Positions 1 through 40,592 of a stretch of 40,592 nucleotides of DNA are shown here, piece after piece; position 1 is the stretch's first letter, and the number at the start of each line of letters is the position of its first letter. This DNA is from Flavobacteriaceae bacterium. Its GTDB lineage: Bacteria; Bacteroidota; Bacteroidia; Flavobacteriales; Flavobacteriaceae. A program made the position numbers and the translations under genes. The stretch covers positions 1 through 40,592 of the forward strand of contig PKDQ01000005.1 of assembly GCA_002862645.1 (NCBI GenBank), written 5' to 3'. Under the pieces are notes generated by a model, which was not told the origin of the DNA, ran no database searches, and saw only the letters and a list, made by a program, of their open reading frames with translations.

Positions 1-1
1 T

Positions 2-136
2 GGATTAATAATTATATCTACATTTTTAGTTTTTAATATTAACTATATGTATGTATTGGTGTTCAACTTATTTTTAATAATTCTCTTATTTAATTTAATA
101 TTTAAATTCAGACTATTCAAACACTATAACTCATGA
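2..136 (+). CDS. C-terminal fragment of a small membrane protein (5' end outside window)
   Basis: One frame is open from base 2 to a TGA at 134-136 and encodes 44 residues that are almost wholly hydrophobic: two probable membrane segments split by a short Asn/Tyr stretch, ending in a basic tail. Its stop overlaps the start of the downstream HTH gene as ATGA, which indicates translational coupling. Small membrane proteins are often paired with short regulators of this type, where the two act as a unit, but the family (DUF2178-like is a guess) cannot be settled from the fragment. No function is claimed. Confidence 0.55.
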   Translation, partial: GLIIISTFLVFNINYMYVLVFNLFLIILLFNLIFKFRLFKHYNS

Positions 137-327
137 AAAATAATTTAAAGTTATATCGAACAAAGTCTGGATATACACAAGAAGATATTTCAAAAAAAAT
201 TGGTGTTTCTAGACAAACAATAAACTCAATTGAAAATAACAGATTTCATCCCTCAATATTATTATGTCTGAAACTTTCAAAAGAATTGGATTGTCGAGTA
301 GATGATTTATTTTTTCTTGAAAGTTGA
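133..327 (+). CDS. Small XRE/Cro-family HTH transcriptional regulator
   Basis: This 64-residue protein is a single helix-turn-helix domain. The recognition region is around residues 16-37 (TQEDISKKIGVSRQTINSIE), followed by the NNRFHPS and DCRVDDLFF segments typical of the YgzD-like regulators. It has no effector domain, so it is expected to be a small DNA-binding repressor. The ATG overlaps the stop of the upstream membrane protein gene, so the two are probably co-transcribed and functionally linked. The target is unknown. The surrounding DNA is more AT-rich than the rest of the window, which could mean recent acquisition. Confidence 0.85.
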   Translation: MKNNLKLYRTKSGYTQEDISKKIGVSRQTINSIENNRFHPSILLCLKLSKELDCRVDDLFFLES

Positions 328-398
328 TGTAAGAAAAGTTTAATAGGTAAGAATAACCACCCCACAGAATTATTCCCTCACGGTAGAGTAGTAACTAT

Positions 399-866
399 TT
401 AAGAGAATATCAGCTTAAAATACGCGCACGAAATCAGCATGTTTTCATTAAAATGAGCTCCCGCTTTTTCCATCTCTCGGGTGAAATAAGCTCTGTGTAC
501 TTTTCTCCAGTATGCTAGACTTCTATCTCCTTCACCTTCAGCATAGGCAAATGCTTCTCCAACATCTTTAAAGCGTATATGCTCTAATTTTGTAACCTCA
601 ATAATGGCTTTTGCATCACCATGCCAATCGTTTACGATAAATAAAGTGCCAACTTTGGGCATAGGTTCATTGTGATATTCGTACCACCACACAGAGGGCG
701 CAGTAGCTTGTTTTATGTTCTGTGCCACCAACTCAGCACACGTATTGGCATCGTGTTCATTGTCACAAAAATAAAAGTGATTTGGGATTGAGCTATTCTT
801 GTATTGGCGATACTGCCGAACAAAGCGATTCCAAAGATTAAGTACAGAAGGTTTGGGTAAATCCAC
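399..866 (-). CDS. ASCH domain-containing protein
   Basis: A 155-residue protein resembling the ASCH (YhfF-like) family, which has a PUA-like beta-barrel and is thought to bind RNA or nucleotides. Matching features are the N-terminal LWNRF helix, the FYFCDNEHDANTCAELV segment, the central GTLFIVNDWHGDAKAIIEVT strand and the EGEGDRSLAYWR motif near residues 110-121. The start is GTG, because a stop lies two codons upstream and no earlier Met exists. It diverges from the acetoacetyl-CoA ligase gene with a short spacer. The ligand is not known. Confidence 0.75.
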   Translation of the reverse strand: MDLPKPSVLNLWNRFVRQYRQYKNSSIPNHFYFCDNEHDANTCAELVAQNIKQATAPSVWWYEYHNEPMPKVGTLFIVNDWHGDAKAIIEVTKLEHIRFKDVGEAFAYAEGEGDRSLAYWRKVHRAYFTREMEKAGAHFNENMLISCAYFKLIFS

Positions 867-910
867 AGCCTAAAATTACATATTCTTTCATAACATTGTA
901 TATTACCCCT

Positions 911-2788
911 ATGCAACTTAAAACACCTTCTCAATTTTCTGTATACACTGCTTTTTTACAGCAATCCTATGGATTGACTTTTGAAGATTATACCCGTCTT
1001 CATCAATGGAGTATTGAAAATCAAACTGCTTTTTGGGAAAGTATTGCTCATTTTTTCAACGTAGATTTTGACACCCCCTATGAAGAGATTTATGTTCCAG
1101 CGATCCCATTTTGGAAGACAAAATGGTTCAGGGGTGCAAAACTTAGCTATGCCCACCATGTGTTTCGTAATGCCACACCCAAGCAGCCCGCTATCATCTA
1201 TCAAAGCGAGACCACTGACACAGTTGAAATCAGCTGGGCGCAACTTATTGCGAAGACCTACACTCTACAACAGCAGCTTATAGCTTTTGGTGTTACCAAT
1301 GGGGATGTTGTCGTATGTTATGGCATCAACAGCCCAGAAACGCTTGCCGCTTTCTTAGCTGCTAATACCTTAGGCGCAGTATGGTCTTCCTGTTCTCCCG
1401 ACTTTGGCACCGATGCCGTTTGTGATCGCTTTGCTCAGTTAGCTCCTAAAGTTTTGTTTGCCCATAAGCAATACAGCTATGGCGGAAAAGCTTTTGATGT
1501 TGAAGCAAAAATCAAAACCATCTGCGATTCCATAGGCTCTATTGAAAACACTTTGTTATTGGATGACCATAAAGATTTTAACGATGACTTCGTAGCCATT
1601 GATCAGATACATCTTGAGACGGTTTCTTTTTCAGACCCCATGTGGGTTTTGTTTTCATCTGGAACTACAGGAAAACCTAAAGCCATTGTTCACGGTGCAG
1701 GACATATGCTTTTGGAGCATCTAAAGGCATTGGCATTGCACCAAAACGTATCCAAAGGGGATCGGTATTTTTGGTATTCTACCACTGGCTGGATGATGTG
1801 GAATTACGCATTGGGCAGTTTGCTTTGTGGCGCAACGCTATGTTTATATTCGGGTGCACCTAGCTTTCCCACGAAAGACAGGTTATGGCAGTTTGCACAT
1901 CAAGCTAAAATTAATCACTTTGGTGGGGGCGCGGTCTATTTTCAAGATCAAGTGGCTTCTCCAAGCACATTCGTTCAGCAAACAACTTTTTCTTTTCTCA
2001 AGACAATTGGTTCAACTGGCTCTCCTATGTCAGCAGCCGTATGTCAAGAATTACAAGTGCTTTTTCCCTCAGCGCAGGTGATTTCTCTCAGTGGAGGTAC
2101 AGATGTATGCACAGCTTTTGTGGGCGGTCATCCCGACTTGCCCGTTATCCCAGGAGAAATTCAATGCAAAATGTTAGGTGCTGCCGTTGAGGTGTGGAAT
2201 GCTGAGGGGAACGCAGTAACTGAAAAGGCAGGTGAGTTGGTGCTTACTCAAGCTTTTTTATCAATGCCTATTTATTTGCTCAATGACCCTGAATATAAAC
2301 GGTATGCTACCAGTTATTTTTCCAAATTTAAATCGGTTTGGCATCATGGCGACTGGGCAATGGAAGCAAAAAATGGAGGTATTATTATTTATGGACGTTC
2401 GGATGCTACACTAAACCGTTCAGGTGTACGTATTGGCACTTCTGAGTTGTATAACGCACTTTCGCATCTTAAGGCCGTTGAAGATGCTTTGGTGGTACAT
2501 GTACAAAACGCGCATCAGGATCAGTTGCTCCTTTTTGTACAAGCATCAGAAGTGATAGACACCGATGCAGTAAAGCAGCATATCCGAAAAAGTTGTTCGC
2601 CTAGGCATGTGCCTGATGCTGTTTATGTGATCCCTGAGATTCCATACACGATTAGTGGAAAAAAGGTAGAGATTCCAATCAAAAGAATTTTGATGGGAGA
2701 GAAGCCTGAATCGTTGGTTTCATCAGACGCATTGAGAAATCCCAGCGCTTTAAGCTGGTATTTGGATTTTGCTAAAAAACTTAGATAG
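911..2788 (+). CDS. aacS: Acetoacetate--CoA ligase
   Basis: An adenylate-forming enzyme that converts acetoacetate, ATP and CoA to acetoacetyl-CoA, linking ketone-body or polyhydroxybutyrate-type metabolism to lipid synthesis in the cytosol. The P-loop-like A3 motif FSSGTTGKPKAIVHG lies in the first half. YGRSDATLNRSGVRIG (A7/A8) and the acetylating lysine region TISGKKVEIP near the C-terminus are intact. The length, about 625 residues, fits the family. The frame opens at a TTG at 896, but the ATG at 911 is preferred. The 3' end overlaps the convergent coiled-coil gene by 8 bases. Confidence 0.9.
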   Translation: MQLKTPSQFSVYTAFLQQSYGLTFEDYTRLHQWSIENQTAFWESIAHFFNVDFDTPYEEIYVPAIPFWKTKWFRGAKLSYAHHVFRNATPKQPAIIYQSETTDTVEISWAQLIAKTYTLQQQLIAFGVTNGDVVVCYGINSPETLAAFLAANTLGAVWSSCSPDFGTDAVCDRFAQLAPKVLFAHKQYSYGGKAFDVEAKIKTICDSIGSIENTLLLDDHKDFNDDFVAIDQIHLETVSFSDPMWVLFSSGTTGKPKAIVHGAGHMLLEHLKALALHQNVSKGDRYFWYSTTGWMMWNYALGSLLCGATLCLYSGAPSFPTKDRLWQFAHQAKINHFGGGAVYFQDQVASPSTFVQQTTFSFLKTIGSTGSPMSAAVCQELQVLFPSAQVISLSGGTDVCTAFVGGHPDLPVIPGEIQCKMLGAAVEVWNAEGNAVTEKAGELVLTQAFLSMPIYLLNDPEYKRYATSYFSKFKSVWHHGDWAMEAKNGGIIIYGRSDATLNRSGVRIGTSELYNALSHLKAVEDALVVHVQNAHQDQLLLFVQASEVIDTDAVKQHIRKSCSPRHVPDAVYVIPEIPYTISGKKVEIPIKRILMGEKPESLVSSDALRNPSALSWYLDFAKKLR

Positions 2789-3563
2789 AAGCGATAACTC
2801 CTTGCATAAAGGTCTCTTGCTCTTCCGCAAGTTCTTTATCCACCAAGATACGACCACTGTGTTCGTCAGTGATGATTTTTTTACGTGCTGCAATCTCCAT
2901 TTGAATTTGCGGTGGAATGGTAAAGAATGAACCACCTGAAGCACCACGCTCAACGGAAACAATCGCTAAGCCATTTTTAACAGACGTGCGGATGCGTTGG
3001 TAAGCATTTACAAGTCTTTCGTCTGCTTTCTTTTCGTACTCCTTGGATTTTTCGAGTAACAACTCTTCTTCCTTTTGCGTTTCCGCTAGGATGGCGTCAA
3101 GTTCATCTTTTTTGTGCTGTAGATGGTTTTTACGCTCTTCCAGTTTGGTTGTTGTTTCGGATACGGACTCGTTTTTTTGTTCAATCAAGGCTTTTAGTTG
3201 CTTGATTTGCTTTTCAGCTAGTTGAATTTCAAGTTCTTGATATTCAATCTCTTTTGTCAACGACTCATAGGCACGGTTGTTTCGTACATTCTTTTGTTGC
3301 TCGTTATATTTTTTGATGAGTTCTTTTGAAGTTTCAATACCCAACTTTTTAGCTTTGATTTCGTCTTCATAGGCAGTAACCTCAATACCCAGATTGCTTA
3401 ATCTTTTATCAAGACCTGCAACTTCTGCATCCAAATCTTCTACCTCTAATGGCAATTCACCACGTACATTTCGTATTTCGTCTATACGTGTATCAACCAG
3501 TTGTAGGTTGTAAAGTGCTCTTAGTTTTTCTTCGATAGTTGTTTCAACTTTCTTTTTTGCCAT
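2781..3563 (-). CDS. COG1579-type coiled-coil protein with degenerate zinc ribbon
   Basis: A 260-residue protein with a long heptad-rich coiled coil (about residues 30-190) and a C-terminal module at 207-245 matching the family's zinc ribbon. The usual four cysteines are replaced: GASGGS has Ser at 209 and 212, and DEHSG has Asp at 233 and Ser at 236, so zinc is probably not bound. The family is predicted to bind nucleic acid; its role is unknown. The start lies 3 bases after the nif3-like gene, and this pairing is conserved in Bacteroidota, indicating an operon. Confidence 0.85.
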   Translation of the reverse strand: MAKKKVETTIEEKLRALYNLQLVDTRIDEIRNVRGELPLEVEDLDAEVAGLDKRLSNLGIEVTAYEDEIKAKKLGIETSKELIKKYNEQQKNVRNNRAYESLTKEIEYQELEIQLAEKQIKQLKALIEQKNESVSETTTKLEERKNHLQHKKDELDAILAETQKEEELLLEKSKEYEKKADERLVNAYQRIRTSVKNGLAIVSVERGASGGSFFTIPPQIQMEIAARKKIITDEHSGRILVDKELAEEQETFMQGVIASI

Positions 3564-3566
3564 AGT

Positions 3567-4661
3567 TTAGAAGTAATGAACAGGATTGGTGTCCGTTTTT
3601 GATGAAATGAACGCAAAACTAGGAAAATTTTTGTTAAGATGCTCCATAATTGTTGTTTTGGTGAATTGCTCACTTTCATAGTGCCCAACATCAATCAACA
3701 AACAGCTTGCTTCAGCACTGAAAAAATCGTGGTATTTAAGGTCAGCGGTGATGTAGGCATCTGCGCCCTGTGCCATAGCACTTTCAATAGCAAAACTTCC
3801 TGAGCCGCCTAGTATGGCCACACGCTTAATGTGTTTCCCCAAAAGTGCACTATGTCTTAAAACTGGTGTGCCTAAAATCGCTTTTAGATCTTTTAAAAAA
3901 TCTGACTCCTGCATGCCTGTAGGTAGGTCGCCAATACAACCCATTCCCAAATCAGATCTGCTGTTTTCCAGTAATGTAATTTCATAGGCAACTGTTTCGA
4001 AGGGGTGCGCCTCTAACAATGCATTGATGACCTTTCTGTGTAGGTGCTTGGGGAAAATCATGTGTAATTGAGTTTCCTCTGCAGTGTGGCGGGTTCCGTT
4101 TGTGCCAACAAAAGGTTTACTCTCTTCAAGTGGCTTAAAGCCACCTTCCCCCACAACGGTAAAGCTACATTCATCATAATGTCCCAGAGCTCCTGCTCCT
4201 GCAGCAAATAAGGCTTCTTGCACCGCATCTAGTTGTTTGTTGGGCACATAGGTGGTGAGTTTTTGTATGGTCCCTTTAGCAGGTTGAATAACAGCTCTAT
4301 CCATCAGTCCCAATGCATTGGCCAAACCTGCGTTAACGCCGTTGAGTTGTACATCTAGAGCAGTGTGTATGGCGTATATGCTTATGTCGTGCTTAATAGC
4401 TTTGGTGACAGCTCGAGAAACATAAGAGGCATCCGTAAGTTTTTTCATCCCTTTAAAAATAATAGGGTGGAAGCATACCACGAGTTCACAATTTTCAGCA
4501 ATGGCCTCATCAATCACTTCTTCAAGTGCATCGTGGGTTACCAGTACTTTTTTAACTTTCTGGGCATGGCTGCCTACCAAAAGCCCCACATTGTCGAAGT
4601 CTTCTGCATAGGCAAGTGGTGCCCATGTTTCCAAACAAGATGTTATTTCGCCTACTGTCAT
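3567..4661 (-). CDS. Nif3-like dinuclear metal centre protein (YbgI/YqfO family)
   Basis: About 364 residues in the Nif3/YqfO arrangement: two Nif3 halves with a PII-like insert in the middle (roughly residues 130-240, TYVPNKQLDAVQEALFAAGAG onward). Metal-site histidines appear in ELVVCFHPIIF, AIHTALDV and the C-terminal DVGHYESEQF. The family was once annotated as GTP cyclohydrolase I type 2, but its physiological reaction is unsettled. The frame extends upstream into the lpxK promoter. The start at 4661 (MTVGEIT) matches the family and lies 5 bases after a TATCTTTG box. Confidence 0.9.
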   Translation of the reverse strand: MTVGEITSCLETWAPLAYAEDFDNVGLLVGSHAQKVKKVLVTHDALEEVIDEAIAENCELVVCFHPIIFKGMKKLTDASYVSRAVTKAIKHDISIYAIHTALDVQLNGVNAGLANALGLMDRAVIQPAKGTIQKLTTYVPNKQLDAVQEALFAAGAGALGHYDECSFTVVGEGGFKPLEESKPFVGTNGTRHTAEETQLHMIFPKHLHRKVINALLEAHPFETVAYEITLLENSRSDLGMGCIGDLPTGMQESDFLKDLKAILGTPVLRHSALLGKHIKRVAILGGSGSFAIESAMAQGADAYITADLKYHDFFSAEASCLLIDVGHYESEQFTKTTIMEHLNKNFPSFAFISSKTDTNPVHYF

Positions 4662-4666
4662 TCTTC

Positions 4667-4674
4667 CAAAGATA
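4667..4674 (-). promoter_or_regulatory. Bacteroidota-type -7 box for the nif3-like gene
   Basis: TATCTTTG on the minus strand matches TAnnTTTG and ends 5 bases before the nif3-like ATG. Transcription would therefore begin close to the start codon. It faces the lpxK box across a compact divergent promoter. The -33 element is less clear (a TTG at 4699-4701, 24 bases away). Confidence 0.55.
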
Positions 4675-4681
4675 AAAGTTC

Positions 4682-4689
4682 TATTTTTG
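4682..4689 (+). promoter_or_regulatory. Bacteroidota-type -7 box for lpxK
   Basis: TATTTTTG fits TAnnTTTG and ends 5 bases before the lpxK ATG at 4695, implying a very short or absent 5' leader. No convincing TTG lies at -33. Confidence 0.5.
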
Positions 4690-4694
4690 TTTTC

Positions 4695-5699
4695 ATGGCA
4701 ATTTGGAAAAAAGCGTTGTTTCCCTTTCAAATTTTATTTGCAGGAGCCGTTGTGCTTCGTAAAAAGCTTTATGCTACGGGGGTTATTTCACGCTATGTGG
4801 CACCCATTCCTACAATTGTGGTTGGGAATCTAGCTACTGGAGGCACAGGAAAAACGCCTATGGTCGACTTCTTGCTACGCCATTTCTCTCAAAAAAAGGA
4901 ATTGGGCGTGTTGAGCCGTGGCTATGGACGCAAGTCCAAAGGATTTTTGGCTGTTCGTTCAACTGCCCCTTCTTCTGATGTTGGTGATGAGCCGTTGATG
5001 TTGGCTCAAAAGCACCCAAATGTATTTGTAGCTGTATGTGAAAGCCGTCCAAAGGGAATTGTAAAAATGCTTGCCCAAAAACCTTCACTCGAAGCCATTT
5101 TTTTAGACGATGCGTTTCAACACCTGGCACTGCAACCGACTTTTAAAATAGTATTAACGACCTATACTAGACCTTGGTTTTCTGACGCCTTAATTCCTGT
5201 TGGAAATTTGCGAGAACCTGCCACAGCAGCCCAGCAAGCCGATGTGGTGATCGTAACAAAATGTCCCACATCACTTGACGAAGAAACCAAAAACGCCTAC
5301 AAAACGAAATTAGGCATAGCACCACACCAAAAACTCTTTTTTACCACCTTGGAATACGGCACGCATGTTCGCGGTGCAGCAGAAATACCTATATATGAAT
5401 TTATCAAAACTCCTTTTGTATTGCTTACGGGGATTGCTAACCCAAGCCCCTTGGTTGAGTTTTTAAAGCGCCAAGGCGCAGACTTCACACATTTGTACTA
5501 TCCCGATCATCATGATTTTAGTAAAAAAGAAATCGCATCCATAAAGTCCATGCAGCAACCGATATTAACGACCGAAAAAGATGCAGTGCGCTTGGCTACT
5601 TATACACTAGCGCAATGCCATACTATTGCAATAGGTGTTGGATTCTTAGATAAGGAGGGCGCATTTTTAGAGCTAGTTCAATCTGCAATTGAAAATTAA
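4695..5699 (+). CDS. lpxK: Tetraacyldisaccharide 4'-kinase (lipid A biosynthesis)
   Basis: LpxK phosphorylates the 4' position of the tetraacyldisaccharide-1-phosphate to give lipid IVA, at the cytoplasmic face of the inner membrane. The N-terminal hydrophobic helix (PFQILFAGAVVL), the Walker A loop VGNLATGGTGKTP, the LSRGYGRKSKGF segment, the DDAFQH motif and the C-terminal TEKDAVRL motif are all present. The 334 residues are normal. The frame is open from 4365, but that stretch overlaps the nif3-like gene; the ATG at 4695 begins the canonical N-terminus. It ends exactly where lipA ends on the other strand. Confidence 0.95.
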   Translation: MAIWKKALFPFQILFAGAVVLRKKLYATGVISRYVAPIPTIVVGNLATGGTGKTPMVDFLLRHFSQKKELGVLSRGYGRKSKGFLAVRSTAPSSDVGDEPLMLAQKHPNVFVAVCESRPKGIVKMLAQKPSLEAIFLDDAFQHLALQPTFKIVLTTYTRPWFSDALIPVGNLREPATAAQQADVVIVTKCPTSLDEETKNAYKTKLGIAPHQKLFFTTLEYGTHVRGAAEIPIYEFIKTPFVLLTGIANPSPLVEFLKRQGADFTHLYYPDHHDFSKKEIASIKSMQQPILTTEKDAVRLATYTLAQCHTIAIGVGFLDKEGAFLELVQSAIEN

Positions 5700-6575
5700 C
5701 TACTCAATATGCTTGTGCGCCTTGTAAGAAGAACGTACCAATGCGCCGCTTTCTACGTGGCGAAAGCCCATTTCTTTGCCCAATACCTCGTATTTCTTAA
5801 ACTGTTCTGGGGTAATAAAATCAGCAACGGGCAAGTGTTTTTTGGACGGTTGCAAATACTGCCCAAGGGTAATGATGTCAACCTTTGCATTGCTTAAATC
5901 TTCCATAGAGGCAATGACCTCTTCTTCAGTTTCACCAAGACCTAGCATCAATCCAGATTTTGTGCGGTGTACGCCTTGTTCTTTGAAATATTTGAGTGCC
6001 TCTAAGCTTCTGTCGTATTTTGCTTGTATACGCACTTCGCGTGTAAGTCTGCGAACGGTTTCCATATTATGTGACACTACTTCTGGTGCAACTTCAACAA
6101 TACGATCTAGTAAATCCTCTCTACCCTGAAAATCGGGAATTAAGGTTTCAAGCGTAGTGTTGGGGTTCATCCTTCTAATGGCTTTTACCGTTTCGGTCCA
6201 AATGATGGTCCCTTGATCTGGCAAATCGTCACGGTCAACAGAAGTAATAACAGCATGCTTGATGCTCATAATCTTGATGGAACGCGCTACTTTTTCTGGT
6301 TCTGCCCAATCCACGGTATCGGGTCTTCCTGTTTGAACACCACAAAAACCGCAAGAACGCGTGCAGATGTTTCCTAATATCATAAATGTTGCTGTGCCTT
6401 CGCCCCAACATTCACCCATATTGGGACAACTTCCCGAAGTACAAATGGTATGCAGCTCGTATTTGTCTACCAATCCGCGTAATTCCGTATATTTCTTTCC
6501 AGTAGGAAGTTTAACTCTTAGCCATTTTGGCTTTGGAGCTCTTGCGGTCGTTTGGGTAGTGGTAGTTTCTGACAT
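5700..6575 (-). CDS. lipA: Lipoyl synthase
   Basis: A radical SAM enzyme that inserts two sulfurs into octanoyl groups on lipoyl domains of 2-oxoacid dehydrogenases and the glycine cleavage H protein. Both cluster sites are readable: the auxiliary [4Fe-4S] cysteines C45, C50 and C56 ([12 protein letters not shown]), and the SAM cluster CxxxCxxC at C71, C75 and C78 (CTRSCGFC). The C-terminal ALVRSSYKA supplies the RSSY serine ligand. At 291 residues it is of usual length. It converges on lpxK with no spacer. Confidence 0.97.
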
Positions 6576-6591
6576 ATAGCAATTTAGAATA

Positions 6592-6620
6592 CAAAATTAC
6601 GAAACAGTTTCACTAATCAA
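6592..6620 (-). promoter_or_regulatory. Predicted lipA promoter
   Basis: On the minus strand TTG (6620-6618), an 18-base spacer and TAATTTTG (6599-6592) fit the flavobacterial consensus. The box ends 16 bases before the lipA ATG. Confidence 0.55.
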
Positions 6621-7873
6621 AAAATTACGGACAAGTAAACTCCACTAAAGCCCAAAAGGAACAAAATACCCAATACGCTAGCCACTTGGAGCCACCTTTT
6701 TGGTTGGTGTGCTAAAGGGATGTGTTTACTGGTGACCAACCGCAAGTTTAAAGCTGCATAAAAGGGGGCCGTTATGAAGGAGAGTATGGTGGCAATCTTA
6801 ACCAATAGTCCCATTTCAGAGGCTAAGAATACAAAAATCAAACAAGTACCTAGTGTTAAAATCAACAGCCAGCTTTGTTGTTTTTGCAAAACAGGTATTT
6901 TTAACAACTTTGAGGTATGTGCCATTACTCTTGGCGAAGCATCTAGTGTGGTGAGAGTGGTGCTGATCATGGTGGTAAGGGCAGCTAATGCGATAACCAC
7001 AAACCAACCACTGCCCATAAGCGAGGTGTAAAGCCCAATCAGCTGACCTGCAAATGAGGCACCATTTGGAGAAAAAGAAATACCTGCATCATACATTACC
7101 GTTGCACCAAGAACAATAAAACACAGACCTAAAATAAGGGTAACCAAATAGCCGATATTAAAATCAAAGAGCGAAGATTTTAAACTCGTTTCAGGGTTTA
7201 TTTTTTTCTTCTCGATTACCCAAAGCGAATGCCAAACCGAAATGTCCATAGGTCCAGGCATCCAACCCATGAAGGCAATGAGAAATGTCCATTCTAGTGT
7301 GTTCTCTGGGAGGCGTTGTCCGATGGGAAGTTCCGTGTTTTGACCCAAAGCAAATATCACGGCAACTAAGGTGCTAATACTTAAAACTAAAACAATGATT
7401 TTCATGCTTTTGTCCAACCATCCATAGCGACCACGCCACAATACAGCAAAGCAAAAAAGGGCGACAACAACCGATACCCACATATTGGTATCTAAGCCCA
7501 ATAGCCTTGCAGCTATACTCGCTGTTACCGAAGTTACGGCAGCTTGTATGGTAAACATGGTTCCCAAATTCAGTATATAGCAGGCTGCTAGAACCCCTTT
7601 CCCCAAGCGTTTATAGCCTTCTAAAAGGCTTTCACCTGTAGCCATGGCATAGCGTGGTCCAAATTGAAAGAATGGGTATTTGACGATATTCACTAAAAGC
7701 AACGCCCATATTAGACCATAACCAAAATCAGCACCTGCTCGGGTGGATTGAACTAGGTGGGATACGCCAATAGCAGCACCAGCAAAAAGCAATCCAGGAC
7801 CTAGCTTTTTAAATATAGAAATCACCTTAGTTGTGTTGAGTTGCAAGAATTTCAGCCAGTAATTTTCGGGCAC
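6617..7873 (-). CDS. Nramp-related transporter lacking the canonical TM1 metal motif
   Basis: A polytopic membrane protein of up to 418 residues, with about ten or eleven hydrophobic segments, that aligns with Nramp transporters: GPGLLFAGAA opens TM1, and GWMPGPMDISVWHS matches TM6. The metal-binding DPGN of TM1 is GVSH here (residues 36-39), and TM6 has MPG instead of MPH. Transport of Mn2+ or Fe2+ in the classical way is therefore doubtful, and the substrate is unknown. The start is uncertain: GTG at 7873 overlaps the sigma gene, whereas GTG at 7825 directly follows its stop. It is translationally linked to the ECF sigma gene either way. Confidence 0.8.
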   Translation of the reverse strand: MPENYWLKFLQLNTTKVISIFKKLGPGLLFAGAAIGVSHLVQSTRAGADFGYGLIWALLLVNIVKYPFFQFGPRYAMATGESLLEGYKRLGKGVLAACYILNLGTMFTIQAAVTSVTASIAARLLGLDTNMWVSVVVALFCFAVLWRGRYGWLDKSMKIIVLVLSISTLVAVIFALGQNTELPIGQRLPENTLEWTFLIAFMGWMPGPMDISVWHSLWVIEKKKINPETSLKSSLFDFNIGYLVTLILGLCFIVLGATVMYDAGISFSPNGASFAGQLIGLYTSLMGSGWFVVIALAALTTMISTTLTTLDASPRVMAHTSKLLKIPVLQKQQSWLLILTLGTCLIFVFLASEMGLLVKIATILSFITAPFYAALNLRLVTSKHIPLAHQPKRWLQVASVLGILFLLGFSGVYLSVIF

Positions 7874-8387
7874 GCATCAGTTTGACTTTGACGGTACTTT
7901 CACTGCTGTTGAGTTTTTCAGCCATCTGTTTGATGCTCAACTCTTGGAGGTACTTCAATTGTATCACTTCACGATAGCGTGGCTTTAGGTTTTTGATGGT
8001 ATTGAGGAGTGTTTCTAGCCGCTGTTTGCGAATCAAATCGTCTTCTGGATCAGGCGCACTGTCTGCAATTTTCTGTGCCACTTCTTGGCTTGATTCTGTA
8101 GTAATATTGGAATTTGTTTTTTTTCTTATTTGGTCAATGTGCAAGTTTTTGGCAATGGTTGTAAGCCATGTTTTAAACCCATAAACTTCGTTATATGTCA
8201 ATATTTTTTCAAATGCCTTTCCAAAACAGCGTATGGTGAGGTCTTCGGCTTCATTTTCATTTTGTGTACGTTGTAACATAAAGCCATATACATCGTTCCA
8301 AAAAAACTCCAACAAATAGCGAAAGGCATGCTGATCGCCCTCTTGTGCCAACTTGATTTTTTCGATAAGCACAGCTGCTTCTACCAC
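7827..8387 (-). CDS. ECF-type RNA polymerase sigma factor
   Basis: A 186-residue sigma-70 family protein with only regions 2 and 4. Region 2 includes NEAEDLTIRCFGKAFEKI and GFKTWLTTIAKNLHIDQIR; region 4 includes LKPRYREVIQLKYLQELSIKQMAEKLNSSESTVKVKLMRARKLL. No anti-sigma gene lies next to it. It sits between a small membrane protein and the Nramp-like transporter with gaps of a few bases, so it may be made together with them. The start is a GTG at 8387 next to AGGTGG; a second GTG five codons downstream is also possible. Confidence 0.9.
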   Translation of the reverse strand: MVEAAVLIEKIKLAQEGDQHAFRYLLEFFWNDVYGFMLQRTQNENEAEDLTIRCFGKAFEKILTYNEVYGFKTWLTTIAKNLHIDQIRKKTNSNITTESSQEVAQKIADSAPDPEDDLIRKQRLETLLNTIKNLKPRYREVIQLKYLQELSIKQMAEKLNSSESTVKVKLMRARKLLAEILATQHN

Positions 8388-8391
8388 CTAA

Positions 8392-8601
8392 TTAATTGTT
8401 TTTTGGGTCGGGAAGTTCGCAGTCCGTTTGCTGATTGGGTAACTTTCCACAGAGGCTACAGGGTTCACCTTCTTTATTTAAAAAGGGACTTTGGCTTGCG
8501 CAAGTTCCAGCAAATTCGCCTCCCTTCTTAGCCCAAATTTTTATAGCAATTCCTGCAAAAGCAAGGCTCAAAAGAATCAAGGTAATTATAAAAAGTTCCA
8601 T
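8392..8601 (-). CDS. Small single-pass membrane protein with Cys-rich tail
   Basis: Sixty-nine residues: an N-terminal transmembrane segment (about residues 2-24), a basic KIWAKKGG junction, then a tail with cysteines at CASQ, CSLCGK and DCEL. A CxxC pair plus two further cysteines could bind a metal or form disulfides. Proteins of this pattern occur in flavobacteria as uncharacterised membrane or secreted proteins. It lies 21 bases downstream of murB and 4 bases before the sigma factor, so it is in the same transcription unit. No function can be assigned. Confidence 0.75.
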   Translation of the reverse strand: MELFIITLILLSLAFAGIAIKIWAKKGGEFAGTCASQSPFLNKEGEPCSLCGKLPNQQTDCELPDPKNN

Positions 8602-8622
8602 GTTTTAAAAGTAGCTAAAAAA

Positions 8623-9639
8623 TTAACTTATGAGATTGACTTCTGGTTCGAGCGAAATACCAAACTTTTTTTCAACCCCTTCCATTACTAATTTGGCGTG
8701 TTTCCACAGCAATTTTCCAGATGAGGTTCCATAATTGACCAATACTAAAGCTTGTTTGTCGTGCATGCCTACTTTCCCCTTTTTGAGTCCTTTAAAACCG
8801 GCCTGTTCAATAAGCCAACCCGCAGGGATTTTATCAAAAGCACCATCTATGTGGTAGTGAGGCATATTGGGATATTTTAAAAGTAGACGTGCGCATTTGC
8901 CTTTTGGCACAATGGAGTTTTTAAAGAAACTCCCCGCATTTCCTAATTTTTTTGGATCGGGTAACTTACTCGTTCGAATTTGGACAACTGCCTTGGCAAC
9001 ATCTTCAATATTGGGTTTAGTCACCCCCATTTGTACCAACGTTTCGTTTACATTTCCATAGTCTGTTTTTAGTCTGTGATTTTTTTTAGTCAAAGCCAAC
9101 CTTACTGCGGTGACTACGTAAGCGTCTTTTAAATCATTTTTAAATGCGGAATCTCTGTACCCAAAATCACAATCTTCGGCATTGAAAATTCTAGATTCTC
9201 CTGTTTTGCGATTGATGCACACCGCATCGTAGAAAACATCGCTTAATTCAACGCCATAGGCGCCTATGTTTTGAATGGGTGCTGCACCGACCAAGCCAGG
9301 GATGAGGCTTAAATTCTCAATACCTCCCAGGTTATTGGCAACACACCACATGACCAAATCGTGCCAAACTACTCCTGCTCCAGCAGAAACTACGGCTATT
9401 TGTTCGGTTTCGTTCATGATTCGAATTCCAGGGATCGAAATTTTAATAACAGGTTTTGAAAGATCCGCTAAGAATAAAATATTACTTCCGCCACCAAGAA
9501 TAAGCGCATCTTTAAAGGCCTCGTCTTTTAGCTTTTCTTGTAAGGCCAAACTTGATTTGATTTCAACAAAAAGAGGTGTTGATACCGCTACACCAAACGT
9601 ATTGTATTCTTGTAGTGAAACCGTATTATTTTTTTTCAT
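8623..9639 (-). CDS. murB: UDP-N-acetylenolpyruvoylglucosamine reductase
   Basis: MurB reduces UDP-GlcNAc-enolpyruvate to UDP-MurNAc using FAD and NADPH, in the cytoplasmic stage of peptidoglycan synthesis. The FAD domain shows LILGGGSNILF and GLVGAAPIQNIGAYGVELSD. The active-site serine is in NAGSFFKNS, and the catalytic glutamate in the C-terminal SLEPEVNLIS. The extended C-terminal region and 338 residues indicate the longer type I form. It starts 4 bases after the aminotransferase stop. Confidence 0.96.
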   Translation of the reverse strand: MKKNNTVSLQEYNTFGVAVSTPLFVEIKSSLALQEKLKDEAFKDALILGGGSNILFLADLSKPVIKISIPGIRIMNETEQIAVVSAGAGVVWHDLVMWCVANNLGGIENLSLIPGLVGAAPIQNIGAYGVELSDVFYDAVCINRKTGESRIFNAEDCDFGYRDSAFKNDLKDAYVVTAVRLALTKKNHRLKTDYGNVNETLVQMGVTKPNIEDVAKAVVQIRTSKLPDPKKLGNAGSFFKNSIVPKGKCARLLLKYPNMPHYHIDGAFDKIPAGWLIEQAGFKGLKKGKVGMHDKQALVLVNYGTSSGKLLWKHAKLVMEGVEKKFGISLEPEVNLIS

Positions 9640-9643
9640 GGGC

Positions 9644-10834
9644 TTACTTTTGATAAGCGTCTAATCCAAGTTTTAAAAGGATAATGGCACGAATTAGTTT
9701 TGTTGAATTTAACACAAACGCAATTCGTATCATGTCTTTTCCTGCTGTTTCTCCAGAGAAAAATCCATTTGCGGGAGCTACCATAAGCGTTTCACCCTTG
9801 TCTTCGAACGACTCAAGCATCCACTTGGCAAAATGATCACTATCCGTAACGGGAAGCTTGACCAAACAGTAAAATGCGCCTTTGGGTAAGTATACCGTTA
9901 CGCCTTCAATTTTAGTTAAATGCTCAATTGCGGTTTTTCTTCGCTTTTGGTATTCTTCGATGGCATCATCCAAATATTTTTGCGGTTCGTCAAGTGCAGC
10001 CTCACAGGCGTGAAGTGCAATGGTGGGTGGGCATAATCTTGACTGGGCAAACTTTAGTGCAGCTTGTGTTACTTCTTTGTTTTTTGTAATAAGGCAGCCT
10101 ATTCTAGCTCCGCACATGCTGTAGCGCTTAGACATGGAGTCAATGAGTATAGCATGCTCGGAAAGCTTTTCGAGATGCATTACGGAGATATGTTCGTGGC
10201 CGTCGTAAACAAACTCTCGGTATACTTCATCAACAATAAAGAACAAATCGTGGGTTACAGCCAGTTGCCCCAGCGATTCAAGTTCTTCTTTGCTGTAAAC
10301 ATAGCCAGACGGATTGTTTGGATTGCAGATAAAAAGCGCTCTTGTTTTTGGAGTTATTGCCGCTTCAATAGTTTTAATATGGGGTAGTGAAAACTGACTC
10401 TCAAACGATGATGGGATACCCACAACCTTAACACCGCAGGCTGCAGCAAATGTTTCATAGTTGGCATAAAATGGCTCTGGTATGATAAGCTCATCACCCT
10501 CGTTGGTGATGCAGTCTAGTGCCATAATAATAGCCTCACTAGCCCCTGTGGTTACCAGTATATCTTCGGCATCAATTTCTATTTGGTGCTGTTGGTAATA
10601 AGAAACCAGCTTGTTGCGAAAGGATACAGTCCCCTCAGAAGGTCCGTATGCGACAACGTTCTCGGAGAAATTTCTAATGGCGTTTAATGCACTTTTGGGA
10701 CTAGCCAAATCAGGTTGCCCAATATTTAGGTGAAATACTTCGATACCACGTTCTTTAGCCAAATTGGCTTGCTTGGCTAGCTTTCGAATGGGTGAGGTGG
10801 GTAAGTTTGCACCTTTCTTTGAAATAATCGGCAT
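9644..10834 (-). CDS. Class I/II pyridoxal phosphate aminotransferase (aspartate aminotransferase-like)
   Basis: A fold-type I aminotransferase of 396 residues. Visible landmarks are the N-terminal FHLNIGQPDLASP, the cofactor-binding TTGASEAI, the CNPNNPSGYVYS loop, DEVYREF, and the PLP lysine in DSMSKRYSMCGARIG. The C-terminal MIRIAFVL holds the carboxylate-binding arginine. Such enzymes use aspartate or aromatic amino acids with 2-oxoglutarate; the exact substrate cannot be read from the sequence. It is followed within 4 bases by murB. Confidence 0.9.
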   Translation of the reverse strand: MPIISKKGANLPTSPIRKLAKQANLAKERGIEVFHLNIGQPDLASPKSALNAIRNFSENVVAYGPSEGTVSFRNKLVSYYQQHQIEIDAEDILVTTGASEAIIMALDCITNEGDELIIPEPFYANYETFAAACGVKVVGIPSSFESQFSLPHIKTIEAAITPKTRALFICNPNNPSGYVYSKEELESLGQLAVTHDLFFIVDEVYREFVYDGHEHISVMHLEKLSEHAILIDSMSKRYSMCGARIGCLITKNKEVTQAALKFAQSRLCPPTIALHACEAALDEPQKYLDDAIEEYQKRRKTAIEHLTKIEGVTVYLPKGAFYCLVKLPVTDSDHFAKWMLESFEDKGETLMVAPANGFFSGETAGKDMIRIAFVLNSTKLIRAIILLKLGLDAYQK

Positions 10835-10884
10835 TAAAATAGTTTACCTACAAAGATGCGAAAAATCAATGTTTTAAATGAGAA

Positions 10885-11271
10885 TTATTCTTCGGGAACT
10901 TCTTCTATGACTTCTCCTTTAATCTTAAGGGCTACCATAGGAACTGAAGCATTGGAAGCAACTGTGATAGTTTTTCGAATGGGTCCAACTCGTTTGGTGT
11001 CATATTTTACTTCAATAATATCCGATGCGCCAGGTGCAATGGGCGAATCTGGTTTTTTAGGGATGGTACAGCCACAAGAAGAACGTACTTGCGTAATTTG
11101 TAGTTCTGAATTTCCTGTATTGGTAAATTTAAACTGACGGATGCCATCAGTACCTTTGACAATGGTACCGTAATCAATGGTGAGAGAGTCAAATGTAATG
11201 ACTGCAATGTCTTGTCCAGCAGCTGCTAAACTTAGTACAACAGTGAAAAAAAATAAAAATATGCGCTTCAT
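10885..11271 (-). CDS. Exported DUF1573 domain protein
   Basis: A 128-residue secreted protein. It has a signal peptide (MKRIFLFFFTVVLSLAAAGQ) and one DUF1573 Ig-like domain with the hallmark motifs FDYGTI-like (IDYGTIVKGT), FKFTNTGNSEL and SSCGCTIP, ending in an acidic tail. The family is abundant in Bacteroidota and is probably periplasmic or surface-exposed; its role is unknown. It diverges from valS and lies 50 bases upstream of the aminotransferase, so it may head that minus-strand transcription unit. Confidence 0.88.
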   Translation of the reverse strand: MKRIFLFFFTVVLSLAAAGQDIAVITFDSLTIDYGTIVKGTDGIRQFKFTNTGNSELQITQVRSSCGCTIPKKPDSPIAPGASDIIEVKYDTKRVGPIRKTITVASNASVPMVALKIKGEVIEEVPEE

Positions 11272-11352
11272 GACGATAAATTTGCTTTTACTAAAGTAAG
11301 CATAAGTGTCAATTGTGCAAAATTAGGGCTTTCAATTTCAATACTCGATGCC

Positions 11353-11360
11353 TACATTTG
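11353..11360 (+). promoter_or_regulatory. Bacteroidota-type -7 box for valS
   Basis: TACATTTG matches TAnnTTTG and ends 20 bases before the valS ATG. The -33 side is weak (CTTTCAA about 20 bases upstream). Confidence 0.5.
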
Positions 11361-11380
11361 TACATAATAAGTACTAACGC

Positions 11381-13999
11381 ATGTCCATACCATCAAAATT
11401 CACACCAAAAGTCGTCGAGCAGAAGTGGTATGACTACTGGACAGCGAATAAATATTTTCATTCCACACCAGACTCCAGAAAACCTTACACCATAGTGATT
11501 CCACCCCCAAATGTAACAGGTGTACTGCATATGGGGCATTTAATGAACAATACACTCCAAGATGTGTTGATTCGACGTGCGCGTATGCGGGGCTACAACG
11601 CTTGCTGGGTGCCAGGTACTGATCACGCCTCTATTGCTACAGAAGCAAAAGTGGTAAACAAGTTGAAAAGTCAAGGCATAGATAAAAATGAGATTGGGCG
11701 TGAAGCTTTTTTAGAGCACGCTTGGGAATGGACTCACGAACACGGAGGTATTATCCTCGAACAATTAAAAAAATTAGGTTGTACGTGTGATTGGGACCGA
11801 ACCAAATTTACCCTAGACCCCGAAATGTCTGCATCGGTGATAAAGGTATTTGTTGATCTGTATAGTAATGGAATGATTTACCGTGGTTTTCGTATGGTGC
11901 ATTGGGATCCTGAGGCACAAACTACACTTTCAGACGAGGAGGTTGTTTATGAAGAACGACAAGGAAACTTATACCATATTGCTTATGCCATTGAAGGCAG
12001 CGACGAAAAAGTCGTTGTGGCCACTACAAGACCTGAAACACTTTTTGGAGATACTGCGGTTGCCATTCACCCAGAAGACGAGCGCTATCTTGCCCTGCAT
12101 GGCAAAAAAGCCATAGTACCCATTGTCAATAGGTTAGTGCCCATCATCAAAGATACTTATGTAAGTTTGGATTTGGGAACTGGCTGTTTGAAGGTTACCC
12201 CTGCACATGACGAAAATGATAAAGTTTTAGGTGAGAAACACAAATTGGATATTGTTGACATTTTCAATGCTGATGCTACACTCAACCATCAGGGCTTGCA
12301 TTATGAAGGAAAAGACAGATTTGAGGTACGCAAAGCCTTGGTAAAAGAGTTAGAGGCAGCAGGTGCACTTGTGAAAGTAACGCCTCATATGCACAAGGTA
12401 GGCACCTCAGAACGGACAAAGGCAGTTATAGAGCCTCGTTTGTTAGATCAATGGTTCTTAAAAATGGCAGATTTGGCCAAACCAGCCATTAATGCAGTTG
12501 AGAACGGCGACGTACAACTGGTACCTAAAAAGTTTATCAATACTTACCGGCACTGGATGCAAAATATCCGTGATTGGAATATTTCAAGACAACTTTGGTG
12601 GGGACACCAAATACCGGCCTATTACTATGGGTCTAATAGCGCAGATGTTGTAGTAGCAGAAAGTAAATCAGCTGCCCTTGAAAAAGCAAAGGCCGAAAGT
12701 GGTAATATGGCTCTGACGCTTGACGACTTGCGCCAAGACCCAGATGTCCTTGATACTTGGTTTTCTTCATGGTTATGGCCCATATCGGTTTTTAATGGTG
12801 TTTTGGAACCGGATAATAAAGAAGTCTCCTATTACTATCCTACACAAGAACTGGTTACAGGCCCCGATATCCTTTTCTTTTGGGTAGCAAGAATGATAAT
12901 GTCTGGTTATACTTTGCGCAACGAAAAACCATTTTCCCATGTTTATCTCACGGGCCTTGTTCGTGATGGGCAAGGAAGAAAAATGTCCAAGCAACTTGGC
13001 AATTCTCCCGATGCCATTAAGCTTATGGAAACCTACGGCGCGGATGGTGTTCGTGTAGGGTTGCTATTGAGCGCAGTAGCAGGGAACGACTTGTTGTTTG
13101 ACGAAAATTTATGTCAACAAGGAAAAAACTTTGCTAATAAAATCTGGAATGCTTTCCGTTTGATTCAAAGCTGGGAGGTAGATGAAACCTTGAAAACCTG
13201 TGCTACGGCAACTGCGGGTATTGATTGGTATTCAGCCAAATTCCAACAGAAATTGGCAACTATCGACGACCACTTTAGTAAATATCGCATCTCTGATGCC
13301 TTGATGTCAACATACAAGCTCATATGGGACGACTTCTGCTCTTGGCTTTTGGAAATCGTTAAGCCGGCTTACAATACGGGGATAGATCGTGAGACCTATG
13401 CAAAAGTATGCGTGCTTTTTGAAGATAATTTACGCCTGTTGCACCCCTTTATGCCCTTTCTTTCAGAAGAACTCTGGCACGCCCTTAAAAGGCGCGCAAA
13501 AGCGGAAGCCTTAATTATTTCTGAATGGCCAAAACAAAAAGATATTGATACGGATATTTTAAACCAATTTGAGCACACAGCGACCTTAGTTGCACAATTG
13601 CGAATCGTTCGTAAAGAGCAAAATATTTCGTTTAAAGCGCCCTTGGACTTGGTTGAGACCAGCCAAGACAATATTTCACTCAGACCTATTGTTGAGAAGT
13701 TGGTAAATATCCAATCATGGACTAGGAAGGAACAAGCACCTGATCAAGCAATTTCATTTAGGGTAAACGCGCGTGAATATTTTGTACCTGTAGGTGCATC
13801 TAATATTGAAGAAGAACGAAAAAAGATGGAAGAAGAACTAGCTTATCAAGAAGGGTTCTTAAGTTCAGTAGAAAAAAAGCTGTCTAACGAACGTTTTGTT
13901 TCAAATGCACCAGAACAAGTTGTAGCAATAGAGCGAAAAAAAGCTGCTGATGCGCAAACAAAAATAACAGCACTTAAAGCCAGACTTTCGGCGCTTTAG
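11381..13999 (+). CDS. valS: Valine--tRNA ligase
   Basis: A class Ia aminoacyl-tRNA synthetase that charges tRNA-Val. The HIGH motif appears as VLHMGHLMNN and the KMSKS loop as GRKMSKQLGN. The CP1 editing domain is present (TTRPETLFGDTAVAIHP and the later TPAHDENDKVLG). DTWFSSWLWP lies in the catalytic core. The C-terminal coiled-coil arm that binds tRNA (about residues 805-870) is clear. The 872 residues are typical for Bacteroidota. Its stop overlaps the stop of the convergent psd gene by 4 bases. Confidence 0.97.
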   Translation: MSIPSKFTPKVVEQKWYDYWTANKYFHSTPDSRKPYTIVIPPPNVTGVLHMGHLMNNTLQDVLIRRARMRGYNACWVPGTDHASIATEAKVVNKLKSQGIDKNEIGREAFLEHAWEWTHEHGGIILEQLKKLGCTCDWDRTKFTLDPEMSASVIKVFVDLYSNGMIYRGFRMVHWDPEAQTTLSDEEVVYEERQGNLYHIAYAIEGSDEKVVVATTRPETLFGDTAVAIHPEDERYLALHGKKAIVPIVNRLVPIIKDTYVSLDLGTGCLKVTPAHDENDKVLGEKHKLDIVDIFNADATLNHQGLHYEGKDRFEVRKALVKELEAAGALVKVTPHMHKVGTSERTKAVIEPRLLDQWFLKMADLAKPAINAVENGDVQLVPKKFINTYRHWMQNIRDWNISRQLWWGHQIPAYYYGSNSADVVVAESKSAALEKAKAESGNMALTLDDLRQDPDVLDTWFSSWLWPISVFNGVLEPDNKEVSYYYPTQELVTGPDILFFWVARMIMSGYTLRNEKPFSHVYLTGLVRDGQGRKMSKQLGNSPDAIKLMETYGADGVRVGLLLSAVAGNDLLFDENLCQQGKNFANKIWNAFRLIQSWEVDETLKTCATATAGIDWYSAKFQQKLATIDDHFSKYRISDALMSTYKLIWDDFCSWLLEIVKPAYNTGIDRETYAKVCVLFEDNLRLLHPFMPFLSEELWHALKRRAKAEALIISEWPKQKDIDTDILNQFEHTATLVAQLRIVRKEQNISFKAPLDLVETSQDNISLRPIVEKLVNIQSWTRKEQAPDQAISFRVNAREYFVPVGASNIEEERKKMEEELAYQEGFLSSVEKKLSNERFVSNAPEQVVAIERKKAADAQTKITALKARLSAL

Positions 14000-14649
14000 T
14001 TTTTCGATGTAATAAGCGTCACACCACCTTTTACAATTTGCCCTTCTTTAACAAGCACCGAAGTTTCTACGGGCAAGAATACATCTACTCTCGACCCAAA
14101 TTTGATAAAACCAGCATCTGTTCCTTGCGCGACCGTTTGACCTTCTTCAGCATAGTTCACAATTCGTCTGGCTACTGCACCTGCAATTTGGCGGTATAGC
14201 ACCTCTCCATAGGTTGGATTGTCTACCACGATAGTGGTTCTTTCATTCAATGTCGATGATTTTGGGTGCCATGCAACGAGATACTTCCCCGGATGGTATT
14301 TGCTAAACACAACTTCGCCTGAAACAGGATAGCGGGTTACATGCACATTTAAGGGAGACATAAAAATGGATACTTGCAGTCTTCTGCCTTTAAAATATTC
14401 GGGTTCTTCAACTTCTTTTACAATAACCACCTTCCCGTCAACAGGAGATACCACAGCGTCTTCAAGTGCCAGTGGGGGTCGGTCGGGGTTTCTGAAAAAT
14501 TGAAGTATCAAAACCAGCAAAACAAGTAGTGCAATTTGGAGTGTAATACGTAACCACTTAAGGCCAATAAACTGCTCTGTCAACATTGCAGTCACAGCAA
14601 TGAGCACAAAACTTACAATGATAATGGTAAAACCTTCTTTATGAAACAT
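13996..14649 (-). CDS. psd: Phosphatidylserine decarboxylase family protein
   Basis: A 217-residue decarboxylase of the short, archaetidylserine-type group, which makes phosphatidylethanolamine. Two hydrophobic N-terminal segments anchor it to the inner membrane. Family motifs include VSPVDGKV, SIFMSPLNVHVTRYPVSG and NERTTIVVDN. Self-cleavage between G185 and S186 (IKFGSRVDVFLP) would create the pyruvoyl cofactor. The start overlaps the end of cdsA by 11 bases, so two consecutive phospholipid enzymes are co-translated. Confidence 0.93.
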   Translation of the reverse strand: MFHKEGFTIIIVSFVLIAVTAMLTEQFIGLKWLRITLQIALLVLLVLILQFFRNPDRPPLALEDAVVSPVDGKVVIVKEVEEPEYFKGRRLQVSIFMSPLNVHVTRYPVSGEVVFSKYHPGKYLVAWHPKSSTLNERTTIVVDNPTYGEVLYRQIAGAVARRIVNYAEEGQTVAQGTDAGFIKFGSRVDVFLPVETSVLVKEGQIVKGGVTLITSKN

Positions 14650-15412
14650 AAGCGAATAAATTCAGTAGTAATATATAAATGGGCGCTGCCAGTATGGAAC
14701 TGTCGATACGATCGTAAATTCCGCCGTGCCCCGGCAAAATACTCCCGCTATCCTTAACGCCACAAACGCGTTTTATTTTGGATTGTACCAAATCGCCTAA
14801 TGCGCCTAATATGGCCGTCACCATAAGAATCAAAATCCAACTGTATCGGACATTGTCTATGTCAGCAGCATAAAGCAGGGCTAGGGTAGCAACCACTATT
14901 CCGCCAAGGCTCCCTTCAATTGTTTTATTGGGAGAAATAGTAGGTGCTAGTTTTCGTTTTCCAAACAATGAGCCAATTACATATGCGCCAGTATCGCTTA
15001 GCCAAATAATGCCAAAAAAATACAAAACATAGAGGGGGTTTGATTCTCCTAACAAGGCGAGTAAAATCAGGGGGATGCTTATTTGAAACAAGCTTAAAAA
15101 ATATACAAATGTAAGGCTGTAGCTCGATGTATTTGAACTGCTAAAAAAGCTTAACATAATCACACTCCCAAGAACTCCTAAACCCATTAGGTAAGGAACG
15201 CTTTCCGGAGTGAATTGAGCTATCATATACCCTGCAGGAAAGAATAGATAGCTTAAAATGATTTTTTTATTGTTAATCCTTTGAAGCTCCCATTGTGCTA
15301 TAACTGTCATCATGAAAAGAACTACAGAAAACAAAGTACCATCAATGTAAAGGCTGCCTAGGAGCAATCCAACATAGAGTAATGAAGTTAAGGACCGAAT
15401 TAAAAAATTCAT
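14639..15412 (-). CDS. cdsA: Phosphatidate cytidylyltransferase
   Basis: An integral membrane enzyme that makes CDP-diacylglycerol from phosphatidate and CTP, the branch point for phospholipid synthesis. It has about seven or eight hydrophobic helices. The C-terminal CDP-alcohol-type signature is complete: SDTGAYVIG, SPNKTIEGSLGG, and KRVCGVKDSGSILPGHGGIYDRIDS, which supply the metal-binding aspartates. It overlaps the upstream LUD gene by 4 bases and the downstream psd by 11. Confidence 0.95.
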   Translation of the reverse strand: MNFLIRSLTSLLYVGLLLGSLYIDGTLFSVVLFMMTVIAQWELQRINNKKIILSYLFFPAGYMIAQFTPESVPYLMGLGVLGSVIMLSFFSSSNTSSYSLTFVYFLSLFQISIPLILLALLGESNPLYVLYFFGIIWLSDTGAYVIGSLFGKRKLAPTISPNKTIEGSLGGIVVATLALLYAADIDNVRYSWILILMVTAILGALGDLVQSKIKRVCGVKDSGSILPGHGGIYDRIDSSILAAPIYILLLNLFAYVS

Positions 15413-16023
15413 GAAAAATCTTCAAGTAAAAGCAAGTACACTTCTTTGACACTGCTGCCATAGTTCATGTAGTTTTCATCGCTCATTACGTCTGTTTTAA
15501 ACTGTTTTATGGAAGTAATATTAAGGGGGATATTTTCAGCATAGCGGTTCTTGATGCTTTTTAACCCTTCTGAAACGGTTTTTGAAAACTGTCGGGTGCC
15601 AGCTATTACCACCAATGTTTCTGGCAAGTCTGCCAATTTATTAGAACCCAACTGACGCTCGCACACCACAATACTTCCGTCATAAGCAACTATAGCCTCA
15701 CAGCTACACAGCATGATTTTGGCATTGAGATTGGTTTTGGTTAGGGTAATGCCAACGTCTAATTTTTTGGCTAGGACAGGATCTAGACAAAACAACTCTC
15801 GTATTTCAGAGGGATATTCTCTTACAATGGATAAAAAGGCATCTTTTGCGTCTTGCAAGGATTCACAATAAACAAATTTTCCACCAAAAGCTGTAAATTT
15901 TCCGGCAAAGGTTTGCTCAATTGGAAGTTCTTTGGCTGGCATATGTGGGCCACGCTCTTCCACAACGATCTCTTCCTTGGGAGTCGTTTTTTTTCCAAAA
16001 ATATTTGACCAGAATTTACTCAC
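15409..16023 (-). CDS. LUD domain protein (LutC/YkgG-like)
   Basis: A 204-residue protein of the LUD family. The N-terminal 40 residues are polar and variable; the rest shows GKFVYCESLQDAKDAF, a segment with VGITLTKTNLNAKIMLCSCEAIVAYDGSIVV, and the LVVIAGTRQFSKTVSEGL region. Relatives take part in L-lactate oxidation (LutC), but no lutA or lutB lies nearby, and the stable position between ftsH and cdsA in flavobacteria suggests another role. It starts 67 bases after ftsH and overlaps cdsA by 4. Confidence 0.82.
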   Translation of the reverse strand: MSKFWSNIFGKKTTPKEEIVVEERGPHMPAKELPIEQTFAGKFTAFGGKFVYCESLQDAKDAFLSIVREYPSEIRELFCLDPVLAKKLDVGITLTKTNLNAKIMLCSCEAIVAYDGSIVVCERQLGSNKLADLPETLVVIAGTRQFSKTVSEGLKSIKNRYAENIPLNITSIKQFKTDVMSDENYMNYGSSVKEVYLLLLEDFS

Positions 16024-16090
16024 ACATTAGGGTTGTTACACAAAGGTAACAAATCGCAAATTACTTGGCATCATTTGTCCCCGTAGAATC

Positions 16091-18085
16091 TTATTCCTCG
16101 ATCGTTTTTACTTTCTTTATTGGAGCCGGCTTGGCCTTGGCTTTTGCTTTGGTTTTCGGTGCTTCAGCTTCTGGTTTTTCGAATGGTCGCTTCCCAAAAA
16201 TGCGTTCTAGGTCGTGCTTAAAAATAACTTCTTTTTCAAGCAAATGCTCTGCAAGCTGTGTGAGCTTGTCTTTGTGTTTTTTAAGAATTTGCATGGCGCG
16301 TTTGTACTCTTTTTTAACGATAGCCGAAATCTCAGCGTCAATGGTCTTGGCTGTTTCTTCCGAATAAGGTTTGGTAAAGCCATACTCGCTTTCGTTGGTC
16401 TGATAATACGTAATATTTCCAACCTTGTCGTTTAGGCCGTAAATGGTTACCATGGCTCTTGCTTGTTGGGTTACTTTTACCAGATCGCTTAGTGCGCCCG
16501 TAGAAATTTTATTAAAAATAATGCTCTCGGCAGCTCTACCTGCAAGTGTAGCACACATCTCATCTAACATTTGTTCGGCGCGAACAATTTGTCTTTCTTC
16601 AGGCAGATACCAGGCTGCGCCTAAAGATTGACCTCTAGGAACAATGGTTACCTTAACAAGTGGCGCAGCATGCTCTAGCATCCAGCTTACCGTAGCGTGA
16701 CCTGCTTCGTGAAAAGCAATGGTTTTCTTTTCTTCAGGGGTAATGATTTTACTTTTCTTTTCAAGTCCACCAACAATTCGGTCTACGGCATCTAAGAAAT
16801 CTTGACGACCTACCTTTTTCTTGTTTTTTCTGGCTGCAATCAATGCCGATTCATTACACACGTTTGCAATATCAGCTCCTGAAAATCCAGGTGTTTGTTT
16901 GGCCAAAAAGTCAACATCAAGCTTTGTGTCTGCCTTGAGTGGCTTGAGATGCACCTTGAAAATTTCTTTACGCTCCTTCAAGTCAGGAAGGTCAACATAT
17001 ATTTGGCGATCAAAACGCCCTGCACGCATTAATGCCTTGTCCAACACGTCGGCGCGGTTGGTAGCTGCAATAACTATTACATTGGTGTTAGTCCCAAAGC
17101 CATCCATTTCAGTAAGCAACTGGTTCAGCGTATTTTCACGCTCGTCGTTCGAGCCTGTGATATTGTTTTTGCCTCTTGCACGTCCAATGGCATCAATTTC
17201 ATCAATAAATATAATAGCAGGTGACTTGTCTTTTGCTTGCTTGAACAAATCGCGCACACGTGATGCACCTACACCCACAAACATTTCCACAAAGTCTGAT
17301 CCAGACAAGGAGAAAAAAGGTACTTTGGCTTCACCGGCTACCGCTTTAGCCAACAAGGTCTTTCCTGTCCCTGGAGGGCCTACTAATAAAGCGCCTTTGG
17401 GAATTTTACCACCCAACACCGTGTATTTGCTTGGGTTTTTTAGAAAGTCAACAATTTCTTGCACTTCTTCTTTGGCTCCTTCTAATCCCGCAACATCTTT
17501 GAATGTTATTTTAATATCGGTTTTTTCATCAAATAGCTTGGCTTTCGATTTCCCAATATTAAATATTTGGGCGCCACCACCTCCTGTACCGCCTCCTGAC
17601 ATACGTCGCATGATAAACAACCATACGCCAATGATCAAAATAAGTGGTAAAAAGCCAATCAATACATCTAACCAACGACTTTCTACTGTTTCAAACTCAT
17701 AGCTAAAAGAAACTCCCTTTTCTTCTGCAGCTTCTAATTTCTTTTGAAAAAGTTCAAGGTTCCCGACTTCAAATTGATAGTGTGGGCCATTGCTGTTTTT
17801 GCGTCCCAACAGGTCTGTCTTATTGGCCTTGCTGTGTTTGTTTTCAGAAAGCGCCGTTTCCGTTAAGGTGATTTGTGCGGTTTTTTTGTTGACAACGACA
17901 ACTTTGCTTACTTCACCACCGTTTAGGTAGTTTTCAAAAGTGGAAATGTTAATCTTTTGATCGCTAGACATGCTGTCGCTACCGCCAAAAAGTGACATAC
18001 CAATAAAGAAAATTATGATACTCGCATATAACCAATAAGAACTTATGGCTGGTTTTTTAGGTGGTGTTTTTTCTTTTTTAGCCAT
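16091..18085 (-). CDS. ftsH: ATP-dependent zinc metalloprotease FtsH
   Basis: A membrane-anchored AAA+ protease that degrades misfolded and regulatory membrane proteins. TM1 is about residues 17-35, a periplasmic domain follows, and TM2 is in WLDVLIGFLPLILIIGVWLF. The AAA module has Walker A GPPGTGKT, Walker B IIFIDEIDA and the second region of homology with the arginine finger (LMRAGRFDRQIYVDLP). The zinc site HEAGH is at residues 459-463. A basic, Lys/Ala/Pro-rich tail closes the 664 residues. It follows rsfS by 3 bases. Confidence 0.97.
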   Translation of the reverse strand: MAKKEKTPPKKPAISSYWLYASIIIFFIGMSLFGGSDSMSSDQKINISTFENYLNGGEVSKVVVVNKKTAQITLTETALSENKHSKANKTDLLGRKNSNGPHYQFEVGNLELFQKKLEAAEEKGVSFSYEFETVESRWLDVLIGFLPLILIIGVWLFIMRRMSGGGTGGGGAQIFNIGKSKAKLFDEKTDIKITFKDVAGLEGAKEEVQEIVDFLKNPSKYTVLGGKIPKGALLVGPPGTGKTLLAKAVAGEAKVPFFSLSGSDFVEMFVGVGASRVRDLFKQAKDKSPAIIFIDEIDAIGRARGKNNITGSNDERENTLNQLLTEMDGFGTNTNVIVIAATNRADVLDKALMRAGRFDRQIYVDLPDLKERKEIFKVHLKPLKADTKLDVDFLAKQTPGFSGADIANVCNESALIAARKNKKKVGRQDFLDAVDRIVGGLEKKSKIITPEEKKTIAFHEAGHATVSWMLEHAAPLVKVTIVPRGQSLGAAWYLPEERQIVRAEQMLDEMCATLAGRAAESIIFNKISTGALSDLVKVTQQARAMVTIYGLNDKVGNITYYQTNESEYGFTKPYSEETAKTIDAEISAIVKKEYKRAMQILKKHKDKLTQLAEHLLEKEVIFKHDLERIFGKRPFEKPEAEAPKTKAKAKAKPAPIKKVKTIEE

Positions 18086-18088
18086 TAT

Positions 18089-18457
18089 TTAGTATTTAGA
18101 CTCAATTAGCGTTTGCTTGGCATCACCCCAAAGCGATTCGATGTCATAGTGAGAACGGGTTTGTTTTTGAAAAATATGTACAACAATGTCCACAAAGTCC
18201 ATCAGTATCCATTCACTTGTTTCAAGCCCTTCAACGTGCCAAGGTTTTTCATGAATGGCCTTGCTCACCAATTTTTGGACAGCACCAGAAATGGCACGTA
18301 CCTGAGTGTTTGAGTTTCCTGAACATACTACAAAGTACTTGCATACGTTGTTTTCTATTTCACGTAAATCTAGAACGTTGATGTCTTCTCCCTTAACCTC
18401 TTCAATGCCTTCAATTATGTGAGTTAGAAGAGTATCTGTATTTTTTTTCTTTGTCAT
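18089..18457 (-). CDS. rsfS: Ribosomal silencing factor RsfS
   Basis: RsfS binds uL14 on the 50S subunit and blocks subunit joining during starvation. The 122-residue protein has the expected DVLDLREIENNVCKYFVVCSGNSNTQVRAIS core, the WHVEGLETSEWILMDFVDIVVHIF stretch (quoted as a region, residues about 77-100) and a C-terminal YDIESLWGDA. It leads the rsfS-ftsH-LUD-cdsA-psd run and diverges from birA. Confidence 0.95.
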   Translation of the reverse strand: MTKKKNTDTLLTHIIEGIEEVKGEDINVLDLREIENNVCKYFVVCSGNSNTQVRAISGAVQKLVSKAIHEKPWHVEGLETSEWILMDFVDIVVHIFQKQTRSHYDIESLWGDAKQTLIESKY

Positions 18458-18514
18458 GCAATATTTGTCCGCGTAAAAGTAATTGATATTTGCAAAATTA
18501 CTTCACAAAACATA

Positions 18515-18522
18515 TACTTTTG
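18515..18522 (+). promoter_or_regulatory. Bacteroidota-type -7 box for birA
   Basis: TACTTTTG matches TAnnTTTG. Only three bases (TGT) separate it from the birA ATG at 18526, which places the expected transcription start at the A of the start codon. Confidence 0.5.
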
Positions 18523-18525
18523 TGT

Positions 18526-19254
18526 ATGCTAATTATCAAACTTAGTGCCACCCCCTCAACCAATAGCTTTTTAAAGCAATGGGTGCAGGAAAGTAAAGCG
18601 CATGAAAGCATAGCGGTTTGGGCTGAACACCAAACCGAAGGTCGAGGTAGAATGGGAACAAAATGGCTTTCCAAAGCTAATTTTAATCTGACAGGATCTG
18701 TTTATATCGGGAATTCAGCCCATCACCAAAATAATATATTTAACTTAAACAAGCAGGTGTGCCTCGCCATTATGGACACACTTGAACCCCTAAAAATTCC
18801 TGAACTCCGCATCAAATGGCCAAACGACATTTTGTCAGCCAATAAAAAAATAGGAGGTGTTTTGATTGAACCCATCATTCGTGGAACACAAATGACAGGC
18901 GTGGTTGTCGGCTGTGGAATTAATGTAAATCAAGAAAAATTCGATGCCTCATTGCCCTTTGCCACTTCTATCAAGTCAATCACAAAGCAAAACCTCGAAA
19001 TAGAGCCTTTATTTGAATCACTTGCAAAAAATGTTGCCACTGCCGTTCGTTTGGAGCAAGTTGACCACGAGCGTTATTTAGATGTATTGTATAAAAAGAA
19101 TGAATTGTGTTCTTTTAAAACAAAAGATGGCACTTCCTTTCAAGGGAAAATTTCTGGTGTATCAACAGGTGGAAAATTGATTGTCACACATGATAATGGT
19201 GATCGTAAGCTTTATAAAGAAAAAACGCTAGTATTTACAGCTTTCCAGCATTAG
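18526..19254 (+). CDS. birA: Biotin--[acetyl-CoA-carboxylase] ligase
   Basis: Biotin protein ligase, which attaches biotin to the carboxyl carrier protein through biotinoyl-AMP. Motifs are AEHQTEGRGRMGTKW (ATP/biotin loop), KWPNDI, KKIGGVLIEP and GCGINVN, with a small C-terminal SH3-like domain ending at KTLVFT. There is no N-terminal HTH, so this is the monofunctional type that is not a repressor. The frame opens at a TTG at 18490, but the ATG at 18526 gives the family N-terminus. The 3' end overlaps the SRPBCC gene by 20 bases. Confidence 0.93.
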   Translation: MLIIKLSATPSTNSFLKQWVQESKAHESIAVWAEHQTEGRGRMGTKWLSKANFNLTGSVYIGNSAHHQNNIFNLNKQVCLAIMDTLEPLKIPELRIKWPNDILSANKKIGGVLIEPIIRGTQMTGVVVGCGINVNQEKFDASLPFATSIKSITKQNLEIEPLFESLAKNVATAVRLEQVDHERYLDVLYKKNELCSFKTKDGTSFQGKISGVSTGGKLIVTHDNGDRKLYKEKTLVFTAFQH

Positions 19255-19621
19255 CAATAAGGGCCTCTAGAAATTTCGTGAGCGGTTTTTTTACCATCAT
19301 CTGCATCATCGGATTGATATTACCTTCAAAGACTAATTGTATTTTTGTTTCTCCATTAAACTCCTCAAGGTTTGCGTGTAACTCAAAAGGAACGCTTCCT
19401 CCGTCTGCAGCCATGACAATCTGCGTGTTTGGTGTTTGGCGTGCTAGTTTCAGTGGAATCACAGGCATACCACCCAACTTAAAACTAAAGTGCTTCTCGT
19501 CTTTTATTTGGAAACTCGCTTCTTCGGGCATAAGCAGCTCATAGGTGTTTGCTTGCGTAAGTTTTCCAAAAACTTTTTCAATGGGTCTTGGTACAGTAGC
19601 AGTACTGCTTTCTAGTTTCAT
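19235..19621 (-). CDS. SRPBCC (START-like) domain protein
   Basis: A 128-residue protein with the helix-grip fold of the SRPBCC superfamily: an N-terminal strand SSTATVPRPIEKVFGKL, LMPEEASFQIKDEKHFSFKLGG in the middle (residues about 34-55), and a long C-terminal helix from NPMMQMMVKKPLTKFL. Such folds bind hydrophobic ligands; none can be predicted here. It lies 8 bases after pyrE in a conserved flavobacterial pair, so it is probably co-transcribed. It overlaps the convergent birA end. Confidence 0.85.
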   Translation of the reverse strand: MKLESSTATVPRPIEKVFGKLTQANTYELLMPEEASFQIKDEKHFSFKLGGMPVIPLKLARQTPNTQIVMAADGGSVPFELHANLEEFNGETKIQLVFEGNINPMMQMMVKKPLTKFLEALIANAGKL

Positions 19622-19629
19622 TTTGCCGT

Positions 19630-20274
19630 TTATTTAGGGGACCAAATTGCAGGTGCCTTACGCCACTCTTTTAATATTGCTTCTTGCTCGGACTCAATAT
19701 AACCAGCAGTAACTGCGGTTTCTATCAATGTGTTGTAGCCTGATAGGGTGGTCAGTTCAACCGCTGCTTCGTTCATATTTGCTTCCGCAACGTCAAATTC
19801 GTAGCTGAATAGCGCTAACATACCAAGGACATTGATATTGGCCTTACGAAGCGCATCAACTGCTTGAAGGCTGCTCTTGCCCGTACTTATTAAATCTTCG
19901 ACAACTACGGTAGGCACATCAATAATGTATTGCCCTTCAATTTGATTTTGCCTTCCGTGCTTTTTGGGTTGAGGACGCACGTACATAAAGGGCAAATCAA
20001 GGGCTTCTGCTACCAACATGCCAATGCCAATGGCACCTGTTGCCACACCAGCGATGGCTTTTGTTTGTGGGTATTTTGCTTTGATTTCGTTTGCTATAGC
20101 TTGGCTCAAAAATCTTCTTATATCTGGATATGAGAGAGTTATTCGATTATCGCAATAGATTGGCGACTGCCAACCACTGGCCCAAGTAAATGGATTTTTG
20201 GGTTCAAGCTTTATTGCTTTAATTTGTAACAGGTATTCGGCTACTTTTTTAGCGGTAGAGGGTTCCTTAGACAT
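19630..20274 (-). CDS. pyrE: Orotate phosphoribosyltransferase
   Basis: PyrE joins orotate to PRPP to form OMP in pyrimidine synthesis. The PRPP-binding motif VVVEDLISTGKSS, the catalytic loop RPQPKKHGRQNQIEG, and the N-terminal FTWASGWQSPIYCDNR substrate motif are intact. The frame extends 9 codons upstream, but the ATG at 20274 starts MSKEPSTAKKVAEYL and is 4 bases from a TACATTTG box. Its start region overlaps that of the divergent Nudix gene. Confidence 0.96.
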   Translation of the reverse strand: MSKEPSTAKKVAEYLLQIKAIKLEPKNPFTWASGWQSPIYCDNRITLSYPDIRRFLSQAIANEIKAKYPQTKAIAGVATGAIGIGMLVAEALDLPFMYVRPQPKKHGRQNQIEGQYIIDVPTVVVEDLISTGKSSLQAVDALRKANINVLGMLALFSYEFDVAEANMNEAAVELTTLSGYNTLIETAVTAGYIESEQEAILKEWRKAPAIWSPK

Positions 20275-20278
20275 GGCG

Positions 20279-20286
20279 CAAATGTA
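20279..20286 (-). promoter_or_regulatory. Bacteroidota-type -7 box for pyrE
   Basis: TACATTTG on the minus strand ends 4 bases before the pyrE ATG. It lies across the first codons of the Nudix gene on the other strand, so the two genes may interfere with each other in expression. Confidence 0.5.
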
Positions 20287-20902
20287 TAAAGTTTTTGTCA
20301 ATCAAAAGGAGATAATCCTCAGTTCAACTGCCCCAAAAGGTATAGGAGTAAAAGTCTTGCCCTTAAAATCCACCCCCTTCAAAAATATTATACGTATCAT
20401 TCGCACAACACGTGTCAAGCGACTCTACCTAACGCATGACAATCCCAAAAAATTTTTGAGTGGATTTAAAAAAAAGCTACCCGTTACCATTGCTGCAGGT
20501 GGTGTAGTACAACATGAAGAAGGAAAACTGTTATTTATTTATCGCAAAAAAAGATGGGACCTCCCGAAGGGAAGAGTCGATAAGGGAGAAACTCTTGAGG
20601 ATGCTGCCAAGCGTGAGGTTAAAGAAGAAACAGGAGTTAAAAAAATCAAAGTAGGCAAACTGGCAGGTGTCACTTATCACGTTTTTAAACGAAACAACCG
20701 CTATCAGTTAAAAGAAACCCATTGGTTTTTTATGAAGACTAGTTATAAAGGAGTTTTAACACCAGAGGTCAAAGAGGATATTACCAAGGCAAGTTGGAAA
20801 AATAAAAGCAAAACAGCCAAAGCAATCAAAAAGACGTACCCAAACATTGAGGATTTATTCGACAAATCGAAGCTTATGGAAGCGTTATTTGGGGCGGAAT
20901 AA
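20282..20902 (+). CDS. Nudix hydrolase
   Basis: About 206 residues with an N-terminal extension of about 70 residues (starting MYKVFVNQKEIILSS) and a Nudix domain. The Nudix box is complete: G-x5-E-x7-REVKEETGV around GRVDKGETLEDAAKREVKE. The DLPKG before it is also typical. The substrate, a nucleoside diphosphate linked to some group, cannot be told. The ATG at 20282 is chosen over 20273 because it starts the conserved N-terminus. The 3' end overlaps coaD by 29 bases. Confidence 0.88.
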   Translation: MYKVFVNQKEIILSSTAPKGIGVKVLPLKSTPFKNIIRIIRTTRVKRLYLTHDNPKKFLSGFKKKLPVTIAAGGVVQHEEGKLLFIYRKKRWDLPKGRVDKGETLEDAAKREVKEETGVKKIKVGKLAGVTYHVFKRNNRYQLKETHWFFMKTSYKGVLTPEVKEDITKASWKNKSKTAKAIKKTYPNIEDLFDKSKLMEALFGAE

Positions 20903-21329
20903 ACGTGCTGTAATCCCCGTTATTGCGAATAAGTTCACGAACAATACTACTACTTATATATGAGTTCTCAGCGGAGGTTAGTAGAAAAACAGTTTCAATG
21001 TCTGACAAATGTCTATTTGTTCTAGCGATGGCTTTTTCAAATTCAAAATCACCATTGTTTCGCACACCACGTAAAATAAATTCCGCTTCAATTTCACGAC
21101 AAAAATCAATTGTTAGTCCATCGTAAGCAGCAACTGTTATGCGTGTGTTGTCCACGAAGCAGGTATTGATAAAAGCAAGGCGTTGTTCTAATGAAAACAT
21201 ATATTTCTTTTCACTGTTTTTTCCAATCCCAATTACAATCTCATCGAAAATCTTAACCCCGCGCTCAACAATGTCAAGGTGTCCAACAGTAAAAGGATCA
21301 AAAGACCCAGGAAATAATGCACGTTTCAT
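20874..21329 (-). CDS. coaD: Pantetheine-phosphate adenylyltransferase
   Basis: CoaD makes dephospho-CoA from 4'-phosphopantetheine and ATP. The nucleotidyltransferase motif FPGSFDPFTVGHLDI (TxGH) and the C-terminal YISSSIVRELI are present. GVRNNGDFEFEKAIARTNR matches the pantetheine-binding part. At 151 residues the length is usual. Its ATG overlaps the ddl stop as ATGA. Confidence 0.96.
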   Translation of the reverse strand: MKRALFPGSFDPFTVGHLDIVERGVKIFDEIVIGIGKNSEKKYMFSLEQRLAFINTCFVDNTRITVAAYDGLTIDFCREIEAEFILRGVRNNGDFEFEKAIARTNRHLSDIETVFLLTSAENSYISSSIVRELIRNNGDYSTFIPPQITLP

Positions 21330-22315
21330 GCTTTAAAGGTATTATTTTTTAGACAGCTGTTGATCATGTCCATAATCAAATCCCCCAATGCGATACCTGC
21401 ATGTTTGGCTTGCATAGGCAGTAAGCTCTGTGCTGTCAAGCCAGGAATGCTGTTGAGTTCGAGAAAGTAAGGTGTGTCACCCTTAAAAATAAAATCACTT
21501 CTGGTGATACCCTTTACCCCCAAGATGTTGTATATTTTTTTAGCTGCTGCATTAAGGTTTTGCAATTGTACAGGCGTTATCCTTGCAGGTGTGATTTCCT
21601 CAGATTTACCCTCATATTTGGCAGCATAGTCAAAGAAATCGCTGTGCGTAATAATTTCAGTAGGGGCCAAAACCTGAACGTTTCCTTTATATTCGATTAC
21701 GCCAATAGAAACTTCAGTTCCAGATAAGTAACTTTCAATCAATACTTCATTGTCTTCCGCCAGTGCCGTTTTTATGGCTGCTGACATTTCTTCCAGTTTA
21801 TTGACTTTGACAACGCCAAAGCTGCTGCCGGCCTTATTGGCCTTTACAAAGCAGGGTAGTCCTATACTTGAAGCTTGTGATTTGCTGTTCCAATCCGAAA
21901 TGGAATCAATAATGGTGTTTTTAGCCATAGCGATCCCGTGTGGCCGAAGTTTTTCTAAAGTTTTATGCTTGTTGTAAGTCAGTTCAGATACCGCTGCGGA
22001 ACAGCCTGTGTAAGGCACTTTTGCCCTGTCTAAAACTTTCTGAAGCACGCCATTTTCGCCTGGCGCTCCATGAACGGCAATAAAAACAGCATCAAAAACA
22101 TATTTCCGACCTTCATATTGATAAGAAAAATCAGTTTGATTTACCACCAGTTCGTTACCCTTATGCATTACATTCCAGCTTTCAGCGGATATAATGACGG
22201 GTTTTACATCGAAAATATCATTAGGAATGTTGTCGATAACAACCGTTCCACTCTTAATCGAAATAGCATGCTCGGATGTAGTTCCGCCCATTACTACAGC
22301 AATGTGCTTTTTCAT
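21326..22315 (-). CDS. ddl: D-alanine--D-alanine ligase
   Basis: An ATP-grasp enzyme that makes the D-Ala-D-Ala dipeptide of peptidoglycan. The N-terminal VVMGGTTSEHAIS, FIAVHGAPGENGVLQ, the ATP-binding CFVKANKAGSSFGVVKV, and the metal-binding FLELNSIPGLTAQSL are clear. The start at 22315 (MKKHIAVVMGG) fits the family; the longer frame from 22345 overlaps the divergent promoter region. It is translationally coupled to coaD and diverges from the PASTA-rluD operon. Confidence 0.96.
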   Translation of the reverse strand: MKKHIAVVMGGTTSEHAISIKSGTVVIDNIPNDIFDVKPVIISAESWNVMHKGNELVVNQTDFSYQYEGRKYVFDAVFIAVHGAPGENGVLQKVLDRAKVPYTGCSAAVSELTYNKHKTLEKLRPHGIAMAKNTIIDSISDWNSKSQASSIGLPCFVKANKAGSSFGVVKVNKLEEMSAAIKTALAEDNEVLIESYLSGTEVSIGVIEYKGNVQVLAPTEIITHSDFFDYAAKYEGKSEEITPARITPVQLQNLNAAAKKIYNILGVKGITRSDFIFKGDTPYFLELNSIPGLTAQSLLPMQAKHAGIALGDLIMDMINSCLKNNTFKA

Positions 22316-22329
22316 ACGGCAAATATCAT

Positions 22330-22337
22330 TATTTTTG
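22330..22337 (+). promoter_or_regulatory. Bacteroidota-type -7 box for the PASTA-rluD operon
   Basis: TATTTTTG matches TAnnTTTG and ends 19 bases before the PASTA gene's ATG. It lies inside the ddl/PASTA divergent spacer. Confidence 0.45.
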
Positions 22338-22356
22338 GACTTCATTGAAACATATT

Positions 22357-22920
22357 ATGCTTCACTTCTTACGTTTTTTATTTAGCAGGGCTTTTTTTTG
22401 GAACTTGCTTTTGGTGTTATTCGCTATTACAGCACTGTTGCTATTGACTTTTTATGGACTCAATTGGCACACCCGACAGGGAGATTTCATTGAAGTACCC
22501 GACTTAAATAGCCTGACCATCACTGATGCAAAAGATCTCTTGCAAGACCAAGCCCTCAATTATGAAGTCATTGATTCTGCAAGATTTAATACTGTCTACG
22601 CCCCTTTTGCTGTAATTGAACAAACACCTCTTGCTGGTGAATTGGTCAAAAAAAATAGAAAAATATATTTAACTCTGAATCCAGCAAACTTTAACGAAGT
22701 AATACTACCCGACGTTATTCAAATTACACGCCGATCTGCCGAATCAACCCTTCGTGCAGTTGGTTTGGAAATAGGTGAAATTTTATATCAGGATAATATT
22801 GGAAAGGACATGGTCTTGCAAATGCGTTATGATCAAGCTCCTATTGCACCTGGCGATAAACTTCCCAAAACATCCCGGGTAGATTTGGTATTGGGCAACG
22901 GTAAGAATCCTGTAGAATAA
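22357..22920 (+). CDS. PASTA domain membrane protein
   Basis: About 187 residues: a short cytoplasmic start, a transmembrane helix (FWNLLLVLFAITALLLLTFY), then two extracytoplasmic PASTA repeats. The first begins GDFIEVPDLNSLTITDAKDL (about residues 45-110), and the second VILPDVIQITRRSAESTL. PASTA domains bind muropeptides or beta-lactams in kinases, but there is no kinase domain here. The location beside ddl suggests a cell-envelope role. Its stop overlaps the rluD start by one base. Confidence 0.88.
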   Translation: MLHFLRFLFSRAFFWNLLLVLFAITALLLLTFYGLNWHTRQGDFIEVPDLNSLTITDAKDLLQDQALNYEVIDSARFNTVYAPFAVIEQTPLAGELVKKNRKIYLTLNPANFNEVILPDVIQITRRSAESTLRAVGLEIGEILYQDNIGKDMVLQMRYDQAPIAPGDKLPKTSRVDLVLGNGKNPVE

Positions 22921-23948
22921 TGATGAATCAAGAAAATAATTTAGACATCCTTCACGAGCATTATTCTTTTGTTGCAGACCCTGGTCAAGACCCCTTGCGC
23001 GTAGATAAGTTTTTAATGAATCGCATTGAAAATGCCACACGTAATAAAATACAACAGGCAGCAACAGCAGGTTATATTCAAGTAAATGAACAAGCAGTTA
23101 AATCTAATTATCGTGTGAAGGCCGGAGATGTTGTTCGTGTTTTTCTGGCACATCCGCCGCATGAAGATTTGCTTGTTCCAGAAAAGATGCCCCTTGATAT
23201 TGTTTACGAAGATGATAGCCTTTTGGTGGTTAATAAAGATGCTGGTAGGGTGGTGCACCCAGGGCATGGGAATTATACAGGGACTCTAATTAACGGTCTT
23301 ATTTATCATTTCGATCAGCTCCCTAAAAACAGTAACAATAGACCTGGACTGGTTCATCGTATTGATAAGGATACTTCTGGAATTTTGGTTGTGGCTAAAA
23401 CAGATAATGCTATGGCTTTTCTGGCACAGCAATTTCACGATAAAACTTCTGAACGTCAATATTTGGCACTAGTTTGGGGTGACGTTACAAACGAACAAGG
23501 AACAGTAAATGGTCATTTGGGTCGTGATCCAAAAAATAGGCTGCTGATGTCCGTATTTCCCGATGGTGATCAGGGTAAGCCTGCCATTACCCATTATGAA
23601 GTTGTGGAGCGCTTTGGATATGTTACTTTAATAAAATGTGTCCTCGAAACAGGGCGAACACACCAGATTAGAGCACATATGAAGCACATAGGTCATACCT
23701 TATTCAATGATGGACGTTATGGTGGAAATAAAATTCTAAAGGGTACTACCTTTACCAAGTATAAGCAGTTTGTCGACAATAGTTTTAAGCAGTTGCCACG
23801 CCAGGCGCTACACGCCCAAACCCTTGGGTTTGTACACCCCGAAACAAAGAAAAAAATGTCTTTTATGGCGCCTTTACCTGATGACTTTGAGGGTGCAATT
23901 GAAAAGTGGCGTAACTATGCCCAACACCAACACTTGGGCAATTCCTAA
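22920..23948 (+). CDS. rluD: RluA-family 23S rRNA pseudouridine synthase (RluD-like)
   Basis: Forms pseudouridine in 23S rRNA. An N-terminal S4 RNA-binding domain (residues about 23-85, VDKFLMNRIENATRNKIQQA onward) precedes the catalytic domain. The latter has HRIDKDTSGILVVAKT with the catalytic Asp, RQYLALVWG and ETGRTHQIRAHM. The E. coli enzyme modifies helix 69 (positions 1911, 1915 and 1917); the target here is inferred from family similarity. It is co-translated with the PASTA gene (TAATGATG). Confidence 0.92.
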   Translation: MMNQENNLDILHEHYSFVADPGQDPLRVDKFLMNRIENATRNKIQQAATAGYIQVNEQAVKSNYRVKAGDVVRVFLAHPPHEDLLVPEKMPLDIVYEDDSLLVVNKDAGRVVHPGHGNYTGTLINGLIYHFDQLPKNSNNRPGLVHRIDKDTSGILVVAKTDNAMAFLAQQFHDKTSERQYLALVWGDVTNEQGTVNGHLGRDPKNRLLMSVFPDGDQGKPAITHYEVVERFGYVTLIKCVLETGRTHQIRAHMKHIGHTLFNDGRYGGNKILKGTTFTKYKQFVDNSFKQLPRQALHAQTLGFVHPETKKKMSFMAPLPDDFEGAIEKWRNYAQHQHLGNS

Positions 23949-24023
23949 TTGCGCTATCAGCTTGTTTTATAGGGCTGAGTTGAAAACTTGAATATAGTAT
24001 TGTACTTTTAAAAAAAATTAGTG

Positions 24024-24785
24024 ATGAAAATTCTTATTTCTCCAGCCAAGTCACTTGACTACAAAAGCCCCCTTCCAACTGCTAAAAGCAGCCAGCCTGT
24101 ATTTTTAGATGACGCTAATGTGTTGAATTCTGCACTCCGATTAAAAAAACCAACAGATTTGCAGGTACTTATGGGTATTTCAGAAAAATTAGCTTCCTTA
24201 AACTGGGAACGAAATCAAGATTTTGAAACTCCTTTTAATGTCAACAATGCACGCCCAGCTGTGTTTGCGTTTAATGGCGATGTTTATACTGGGTTGGATG
24301 CATATACACTAGATGAAAACACTCTTGGAGTGGCACAAAACAGTCTCCGTATCTTATCGGGACTCTACGGTCTTTTAAAGCCTTTAGATTTGATGCAGCC
24401 TTATCGTTTAGAAATGGGCACCTCATTTGGTGTCAATGGAAACAACAGCCTTTATGCATTTTGGAAAGACAAACTGACTGCCCACTTAAAAAATGAGCTA
24501 AAAACATCCGAACTGGTTGTTAATTTAGCCAGTAAAGAATACGCCAAAGCCGTAGATTTTAAAGCATTAGATAACCCTGTAATCAGCCCAGTTTTTAAGG
24601 ATTTTAATAACGGCAAGCTTAAAATTATCTCCTTCTTTGCCAAAAAGGCTAGAGGGCTGATGACCAGACAGCTGTTAGAAAAAAATACAACTACCATAGG
24701 AGATGTGCTCGCTTTTGAAGCTGATGGGTATGCCTATAGTGAATCCGAAACCGAAGACCCTACTGCGCCTGTTTTTGTGCGCTGA
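24024..24785 (+). CDS. yaaA: Peroxide stress protein YaaA (DUF328/UPF0246)
   Basis: A 253-residue member of the YaaA family, which limits free iron during peroxide stress in E. coli and binds DNA. The SPAKSLDYKSP N-terminus, AVFAFNGDVYTGLDAY, RILSGLYGLLKPLDLMQPYRLEMG (residues about 110-135), and the C-terminal FFAKKARGLM are characteristic. A GTG at 24021 directly precedes the ATG, which is taken as the start. It is monocistronic, convergent with the pseudogene downstream. Confidence 0.92.
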   Translation: MKILISPAKSLDYKSPLPTAKSSQPVFLDDANVLNSALRLKKPTDLQVLMGISEKLASLNWERNQDFETPFNVNNARPAVFAFNGDVYTGLDAYTLDENTLGVAQNSLRILSGLYGLLKPLDLMQPYRLEMGTSFGVNGNNSLYAFWKDKLTAHLKNELKTSELVVNLASKEYAKAVDFKALDNPVISPVFKDFNNGKLKIISFFAKKARGLMTRQLLEKNTTTIGDVLAFEADGYAYSESETEDPTAPVFVR

Positions 24786-24834
24786 GTTTCCTTTTTTTTG
24801 TCTCCTTTTCCCATTTTGAATTTGATTTTTTTGG

Positions 24835-25437
24835 TTAAAAACGATAATCAAAGCCAACATTAAGAATTCCTTTGTACCCAAAACCCAGCTCGGCTACAAC
24901 AGCGATTTTTTTCCATAGCGAAAACCAAACCCTGTTTGGTGATAGCCAAATCTCCCCGTGTTTCCTTTGGAAGCTTTGTAACTTGTTCCACTTTCATGTT
25001 TTGATGTTCATTGGATGGTTACATATCCGGCTGCCAAACCTGAACATCCTAAATTTTGGATTTGCGATATAGCTATACTTTGCATGCGCACCTATACTTA
25101 ATGCATTATCCGTCTGCTCTGCTACTTTTGTTTTTCCTACAAAGAGATCTTTTTTGATACGTTCATAAGCTTCTTCTACTCCAAGCATTAAATTATCTTT
25201 AATGGCGTAGCTGTAATTAATGGAAGAAGCACCAGAAAACCTATAATTATCCGAAGTTGCCTTGCCATTTGTTAAAAAAATCAAGCTAAAGTCTTCAATT
25301 ACACTTAACAGTTCATTGCTTGTGTAATTTCCATAAGCAAGGGTTATTTCCTGTGTCTTTTTTTCTTGCGAAAAGCCGAAGAAAAAAGGTGTTGATATAA
25401 AAAGGGTTAATAGGGATTTAAGTATTTGGGTTTGCAT
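24835..25437 (-). pseudogene. Frameshifted outer-membrane beta-barrel protein gene
   Basis: The open part (25437-24994) starts with a signal peptide (IFKSLLTLFISTPFFFGF-like) followed by alternating beta-strand sequence, then breaks. In the next frame the sequence continues as SGLAAGYVTIQ, a TGA at 25010-25008, then TSKHESGTSYKASKGNTG and RFGYHQTGFGFRYGKK. After an A7 tract (24912-24906) the original frame resumes with IAVVAELGFGYKGILNVG and FDYRF plus stop. That ending in Phe is the usual C-terminal beta-signal. So there are two frameshifts (about 25045 and 24909) and one stop. It would have been a small surface porin-like barrel of about 200 residues. Sequencing error cannot be ruled out for the homopolymer lesion. 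Confidence 0.75.
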
Positions 25438-25577
25438 TGTTGAGAATTTTGATTAAACAACTCTTGGTTTAGAACTTCCTCAAAAAAACAATACAAATAT
25501 GTCGGCAGTCAAATAGACTGATAAGTAGAATTGATTTGGAAAATAATTCTAATATAAAATTACAAATTTTATCAGTA

Positions 25578-26339
25578 TTAACGTATCTGATTTATAAAAT
25601 CTTTAACACTAGCTACTCCATTTGATTCCATGTGTTTTATAAATGCAGAGCCAATGATGGCGCCTTTGCTATGGGCGGTAGCCGCTTGATAGGTTTCTGC
25701 GTTGCTGATTCCAAATCCAACCAAGAGTTTGGCGTTTAGTTTCATCGCACCAATGCGTTTAAAGTATTCGGCTTGAGTATCGCCAAAACTGTTTTGTGCA
25801 CCTGTTGTGGCTGCACTACTTACCATATATATAAAGCCTTCTGAAACCTCATCTATAAAGCGGATGCGTGCTTCTGGTGTTTGTGGTGTAATTAAAAACA
25901 TATTTAGCAGTCCGTACTGTTGAAACAAGGCTTGGTATTGCTCGTGATACACATTTACGGGAAGGTCTGGTATAATAAGTCCATCGATACCCACTTCTTT
26001 ACAGCGTTGACAAAAGCGTTCCACGCCATATTGCATCATAGGATTAAAATATCCCATGACTATTAGCGGTACACTGATATGATTTCGCACGTCCTTTAAC
26101 TGATCAAATAGCTTGTCGGTTGTCATGCCGTTTTTTAGAGCTTGTGTAGAGCTTTCTTGGATGGTTGGTCCGTCTGCCAAGGGGTCTGAAAAAGGCAATC
26201 CCAATTCAATCATGTCTACCCCCGAAGCTTCCAATTGTTTAAGAATACTAACAGTGTCTTCTAGTTGTGGAAAACCAGCTGTAAAATAAATGGAGAGTAG
26301 TTTGTGGTCTTGCTCGAGTAAGGATTGAATACGGTTCAT
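25578..26339 (-). CDS. trpA: Tryptophan synthase alpha subunit
   Basis: Cleaves indole-3-glycerol phosphate to indole and glyceraldehyde 3-phosphate, and passes indole to TrpB. The catalytic Glu and Asp are in MIELGLPFSDPLADGPTIQ. VGFGISNAE is the phosphate-binding loop. The start is the ATG at 26339; an upstream in-frame GTG (26354) would add five residues not typical of the family. It is separated from trpB by mscL and has its own predicted promoter. Confidence 0.96.
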   Translation of the reverse strand: MNRIQSLLEQDHKLLSIYFTAGFPQLEDTVSILKQLEASGVDMIELGLPFSDPLADGPTIQESSTQALKNGMTTDKLFDQLKDVRNHISVPLIVMGYFNPMMQYGVERFCQRCKEVGIDGLIIPDLPVNVYHEQYQALFQQYGLLNMFLITPQTPEARIRFIDEVSEGFIYMVSSAATTGAQNSFGDTQAEYFKRIGAMKLNAKLLVGFGISNAETYQAATAHSKGAIIGSAFIKHMESNGVASVKDFINQIR

Positions 26340-26368
26340 ATGATAAAAGCTCACTTTATTTCAAAGGC

Positions 26369-26399
26369 CAAAAATACTCTTTTACCAAAGGACAAGCAA
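26369..26399 (-). promoter_or_regulatory. Predicted internal promoter for trpA
   Basis: On the minus strand TTG (26399-26397), a 20-base spacer and TATTTTTG (26376-26369) fit the flavobacterial promoter consensus. It lies between mscL and trpA, so trpA could be made independently of the attenuator before trpE. Confidence 0.5.
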
Positions 26400-26413
26400 C
26401 AAAAAGTTCTGAC

Positions 26414-26857
26414 CTACTTTTTTTTAAGCAAGTCTCTGATTTCTGTCAGTAATACTTCTTCTTTAGATGGTTTAGCTGGAGGAGCTGGTGCTTTTTCTTC
26501 CTCCGTTTCAAACGTATATTTTATTTTGTTGTAGAATTTCACCACTAAAAAAATGGCGAAGGCTACAATAAGGAATGTGATAATGGTATTTATAAACATA
26601 CCATAGCGGATAGCAATTTCCGCAGTTCCTTCTGCTTCAACAGCAGGTTGAATTACATATTTGAATGAGACGAAGTCAACCCCTCCGATGAGTTTTCCCA
26701 CTAGTGGCATGATGATGTCATTGACCAATGATTTTACAATAGCGCCAAAATAAGTGCCCATAATAAGACCAACGGCTAACTCAATAACGTTGCCTTTACT
26801 AATAAATTTTTTAAACTCTTTCACGAATGGTGTATTTAACACCCATTTCAACTTCAT
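26414..26857 (-). CDS. mscL: Large-conductance mechanosensitive channel
   Basis: MscL opens under extreme membrane tension to release solutes after hypo-osmotic shock. The N-terminal amphipathic helix (FVKEFKKFISKGNVIELAVG), TM1 (LIMGTYFGAIVKSLVNDIIM), a periplasmic loop, TM2 (FINTIITFLIVAFAIFLVV) and a C-terminal bundle (KEEVLLTEIRDLLKKK) are all seen. About 147 residues. The ATG at 26857 is chosen over a TTG four codons upstream. It sits between trpB and trpA on the same strand. Confidence 0.95.
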   Translation of the reverse strand: MKLKWVLNTPFVKEFKKFISKGNVIELAVGLIMGTYFGAIVKSLVNDIIMPLVGKLIGGVDFVSFKYVIQPAVEAEGTAEIAIRYGMFINTIITFLIVAFAIFLVVKFYNKIKYTFETEEEKAPAPPAKPSKEEVLLTEIRDLLKKK

Positions 26858-26936
26858 AAAGCAAACCAATATTTAACGCACTTTTTTGAATAAGATTGGG
26901 GCATATTCAAATACTAAATTACGCTTTTTTTGAATG

Positions 26937-28121
26937 TTATAACTTAAAATAATCAATGTAGGTTTCAAGATCTTTGTCACCGCGACCAGAACAGTTGAAC
27001 AACAAGATGTCATTGGGTTCAAATTTTCGCTCATCCAAAATAGCAAAAGCATGAGCCGTTTCAATAGCTGGAATGATCCCTTCCATTTGCGATAGACTTA
27101 GTCCCCAATCCATGGCCTCTTGGTCTGGAATAGAAACAAATTCTGCGCGTTGGCTGCGATACAAATGTGCATGCATGGGACCAACACCTGGGTAATCTAG
27201 ACCAGCAGATATGGAATAGGGTTCGGTGATTTGTCCATCGGGGTTTTGCATGAGCAGGGTTTTACTGCCGTGAATGATGCCTTCTTTTCCCAATGCGGAG
27301 GTAGCGGCACTTTCGCCAGAATCAATCCCTTTTCCAGCAGCTTCCACAGCAATAATATTAACCCTTGGGTCATCTAAATAATGGTAATAGATGCCAGCGG
27401 CATTGCTTCCTCCACCTACACAGGCAATCACATGGTCTGGGTAATCACGTCCTTCAGCTTCTTGTAGTTGTGTTTTACATTCTTCACTAATAACGGATTG
27501 AAAACGCGCCACCATATCAGGGTAGGGGTGTGGTCCTACAACAGAACCAATAATGTAGTGTGTATCTACAGGGTTGTTGATCCAATCACGAATGGCCTCG
27601 TTTGTAGCATCTTTAAGCGTTTTGCTTCCCGATTGTGCCGGCCTAACCTCTGCGCCTAACATTTTCATACGGGCTACGTTGGGCGCCTGGCGTTTGATGT
27701 CCAATTCACCCATATATACAATACACGTGATACCCATAAGCGCACAAACAGTTGCTGTGGCAACCCCGTGTTGTCCTGCTCCTGTTTCAGCTATAATACG
27801 GGTTTTCCCCAGTCGTTTAGCCAATAGAATTTGTCCAATGGTGTTGTTGATCTTATGTGCACCTGTATGACACAAATCTTCTCGTTTTAAATAGATTTTT
27901 GTGTTGTATTTTTTAGATAAGCGTTCCGCAAAATACAATGGAGTAGGGCGACCTACATAATCTTTTAGTAGCTGATCAAATTCTTTTTTGAATTCGTCTT
28001 TGGAGGTAATTTCAAGGTAGTTCTGACGCAATTCCTCAACATTTGGGTAGAGCATTTCAGGGATGTAGGCACCACCAAAATCTCCGTAGTAGCCTTTTTC
28101 GTTTACATTGTATGTACTCAT
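26937..28121 (-). CDS. trpB: Tryptophan synthase beta subunit
   Basis: The PLP enzyme that condenses indole with serine to form tryptophan. The PLP lysine is in HTGAHKINN, the phosphate-binding loop is CVGGGSNAAG, and the COMM-domain ETGAGQHGVATA is intact. The 394 residues match the TrpB1 type, which forms the alpha2-beta2 complex with TrpA. Its ATG overlaps the trpF stop (ATGA). Confidence 0.97.
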   Translation of the reverse strand: MSTYNVNEKGYYGDFGGAYIPEMLYPNVEELRQNYLEITSKDEFKKEFDQLLKDYVGRPTPLYFAERLSKKYNTKIYLKREDLCHTGAHKINNTIGQILLAKRLGKTRIIAETGAGQHGVATATVCALMGITCIVYMGELDIKRQAPNVARMKMLGAEVRPAQSGSKTLKDATNEAIRDWINNPVDTHYIIGSVVGPHPYPDMVARFQSVISEECKTQLQEAEGRDYPDHVIACVGGGSNAAGIYYHYLDDPRVNIIAVEAAGKGIDSGESAATSALGKEGIIHGSKTLLMQNPDGQITEPYSISAGLDYPGVGPMHAHLYRSQRAEFVSIPDQEAMDWGLSLSQMEGIIPAIETAHAFAILDERKFEPNDILLFNCSGRGDKDLETYIDYFKL

Positions 28122-28726
28122 AGAACTAATTTTTCTTTAAACTTCTTCAATTGCTCAGCATCTTTAAGTGCTGGAGCAGTTTCAAACTTGCTGTTGATGT
28201 CAATCGCATAAACAGGCAAGTCTGTGTTGCGAAGTTCGTTAATCTTATCTATTTGTGCCAGCCCGATGCCGCCACTTATAAAAAAAGGCAAATCAAAGGG
28301 ATACTTTTCTAAAATAGACCAGTCAAAAGTAGTTCCATTTCCTCCTGGCATAGGTCCTTTGGTATCAAATAAGAAAAAATCACAGTAAGGTAGATAGTCA
28401 AGTAGTGTATCAAAATCAAAGGCCTCACCCACTCCAAATGCTTTGATAACCTGTACTTTTCCTTGTAGTTCTCGGCATAGTACGGGTGACTCATTGCCGT
28501 GCAATTGCACAGCACCGAGCTTGTGGTTTTCAATCGCATCTTCGATTTCCCCAACAGCGGCATCAATAAACACCCCTACTTTTGTAATGCCTGCAGGTAC
28601 ATATTGTGGTTTTGAACAATGCCTTTTTGAGCCAGCCCAAATGATAAATCCCATATAGTCAGGTTGTAGAACAGCTACTTCTAAAATATTGTTTGCTTCG
28701 CGCATGCCACATACTTTCCACTTCAT
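28118..28726 (-). CDS. trpF: Phosphoribosylanthranilate isomerase
   Basis: Carries out the Amadori rearrangement of PRA to CdRP, the third step to tryptophan. The N-terminal KVCGMREANNI holds the catalytic Cys, VGVFIDA and VQLHGNES follow, FLFDTKG carries the catalytic Asp, and FFISGGIGLAQI is the phosphate site. The 202 residues form a lone TIM barrel, not fused to trpC. It overlaps its neighbours by 4 bases on both sides. Confidence 0.95.
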   Translation of the reverse strand: MKWKVCGMREANNILEVAVLQPDYMGFIIWAGSKRHCSKPQYVPAGITKVGVFIDAAVGEIEDAIENHKLGAVQLHGNESPVLCRELQGKVQVIKAFGVGEAFDFDTLLDYLPYCDFFLFDTKGPMPGGNGTTFDWSILEKYPFDLPFFISGGIGLAQIDKINELRNTDLPVYAIDINSKFETAPALKDAEQLKKFKEKLVL

Positions 28727-29508
28727 GAGCTGTAGCTTTGAATGAAGTTTTGTGCAGCTTCACCAGGGTTGTCTTGAAGCATAAAATGTTCTCCCATCAA
28801 GAAGCCATCAAAACCAGCTTTGGAAAGTTTTTCAATAGCATCGTAAGACGAAATGCCACTTTCTGAAATTTTTACTTTATCGTTAGGTATGTGCTTGGCT
28901 AAGGCGAGACTGGTGTTTAGGTCTACAGAAAAGTCCTTGAGGTTTCGGTTGTTCACTCCAACTACATCAACATAGGTCAAGGGAGCTTGTGTAAGCTCTT
29001 CTAGGTTATGCACTTCCAGTAGCACGTCAAGTCCTATTTCTTTTGCGGTTTTGGTAAGTTGACCGGTTTCTTCTGCGTTAAGACAAGCCTTAATAAGCAA
29101 TATGGCATCAGCGCCATAGGCTTTGGCCTCGTGAATTTGATAGTCATCCACAATAAATTCTTTTCGCAATAGAGGCAGATTACACGCAGCACGCGCCAAG
29201 AGCAAATCTTCTAAAGAACCACCAAAATATTGTCCATTGGTAAGTACTGACATGGCTGCTACGCCAGCTTGCTCATATCCTGTTGCTACCGCTGCAGCTC
29301 GGGAGTGTAATTTTATTTGAGGCTTAGAGGGTGAACGGCGTTTATGTTCGGCCACAATTCCCATTGAGGTCTGCCTAATCCCTTCAGCAAAGGAGATTGT
29401 TTTCCTGTTGTAGTGGGGCATGGATTGTAACTGCGCTTGGGACATCATCTTCTTTTTCAGAGCGATTTCCTTGCGTTGATCTATGACGATTTGTGCTAAA
29501 ATGCTCAT
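28723..29508 (-). CDS. trpC: Indole-3-glycerol phosphate synthase
   Basis: Closes the indole ring by decarboxylating CdRP. Catalytic features: EHKRRSPSKPQI (Lys/Ser-Pro-Ser-Lys motif), LRKEFIVDDYQI, LLEVHNLEEL, GVNNRNLKDF and the phosphate loop SESGISS. The 261 residues are normal for a separate TrpC. It overlaps trpD and trpF by 4 bases each. Confidence 0.96.
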   Translation of the reverse strand: MSILAQIVIDQRKEIALKKKMMSQAQLQSMPHYNRKTISFAEGIRQTSMGIVAEHKRRSPSKPQIKLHSRAAAVATGYEQAGVAAMSVLTNGQYFGGSLEDLLLARAACNLPLLRKEFIVDDYQIHEAKAYGADAILLIKACLNAEETGQLTKTAKEIGLDVLLEVHNLEELTQAPLTYVDVVGVNNRNLKDFSVDLNTSLALAKHIPNDKVKISESGISSYDAIEKLSKAGFDGFLMGEHFMLQDNPGEAAQNFIQSYSS

Positions 29509-30500
29509 GCTTTACTCAGTGCTAATAATTTGGTTAAGGCACCTAATGCCTTTTTTGATTCAATAGATTCTTGTGCTTTGGCATAGCCCTCTGGTATCGA
29601 AATATCCAGTGCTGTTGCAATAGCGGTACCTGCGTTGGCACATACGACTTGTTTTTGTGCGGCCGTACCCTTGTCATGGAGGACTGCTGTAAAAATTGCT
29701 ACTGCATCTTCAACCGTATTTCCGCCACCAATAGCTTCAGGCGTAAGTGGCTTTAGCCCAAAGTCTGCAGGGCGAATAAGGCGTTCTCCAGCATTGGAAA
29801 TAATGTTGGTTGCACCCGTTAAGGAAATTTCATCATAGCCGTCAAGGGCATGCAACACACAAAACTGCTTATCTGATCGCTGAAATAAGTATCCGTATAA
29901 ACGCATTAGCGCCAAATTAAACACCCCTACGATTTGGCGCTTGGGCATACACGGATTGACCAAGGGCCCTAGCATATTAAAAAAGGTTTTGAGTTGGAGC
30001 GCACGCCTGATAGGTGCTACATGTTTCATCGCTGGATGAAACAAAGGCGCATGCAATACACAGATACCTGCTTGGGCTATACAGCGTTCCAAAAAGTCGG
30101 CATCGTTAGAAAAACGAATGCCCAAATATTCCATTACATTACTTGATCCACAAGAAGAGGAAACACCATAGTTACCGTGTTTTGCAACGTGGACGCCTGC
30201 ACCAGCTGTTACAAATGAAGCTAATGTGGAGATGTTAAAGGTGTCTTTGCCGTCCCCGCCGGTACCGCACAAGTCAATAGGGTTGTAAGCAGCCAGATCA
30301 ACGGCTATACAAAGTTCAAGTAGCGCATCTCTAAATCCGGCCAATTCGGCAACATCAATGCTACGCATCATGTATACGCTTAAAAAGGCGGTAACTTGAT
30401 AAGGGTCTGCTGCACCGCTGCCAATAAAGAGTAGCGCATCCTTGGCTTCTTGCTGCGATAGCTTTTCGTGTTGTGTAAGACGTGTTAGAATCTCTTTCAT
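29505..30500 (-). CDS. trpD: Anthranilate phosphoribosyltransferase
   Basis: Transfers the phosphoribosyl group from PRPP to anthranilate. The PRPP loop GTGGDGKDTFNIST, the KHGNYGVSSSCGSS segment and the metal-binding ALDGYDEISLTG are intact. It is a stand-alone 331-residue enzyme, not fused to trpG. It overlaps trpG and trpC by 4 bases each. Confidence 0.96.
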   Translation of the reverse strand: MKEILTRLTQHEKLSQQEAKDALLFIGSGAADPYQVTAFLSVYMMRSIDVAELAGFRDALLELCIAVDLAAYNPIDLCGTGGDGKDTFNISTLASFVTAGAGVHVAKHGNYGVSSSCGSSNVMEYLGIRFSNDADFLERCIAQAGICVLHAPLFHPAMKHVAPIRRALQLKTFFNMLGPLVNPCMPKRQIVGVFNLALMRLYGYLFQRSDKQFCVLHALDGYDEISLTGATNIISNAGERLIRPADFGLKPLTPEAIGGGNTVEDAVAIFTAVLHDKGTAAQKQVVCANAGTAIATALDISIPEGYAKAQESIESKKALGALTKLLALSKA

Positions 30501-31057
30501 AGTGCAACCCAGTTTTTTAATAGCTGTTTTCCATTGGGTGTAAGCACCGACTCAGGGTGAAACTGTACACCATAAATGGGGTGTGTTTTGTGCTTGAAGG
30601 CCATCACCTGACCATTTTCTTCCTCGGCCAACAAGATAAATCCGTCGGGCAGTGGTTTGTTGACTACCCAAGAGTGATAGCGCCCAACATCAAATGTACT
30701 TGGGAGTCCCGCAAACAGGGCATCGTCTTGCGTTATGGTCATTTTACTCGCTACCCCGTGAAATACGGTTGAAAGATTGGTTAATGAACCACCGAAAACC
30801 TCTGCAATTGCTTGATGCCCTAAGCAAACGCCAAGCATGGGAATACTAGTTGCGTATGCTTTAATAGTGGCTTTAAGTAGGCCAGCCTCATCTGGAATCC
30901 CAGGTCCCGGAGAAAGCACGATTTTATCATAACCAGCCACTTCTTCAAGTGTAAACTGATCGTTTCGTTTTACGGTAACGGTACAGCCTAGTTCCTCTAA
31001 GTAGTGCACCAAATTAAAGGTGAAAGAATCGTAATTATCAATGACTAAAATATTCAT
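30497..31057 (-). CDS. trpG: Anthranilate synthase component II (glutamine amidotransferase)
   Basis: Class I glutamine amidotransferase that supplies ammonia to TrpE. The DNYDSFTFNLVHYL start, the oxyanion and nucleophile motif GVCLGHQAIAE, and the catalytic His-Glu in VQFHPESVLT are present; LSPGPGIPDE is also typical. The protein could also serve aminodeoxychorismate synthase, as in some bacteria, but its place in the trp operon argues for tryptophan. It overlaps trpE by 4 bases. Confidence 0.95.
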   Translation of the reverse strand: MNILVIDNYDSFTFNLVHYLEELGCTVTVKRNDQFTLEEVAGYDKIVLSPGPGIPDEAGLLKATIKAYATSIPMLGVCLGHQAIAEVFGGSLTNLSTVFHGVASKMTITQDDALFAGLPSTFDVGRYHSWVVNKPLPDGFILLAEEENGQVMAFKHKTHPIYGVQFHPESVLTPNGKQLLKNWVAL

Positions 31058-32457
31058 GGAAATTGTTTTTCTGCTTTGTCCATGGCGGTGTTAAGCGCAC
31101 GTAATTTATTGTAAACTTCTTGCAATTCGCTTTTGGGGTCTGATTTTGAAACAACACCTGCGCCTGCATGGTAGTGCAGTACATTATTTTTACTCAAAAA
31201 GGATCTGATGATGATGGCGTGGTTATAGTTGCCTTTGAAATCCAAAAATCCAATAGCACCTCCGTAGAAGGAGCGGTCTGTGGTTTCATAGGATTCGATA
31301 AGTTGCATAGCGCGGTGTTTGGGCGCACCACTTAATGTTCCAGCAGGAAAGGTGTCTGCTACAATTTGCATGGTAGCCGTTTCCTTCTTTTTTCGCCCTG
31401 TGACCTTAGATACTAAGTGGATAACGTGCGAGTAAAATTGCACTTCTCTGTCTTTTTCAACGGTCACTTCCTGTCCATGACGGCTCAAATCGTTTCTTGC
31501 CAAATCTACCAGCATCATGTGTTCGGCATTTTCTTTCAAGTCTTTTGCCAATTCTTTTGCTCTAGCTTCGTCCTGTACATCATTTCCCGTTCGGATAAAT
31601 GTACCTGCTATTGGGTGAATTTCCGCTACACCATCTTGTACCACCAGTTGTGCTTCTGGCGAACTGCCAAAGATTTTAAAACCTCCAAAGTCAAAATAGA
31701 AAATATATGGCGATGGATTTATAGAGCGCAGTACGCGATACAAACTGAAGTCATCTCCGCTGTAGGCTTGTGAAAAGCGACGGGAAAGTACAATTTGAAA
31801 AACGTCGCCACGCATGCAATGCTTTATGCCTTTTTTGACCAAGTCTACAAATGCTTCATCTCGCATATTAGACGATGCTTCCCCTTCTTTTTTAAATGAA
31901 TACGAATCACGTGCAGGAGCCTTGAGTAATTGGACAACCTCAGCTAGGTTGCTTTCGCTTTGATAACAATGGGCAAAAAGCTTGGCTTGGTTGTTAAAAA
32001 CATTGATTGCGATAATATTTTGATAAAGTGCATAATATATCTCGGGTATATCTGCATCTCCTCCTTTTTTTGTTAGCTCAATATCTTCAAAATACTGTAC
32101 GGCCTCGTAAGATGTGTAGCCAAACAAGCCATTGCTTAAAAAGCGATTTTCAAGTTCGTCTGTATCAAATTGAGCGGCAAACGCCTCAAGCTTATCAACT
32201 ACCGAAATGTTTGGGGTAACAATTGTTTGGGAAGTAGTGCTGTCTGGAAAGCGCTCTGTTATGTTTTGGTTGCGCACCTTAAAAGAGGCAATGGGGTTAA
32301 AGCATATGTAGGCCACACTGTTGTCATTGGCACCATAGTCAGAACTTTCGAGCAACACACTTTCTGGGTATGCGTCTCTAATTTTAAGATACATATTGAC
32401 CGGTGTCATGGTATCGGTCAAGAGCTCACAAGTATCAGTTTGTAGTTTAAACTTCAT
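31054..32457 (-). CDS. trpE: Anthranilate synthase component I
   Basis: Makes anthranilate from chorismate and ammonia, the first committed step. The chorismate-binding core shows QIVLSRRFSQAY, LVDLARNDLSRHG, the TFPAGTLSGAPKHRAM signature and YHAGAGVVSKSDP. The N-terminal LLESSD element is the expected tryptophan feedback site. It has 467 residues. The ATG follows the attenuator's T-run by only a few bases, so the gene is under leader-peptide control. Confidence 0.97.
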   Translation of the reverse strand: MKFKLQTDTCELLTDTMTPVNMYLKIRDAYPESVLLESSDYGANDNSVAYICFNPIASFKVRNQNITERFPDSTTSQTIVTPNISVVDKLEAFAAQFDTDELENRFLSNGLFGYTSYEAVQYFEDIELTKKGGDADIPEIYYALYQNIIAINVFNNQAKLFAHCYQSESNLAEVVQLLKAPARDSYSFKKEGEASSNMRDEAFVDLVKKGIKHCMRGDVFQIVLSRRFSQAYSGDDFSLYRVLRSINPSPYIFYFDFGGFKIFGSSPEAQLVVQDGVAEIHPIAGTFIRTGNDVQDEARAKELAKDLKENAEHMMLVDLARNDLSRHGQEVTVEKDREVQFYSHVIHLVSKVTGRKKKETATMQIVADTFPAGTLSGAPKHRAMQLIESYETTDRSFYGGAIGFLDFKGNYNHAIIIRSFLSKNNVLHYHAGAGVVSKSDPKSELQEVYNKLRALNTAMDKAEKQFP

Positions 32458-32462
32458 TAATT

Positions 32463-32500
32463 AAAAATAAAAAAAGGCCTGTCATTATATGACAAGCCTT
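32463..32500 (-). terminator. trp attenuator: intrinsic terminator hairpin (region 3:4)
   Basis: Minus strand: AAGGCTTGTCAT (32500-32489), a three-base ATA loop, and ATGACAGGCCTT (32485-32474) form a 12-bp stem with a single T.G wobble, followed by a T-rich run down to about 32463. The trpE ATG is only 6 bases further on. Read-through depends on the alternative pairing described under the leader. Confidence 0.9.
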
Positions 32501-32556
32501 TTAATTTTATATAATACGCTTATCATCTCCAATTAGGAGTTCCACCAAAGCGTATT
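32484..32556 (-). promoter_or_regulatory. trp attenuator: alternative pairings (regions 1:2 and 2:3)
   Basis: Region 1, AATACGCTT (32556-32548), lies in the leader peptide just before the Trp codons and pairs perfectly with region 2, AAGCGTATT (32521-32513). Region 2 can instead pair through ATTATAT (32515-32509) with ATATAAT (32490-32484) in the loop and stem of the terminator. A ribosome stalled at the Trp codons would cover region 1 and favour 2:3, which breaks the terminator. Confidence 0.8.
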
Positions 32557-32574
32557 AAAAATGCGTTTTTTCAT
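32533..32574 (-). CDS. trpL: trp operon leader peptide
   Basis: A 13-codon reading frame encoding MKKRIFNTLWWNS and a TAA stop. Its two adjacent TGG codons are at 32547-32542, immediately after region 1 of the RNA structure. The ATG is 5 bases downstream of a TATATTTG box, so the transcript may start at or near the codon. This is the sensor of a classical ribosome-mediated attenuator: shortage of charged tRNA-Trp stalls the ribosome and allows trpE transcription. The peptide itself is not expected to have a function. Confidence 0.85.
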   Translation of the reverse strand: MKKRIFNTLWWNS

Positions 32575-32579
32575 CTGCC

Positions 32580-32611
32580 CAAATATATACAATTCAGCGA
32601 TAAAAAAACAA
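32580..32611 (-). promoter_or_regulatory. Predicted trp operon promoter
   Basis: On the minus strand TTG (32611-32609), a 21-base spacer and TATATTTG (32587-32580) match the Bacteroidota consensus TTG-N17-23-TAnnTTTG. It lies between the YceI gene end and trpL. Confidence 0.7.
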
Positions 32612-32614
32612 GGG

Positions 32615-33172
32615 CTAGTAGGTAAAGCTCACACGAAGCTTCAATTCGTCGTTAATAAGCTTGTCCCCTAGGTTTTCAAAAAAGGACCCAGATCTAAATT
32701 TTACATTGTATTTCGATCGATCAATCTCAAAGTCAGCTGTGGCTGTGTTGTTGTCTATTTTGAGTTCAAACGATTCTGAATGGGTAATGCCTCGTATGGA
32801 AAAATCACCTGTAATTTGGTAACCCTCGTCAGAGGGAGTAACAGAAGTAAAAACTAGTGTGGCTTCAGGATGCTCTGCAACCCCGAAAAAATCATCTGAT
32901 TCAAGGTGGCCAACTAGCCTTGCACCATATTTTTCAGATAAATCTGTACACACGATAGAGTTCATATCAACAGTGAAGTTACCACCCCTAAGCGAATCAG
33001 CTTTAAATTTTAGCGCTCCTGTACTAATGTTAATGGTTCCAACATGCGATTCGGTTGTGATTTTCGATCCCTCCCAATTGATGACTCCATTAGTAATAGC
33101 TTTTGTTTGTGCATTTAATCCAAAGTTTAAAAAAGTAATTGCCAAAAAAGCTGTTATTGTTCTTGTATTCAT
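32615..33172 (-). CDS. YceI family secreted protein
   Basis: A 185-residue lipocalin-like protein with a signal peptide (MNTRTITAFLAITFLNFGLNAQ). YceI features are ESHVGTINISTGALKF, a region with FTVDMNSIVCTDL, HLESDDFFGVAEHPEATLVF, and GDFSIRGITHSESFEL. YceI proteins bind isoprenoid-like ligands in the periplasm; the physiological role is unclear. It starts 15 bases after the MarR gene, so the regulator and this gene form an operon. Confidence 0.92.
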   Translation of the reverse strand: MNTRTITAFLAITFLNFGLNAQTKAITNGVINWEGSKITTESHVGTINISTGALKFKADSLRGGNFTVDMNSIVCTDLSEKYGARLVGHLESDDFFGVAEHPEATLVFTSVTPSDEGYQITGDFSIRGITHSESFELKIDNNTATADFEIDRSKYNVKFRSGSFFENLGDKLINDELKLRVSFTY

Positions 33173-33187
33173 TTTGTTTTTTTTACG

Positions 33188-33604
33188 TTATTTTGATGTT
33201 AACTTATTTAATAATTTCAAAAATTGTTCCATTTCATTTTTAGAAAGGGGCGAGGTGAGTGTTTTCTCAGTATGATCTATAGCCGTATCTATTTTTTTGA
33301 GTAATTTTAATCCTCTTTGGGTTATAAAAATATTCACCTTACGCCGATTTTCTGGGCAGACAGTACGCTCTACACACTCTTTTTCCAAGAGCTTGTCGAC
33401 TATCCTAGAGGTATTGCTCATGCTGTGAATCATGTCATCTGTTATACTCTCCAAAGATGCAACTGATCCATTACGACCTCGTAAAATACGCAAGACGTTA
33501 AACTGTTGTAAGCTTAGTCCAAATGGCTGGAGTGTATTTCCGATGTGCTCAGCAAATACATTTCCTCTTTTCATCACGTGCACTACCACGTCTTTATTTA
33601 TCAT
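33188..33604 (-). CDS. MarR-family transcriptional regulator
   Basis: A 138-residue winged-helix regulator. The DNA-binding part covers GLSLQQFNVLRILRG, a central helix pair with MIHSMSNTSRIVDKLLEK, and the wing ERTVCPENRRKVNIFITQRG (about residues 79-100). No ligand is predicted. It is followed by the YceI gene and diverges from the rhodanese gene. Two tandem palindromes directly before its start make autorepression likely. Confidence 0.92.
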   Translation of the reverse strand: MINKDVVVHVMKRGNVFAEHIGNTLQPFGLSLQQFNVLRILRGRNGSVASLESITDDMIHSMSNTSRIVDKLLEKECVERTVCPENRRKVNIFITQRGLKLLKKIDTAIDHTEKTLTSPLSKNEMEQFLKLLNKLTSK

Positions 33605-33633
33605 TGTACTAACAAATATTGTACTTACAAATA
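33604..33633. promoter_or_regulatory. Tandem palindromic operator at the marR start
   Basis: Two 15-base copies, TTGTACTAACAAATA (33604-33618) and TTGTACTTACAAATA (33619-33633), differ at one position. Each contains TTGT-N4-ACAA. They overlap the marR start and the TATATTTG box (33628-33635, minus strand), where a bound repressor would block transcription. Confidence 0.65.
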
Positions 33634-33635
33634 TA
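33628..33635 (-). promoter_or_regulatory. Bacteroidota-type -7 box for marR-yceI
   Basis: TATATTTG on the minus strand matches TAnnTTTG and ends 23 bases before the marR ATG; it overlaps the second operator copy. Confidence 0.5.
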
Positions 33636-33650
33636 TATAAAAATTTAAAT

Positions 33651-33658
33651 TATATTTG
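33651..33658 (+). promoter_or_regulatory. Bacteroidota-type -7 box for the rhodanese gene
   Basis: TATATTTG ends 14 bases before the rhodanese ATG. The -33 element is not clear. It is close enough to the tandem palindromes for shared control. Confidence 0.5.
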
Positions 33659-33672
33659 ATAAAAATTAAAAG

Positions 33673-34053
33673 ATGCACAAGTTTCTCATTTTTTTATTGA
33701 TAGCGACTGCTTGTGTATCTTCGCCCAAAAAACAAGCACAAATGAATGAATTAGCGTCCCATGCATGGGCTGAACTACAAGAGCAAACGTTAGCCTCAGT
33801 AATCCTTGATGTTCGGACAACCGAGGAGTTTGAATCTGGATATATTAAGGGAGCTATGCATCTGGATATTCGTGGAGGAGCAGACTTTCTCGCTTCTATA
33901 GAAAAGTTGGATAAATCGAAATCCTATTTTGTGTATTGTCGCTCTGGCGCAAGAAGTGGACAGGCTTGTCAGCTTATGAGTCAAATGGGTTTTAGCGCTG
34001 TATATAATCTTGAAGGCGGCGTCCTTGCTTGGGAGGGCGATTTGGAGGAGTAA
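33673..34053 (+). CDS. Exported rhodanese-like domain protein
   Basis: A 126-residue protein with an N-terminal signal (MHKFLIFLLIATACVSS); Cys14 could be a lipoprotein attachment site, although its lipobox (ATAC) is imperfect. One rhodanese domain: ILDVRTTEEFESGYIKGAMHLD, then the active-site loop YCRSGARSG with the catalytic Cys, and NLEGGVLAWEG. Such single-domain proteins move sulfane sulfur or act as thiol redox proteins; the substrate here is unknown. It diverges from the MarR gene. Confidence 0.88.
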   Translation: MHKFLIFLLIATACVSSPKKQAQMNELASHAWAELQEQTLASVILDVRTTEEFESGYIKGAMHLDIRGGADFLASIEKLDKSKSYFVYCRSGARSGQACQLMSQMGFSAVYNLEGGVLAWEGDLEE

Positions 34054-34667
34054 TCTCAAAACAAGGTGCGCGAAGAACTGCTCGCCTATTTATCGAAAGC
34101 ACAACATTTTTGTCGTAAATAGTTAAAAACAAATGACACCGAAAATTTTGTTTTGGCCAAACCTAGATAATAAAACCCAAATTAGAGACCTAATTTTTTA
34201 ATGTACATATCCAACTAAACAATCTCTTTGGGTAGGAAAATTGAGCTTCAATTTTTATCCCATAATCAGTCTGCACACAACGTAGACACTTTGTGTGCTT
34301 TGAAACAAGGAAAGACGACCTCCTTTTGAAAATCACACTATCAATTTGACATAACTGTAAAACAACGCCAATGCAAACTGACTAAGTAATCTATACAGCT
34401 ACTTCTTTTAAATACTATTTTTTTCTTTTCTACTTAATTACTGTAAATACACTGTTGATAGGCTTGTCTATTAAATAGTAGACTGGTTGCGTCAACTAAT
34501 CCTGATAAAACAATTACAGTTTAAAGTTTAAGTAACTTGGTTGCACCATTGAAAATACTCTGGAAAGTCAGGTCAATATTCAAATAAAAAATAATTATTG
34601 TAATTCACGCGGATGCTTATCATGTAGCTTTGGATACAAGCTTTTAAATCTTTATTACTTTTGCAAC
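34054..34667. other. Intergenic region with no recognisable gene
   Basis: This 614-base stretch has stops in all frames and no ORF with protein-like character. It holds an inverted repeat, GCACACAA (34273-34280) and TTGTGTGC (34291-34298), with a 10-base loop and no T-run, so it is not an obvious terminator. The last 40 bases contain the promoter of the PspC-like gene. It may be a remnant of lost genes, but no homology is claimed. Confidence 0.5.
34629..34663 (+). promoter_or_regulatory. Predicted promoter of the PspC-like/AGCS operon
   Basis: TTTG (34629-34632), a 23-base spacer and TACTTTTG (34656-34663) fit the flavobacterial consensus. The box ends 4 bases before the ATG, suggesting a leaderless transcript. 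Confidence 0.6.
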
Positions 34668-34895
34668 ATGAGCACTATGCATGAATTACGATATTTTCTA
34701 GAAAAACGTGGCTTTGAAGTATGCTCACGATTGGCAGAACGCCTAGGTATGAAAGCAAAACACGTGCGTATTTTCTTTATATATCTGAGTTTTTTTTCAT
34801 TGGGAGCTGGCTTTGCATTATATTTGGTTTTTGCCTTCTGGCTTAGAATGAAAGATTTTTTATTTGCTAAACGCTCATCAGTTTTTGATTTATAA
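34668..34895 (+). CDS. PspC domain-like small membrane protein
   Basis: Seventy-five residues with the PspC pattern: VCSRLAERLGMKAKHVRIFF followed by a hydrophobic segment (IYLSFFSLGAGFALYLVFAFWL) and a short basic tail. In true PspC proteins, part of the phage-shock response, the motif is a membrane-linked stress sensor; small flavobacterial versions are uncharacterised. It lies 13 bases upstream of the AGCS symporter, so the two are probably co-transcribed. Confidence 0.8.
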   Translation: MSTMHELRYFLEKRGFEVCSRLAERLGMKAKHVRIFFIYLSFFSLGAGFALYLVFAFWLRMKDFLFAKRSSVFDL

Positions 34896-34908
34896 TCCAA
34901 ACCAATTT

Positions 34909-36579
34909 ATGAAATACTTTATCACCCTAATAACGGCCATTTTGTGTCTGCCGGTTAACGCTCAAACCACCGAAAAGGGACTAGATGACCGTATTAATGA
35001 AGCATTTAAACCTGTTTCTGACTTTTTCTCTGAGGTTGTTTTTTTTCAAGTTGGGGGCAATCCGTTTGTAATTTATTTACTGGTCGGAAGCGCATTATTT
35101 TTTACTATTTACTTTGGATTTATCAATGTTCGCAGATTTTCATTGGCTATAAATGTTGTACGCGGGGAGTATGACGATATTGATCATCATTCCGCTTCAG
35201 AAAAAGCAGCTGTAAATTTAGCTGGCAGCGATATAGTTGACACTATAAAAGATGAAAGTCAAGATGGTGAAGTGAGTCATTTTCAAGCATTGGCAACGGC
35301 TGTTTCCGGTACTGTTGGAAATGGAAATATCGCTGGGGTTGCCCTTGCAATTGCACTTGGCGGCCCTGGCGCTACCTTTTGGATGATTGTTTGCGGGCTT
35401 ATTGGTATGTCTACAAAGTTTGTGGAATGTACGCTTGGAGTAAAATATCGTGATGTAGGACATGACGGAACGATTTATGGGGGTCCTATGTATTATTTGA
35501 AAAAAGGTTTAAGTGAAAAAGGTTTTGCTAAGCTGGGAAAGATTACAGCAGTGATTTTTGCAGTATGTTGTATTGGAGGTTCTTTTGGTGGAGGCAATGC
35601 TGCCCAATCGAACCAAGCGACAGTAGTATTAAAGCAGCTTATGGGGCTAGAAAGCACCAGTGCTGGGGCTGTTATTGGCGTGTTGATGGCAATCCTTGTT
35701 GGGTTAATAATCATTGGCGGGATTAAGCGTATCGCTTCTGTTACAGAACGTATTGTTCCTTTTATGGCTGTGCTATACGTATTGGCATGTATTTATATTT
35801 TATCTGTTAATTTTAGTTTTTTGGATGATGCTATTTTGCTTATTGTTTCAGAAGCATTCAATCCAAAGGCAATTGGTGTCGGGGGTGTCATTGGCGTTTT
35901 AATGGTAGGTTTTAAACGTGCTGCTTTTTCAAACGAAGCAGGAGCAGGTTCAGCCTCAATTGCCCATTCTGCCGTAAAAACAAAGTACCCAGCTTCTGAA
36001 GGTTTAGTCGCATTATTAGAACCATTTATTGATACCGTGGTAATTTGTACGATGACAGCTTTAGTCATTATAACTTTTAATAGTCAAAATAAGTTTACCT
36101 ATGGAGATTTGTCTAAATACGACAATGCTATTGAACAAACGGATGGTAGTTACAGTCTTGTAATTGACGGGGTTAATTATGAAGATGTTAGCGGAAAGGT
36201 TTTGATAGATGGCATCCTTTACGAGGGTGCTGGAATTACTTCTAAAGCATTTGAGCAATATATACCATTTTCGGATTTGTTCTTAACCATAGCAGTTTTC
36301 TTATTTGCAATATCAACCATGATTTCATGGTCTTACTATGGGATTCAGTCTTGGAAGTTTTTGTTTGGCAGGGGTAGGCGTGCAGACATAACCTATAAGT
36401 TGTTATTTTTGATTTTTATCATAATTGGATCTGCAGCTAGTATGGACTCTATTTGGGCCTTCTCTGATGCCATGATATTTGCTATGGTATTCCCCAATAT
36501 GATTGGGCTTTATTTTTTGTTCCCAGTGGTGAAAAAAGAACTAAACAGATATCTTACTGCCATACGAACCAAATCATGA
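34909..36579 (+). CDS. Sodium/alanine symporter family transporter (AGCS)
   Basis: About 556 residues and ten or more membrane helices. Family landmarks are ALATAVSGTVGNGNIAGVAL, CTLGVKYRD, GGPMYYLKKGL, GSFGGGNAAQSNQ and the FSNEAGAGSASIAHSA signature. It would import alanine or glycine with sodium. The ATG at 34909 begins a cleavable-looking signal segment (KYFITLITAILCLPVNAQ). An extra hydrophilic insert of about 55 residues (roughly 390-450), rich in Tyr and Gly, separates two helices and probably faces outward. Confidence 0.92.
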   Translation: MKYFITLITAILCLPVNAQTTEKGLDDRINEAFKPVSDFFSEVVFFQVGGNPFVIYLLVGSALFFTIYFGFINVRRFSLAINVVRGEYDDIDHHSASEKAAVNLAGSDIVDTIKDESQDGEVSHFQALATAVSGTVGNGNIAGVALAIALGGPGATFWMIVCGLIGMSTKFVECTLGVKYRDVGHDGTIYGGPMYYLKKGLSEKGFAKLGKITAVIFAVCCIGGSFGGGNAAQSNQATVVLKQLMGLESTSAGAVIGVLMAILVGLIIIGGIKRIASVTERIVPFMAVLYVLACIYILSVNFSFLDDAILLIVSEAFNPKAIGVGGVIGVLMVGFKRAAFSNEAGAGSASIAHSAVKTKYPASEGLVALLEPFIDTVVICTMTALVIITFNSQNKFTYGDLSKYDNAIEQTDGSYSLVIDGVNYEDVSGKVLIDGILYEGAGITSKAFEQYIPFSDLFLTIAVFLFAISTMISWSYYGIQSWKFLFGRGRRADITYKLLFLIFIIIGSAASMDSIWAFSDAMIFAMVFPNMIGLYFLFPVVKKELNRYLTAIRTKS

Positions 36580-36829
36580 TCTAAATATGTAAAACCCCAG
36601 GTCCTTTCTACAAACTAAATAAAGCACAGCGTAGAGGTGTGTTGTAGACTTTCTTTTTATTCCTTGTTGTTCACTTGGTTAATTTGTTAATTGATAAACA
36701 AGTCCCAGTGGCACAAAATTTTTGGTTAAAAAGCAACCAAGTCTATAATTTAATAGATCCCCTAACCACTATGGTATTGCTTGGCTATTATTACACAAAT
36801 AGACTCTGTTAAAAAAGCAAGATTATTTT

Positions 36830-36837
36830 TATATTTG
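36830..36837 (+). promoter_or_regulatory. Bacteroidota-type -7 box for the acyl-CoA dehydrogenase gene
   Basis: TATATTTG matches TAnnTTTG and ends 14 bases before the ATG at 36852. The -33 region has GTT rather than TTG. The rest of the 272-base spacer before it (36580-36829) shows no gene. Confidence 0.5.
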
Positions 36838-36851
36838 TCGTTTAATTAGCT

Positions 36852-38015
36852 ATGAATACTGAATTACAAACAGGTCCATCCTTTGAATTGGGCGAAATAC
36901 ACAGGCTGATTTCAGCCTCAGCTCGTGATTTTGCAAGACAGTACATTGCCCCTTACGTAATGGACTGGGACGAACACCAATTTTTTCCTAAAGAACTTTT
37001 GCGTCAAGCTGGCGAAATGGGCTTTATGGGTATACTTGTTCCTGAAACGTATGGCGGTGCTGGTCTCGGATATTTTGAGTACACAGCTATCATTGAAGAA
37101 ATTTCAAAGGTTGATCCTTCCATTGGACTTTCCATTGCAGCACACAACTCTTTGTGTACAAATCACATTTTGACTTTTGGGGATGAGTCTCAAAAACAAC
37201 GATGGTTGCCCAAGCTTGCTACTGGCGAATGGATAGGTGCATGGGGCTTGACCGAGCACAACACTGGTTCTGATGCTGGCGGTATGAATGCTACTGCTGT
37301 TCAGGATGGAGACGACTGGATTATCAATGGCACTAAAAACTTTATTACCCATGGTAGCAGCGGAGACATAGCTGTTATAGTGGTGCGTACAGGCGAAAAA
37401 GGCGATAGTCGCGGGATGACTGCCTTTGTTGTTGAGCGTAGTACCCCAGGCTTTTGTTCGGGTAAAAAAGAAAATAAACTTGGAATGCGCGCATCGGAGA
37501 CAGCAGAGCTTGTTTTTGATGAATGTCGTATTCCAGACGCCAACCGTTTGGGCCCTGTCGGCGATGGATTCATTCAATCCATGAAAATATTAGACGGCGG
37601 AAGAATTTCTATAGCCGCATTGTCCTTGGGAATTGCAAGAGGTGCTTATGAGGCTTCGTTAAAATACTCGTCCGAACGAGTACAGTTTGGAAAACCCATC
37701 AACGCATTTCAGGGCATTTCATTTAAGTTAGCCCAGATGGCCACAGACATTGAAGCTTCTGAATTGCTGATGCACAAAGCTTGTTATGAAAAGAATATGG
37801 GCAGGCGCATGACGAAAATAAGCGCCATGTGTAAGCTTTTTGCTTCTGAAACCTGTGTAAGTGTTGCAAATGAAGCTGTGCAGATTTTTGGTGGTTATGG
37901 TTATTCTAAAGATTATCCTGTTGAAAAATACCTTCGTGATTCCAAACTTTGTACCATTGGCGAGGGCACTTCTGAAATTCAAAAAGTGGTTATTGCAAAA
38001 CAAATTTTAAAATAG
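36852..38015 (+). CDS. Acyl-CoA dehydrogenase
   Basis: A 387-residue FAD enzyme that oxidises acyl-CoA to enoyl-CoA, in fatty-acid or branched-chain amino-acid breakdown. The FAD-binding GAWGLTEHNTGSDAGGM, NGTKNFITHGSSGD, SERVQFGKPINAFQGI and QIFGGYGYSKDYPVEKYLRD are present. The catalytic base is the Glu in TIGEGTSEIQ near the C-terminus. The acyl chain specificity cannot be told. It stands alone, with its own promoter box. Confidence 0.94.
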   Translation: MNTELQTGPSFELGEIHRLISASARDFARQYIAPYVMDWDEHQFFPKELLRQAGEMGFMGILVPETYGGAGLGYFEYTAIIEEISKVDPSIGLSIAAHNSLCTNHILTFGDESQKQRWLPKLATGEWIGAWGLTEHNTGSDAGGMNATAVQDGDDWIINGTKNFITHGSSGDIAVIVVRTGEKGDSRGMTAFVVERSTPGFCSGKKENKLGMRASETAELVFDECRIPDANRLGPVGDGFIQSMKILDGGRISIAALSLGIARGAYEASLKYSSERVQFGKPINAFQGISFKLAQMATDIEASELLMHKACYEKNMGRRMTKISAMCKLFASETCVSVANEAVQIFGGYGYSKDYPVEKYLRDSKLCTIGEGTSEIQKVVIAKQILK

Positions 38016-38065
38016 GGTAGTAGGTTCTTATAAATACTACTATATTTACCAACTAATTTTAAAGA

Positions 38066-38073
38066 AAGGAGGG
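38066..38073 (+). promoter_or_regulatory. Strong Shine-Dalgarno sequence of rpsU
   Basis: AAGGAGGG ends 7 bases before the rpsU ATG, close to a perfect match with the 16S anti-Shine-Dalgarno. Most other genes in the window have no such site. In Bacteroidota bS21 helps hide the anti-Shine-Dalgarno, so the site lets bS21-depleted ribosomes favour rpsU. Confidence 0.85.
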
Positions 38074-38080
38074 TAGATTC

Positions 38081-38275
38081 ATGCTAATAATTCCAATCAA
38101 AGAAGGTGAAAATATCGATCGCGCACTAAAGCGATTCAAACGTAAGTTTGATAAAACAGGAACCATGCGTCAGCTCCGTAAGCGCCAGACATTCTCGAAA
38201 CCTTCAATTTCGCGTCGCGCTGAAATTCAAAAAGCTGCATATATCCAGAACCTACGCGACCAAGAAGACGTTTAA
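38081..38275 (+). CDS. rpsU: 30S ribosomal protein bS21
   Basis: A 64-residue basic protein of the small subunit: IKEGENIDRALKRFKRKFDK, then RQLRKRQTFSKPSISRR and AAYIQNLRDQED. Tyr54, which in the Flavobacterium ribosome contacts the 16S 3' end and sequesters the anti-Shine-Dalgarno, is conserved. The gene carries a strong Shine-Dalgarno, which is rare in this phylum and fits autoregulation. xerC follows 22 bases downstream. Confidence 0.97.
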   Translation: MLIIPIKEGENIDRALKRFKRKFDKTGTMRQLRKRQTFSKPSISRRAEIQKAAYIQNLRDQEDV

Positions 38276-38297
38276 TATCTTTTTGTAACTTGTCCTA

Positions 38298-39188
38298 ATG
38301 GACAACGTCGCTGCTTTTCTCCGCTATTTAAATTCTGAGAAAAATTATTCCGCACATACGGTACGTGCCTACAGCAAAGACATAGAAGGTTTTGCTATGC
38401 ACTGTTCCGACAACTATGGTTTGCACAATCTTGAGAAAGTGCATTACTCCATGCTACGTGACTATGTTATCGTGTTGTCTAAGCGTGGTTTGACCATGCG
38501 AAGCATCAACCGTAAGTGCTCTGCACTTAAATCACTGTATGCGTATTTCCAGAAAGTAGGTATCATTGAGGTGCATCCTTTTGCCCAACACAAGGCTGTT
38601 AAGGGAAAGAAGGCATTTATTACTCCTTTTAGCGTGGCAGAGCTCAATACGATACTTGAGCAAATTGACCGATCAGATTTCGCAGGCTTACGTGACGCTA
38701 CAGCCATTGAGCTTTTGTATGGTACGGGCATCCGTCAAGCCGAGCTCATTGGATTGGAAACTTCCGATATTGATTGGGCACGGAGTCAAATACGTGTTTT
38801 GGGCAAACGCAACAAAGAGCGCCTTGTTCCGCTTATACCTGCGCTAGCTACCGCATTAAAACGGTATGTAGAGCAGCGTAAGGCCTATACAGGAACGTCA
38901 TCGCACTCCTTCCTAATGGTTACTAATAGTGGTAACAAAATCTACCCAGCATTTGTATATCGGTTAATAAAAACGTATTTTAGAGGGATATCTAATAAGA
39001 TAAGTACCTCTCCACATGTGTTGCGACACAGTTTTGCAACCCATATGCTAGATGCAGGTGCAGATATAAACGTGGTTAAGGAAATACTTGGTCATGAAAG
39101 CTTGGCTGCTACTCAAGAATACACGAAAGTTCAGCTCCCAAAGTTGCAAGACGCCTATCGCGCGGCACATCCAAGAGCAAAAAAGTAA
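38298..39188 (+). CDS. xerC: Tyrosine recombinase XerC-like
   Basis: A 296-residue integrase-family recombinase with an N-terminal SAM-like domain and a catalytic domain. Active-site residues: R146 (GTGIRQAEL), H240 and R243 (HVLRHSFATHML), H266 (ILGHES) and Y275 (TQEYTKV). With its partner it resolves chromosome dimers at dif. The position between rpsU and hpf is the usual core-genome site in flavobacteria, so it is not an integrase of a mobile element. Confidence 0.94.
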   Translation: MDNVAAFLRYLNSEKNYSAHTVRAYSKDIEGFAMHCSDNYGLHNLEKVHYSMLRDYVIVLSKRGLTMRSINRKCSALKSLYAYFQKVGIIEVHPFAQHKAVKGKKAFITPFSVAELNTILEQIDRSDFAGLRDATAIELLYGTGIRQAELIGLETSDIDWARSQIRVLGKRNKERLVPLIPALATALKRYVEQRKAYTGTSSHSFLMVTNSGNKIYPAFVYRLIKTYFRGISNKISTSPHVLRHSFATHMLDAGADINVVKEILGHESLAATQEYTKVQLPKLQDAYRAAHPRAKK

Positions 39189-39232
39189 GCATCGACCAAG
39201 CTCAACTTTTTTAACATTTTAAAGTCTTTTAA

Positions 39233-39535
39233 ATGCAATTAACAATTCAAGCTATCAACTTTTCAATTAAGTCAAAACTCAACTGCTTTATATCCAAGCG
39301 TGTCGATAAATACAAACACTATTATGGAAAAATTTTATCCACTGACTTGTACATGAAGCTAGAAAAGTCTGCTCACAGACGAAGTAAGCAAGTTGAGATT
39401 AAAGTAAAAATACCAGGCGAAACTTTGATTGTTAAGAAAGAAAGCAACACTTTTGAACAAGCTATTGATGCGGCTTCTAAGGCTGTTGAGCGCCTGCTTA
39501 TTCGTCATAAAGAAAAGCAATTACTTTCTTATTAA
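39233..39535 (+). CDS. hpf: Ribosome hibernation-promoting factor (HPF/RaiA family)
   Basis: A short 100-residue HPF with the beta-alpha-beta-beta-beta-alpha layout. It begins MQLTIQAINFSI, contains VDKYKHYYGKIL and SKQVEIKVKIPGETLIVKKE, and ends in a helix with AIDAASKAVERLLIRHKEK. It lacks the C-terminal dimerisation domain of long HPF. It binds the 30S decoding region in stationary phase. It precedes the tRNA cluster. Confidence 0.92.
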   Translation: MQLTIQAINFSIKSKLNCFISKRVDKYKHYYGKILSTDLYMKLEKSAHRRSKQVEIKVKIPGETLIVKKESNTFEQAIDAASKAVERLLIRHKEKQLLSY

Positions 39536-39552
39536 AAAGGGCGTTTAATTTT

Positions 39553-39584
39553 TTTGAAGCCATCTAAATTAATTGTTACATTTG
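39553..39584 (+). promoter_or_regulatory. Promoter of the tRNA cluster
   Basis: TTTG (39553-39556), exactly 20 bases, then TACATTTG (39577-39584): an exact match to the Bacteroidota consensus. The first tRNA starts 27 bases after the box. Confidence 0.8.
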
Positions 39585-39610
39585 CAATCGCTATTGAAAT
39601 AAGAGCAAAA

Positions 39611-39684
39611 GCCGATGTAGCTCAGCTGGCTAGAGCAGCTGATTTGTAATCAGCAGGTCGTGGGTTCGAGTCCCTCCATCGGCT
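39611..39684 (+). tRNA. tRNA-Thr (anticodon TGT)
   Basis: A cloverleaf of 74 bases. The acceptor stem GCCGATG pairs with CATCGGC, the anticodon arm is GCTGA-TTTGTAA-TCAGC with anticodon TGT, and the T loop is TTCGAGT. CCA is not encoded. First of four clustered tRNAs. Confidence 0.96.
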
Positions 39685-39727
39685 CTTTAAATTTTTCACC
39701 TTTTTGTGGTGAACGATCTTTGTAATA

Positions 39728-39810
39728 GGGGAGATACTCAAGCGGCCAACGAGGACAGACTGTAAATCTGTTGTTTTTTAACTTCGCAGGTTCGAATCCT
39801 GCTCTCCCCA
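39728..39810 (+). tRNA. tRNA-Tyr (anticodon GTA)
   Basis: An 83-base class II tRNA. Acceptor GGGGAGA pairs with TCTCCCC, the anticodon arm is ACAGA-CTGTAAA-TCTGT with anticodon GTA, and it has a long variable arm (about 39769-39786). Confidence 0.95.
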
Positions 39811-39826
39811 CACTGAAAATTAAAAC

Positions 39827-39899
39827 GCGGGAGTAGCTCAGTTGGTAGAGCGTCAGCCTTCCAAGCTGAATGTCGCCGGTTCGAACCCGGTCTCCCGCT
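39827..39899 (+). tRNA. tRNA-Gly (anticodon TCC)
   Basis: A 73-base cloverleaf. Acceptor GCGGGAG pairs with CTCCCGC, and the anticodon arm is TCAGC-CTTCCAA-GCTGA with anticodon TCC. The T arm is CCGGTTCGAACCCGG. Confidence 0.97.
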
Positions 39900-39917
39900 C
39901 TTAATTTTATAACCAAC

Positions 39918-39989
39918 GCCGATGTAGCTCAGGGGTAGAGCGTTTCCTTGGTAAGGAAGAGGTCGGCAGTTCAAATCTGCTCATTGGCT
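39918..39989 (+). tRNA. tRNA-Thr (anticodon GGT)
   Basis: A 72-base cloverleaf. The anticodon arm is TTTCC-TTGGTAA-GGAAG with anticodon GGT. The acceptor GCCGATG pairs with CATTGGC, with one G.T wobble not present in the first tRNA-Thr. It is the last recognisable core gene before accessory DNA. Confidence 0.95.
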
Positions 39990-39990
39990 C

Positions 39991-40005
39991 TACTGATAAT
40001 CAGTA
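39991..40005. repeat. 15-bp perfect palindrome beside tRNA-Thr
   Basis: TACTGATAATCAGTA reads the same on both strands around a central A. It begins two bases after the end of tRNA-Thr(GGT), where core sequence gives way to accessory DNA. It could be a recombination or protein-binding site. Confidence 0.6.
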
Positions 40006-40040
40006 ACTTACATCTCCAATACACCATCATAAAAATATTG

Positions 40041-40061
40041 TAAACGAACTTTAAACGAACT
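40041..40061. repeat. Direct repeat of TAAACGAACT
   Basis: Two exact 10-base copies of TAAACGAACT (40041-40050 and 40052-40061) with one base between. Closely spaced direct repeats next to an insertion point resemble integrase arm sites, but this is only suggestive. Confidence 0.55.
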
Positions 40062-40080
40062 GTTTGGCAAGTAAATGGTG

Positions 40081-40100
40081 TTTTTAGCTATTTTTAGCTA
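40081..40100. repeat. Exact tandem duplication of TTTTTAGCTA
   Basis: TTTTTAGCTA occurs twice in a row, ending inside the stop region of the minus-strand gene at 40094. Replication slippage is a sufficient explanation. Confidence 0.6.
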
Positions 40101-40366
40101 TTGTCTTTTTCCTCAAGGCTTGGTACATATTCAACCCTAAAACTTTTCTGTTCATTGTTGGTTTCTTTGTAGCTGTGAGATAGCTTGGGGATGCAGTAGT
40201 TTAAAGCTATTTCTAAAAGCTTAATCTTGTTAGCAACATTTAAATTAGCAGTAGATAATTCACTTATTGTACCATCTATTAAATCAACAAGTTTGTTCTT
40301 TACTTCTGTGGTAACCTTATTTGGCACACCTTTAGTGCGCCCACCTGTCTTTATTCCGTATGCCAT
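40094..40366 (-). CDS. Hypothetical protein with phage-like GGRxKGxPNK motif
   Basis: Ninety residues. The N-terminal GIKTGGRTKGVPNKVTTEVK resembles the basic start of small phage and mobile-element proteins (some terminase small subunits and packaging proteins carry this pattern). A helical middle part (LVDLIDGTISELSTANLNVA) and a polar tail follow. No catalytic motif is visible. It starts 28 bases after the stop of the upstream fibre-like gene, so they form one transcription unit. Function not assigned. Confidence 0.6.
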   Translation of the reverse strand: MAYGIKTGGRTKGVPNKVTTEVKNKLVDLIDGTISELSTANLNVANKIKLLEIALNYCIPKLSHSYKETNNEQKSFRVEYVPSLEEKDNS

Positions 40367-40394
40367 TTGTCTAAATAGTTCTATTATAGGTAAG

Positions 40395-40592
40395 TTATGG
40401 GGTAATTAGTTTATTTACTATTGCTTTTAGTTCGTCTATTTCAGCTTGTTGTTTATTGAGTTTTGCCTCTTGCTCTTTTAATCTATTTATTTCAGCTTGT
40501 TGTTTATTGAGTTTTGTGTCTTGCTCTTTTAAAGCATTTATAAGCACAGGGACAAGCCCTTGATAGTTTACTGATTTAACACCATTACTTTC
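40395..40592 (-). CDS. C-terminal end of a tail-fibre/S74 chaperone-like protein (5' end outside window)
   Basis: The frame is open from the window edge to a TAA at 40397-40395 and encodes 65 residues. VKSVNYQGLVPVLINALKEQ matches the C-terminal region that follows intramolecular chaperone (endosialidase/peptidase S74-type) domains in Bacteroidota tail-fibre-like proteins. The rest is a coiled coil made of two 17-residue repeats. The main body lies beyond the window, so phage fibre or secreted surface protein are both possible. Confidence 0.6.
   Translation of the reverse strand, partial: ESNGVKSVNYQGLVPVLINALKEQDTKLNKQQAEINRLKEQEAKLNKQQAEIDELKAIVNKLITP
40428..40529 (-). repeat. Two tandem 51-bp coding repeats
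   Basis: Copies at 40529-40479 and 40478-40428 encode KEQDTKLNKQQAEINRL and KEQEAKLNKQQAEIDEL. They differ at a few bases and lengthen the coiled coil by 17 residues, not a whole number of heptads. Confidence 0.85.

Follow-up and report, generated by a model that had tools for sequence, protein, structure and literature searches.

A Compact, Probably Leaderless Relative of the Bacteroid-trp RNA, Likely Attenuating the trp Operon of a Flavobacteriaceae Bacterium

Introduction

The trp attenuator of Escherichia coli (trpL) shows pairings in the order 1:2, 2:3 and 3:4, two adjacent Trp codons beside region 1 and an antiterminator that uses the 5' side of the terminator. Ribosome-mediated trp attenuation of this kind is already described for the phylum Bacteroidota, as the Bacteroid-trp RNA (Rfam RF01692; Weinberg et al. 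2010, PMC2864571). This element is reported to be conserved before the trp operon of Flavobacterium psychrophilum (PMC6414381), and strong clues for leader-peptide attenuation before amino-acid operons are reported for the same species (PMC9723704).

Messenger RNAs of Bacteroidota are reported to be without Shine-Dalgarno sequences (PMC6847099), so that the early ribosome loading on which an attenuator depends poses a genuine problem. A simple solution would be a leader ORF placed at the extreme 5' end of the RNA. Trp leader RNAs that start at or near the AUG of the leader ORF are reported, with 5' ends from data, for Sinorhizobium meliloti (PMC7298713) and Streptomyces lividans (PMC8079986).

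For the Bacteroid-trp family, neither an antiterminator nor a leaderless leader was seen described in the literature searched, mainly the main texts of freely accessible papers. The locus described here has both a probably leaderless leader and a shifted antiterminator.

Materials and Methods

The window is the whole stretch of DNA that was analysed, 40,592 nucleotides of contig PKDQ01000005.1 of a small marine Flavobacteriaceae bacterium. The best 80 of 307 relatives in a TrpE scan were kept, corresponding to 79 distinct loci; 77 of these hold the 5' end of trpE, and the two without it (L038 and L050) were left out. The near loci (n = 18) are 17 close trpE loci plus the window, and set A contains the 60 other trpE loci. 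Set B consists of 60 of the 108 RF01692 matches from 149 genomes of the family, taken best-scoring in order, all above the RF01692 cut-off and with the contig-edge match G082 skipped. Sets A and B overlap: L032 and L090 represent a single locus, and further pairs may coincide. Upstream distances were counted from the start of the tblastn match, which at some loci lies a few codons inside trpE (12 in L063).

A covariance model, R1, was built from the near loci. In the masked folds the ribosome footprint was masked and pairing was computed in the unfinished transcript. A first masking run, in which only the terminator 5' arm was scored, was replaced, being unsuited to members that pair with the loop plus 3' arm. 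A second score covered the terminator 5' arm, the loop and the first 3 nt of the 3' arm, with downstream footprints of 9, 12 and 15 nt.

Results and Discussion

Anatomy and Conservation of the Element

The element lies on the minus strand, directly before trpE. A complete trp attenuator had been proposed at this place in an earlier note, and its elements were all found, on the minus strand:

25578..31057, minus strand: trpG, trpD, trpC, trpF, trpB, mscL and trpA, in that order (NCBIfam matches and gene order)
31054..32457, minus strand: trpE, first gene of the regulated operon (TIGR00564, E 2e-119, below its curated cut-off)
32463..32475, minus strand: U-rich tract (7 U, A, 5 U), the first four U also paired in the terminator stem
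32472..32485, minus strand: region 4, terminator 3' arm
32489..32502, minus strand: region 3, terminator 5' arm, of which GCTTGTCAT (32497-32489) pairs with the antiterminator strand
32513..32521, minus strand: region 2, partner of region 1 (AAGCGTATT)
32518..32526, minus strand: region 2, antiterminator strand (ATGATAAGC), located 9-17 nt beyond the leader stop codon's first base
32533..32574, minus strand: leader ORF MKKRIFNTLWWNS plus TAA, 13 codons, with ATG at 32574 and TAA at 32535-32533
32542..32547, minus strand: adjacent Trp codons TGG TGG, codons 10 and 11 of the leader ORF
32548..32556, minus strand: region 1 (AATACGCTT), 9-bp pairing with 32513-32521
32580..32587, minus strand: Bacteroidota -7 promoter box TATATTTG, with 5 nt between it and the leader ATG
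32615-33172, minus strand: yceI-like gene, upstream of the leader and on its strand

Thus the operon reads trpE-trpG-trpD-trpC-trpF-trpB-mscL-trpA. In NCBIfam, a match above the curated cut-off was obtained for each of trpG, trpD, trpC, trpB, mscL and trpA, and trpE and trpF matched only below it. The mscL gene, for a large-conductance mechanosensitive channel, is located between trpB and trpA (window positions 26414-26869, minus strand).

The 13-codon leader with adjacent Trp codons was confirmed as proposed, and these codons directly follow region 1. The 1:2 pairing of AATACGCTT with AAGCGTATT, described earlier as a perfect 9-bp pairing, indeed has nine Watson-Crick pairs out of nine. Two other stems are present as claimed, with corrected lengths: the 2:3 pairing (ATGATAAGC with GCTTGTCAT) has 9 bp including one G-U instead of 7 bp, and the terminator stem with its T-run (32502-32472) has 14 bp including one G-U and a 3-nt loop instead of 12 bp. 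The pairings 1:2, 2:3 and 3:4 are mutually exclusive, with a terminator and with the Trp codons beside region 1, as in the general class of such attenuators.

An RNA fold and an alignment of related genomes, both suggested in the earlier note as checks, favoured the attenuator. The fold has -34.7 kcal/mol versus -17.7 (sd 2.8) in 200 shuffles (z = -6.2), none of which was as stable. The ATG, the frame, TGGTGG and the terminator are kept in 18/18 near loci, the leader ORF having 13 codons in 16 of them and 14 in two. Over these loci the 1:2 and 3:4 stems are 95.2% paired, versus at most 57.1% in slid controls, with eight double-change cells and 0/500 shuffles as high; one 1:2 pair is unpaired in six of the 18. 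The 2:3 pairing is 91.4% paired versus at most 46.9% slid. Its covariation is weak in the window's clade: the percentage paired is matched by 88/500 shuffles, and the covariation score is 0.137, with one slid control higher at 0.145. The first 2:3 pair is unpaired in 10/18 loci, and one U-A pair is C-G in 4/18 and G-U in 1/18.

More widely, a short ORF with adjacent Trp codons was found in 46/60 set A loci, a criterion that misses separated Trp codons (WYW in L045 and WQW in L072, counted among the 14/60 without a leader), and all 46 have a terminator. In set B the WW leader was present in 59/60, 58 of the 59 with a terminator. The terminator arms, GGCTTGTC and GACAAGCC, are near-invariant in sequence in alignments A1 and A2, beyond what pairing alone needs, and this invariance extends to the window's clade, though the loop and the antiterminator changed there. 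Locus L078 carries two successive short WWW ORFs (MIITNVNTWWWNSCN and MDMIENRLNRNWWWTDQMI), 237 and 128 nt before trpE, which are perhaps two attenuators in series.

Relationship to Bacteroid-trp and Other Leaders

The window was matched by RF01692 with 38.0 bits and an E value of 0.0043 in a 301-nt search, below the gathering cut-off of 49 bits, and no RF01692 match at E <= 0.001 was found in its own genome. The alignment is full-length (1-131) and at the same genomic place before trpE. Within the family, 108/149 genomes have RF01692 matches at E <= 0.001, and 94/149 above the cut-off. The R1 model matched 17/17 genomes of the window's genus, its own included, at 124-146 bits; the next best match in the family, in G067, had 78 bits, and the leader of G067 is identical to that of L016, probably from the same genome. 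When the own genome is set aside, 15 of the best 20 R1 hits overlap the RF01692 match of the respective genome, and the other five (G067, G105, G099, G020 and G064) are in genomes without an RF01692 match at E <= 0.001. Because of the 38-bit match, sub-cut-off as it is, and the places shared between R1 and RF01692, the window element is, as judged from sequence, a diverged homologue of Bacteroid-trp.

Both elements lie before trp genes and have a leader ORF with at least two Trp codons (MKKRIFNTLWWNS in the window), an enclosing hairpin of the 1:2 type and the GGCTTGTC terminator arm, and the model of each finds loci of the other. They differ in that the window has two Trp codons against three in most members seen, all 59 set B leaders among them, in the spacing of leaderless type, constant at 5 in the window's clade, and in that this clade is without the TCGTGA:TCACGA pairing (see below) and employs the 5' arm of the terminator in its place. 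It is with this 5' arm, GGCUUGUC, that the RF01692 model ends; the present analysis adds parts absent from that model, namely the terminator loop, the 3' arm and a candidate antiterminator.

With the enterobacterial attenuator the window shares the order of regions, two adjacent Trp codons beside region 1 and an antiterminator on the 5' side of the terminator. In contrast, the enterobacterial Trp_leader of Rfam is not among its 26 Rfam matches at E <= 10, the leader is probably leaderless and no Shine-Dalgarno site is assumed. The remaining Rfam matches at E <= 10 (Phe_leader, GibS, trpB, GlmZ and others) were rejected, lying far below their cut-offs, and are taken as shared leader-terminator make-up or chance.

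Promoter and Putative Leaderless Start

A promoter before the leader had also been claimed in the earlier note, which considered that the leader might be leaderless. The promoter was identified as the Bacteroidota -7 box TATATTTG at 32587-32580, separated by 27 nt from the end of the yceI-like gene (32615). A sigma-70 promoter was rejected, since the sigma-70 consensus scan listed nothing at this place and the Bacteroidota box fits instead. For F. johnsoniae, many transcription starts are reported 4 or 5 nt after the -7 element (PMC6847099); in the window, transcription would then start at 32575 or 32574, that is, 0-1 nt before the leader AUG.

The leaderless proposal was strengthened by the relatives. 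Exactly 5 nt separate the TAnnTTTG box from the leader ATG in 18/18 near loci, and for this reason the trp leader RNA of the window's clade is considered probably leaderless. It resembles the S. meliloti and S. lividans leaders in beginning at or near the AUG of the Trp leader ORF; unlike in those species, which belong to other phyla, the start is deduced here from the promoter box. Leaderless mRNAs are reported as 5.5% in F. psychrophilum (PMC9723704). In Bacteroides thetaiotaomicron, about 3.7% of 5' UTRs are reported to be shorter than 10 nt.

In set A the box-to-ATG spacing is 4-11 nt in 28/46 loci and 15 or 18 in three, and no consensus box was found in the other 15. For set B the spacing is 4-12 in 21/59, 14-22 in 37 and 38 in one; this set may carry a bias, the model used to draw it covering the promoter region, and the near loci and set A were drawn by TrpE. 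Where several in-frame ATGs occurred, the one nearest a box was chosen, which favours short spacings in these counts. Sixteen further stretches were picked from R1 hits: a WW leader is present in 13, with a spacing of 4 or 5 in 10 of them. As a rough control, a box was found 4-11 nt before the first ATG in 11/518 ORFs of at least 150 codons from the 79 loci, many of them inner genes of operons and with relatives counted repeatedly. Short 5' UTRs thus appear to be common for trp leaders of the near loci and of sets A and B, and a strictly leaderless spacing is fixed in the window's clade and frequent in some other groups.

In the window's own genome, the pattern TAHHTTTG-N5-ATG occurs at 32 places versus 8 for the reversed pattern, and in 22 of the 30 loci returned it starts a frame of at least 150 codons, suggesting that leaderless genes are a general class in this small genome.

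Position of the Candidate Antiterminator

In typical members, a TCGTGA-like strand that lies downstream of the Trp codons, close to the leader stop codon, is the complement of TCACGA, which spans the terminator loop and the beginning of the 3' arm; the resulting helix starts 16-19 nt downstream of the Trp codons in the 57 set B loci of this class. Over an alignment of 79 loci (58 from set B and 21 from set A), it is 90.7% paired versus at most 49.9% slid, with four double-change cells and 1/500 shuffles as high; its covariation score is 0.036, a slid control (+3) being higher at 0.044, and its outermost pair fails in 44/77 rows. Four Saprospiraceae loci outside this alignment (L053, L056, L057 and L063) have a helix with other letters. 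The pairing, a feature found in typical members and not in the Rfam model, is absent from the window. In the window's clade, a strand that is ATGATAAGC or CGATAGGC-like pairs with the terminator 5' arm.

Complementarity to the loop plus 3' arm, with no more than 5/100 shuffles as good, was found in 49/58 set B loci, 19/46 set A loci and 0/18 near loci; the corresponding values for the 5' arm plus loop are 3/58, 14/46 and 11/18. The latter pairing occurs in 11 set A loci and one set B locus, and ten loci belong to neither class. Duplexes with internal loops extend on average over 5.7 nt of the 5' arm, 4.5 of the loop and 2.4 of the 3' arm in the 58 set B loci, and over 10.0, 2.1 and 0.1 nt, respectively, in the 18 near loci. 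A clean switch of wiring was therefore rejected: in typical members, too, some of the 5' arm is paired, and the change is a shift, a matter of degree.

In the TrpE tree, calculated by a quick method with SH-aLRT support only, the 18 near loci form one clade (100) within a 40-row, mostly Flavobacteriaceae group (97). Since 20 of the other 22 rows of this group are of the loop-plus-3'-arm type (the remaining two are L033, unclear, and L036, with no leader in only 149 nt of upstream sequence), the shift most probably occurred on the branch leading to the window's clade. The class label of a row denotes whichever contiguous helix is the stronger at 12-22 nt from the Trp codons and is not a significance test. 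Three small-genome loci with two Trp codons (L188, L189 and L196) keep TCGTGA:TCACGA. In L190, which looks intermediate between the two wirings, GCGATGA follows the Trp codons and is the complement of TCATCGC, a sequence that runs from the end of the 5' arm into the loop. The data suggest that a pairing has changed its place within one bacterial family, which constitutes a natural experiment on the evolution of a switch.

Ribosome-Masked Folds and Proposed Mechanism

With the A site at the last Trp codon, mean antiterminator pairing in the near loci was 0.99; at the stop codon it was 0.53, and it was 0.78 without ribosome. Pairing at Trp exceeded that at the stop codon by more than 0.1 in 18/18 near loci and that without ribosome in 10/18. 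For the 57 set B loci of the loop-plus-3'-arm type the three values were 0.96, 0.02 and 0.29, with Trp above stop in 57/57 and above no ribosome in 48/57; set A gave 0.75, 0.00 and 0.28 in 31 loci and 0.75, 0.00 and 0.18 in 15 loci. Low values at the stop codon are in part a consequence of the mask in those loci whose antiterminator strand overlaps the footprint there. With the second score, at 9, 12 and 15 nt respectively, Trp exceeded stop in 13, 17 and 18 of the 18 near loci and in 47, 46 and 47 of 58 set B loci, and exceeded no ribosome in 8, 7 and 4 of 18 and in 44, 44 and 44 of 58. In controls with the stretch from the Trp codons to the terminator shuffled, Trp was above stop in 38% of the 90 of near type and in 18% of the 290 of set B type. 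The replaced run on the 5' arm alone had given Trp above stop by more than 0.1 in 15/18 near, 27/46 set A and 32/58 set B loci, and the reverse order in 0, 6 and 5.

The masked folds fit the proposal of ribosome-mediated attenuation in that Trp is separated from stop in all near loci, and they fit it less well in two other respects: Trp is distinguished from the ribosome-free state in only 10/18, and the full-length minimum fold retains the terminator with the ribosome masked at Trp in each of eight loci, the window included. It follows from these full-length folds that equilibrium alone gives no antitermination and that 2:3 must form before region 4 is made. Without ribosome, protection by 1:2 looks weaker in the window's clade than in typical members.

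Given the trp-operon context, the conserved Trp codons and reading frame of the leader, the arrangement of the regions and the masked folds, we consider the element, with a probability of about 0.85, to be a ribosome-mediated transcription attenuator of the trp operon and a compact, probably leaderless relative of Bacteroid-trp. The transcription start, ribosome loading, termination, timing and response to tRNA-Trp we infer as follows. RNA polymerase would start at the leader AUG or 1 nt before it, and a ribosome would load at the 5' end of the leader RNA. When charged tRNA-Trp is scarce, the ribosome would stall on UGG-UGG and cover region 1; region 2 (AUGAUAAGC) would stay accessible and could bind the terminator 5' arm (GCUUGUCAU) ahead of the synthesis of region 4. 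With 2:3 paired, transcription would continue into trpE. When tryptophan is plentiful, the ribosome would reach the stop codon, its leading edge covering the start of region 2, and on its release 1:2 could form. With either outcome, transcription would end at the 14-bp terminator and its U tract.

A wider account is put forward tentatively, as possible at somewhat less than even odds: one design would be shared across Bacteroidota, in which a short strand closely following the Trp codons holds the terminator in its loop region, taking in the loop and 3' arm in most Flavobacteriaceae seen and the loop and 5' arm in some other Bacteroidia. The window's genus would have moved onto the 5' arm, with a strictly leaderless start and two Trp codons, and the switch would be set mainly by the ribosome, loaded on the 5'-terminal AUG, reaching the stop codon.

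It is also conceivable, if rather unlikely, that the attenuator is the same and its off state in the window's genus depends only on the ribosome reaching the stop codon, 1:2 being little protective and an untranslated leader reading through instead of undergoing super-attenuation. The ribosome-free unfinished transcript does favour 2:3 in the near loci and the stop-codon ribosome lowers it (0.78 to 0.53), the ribosome-free value in set B being 0.29, with a similar outcome for the second score at its three footprint sizes. However, the 1:2 hairpin has -15.4 kcal/mol in the window and is made before region 3, and the minimum fold of the full-length RNA is 1:2 plus 3:4.

The attenuator reading also has to be set against a hairpin that blocks mainly the translation of trpE and not transcription. 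The trpE ATG lies only 14 nt after the stem in the window (32471-32458), in favour of such a block, but the stem is followed by a U tract and the leader lies up to 310 nt before trpE in other members, too far for direct masking, which makes this alternative very improbable. That the hairpin merely terminates the upstream yceI-like gene, which is on the same minus strand, with the short ORF arising by chance, is scarcely credible in view of the leader frame kept in all 18 near loci and of the WW leaders in 46/60 other trpE loci and 59/60 RF01692 loci.

Other Leaders in the Same Genome

A crude filter found no convincing leader at the ilvD and homoserine-dehydrogenase loci of the window's own genome. 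A putative His attenuator was observed there before hisG (G000:C6; L173, reverse complement, from position 1225). Its putative leader ORF, MNTKHVFHHNNIPFQTC, begins 7 nt after a near-consensus box, GATATTTG, and a terminator, AACCCGTTTG-N-CAAACGGGTTTTTT, lies downstream. The tail of this leader, CAAACG, is complementary to CGTTTG of the terminator 5' arm.
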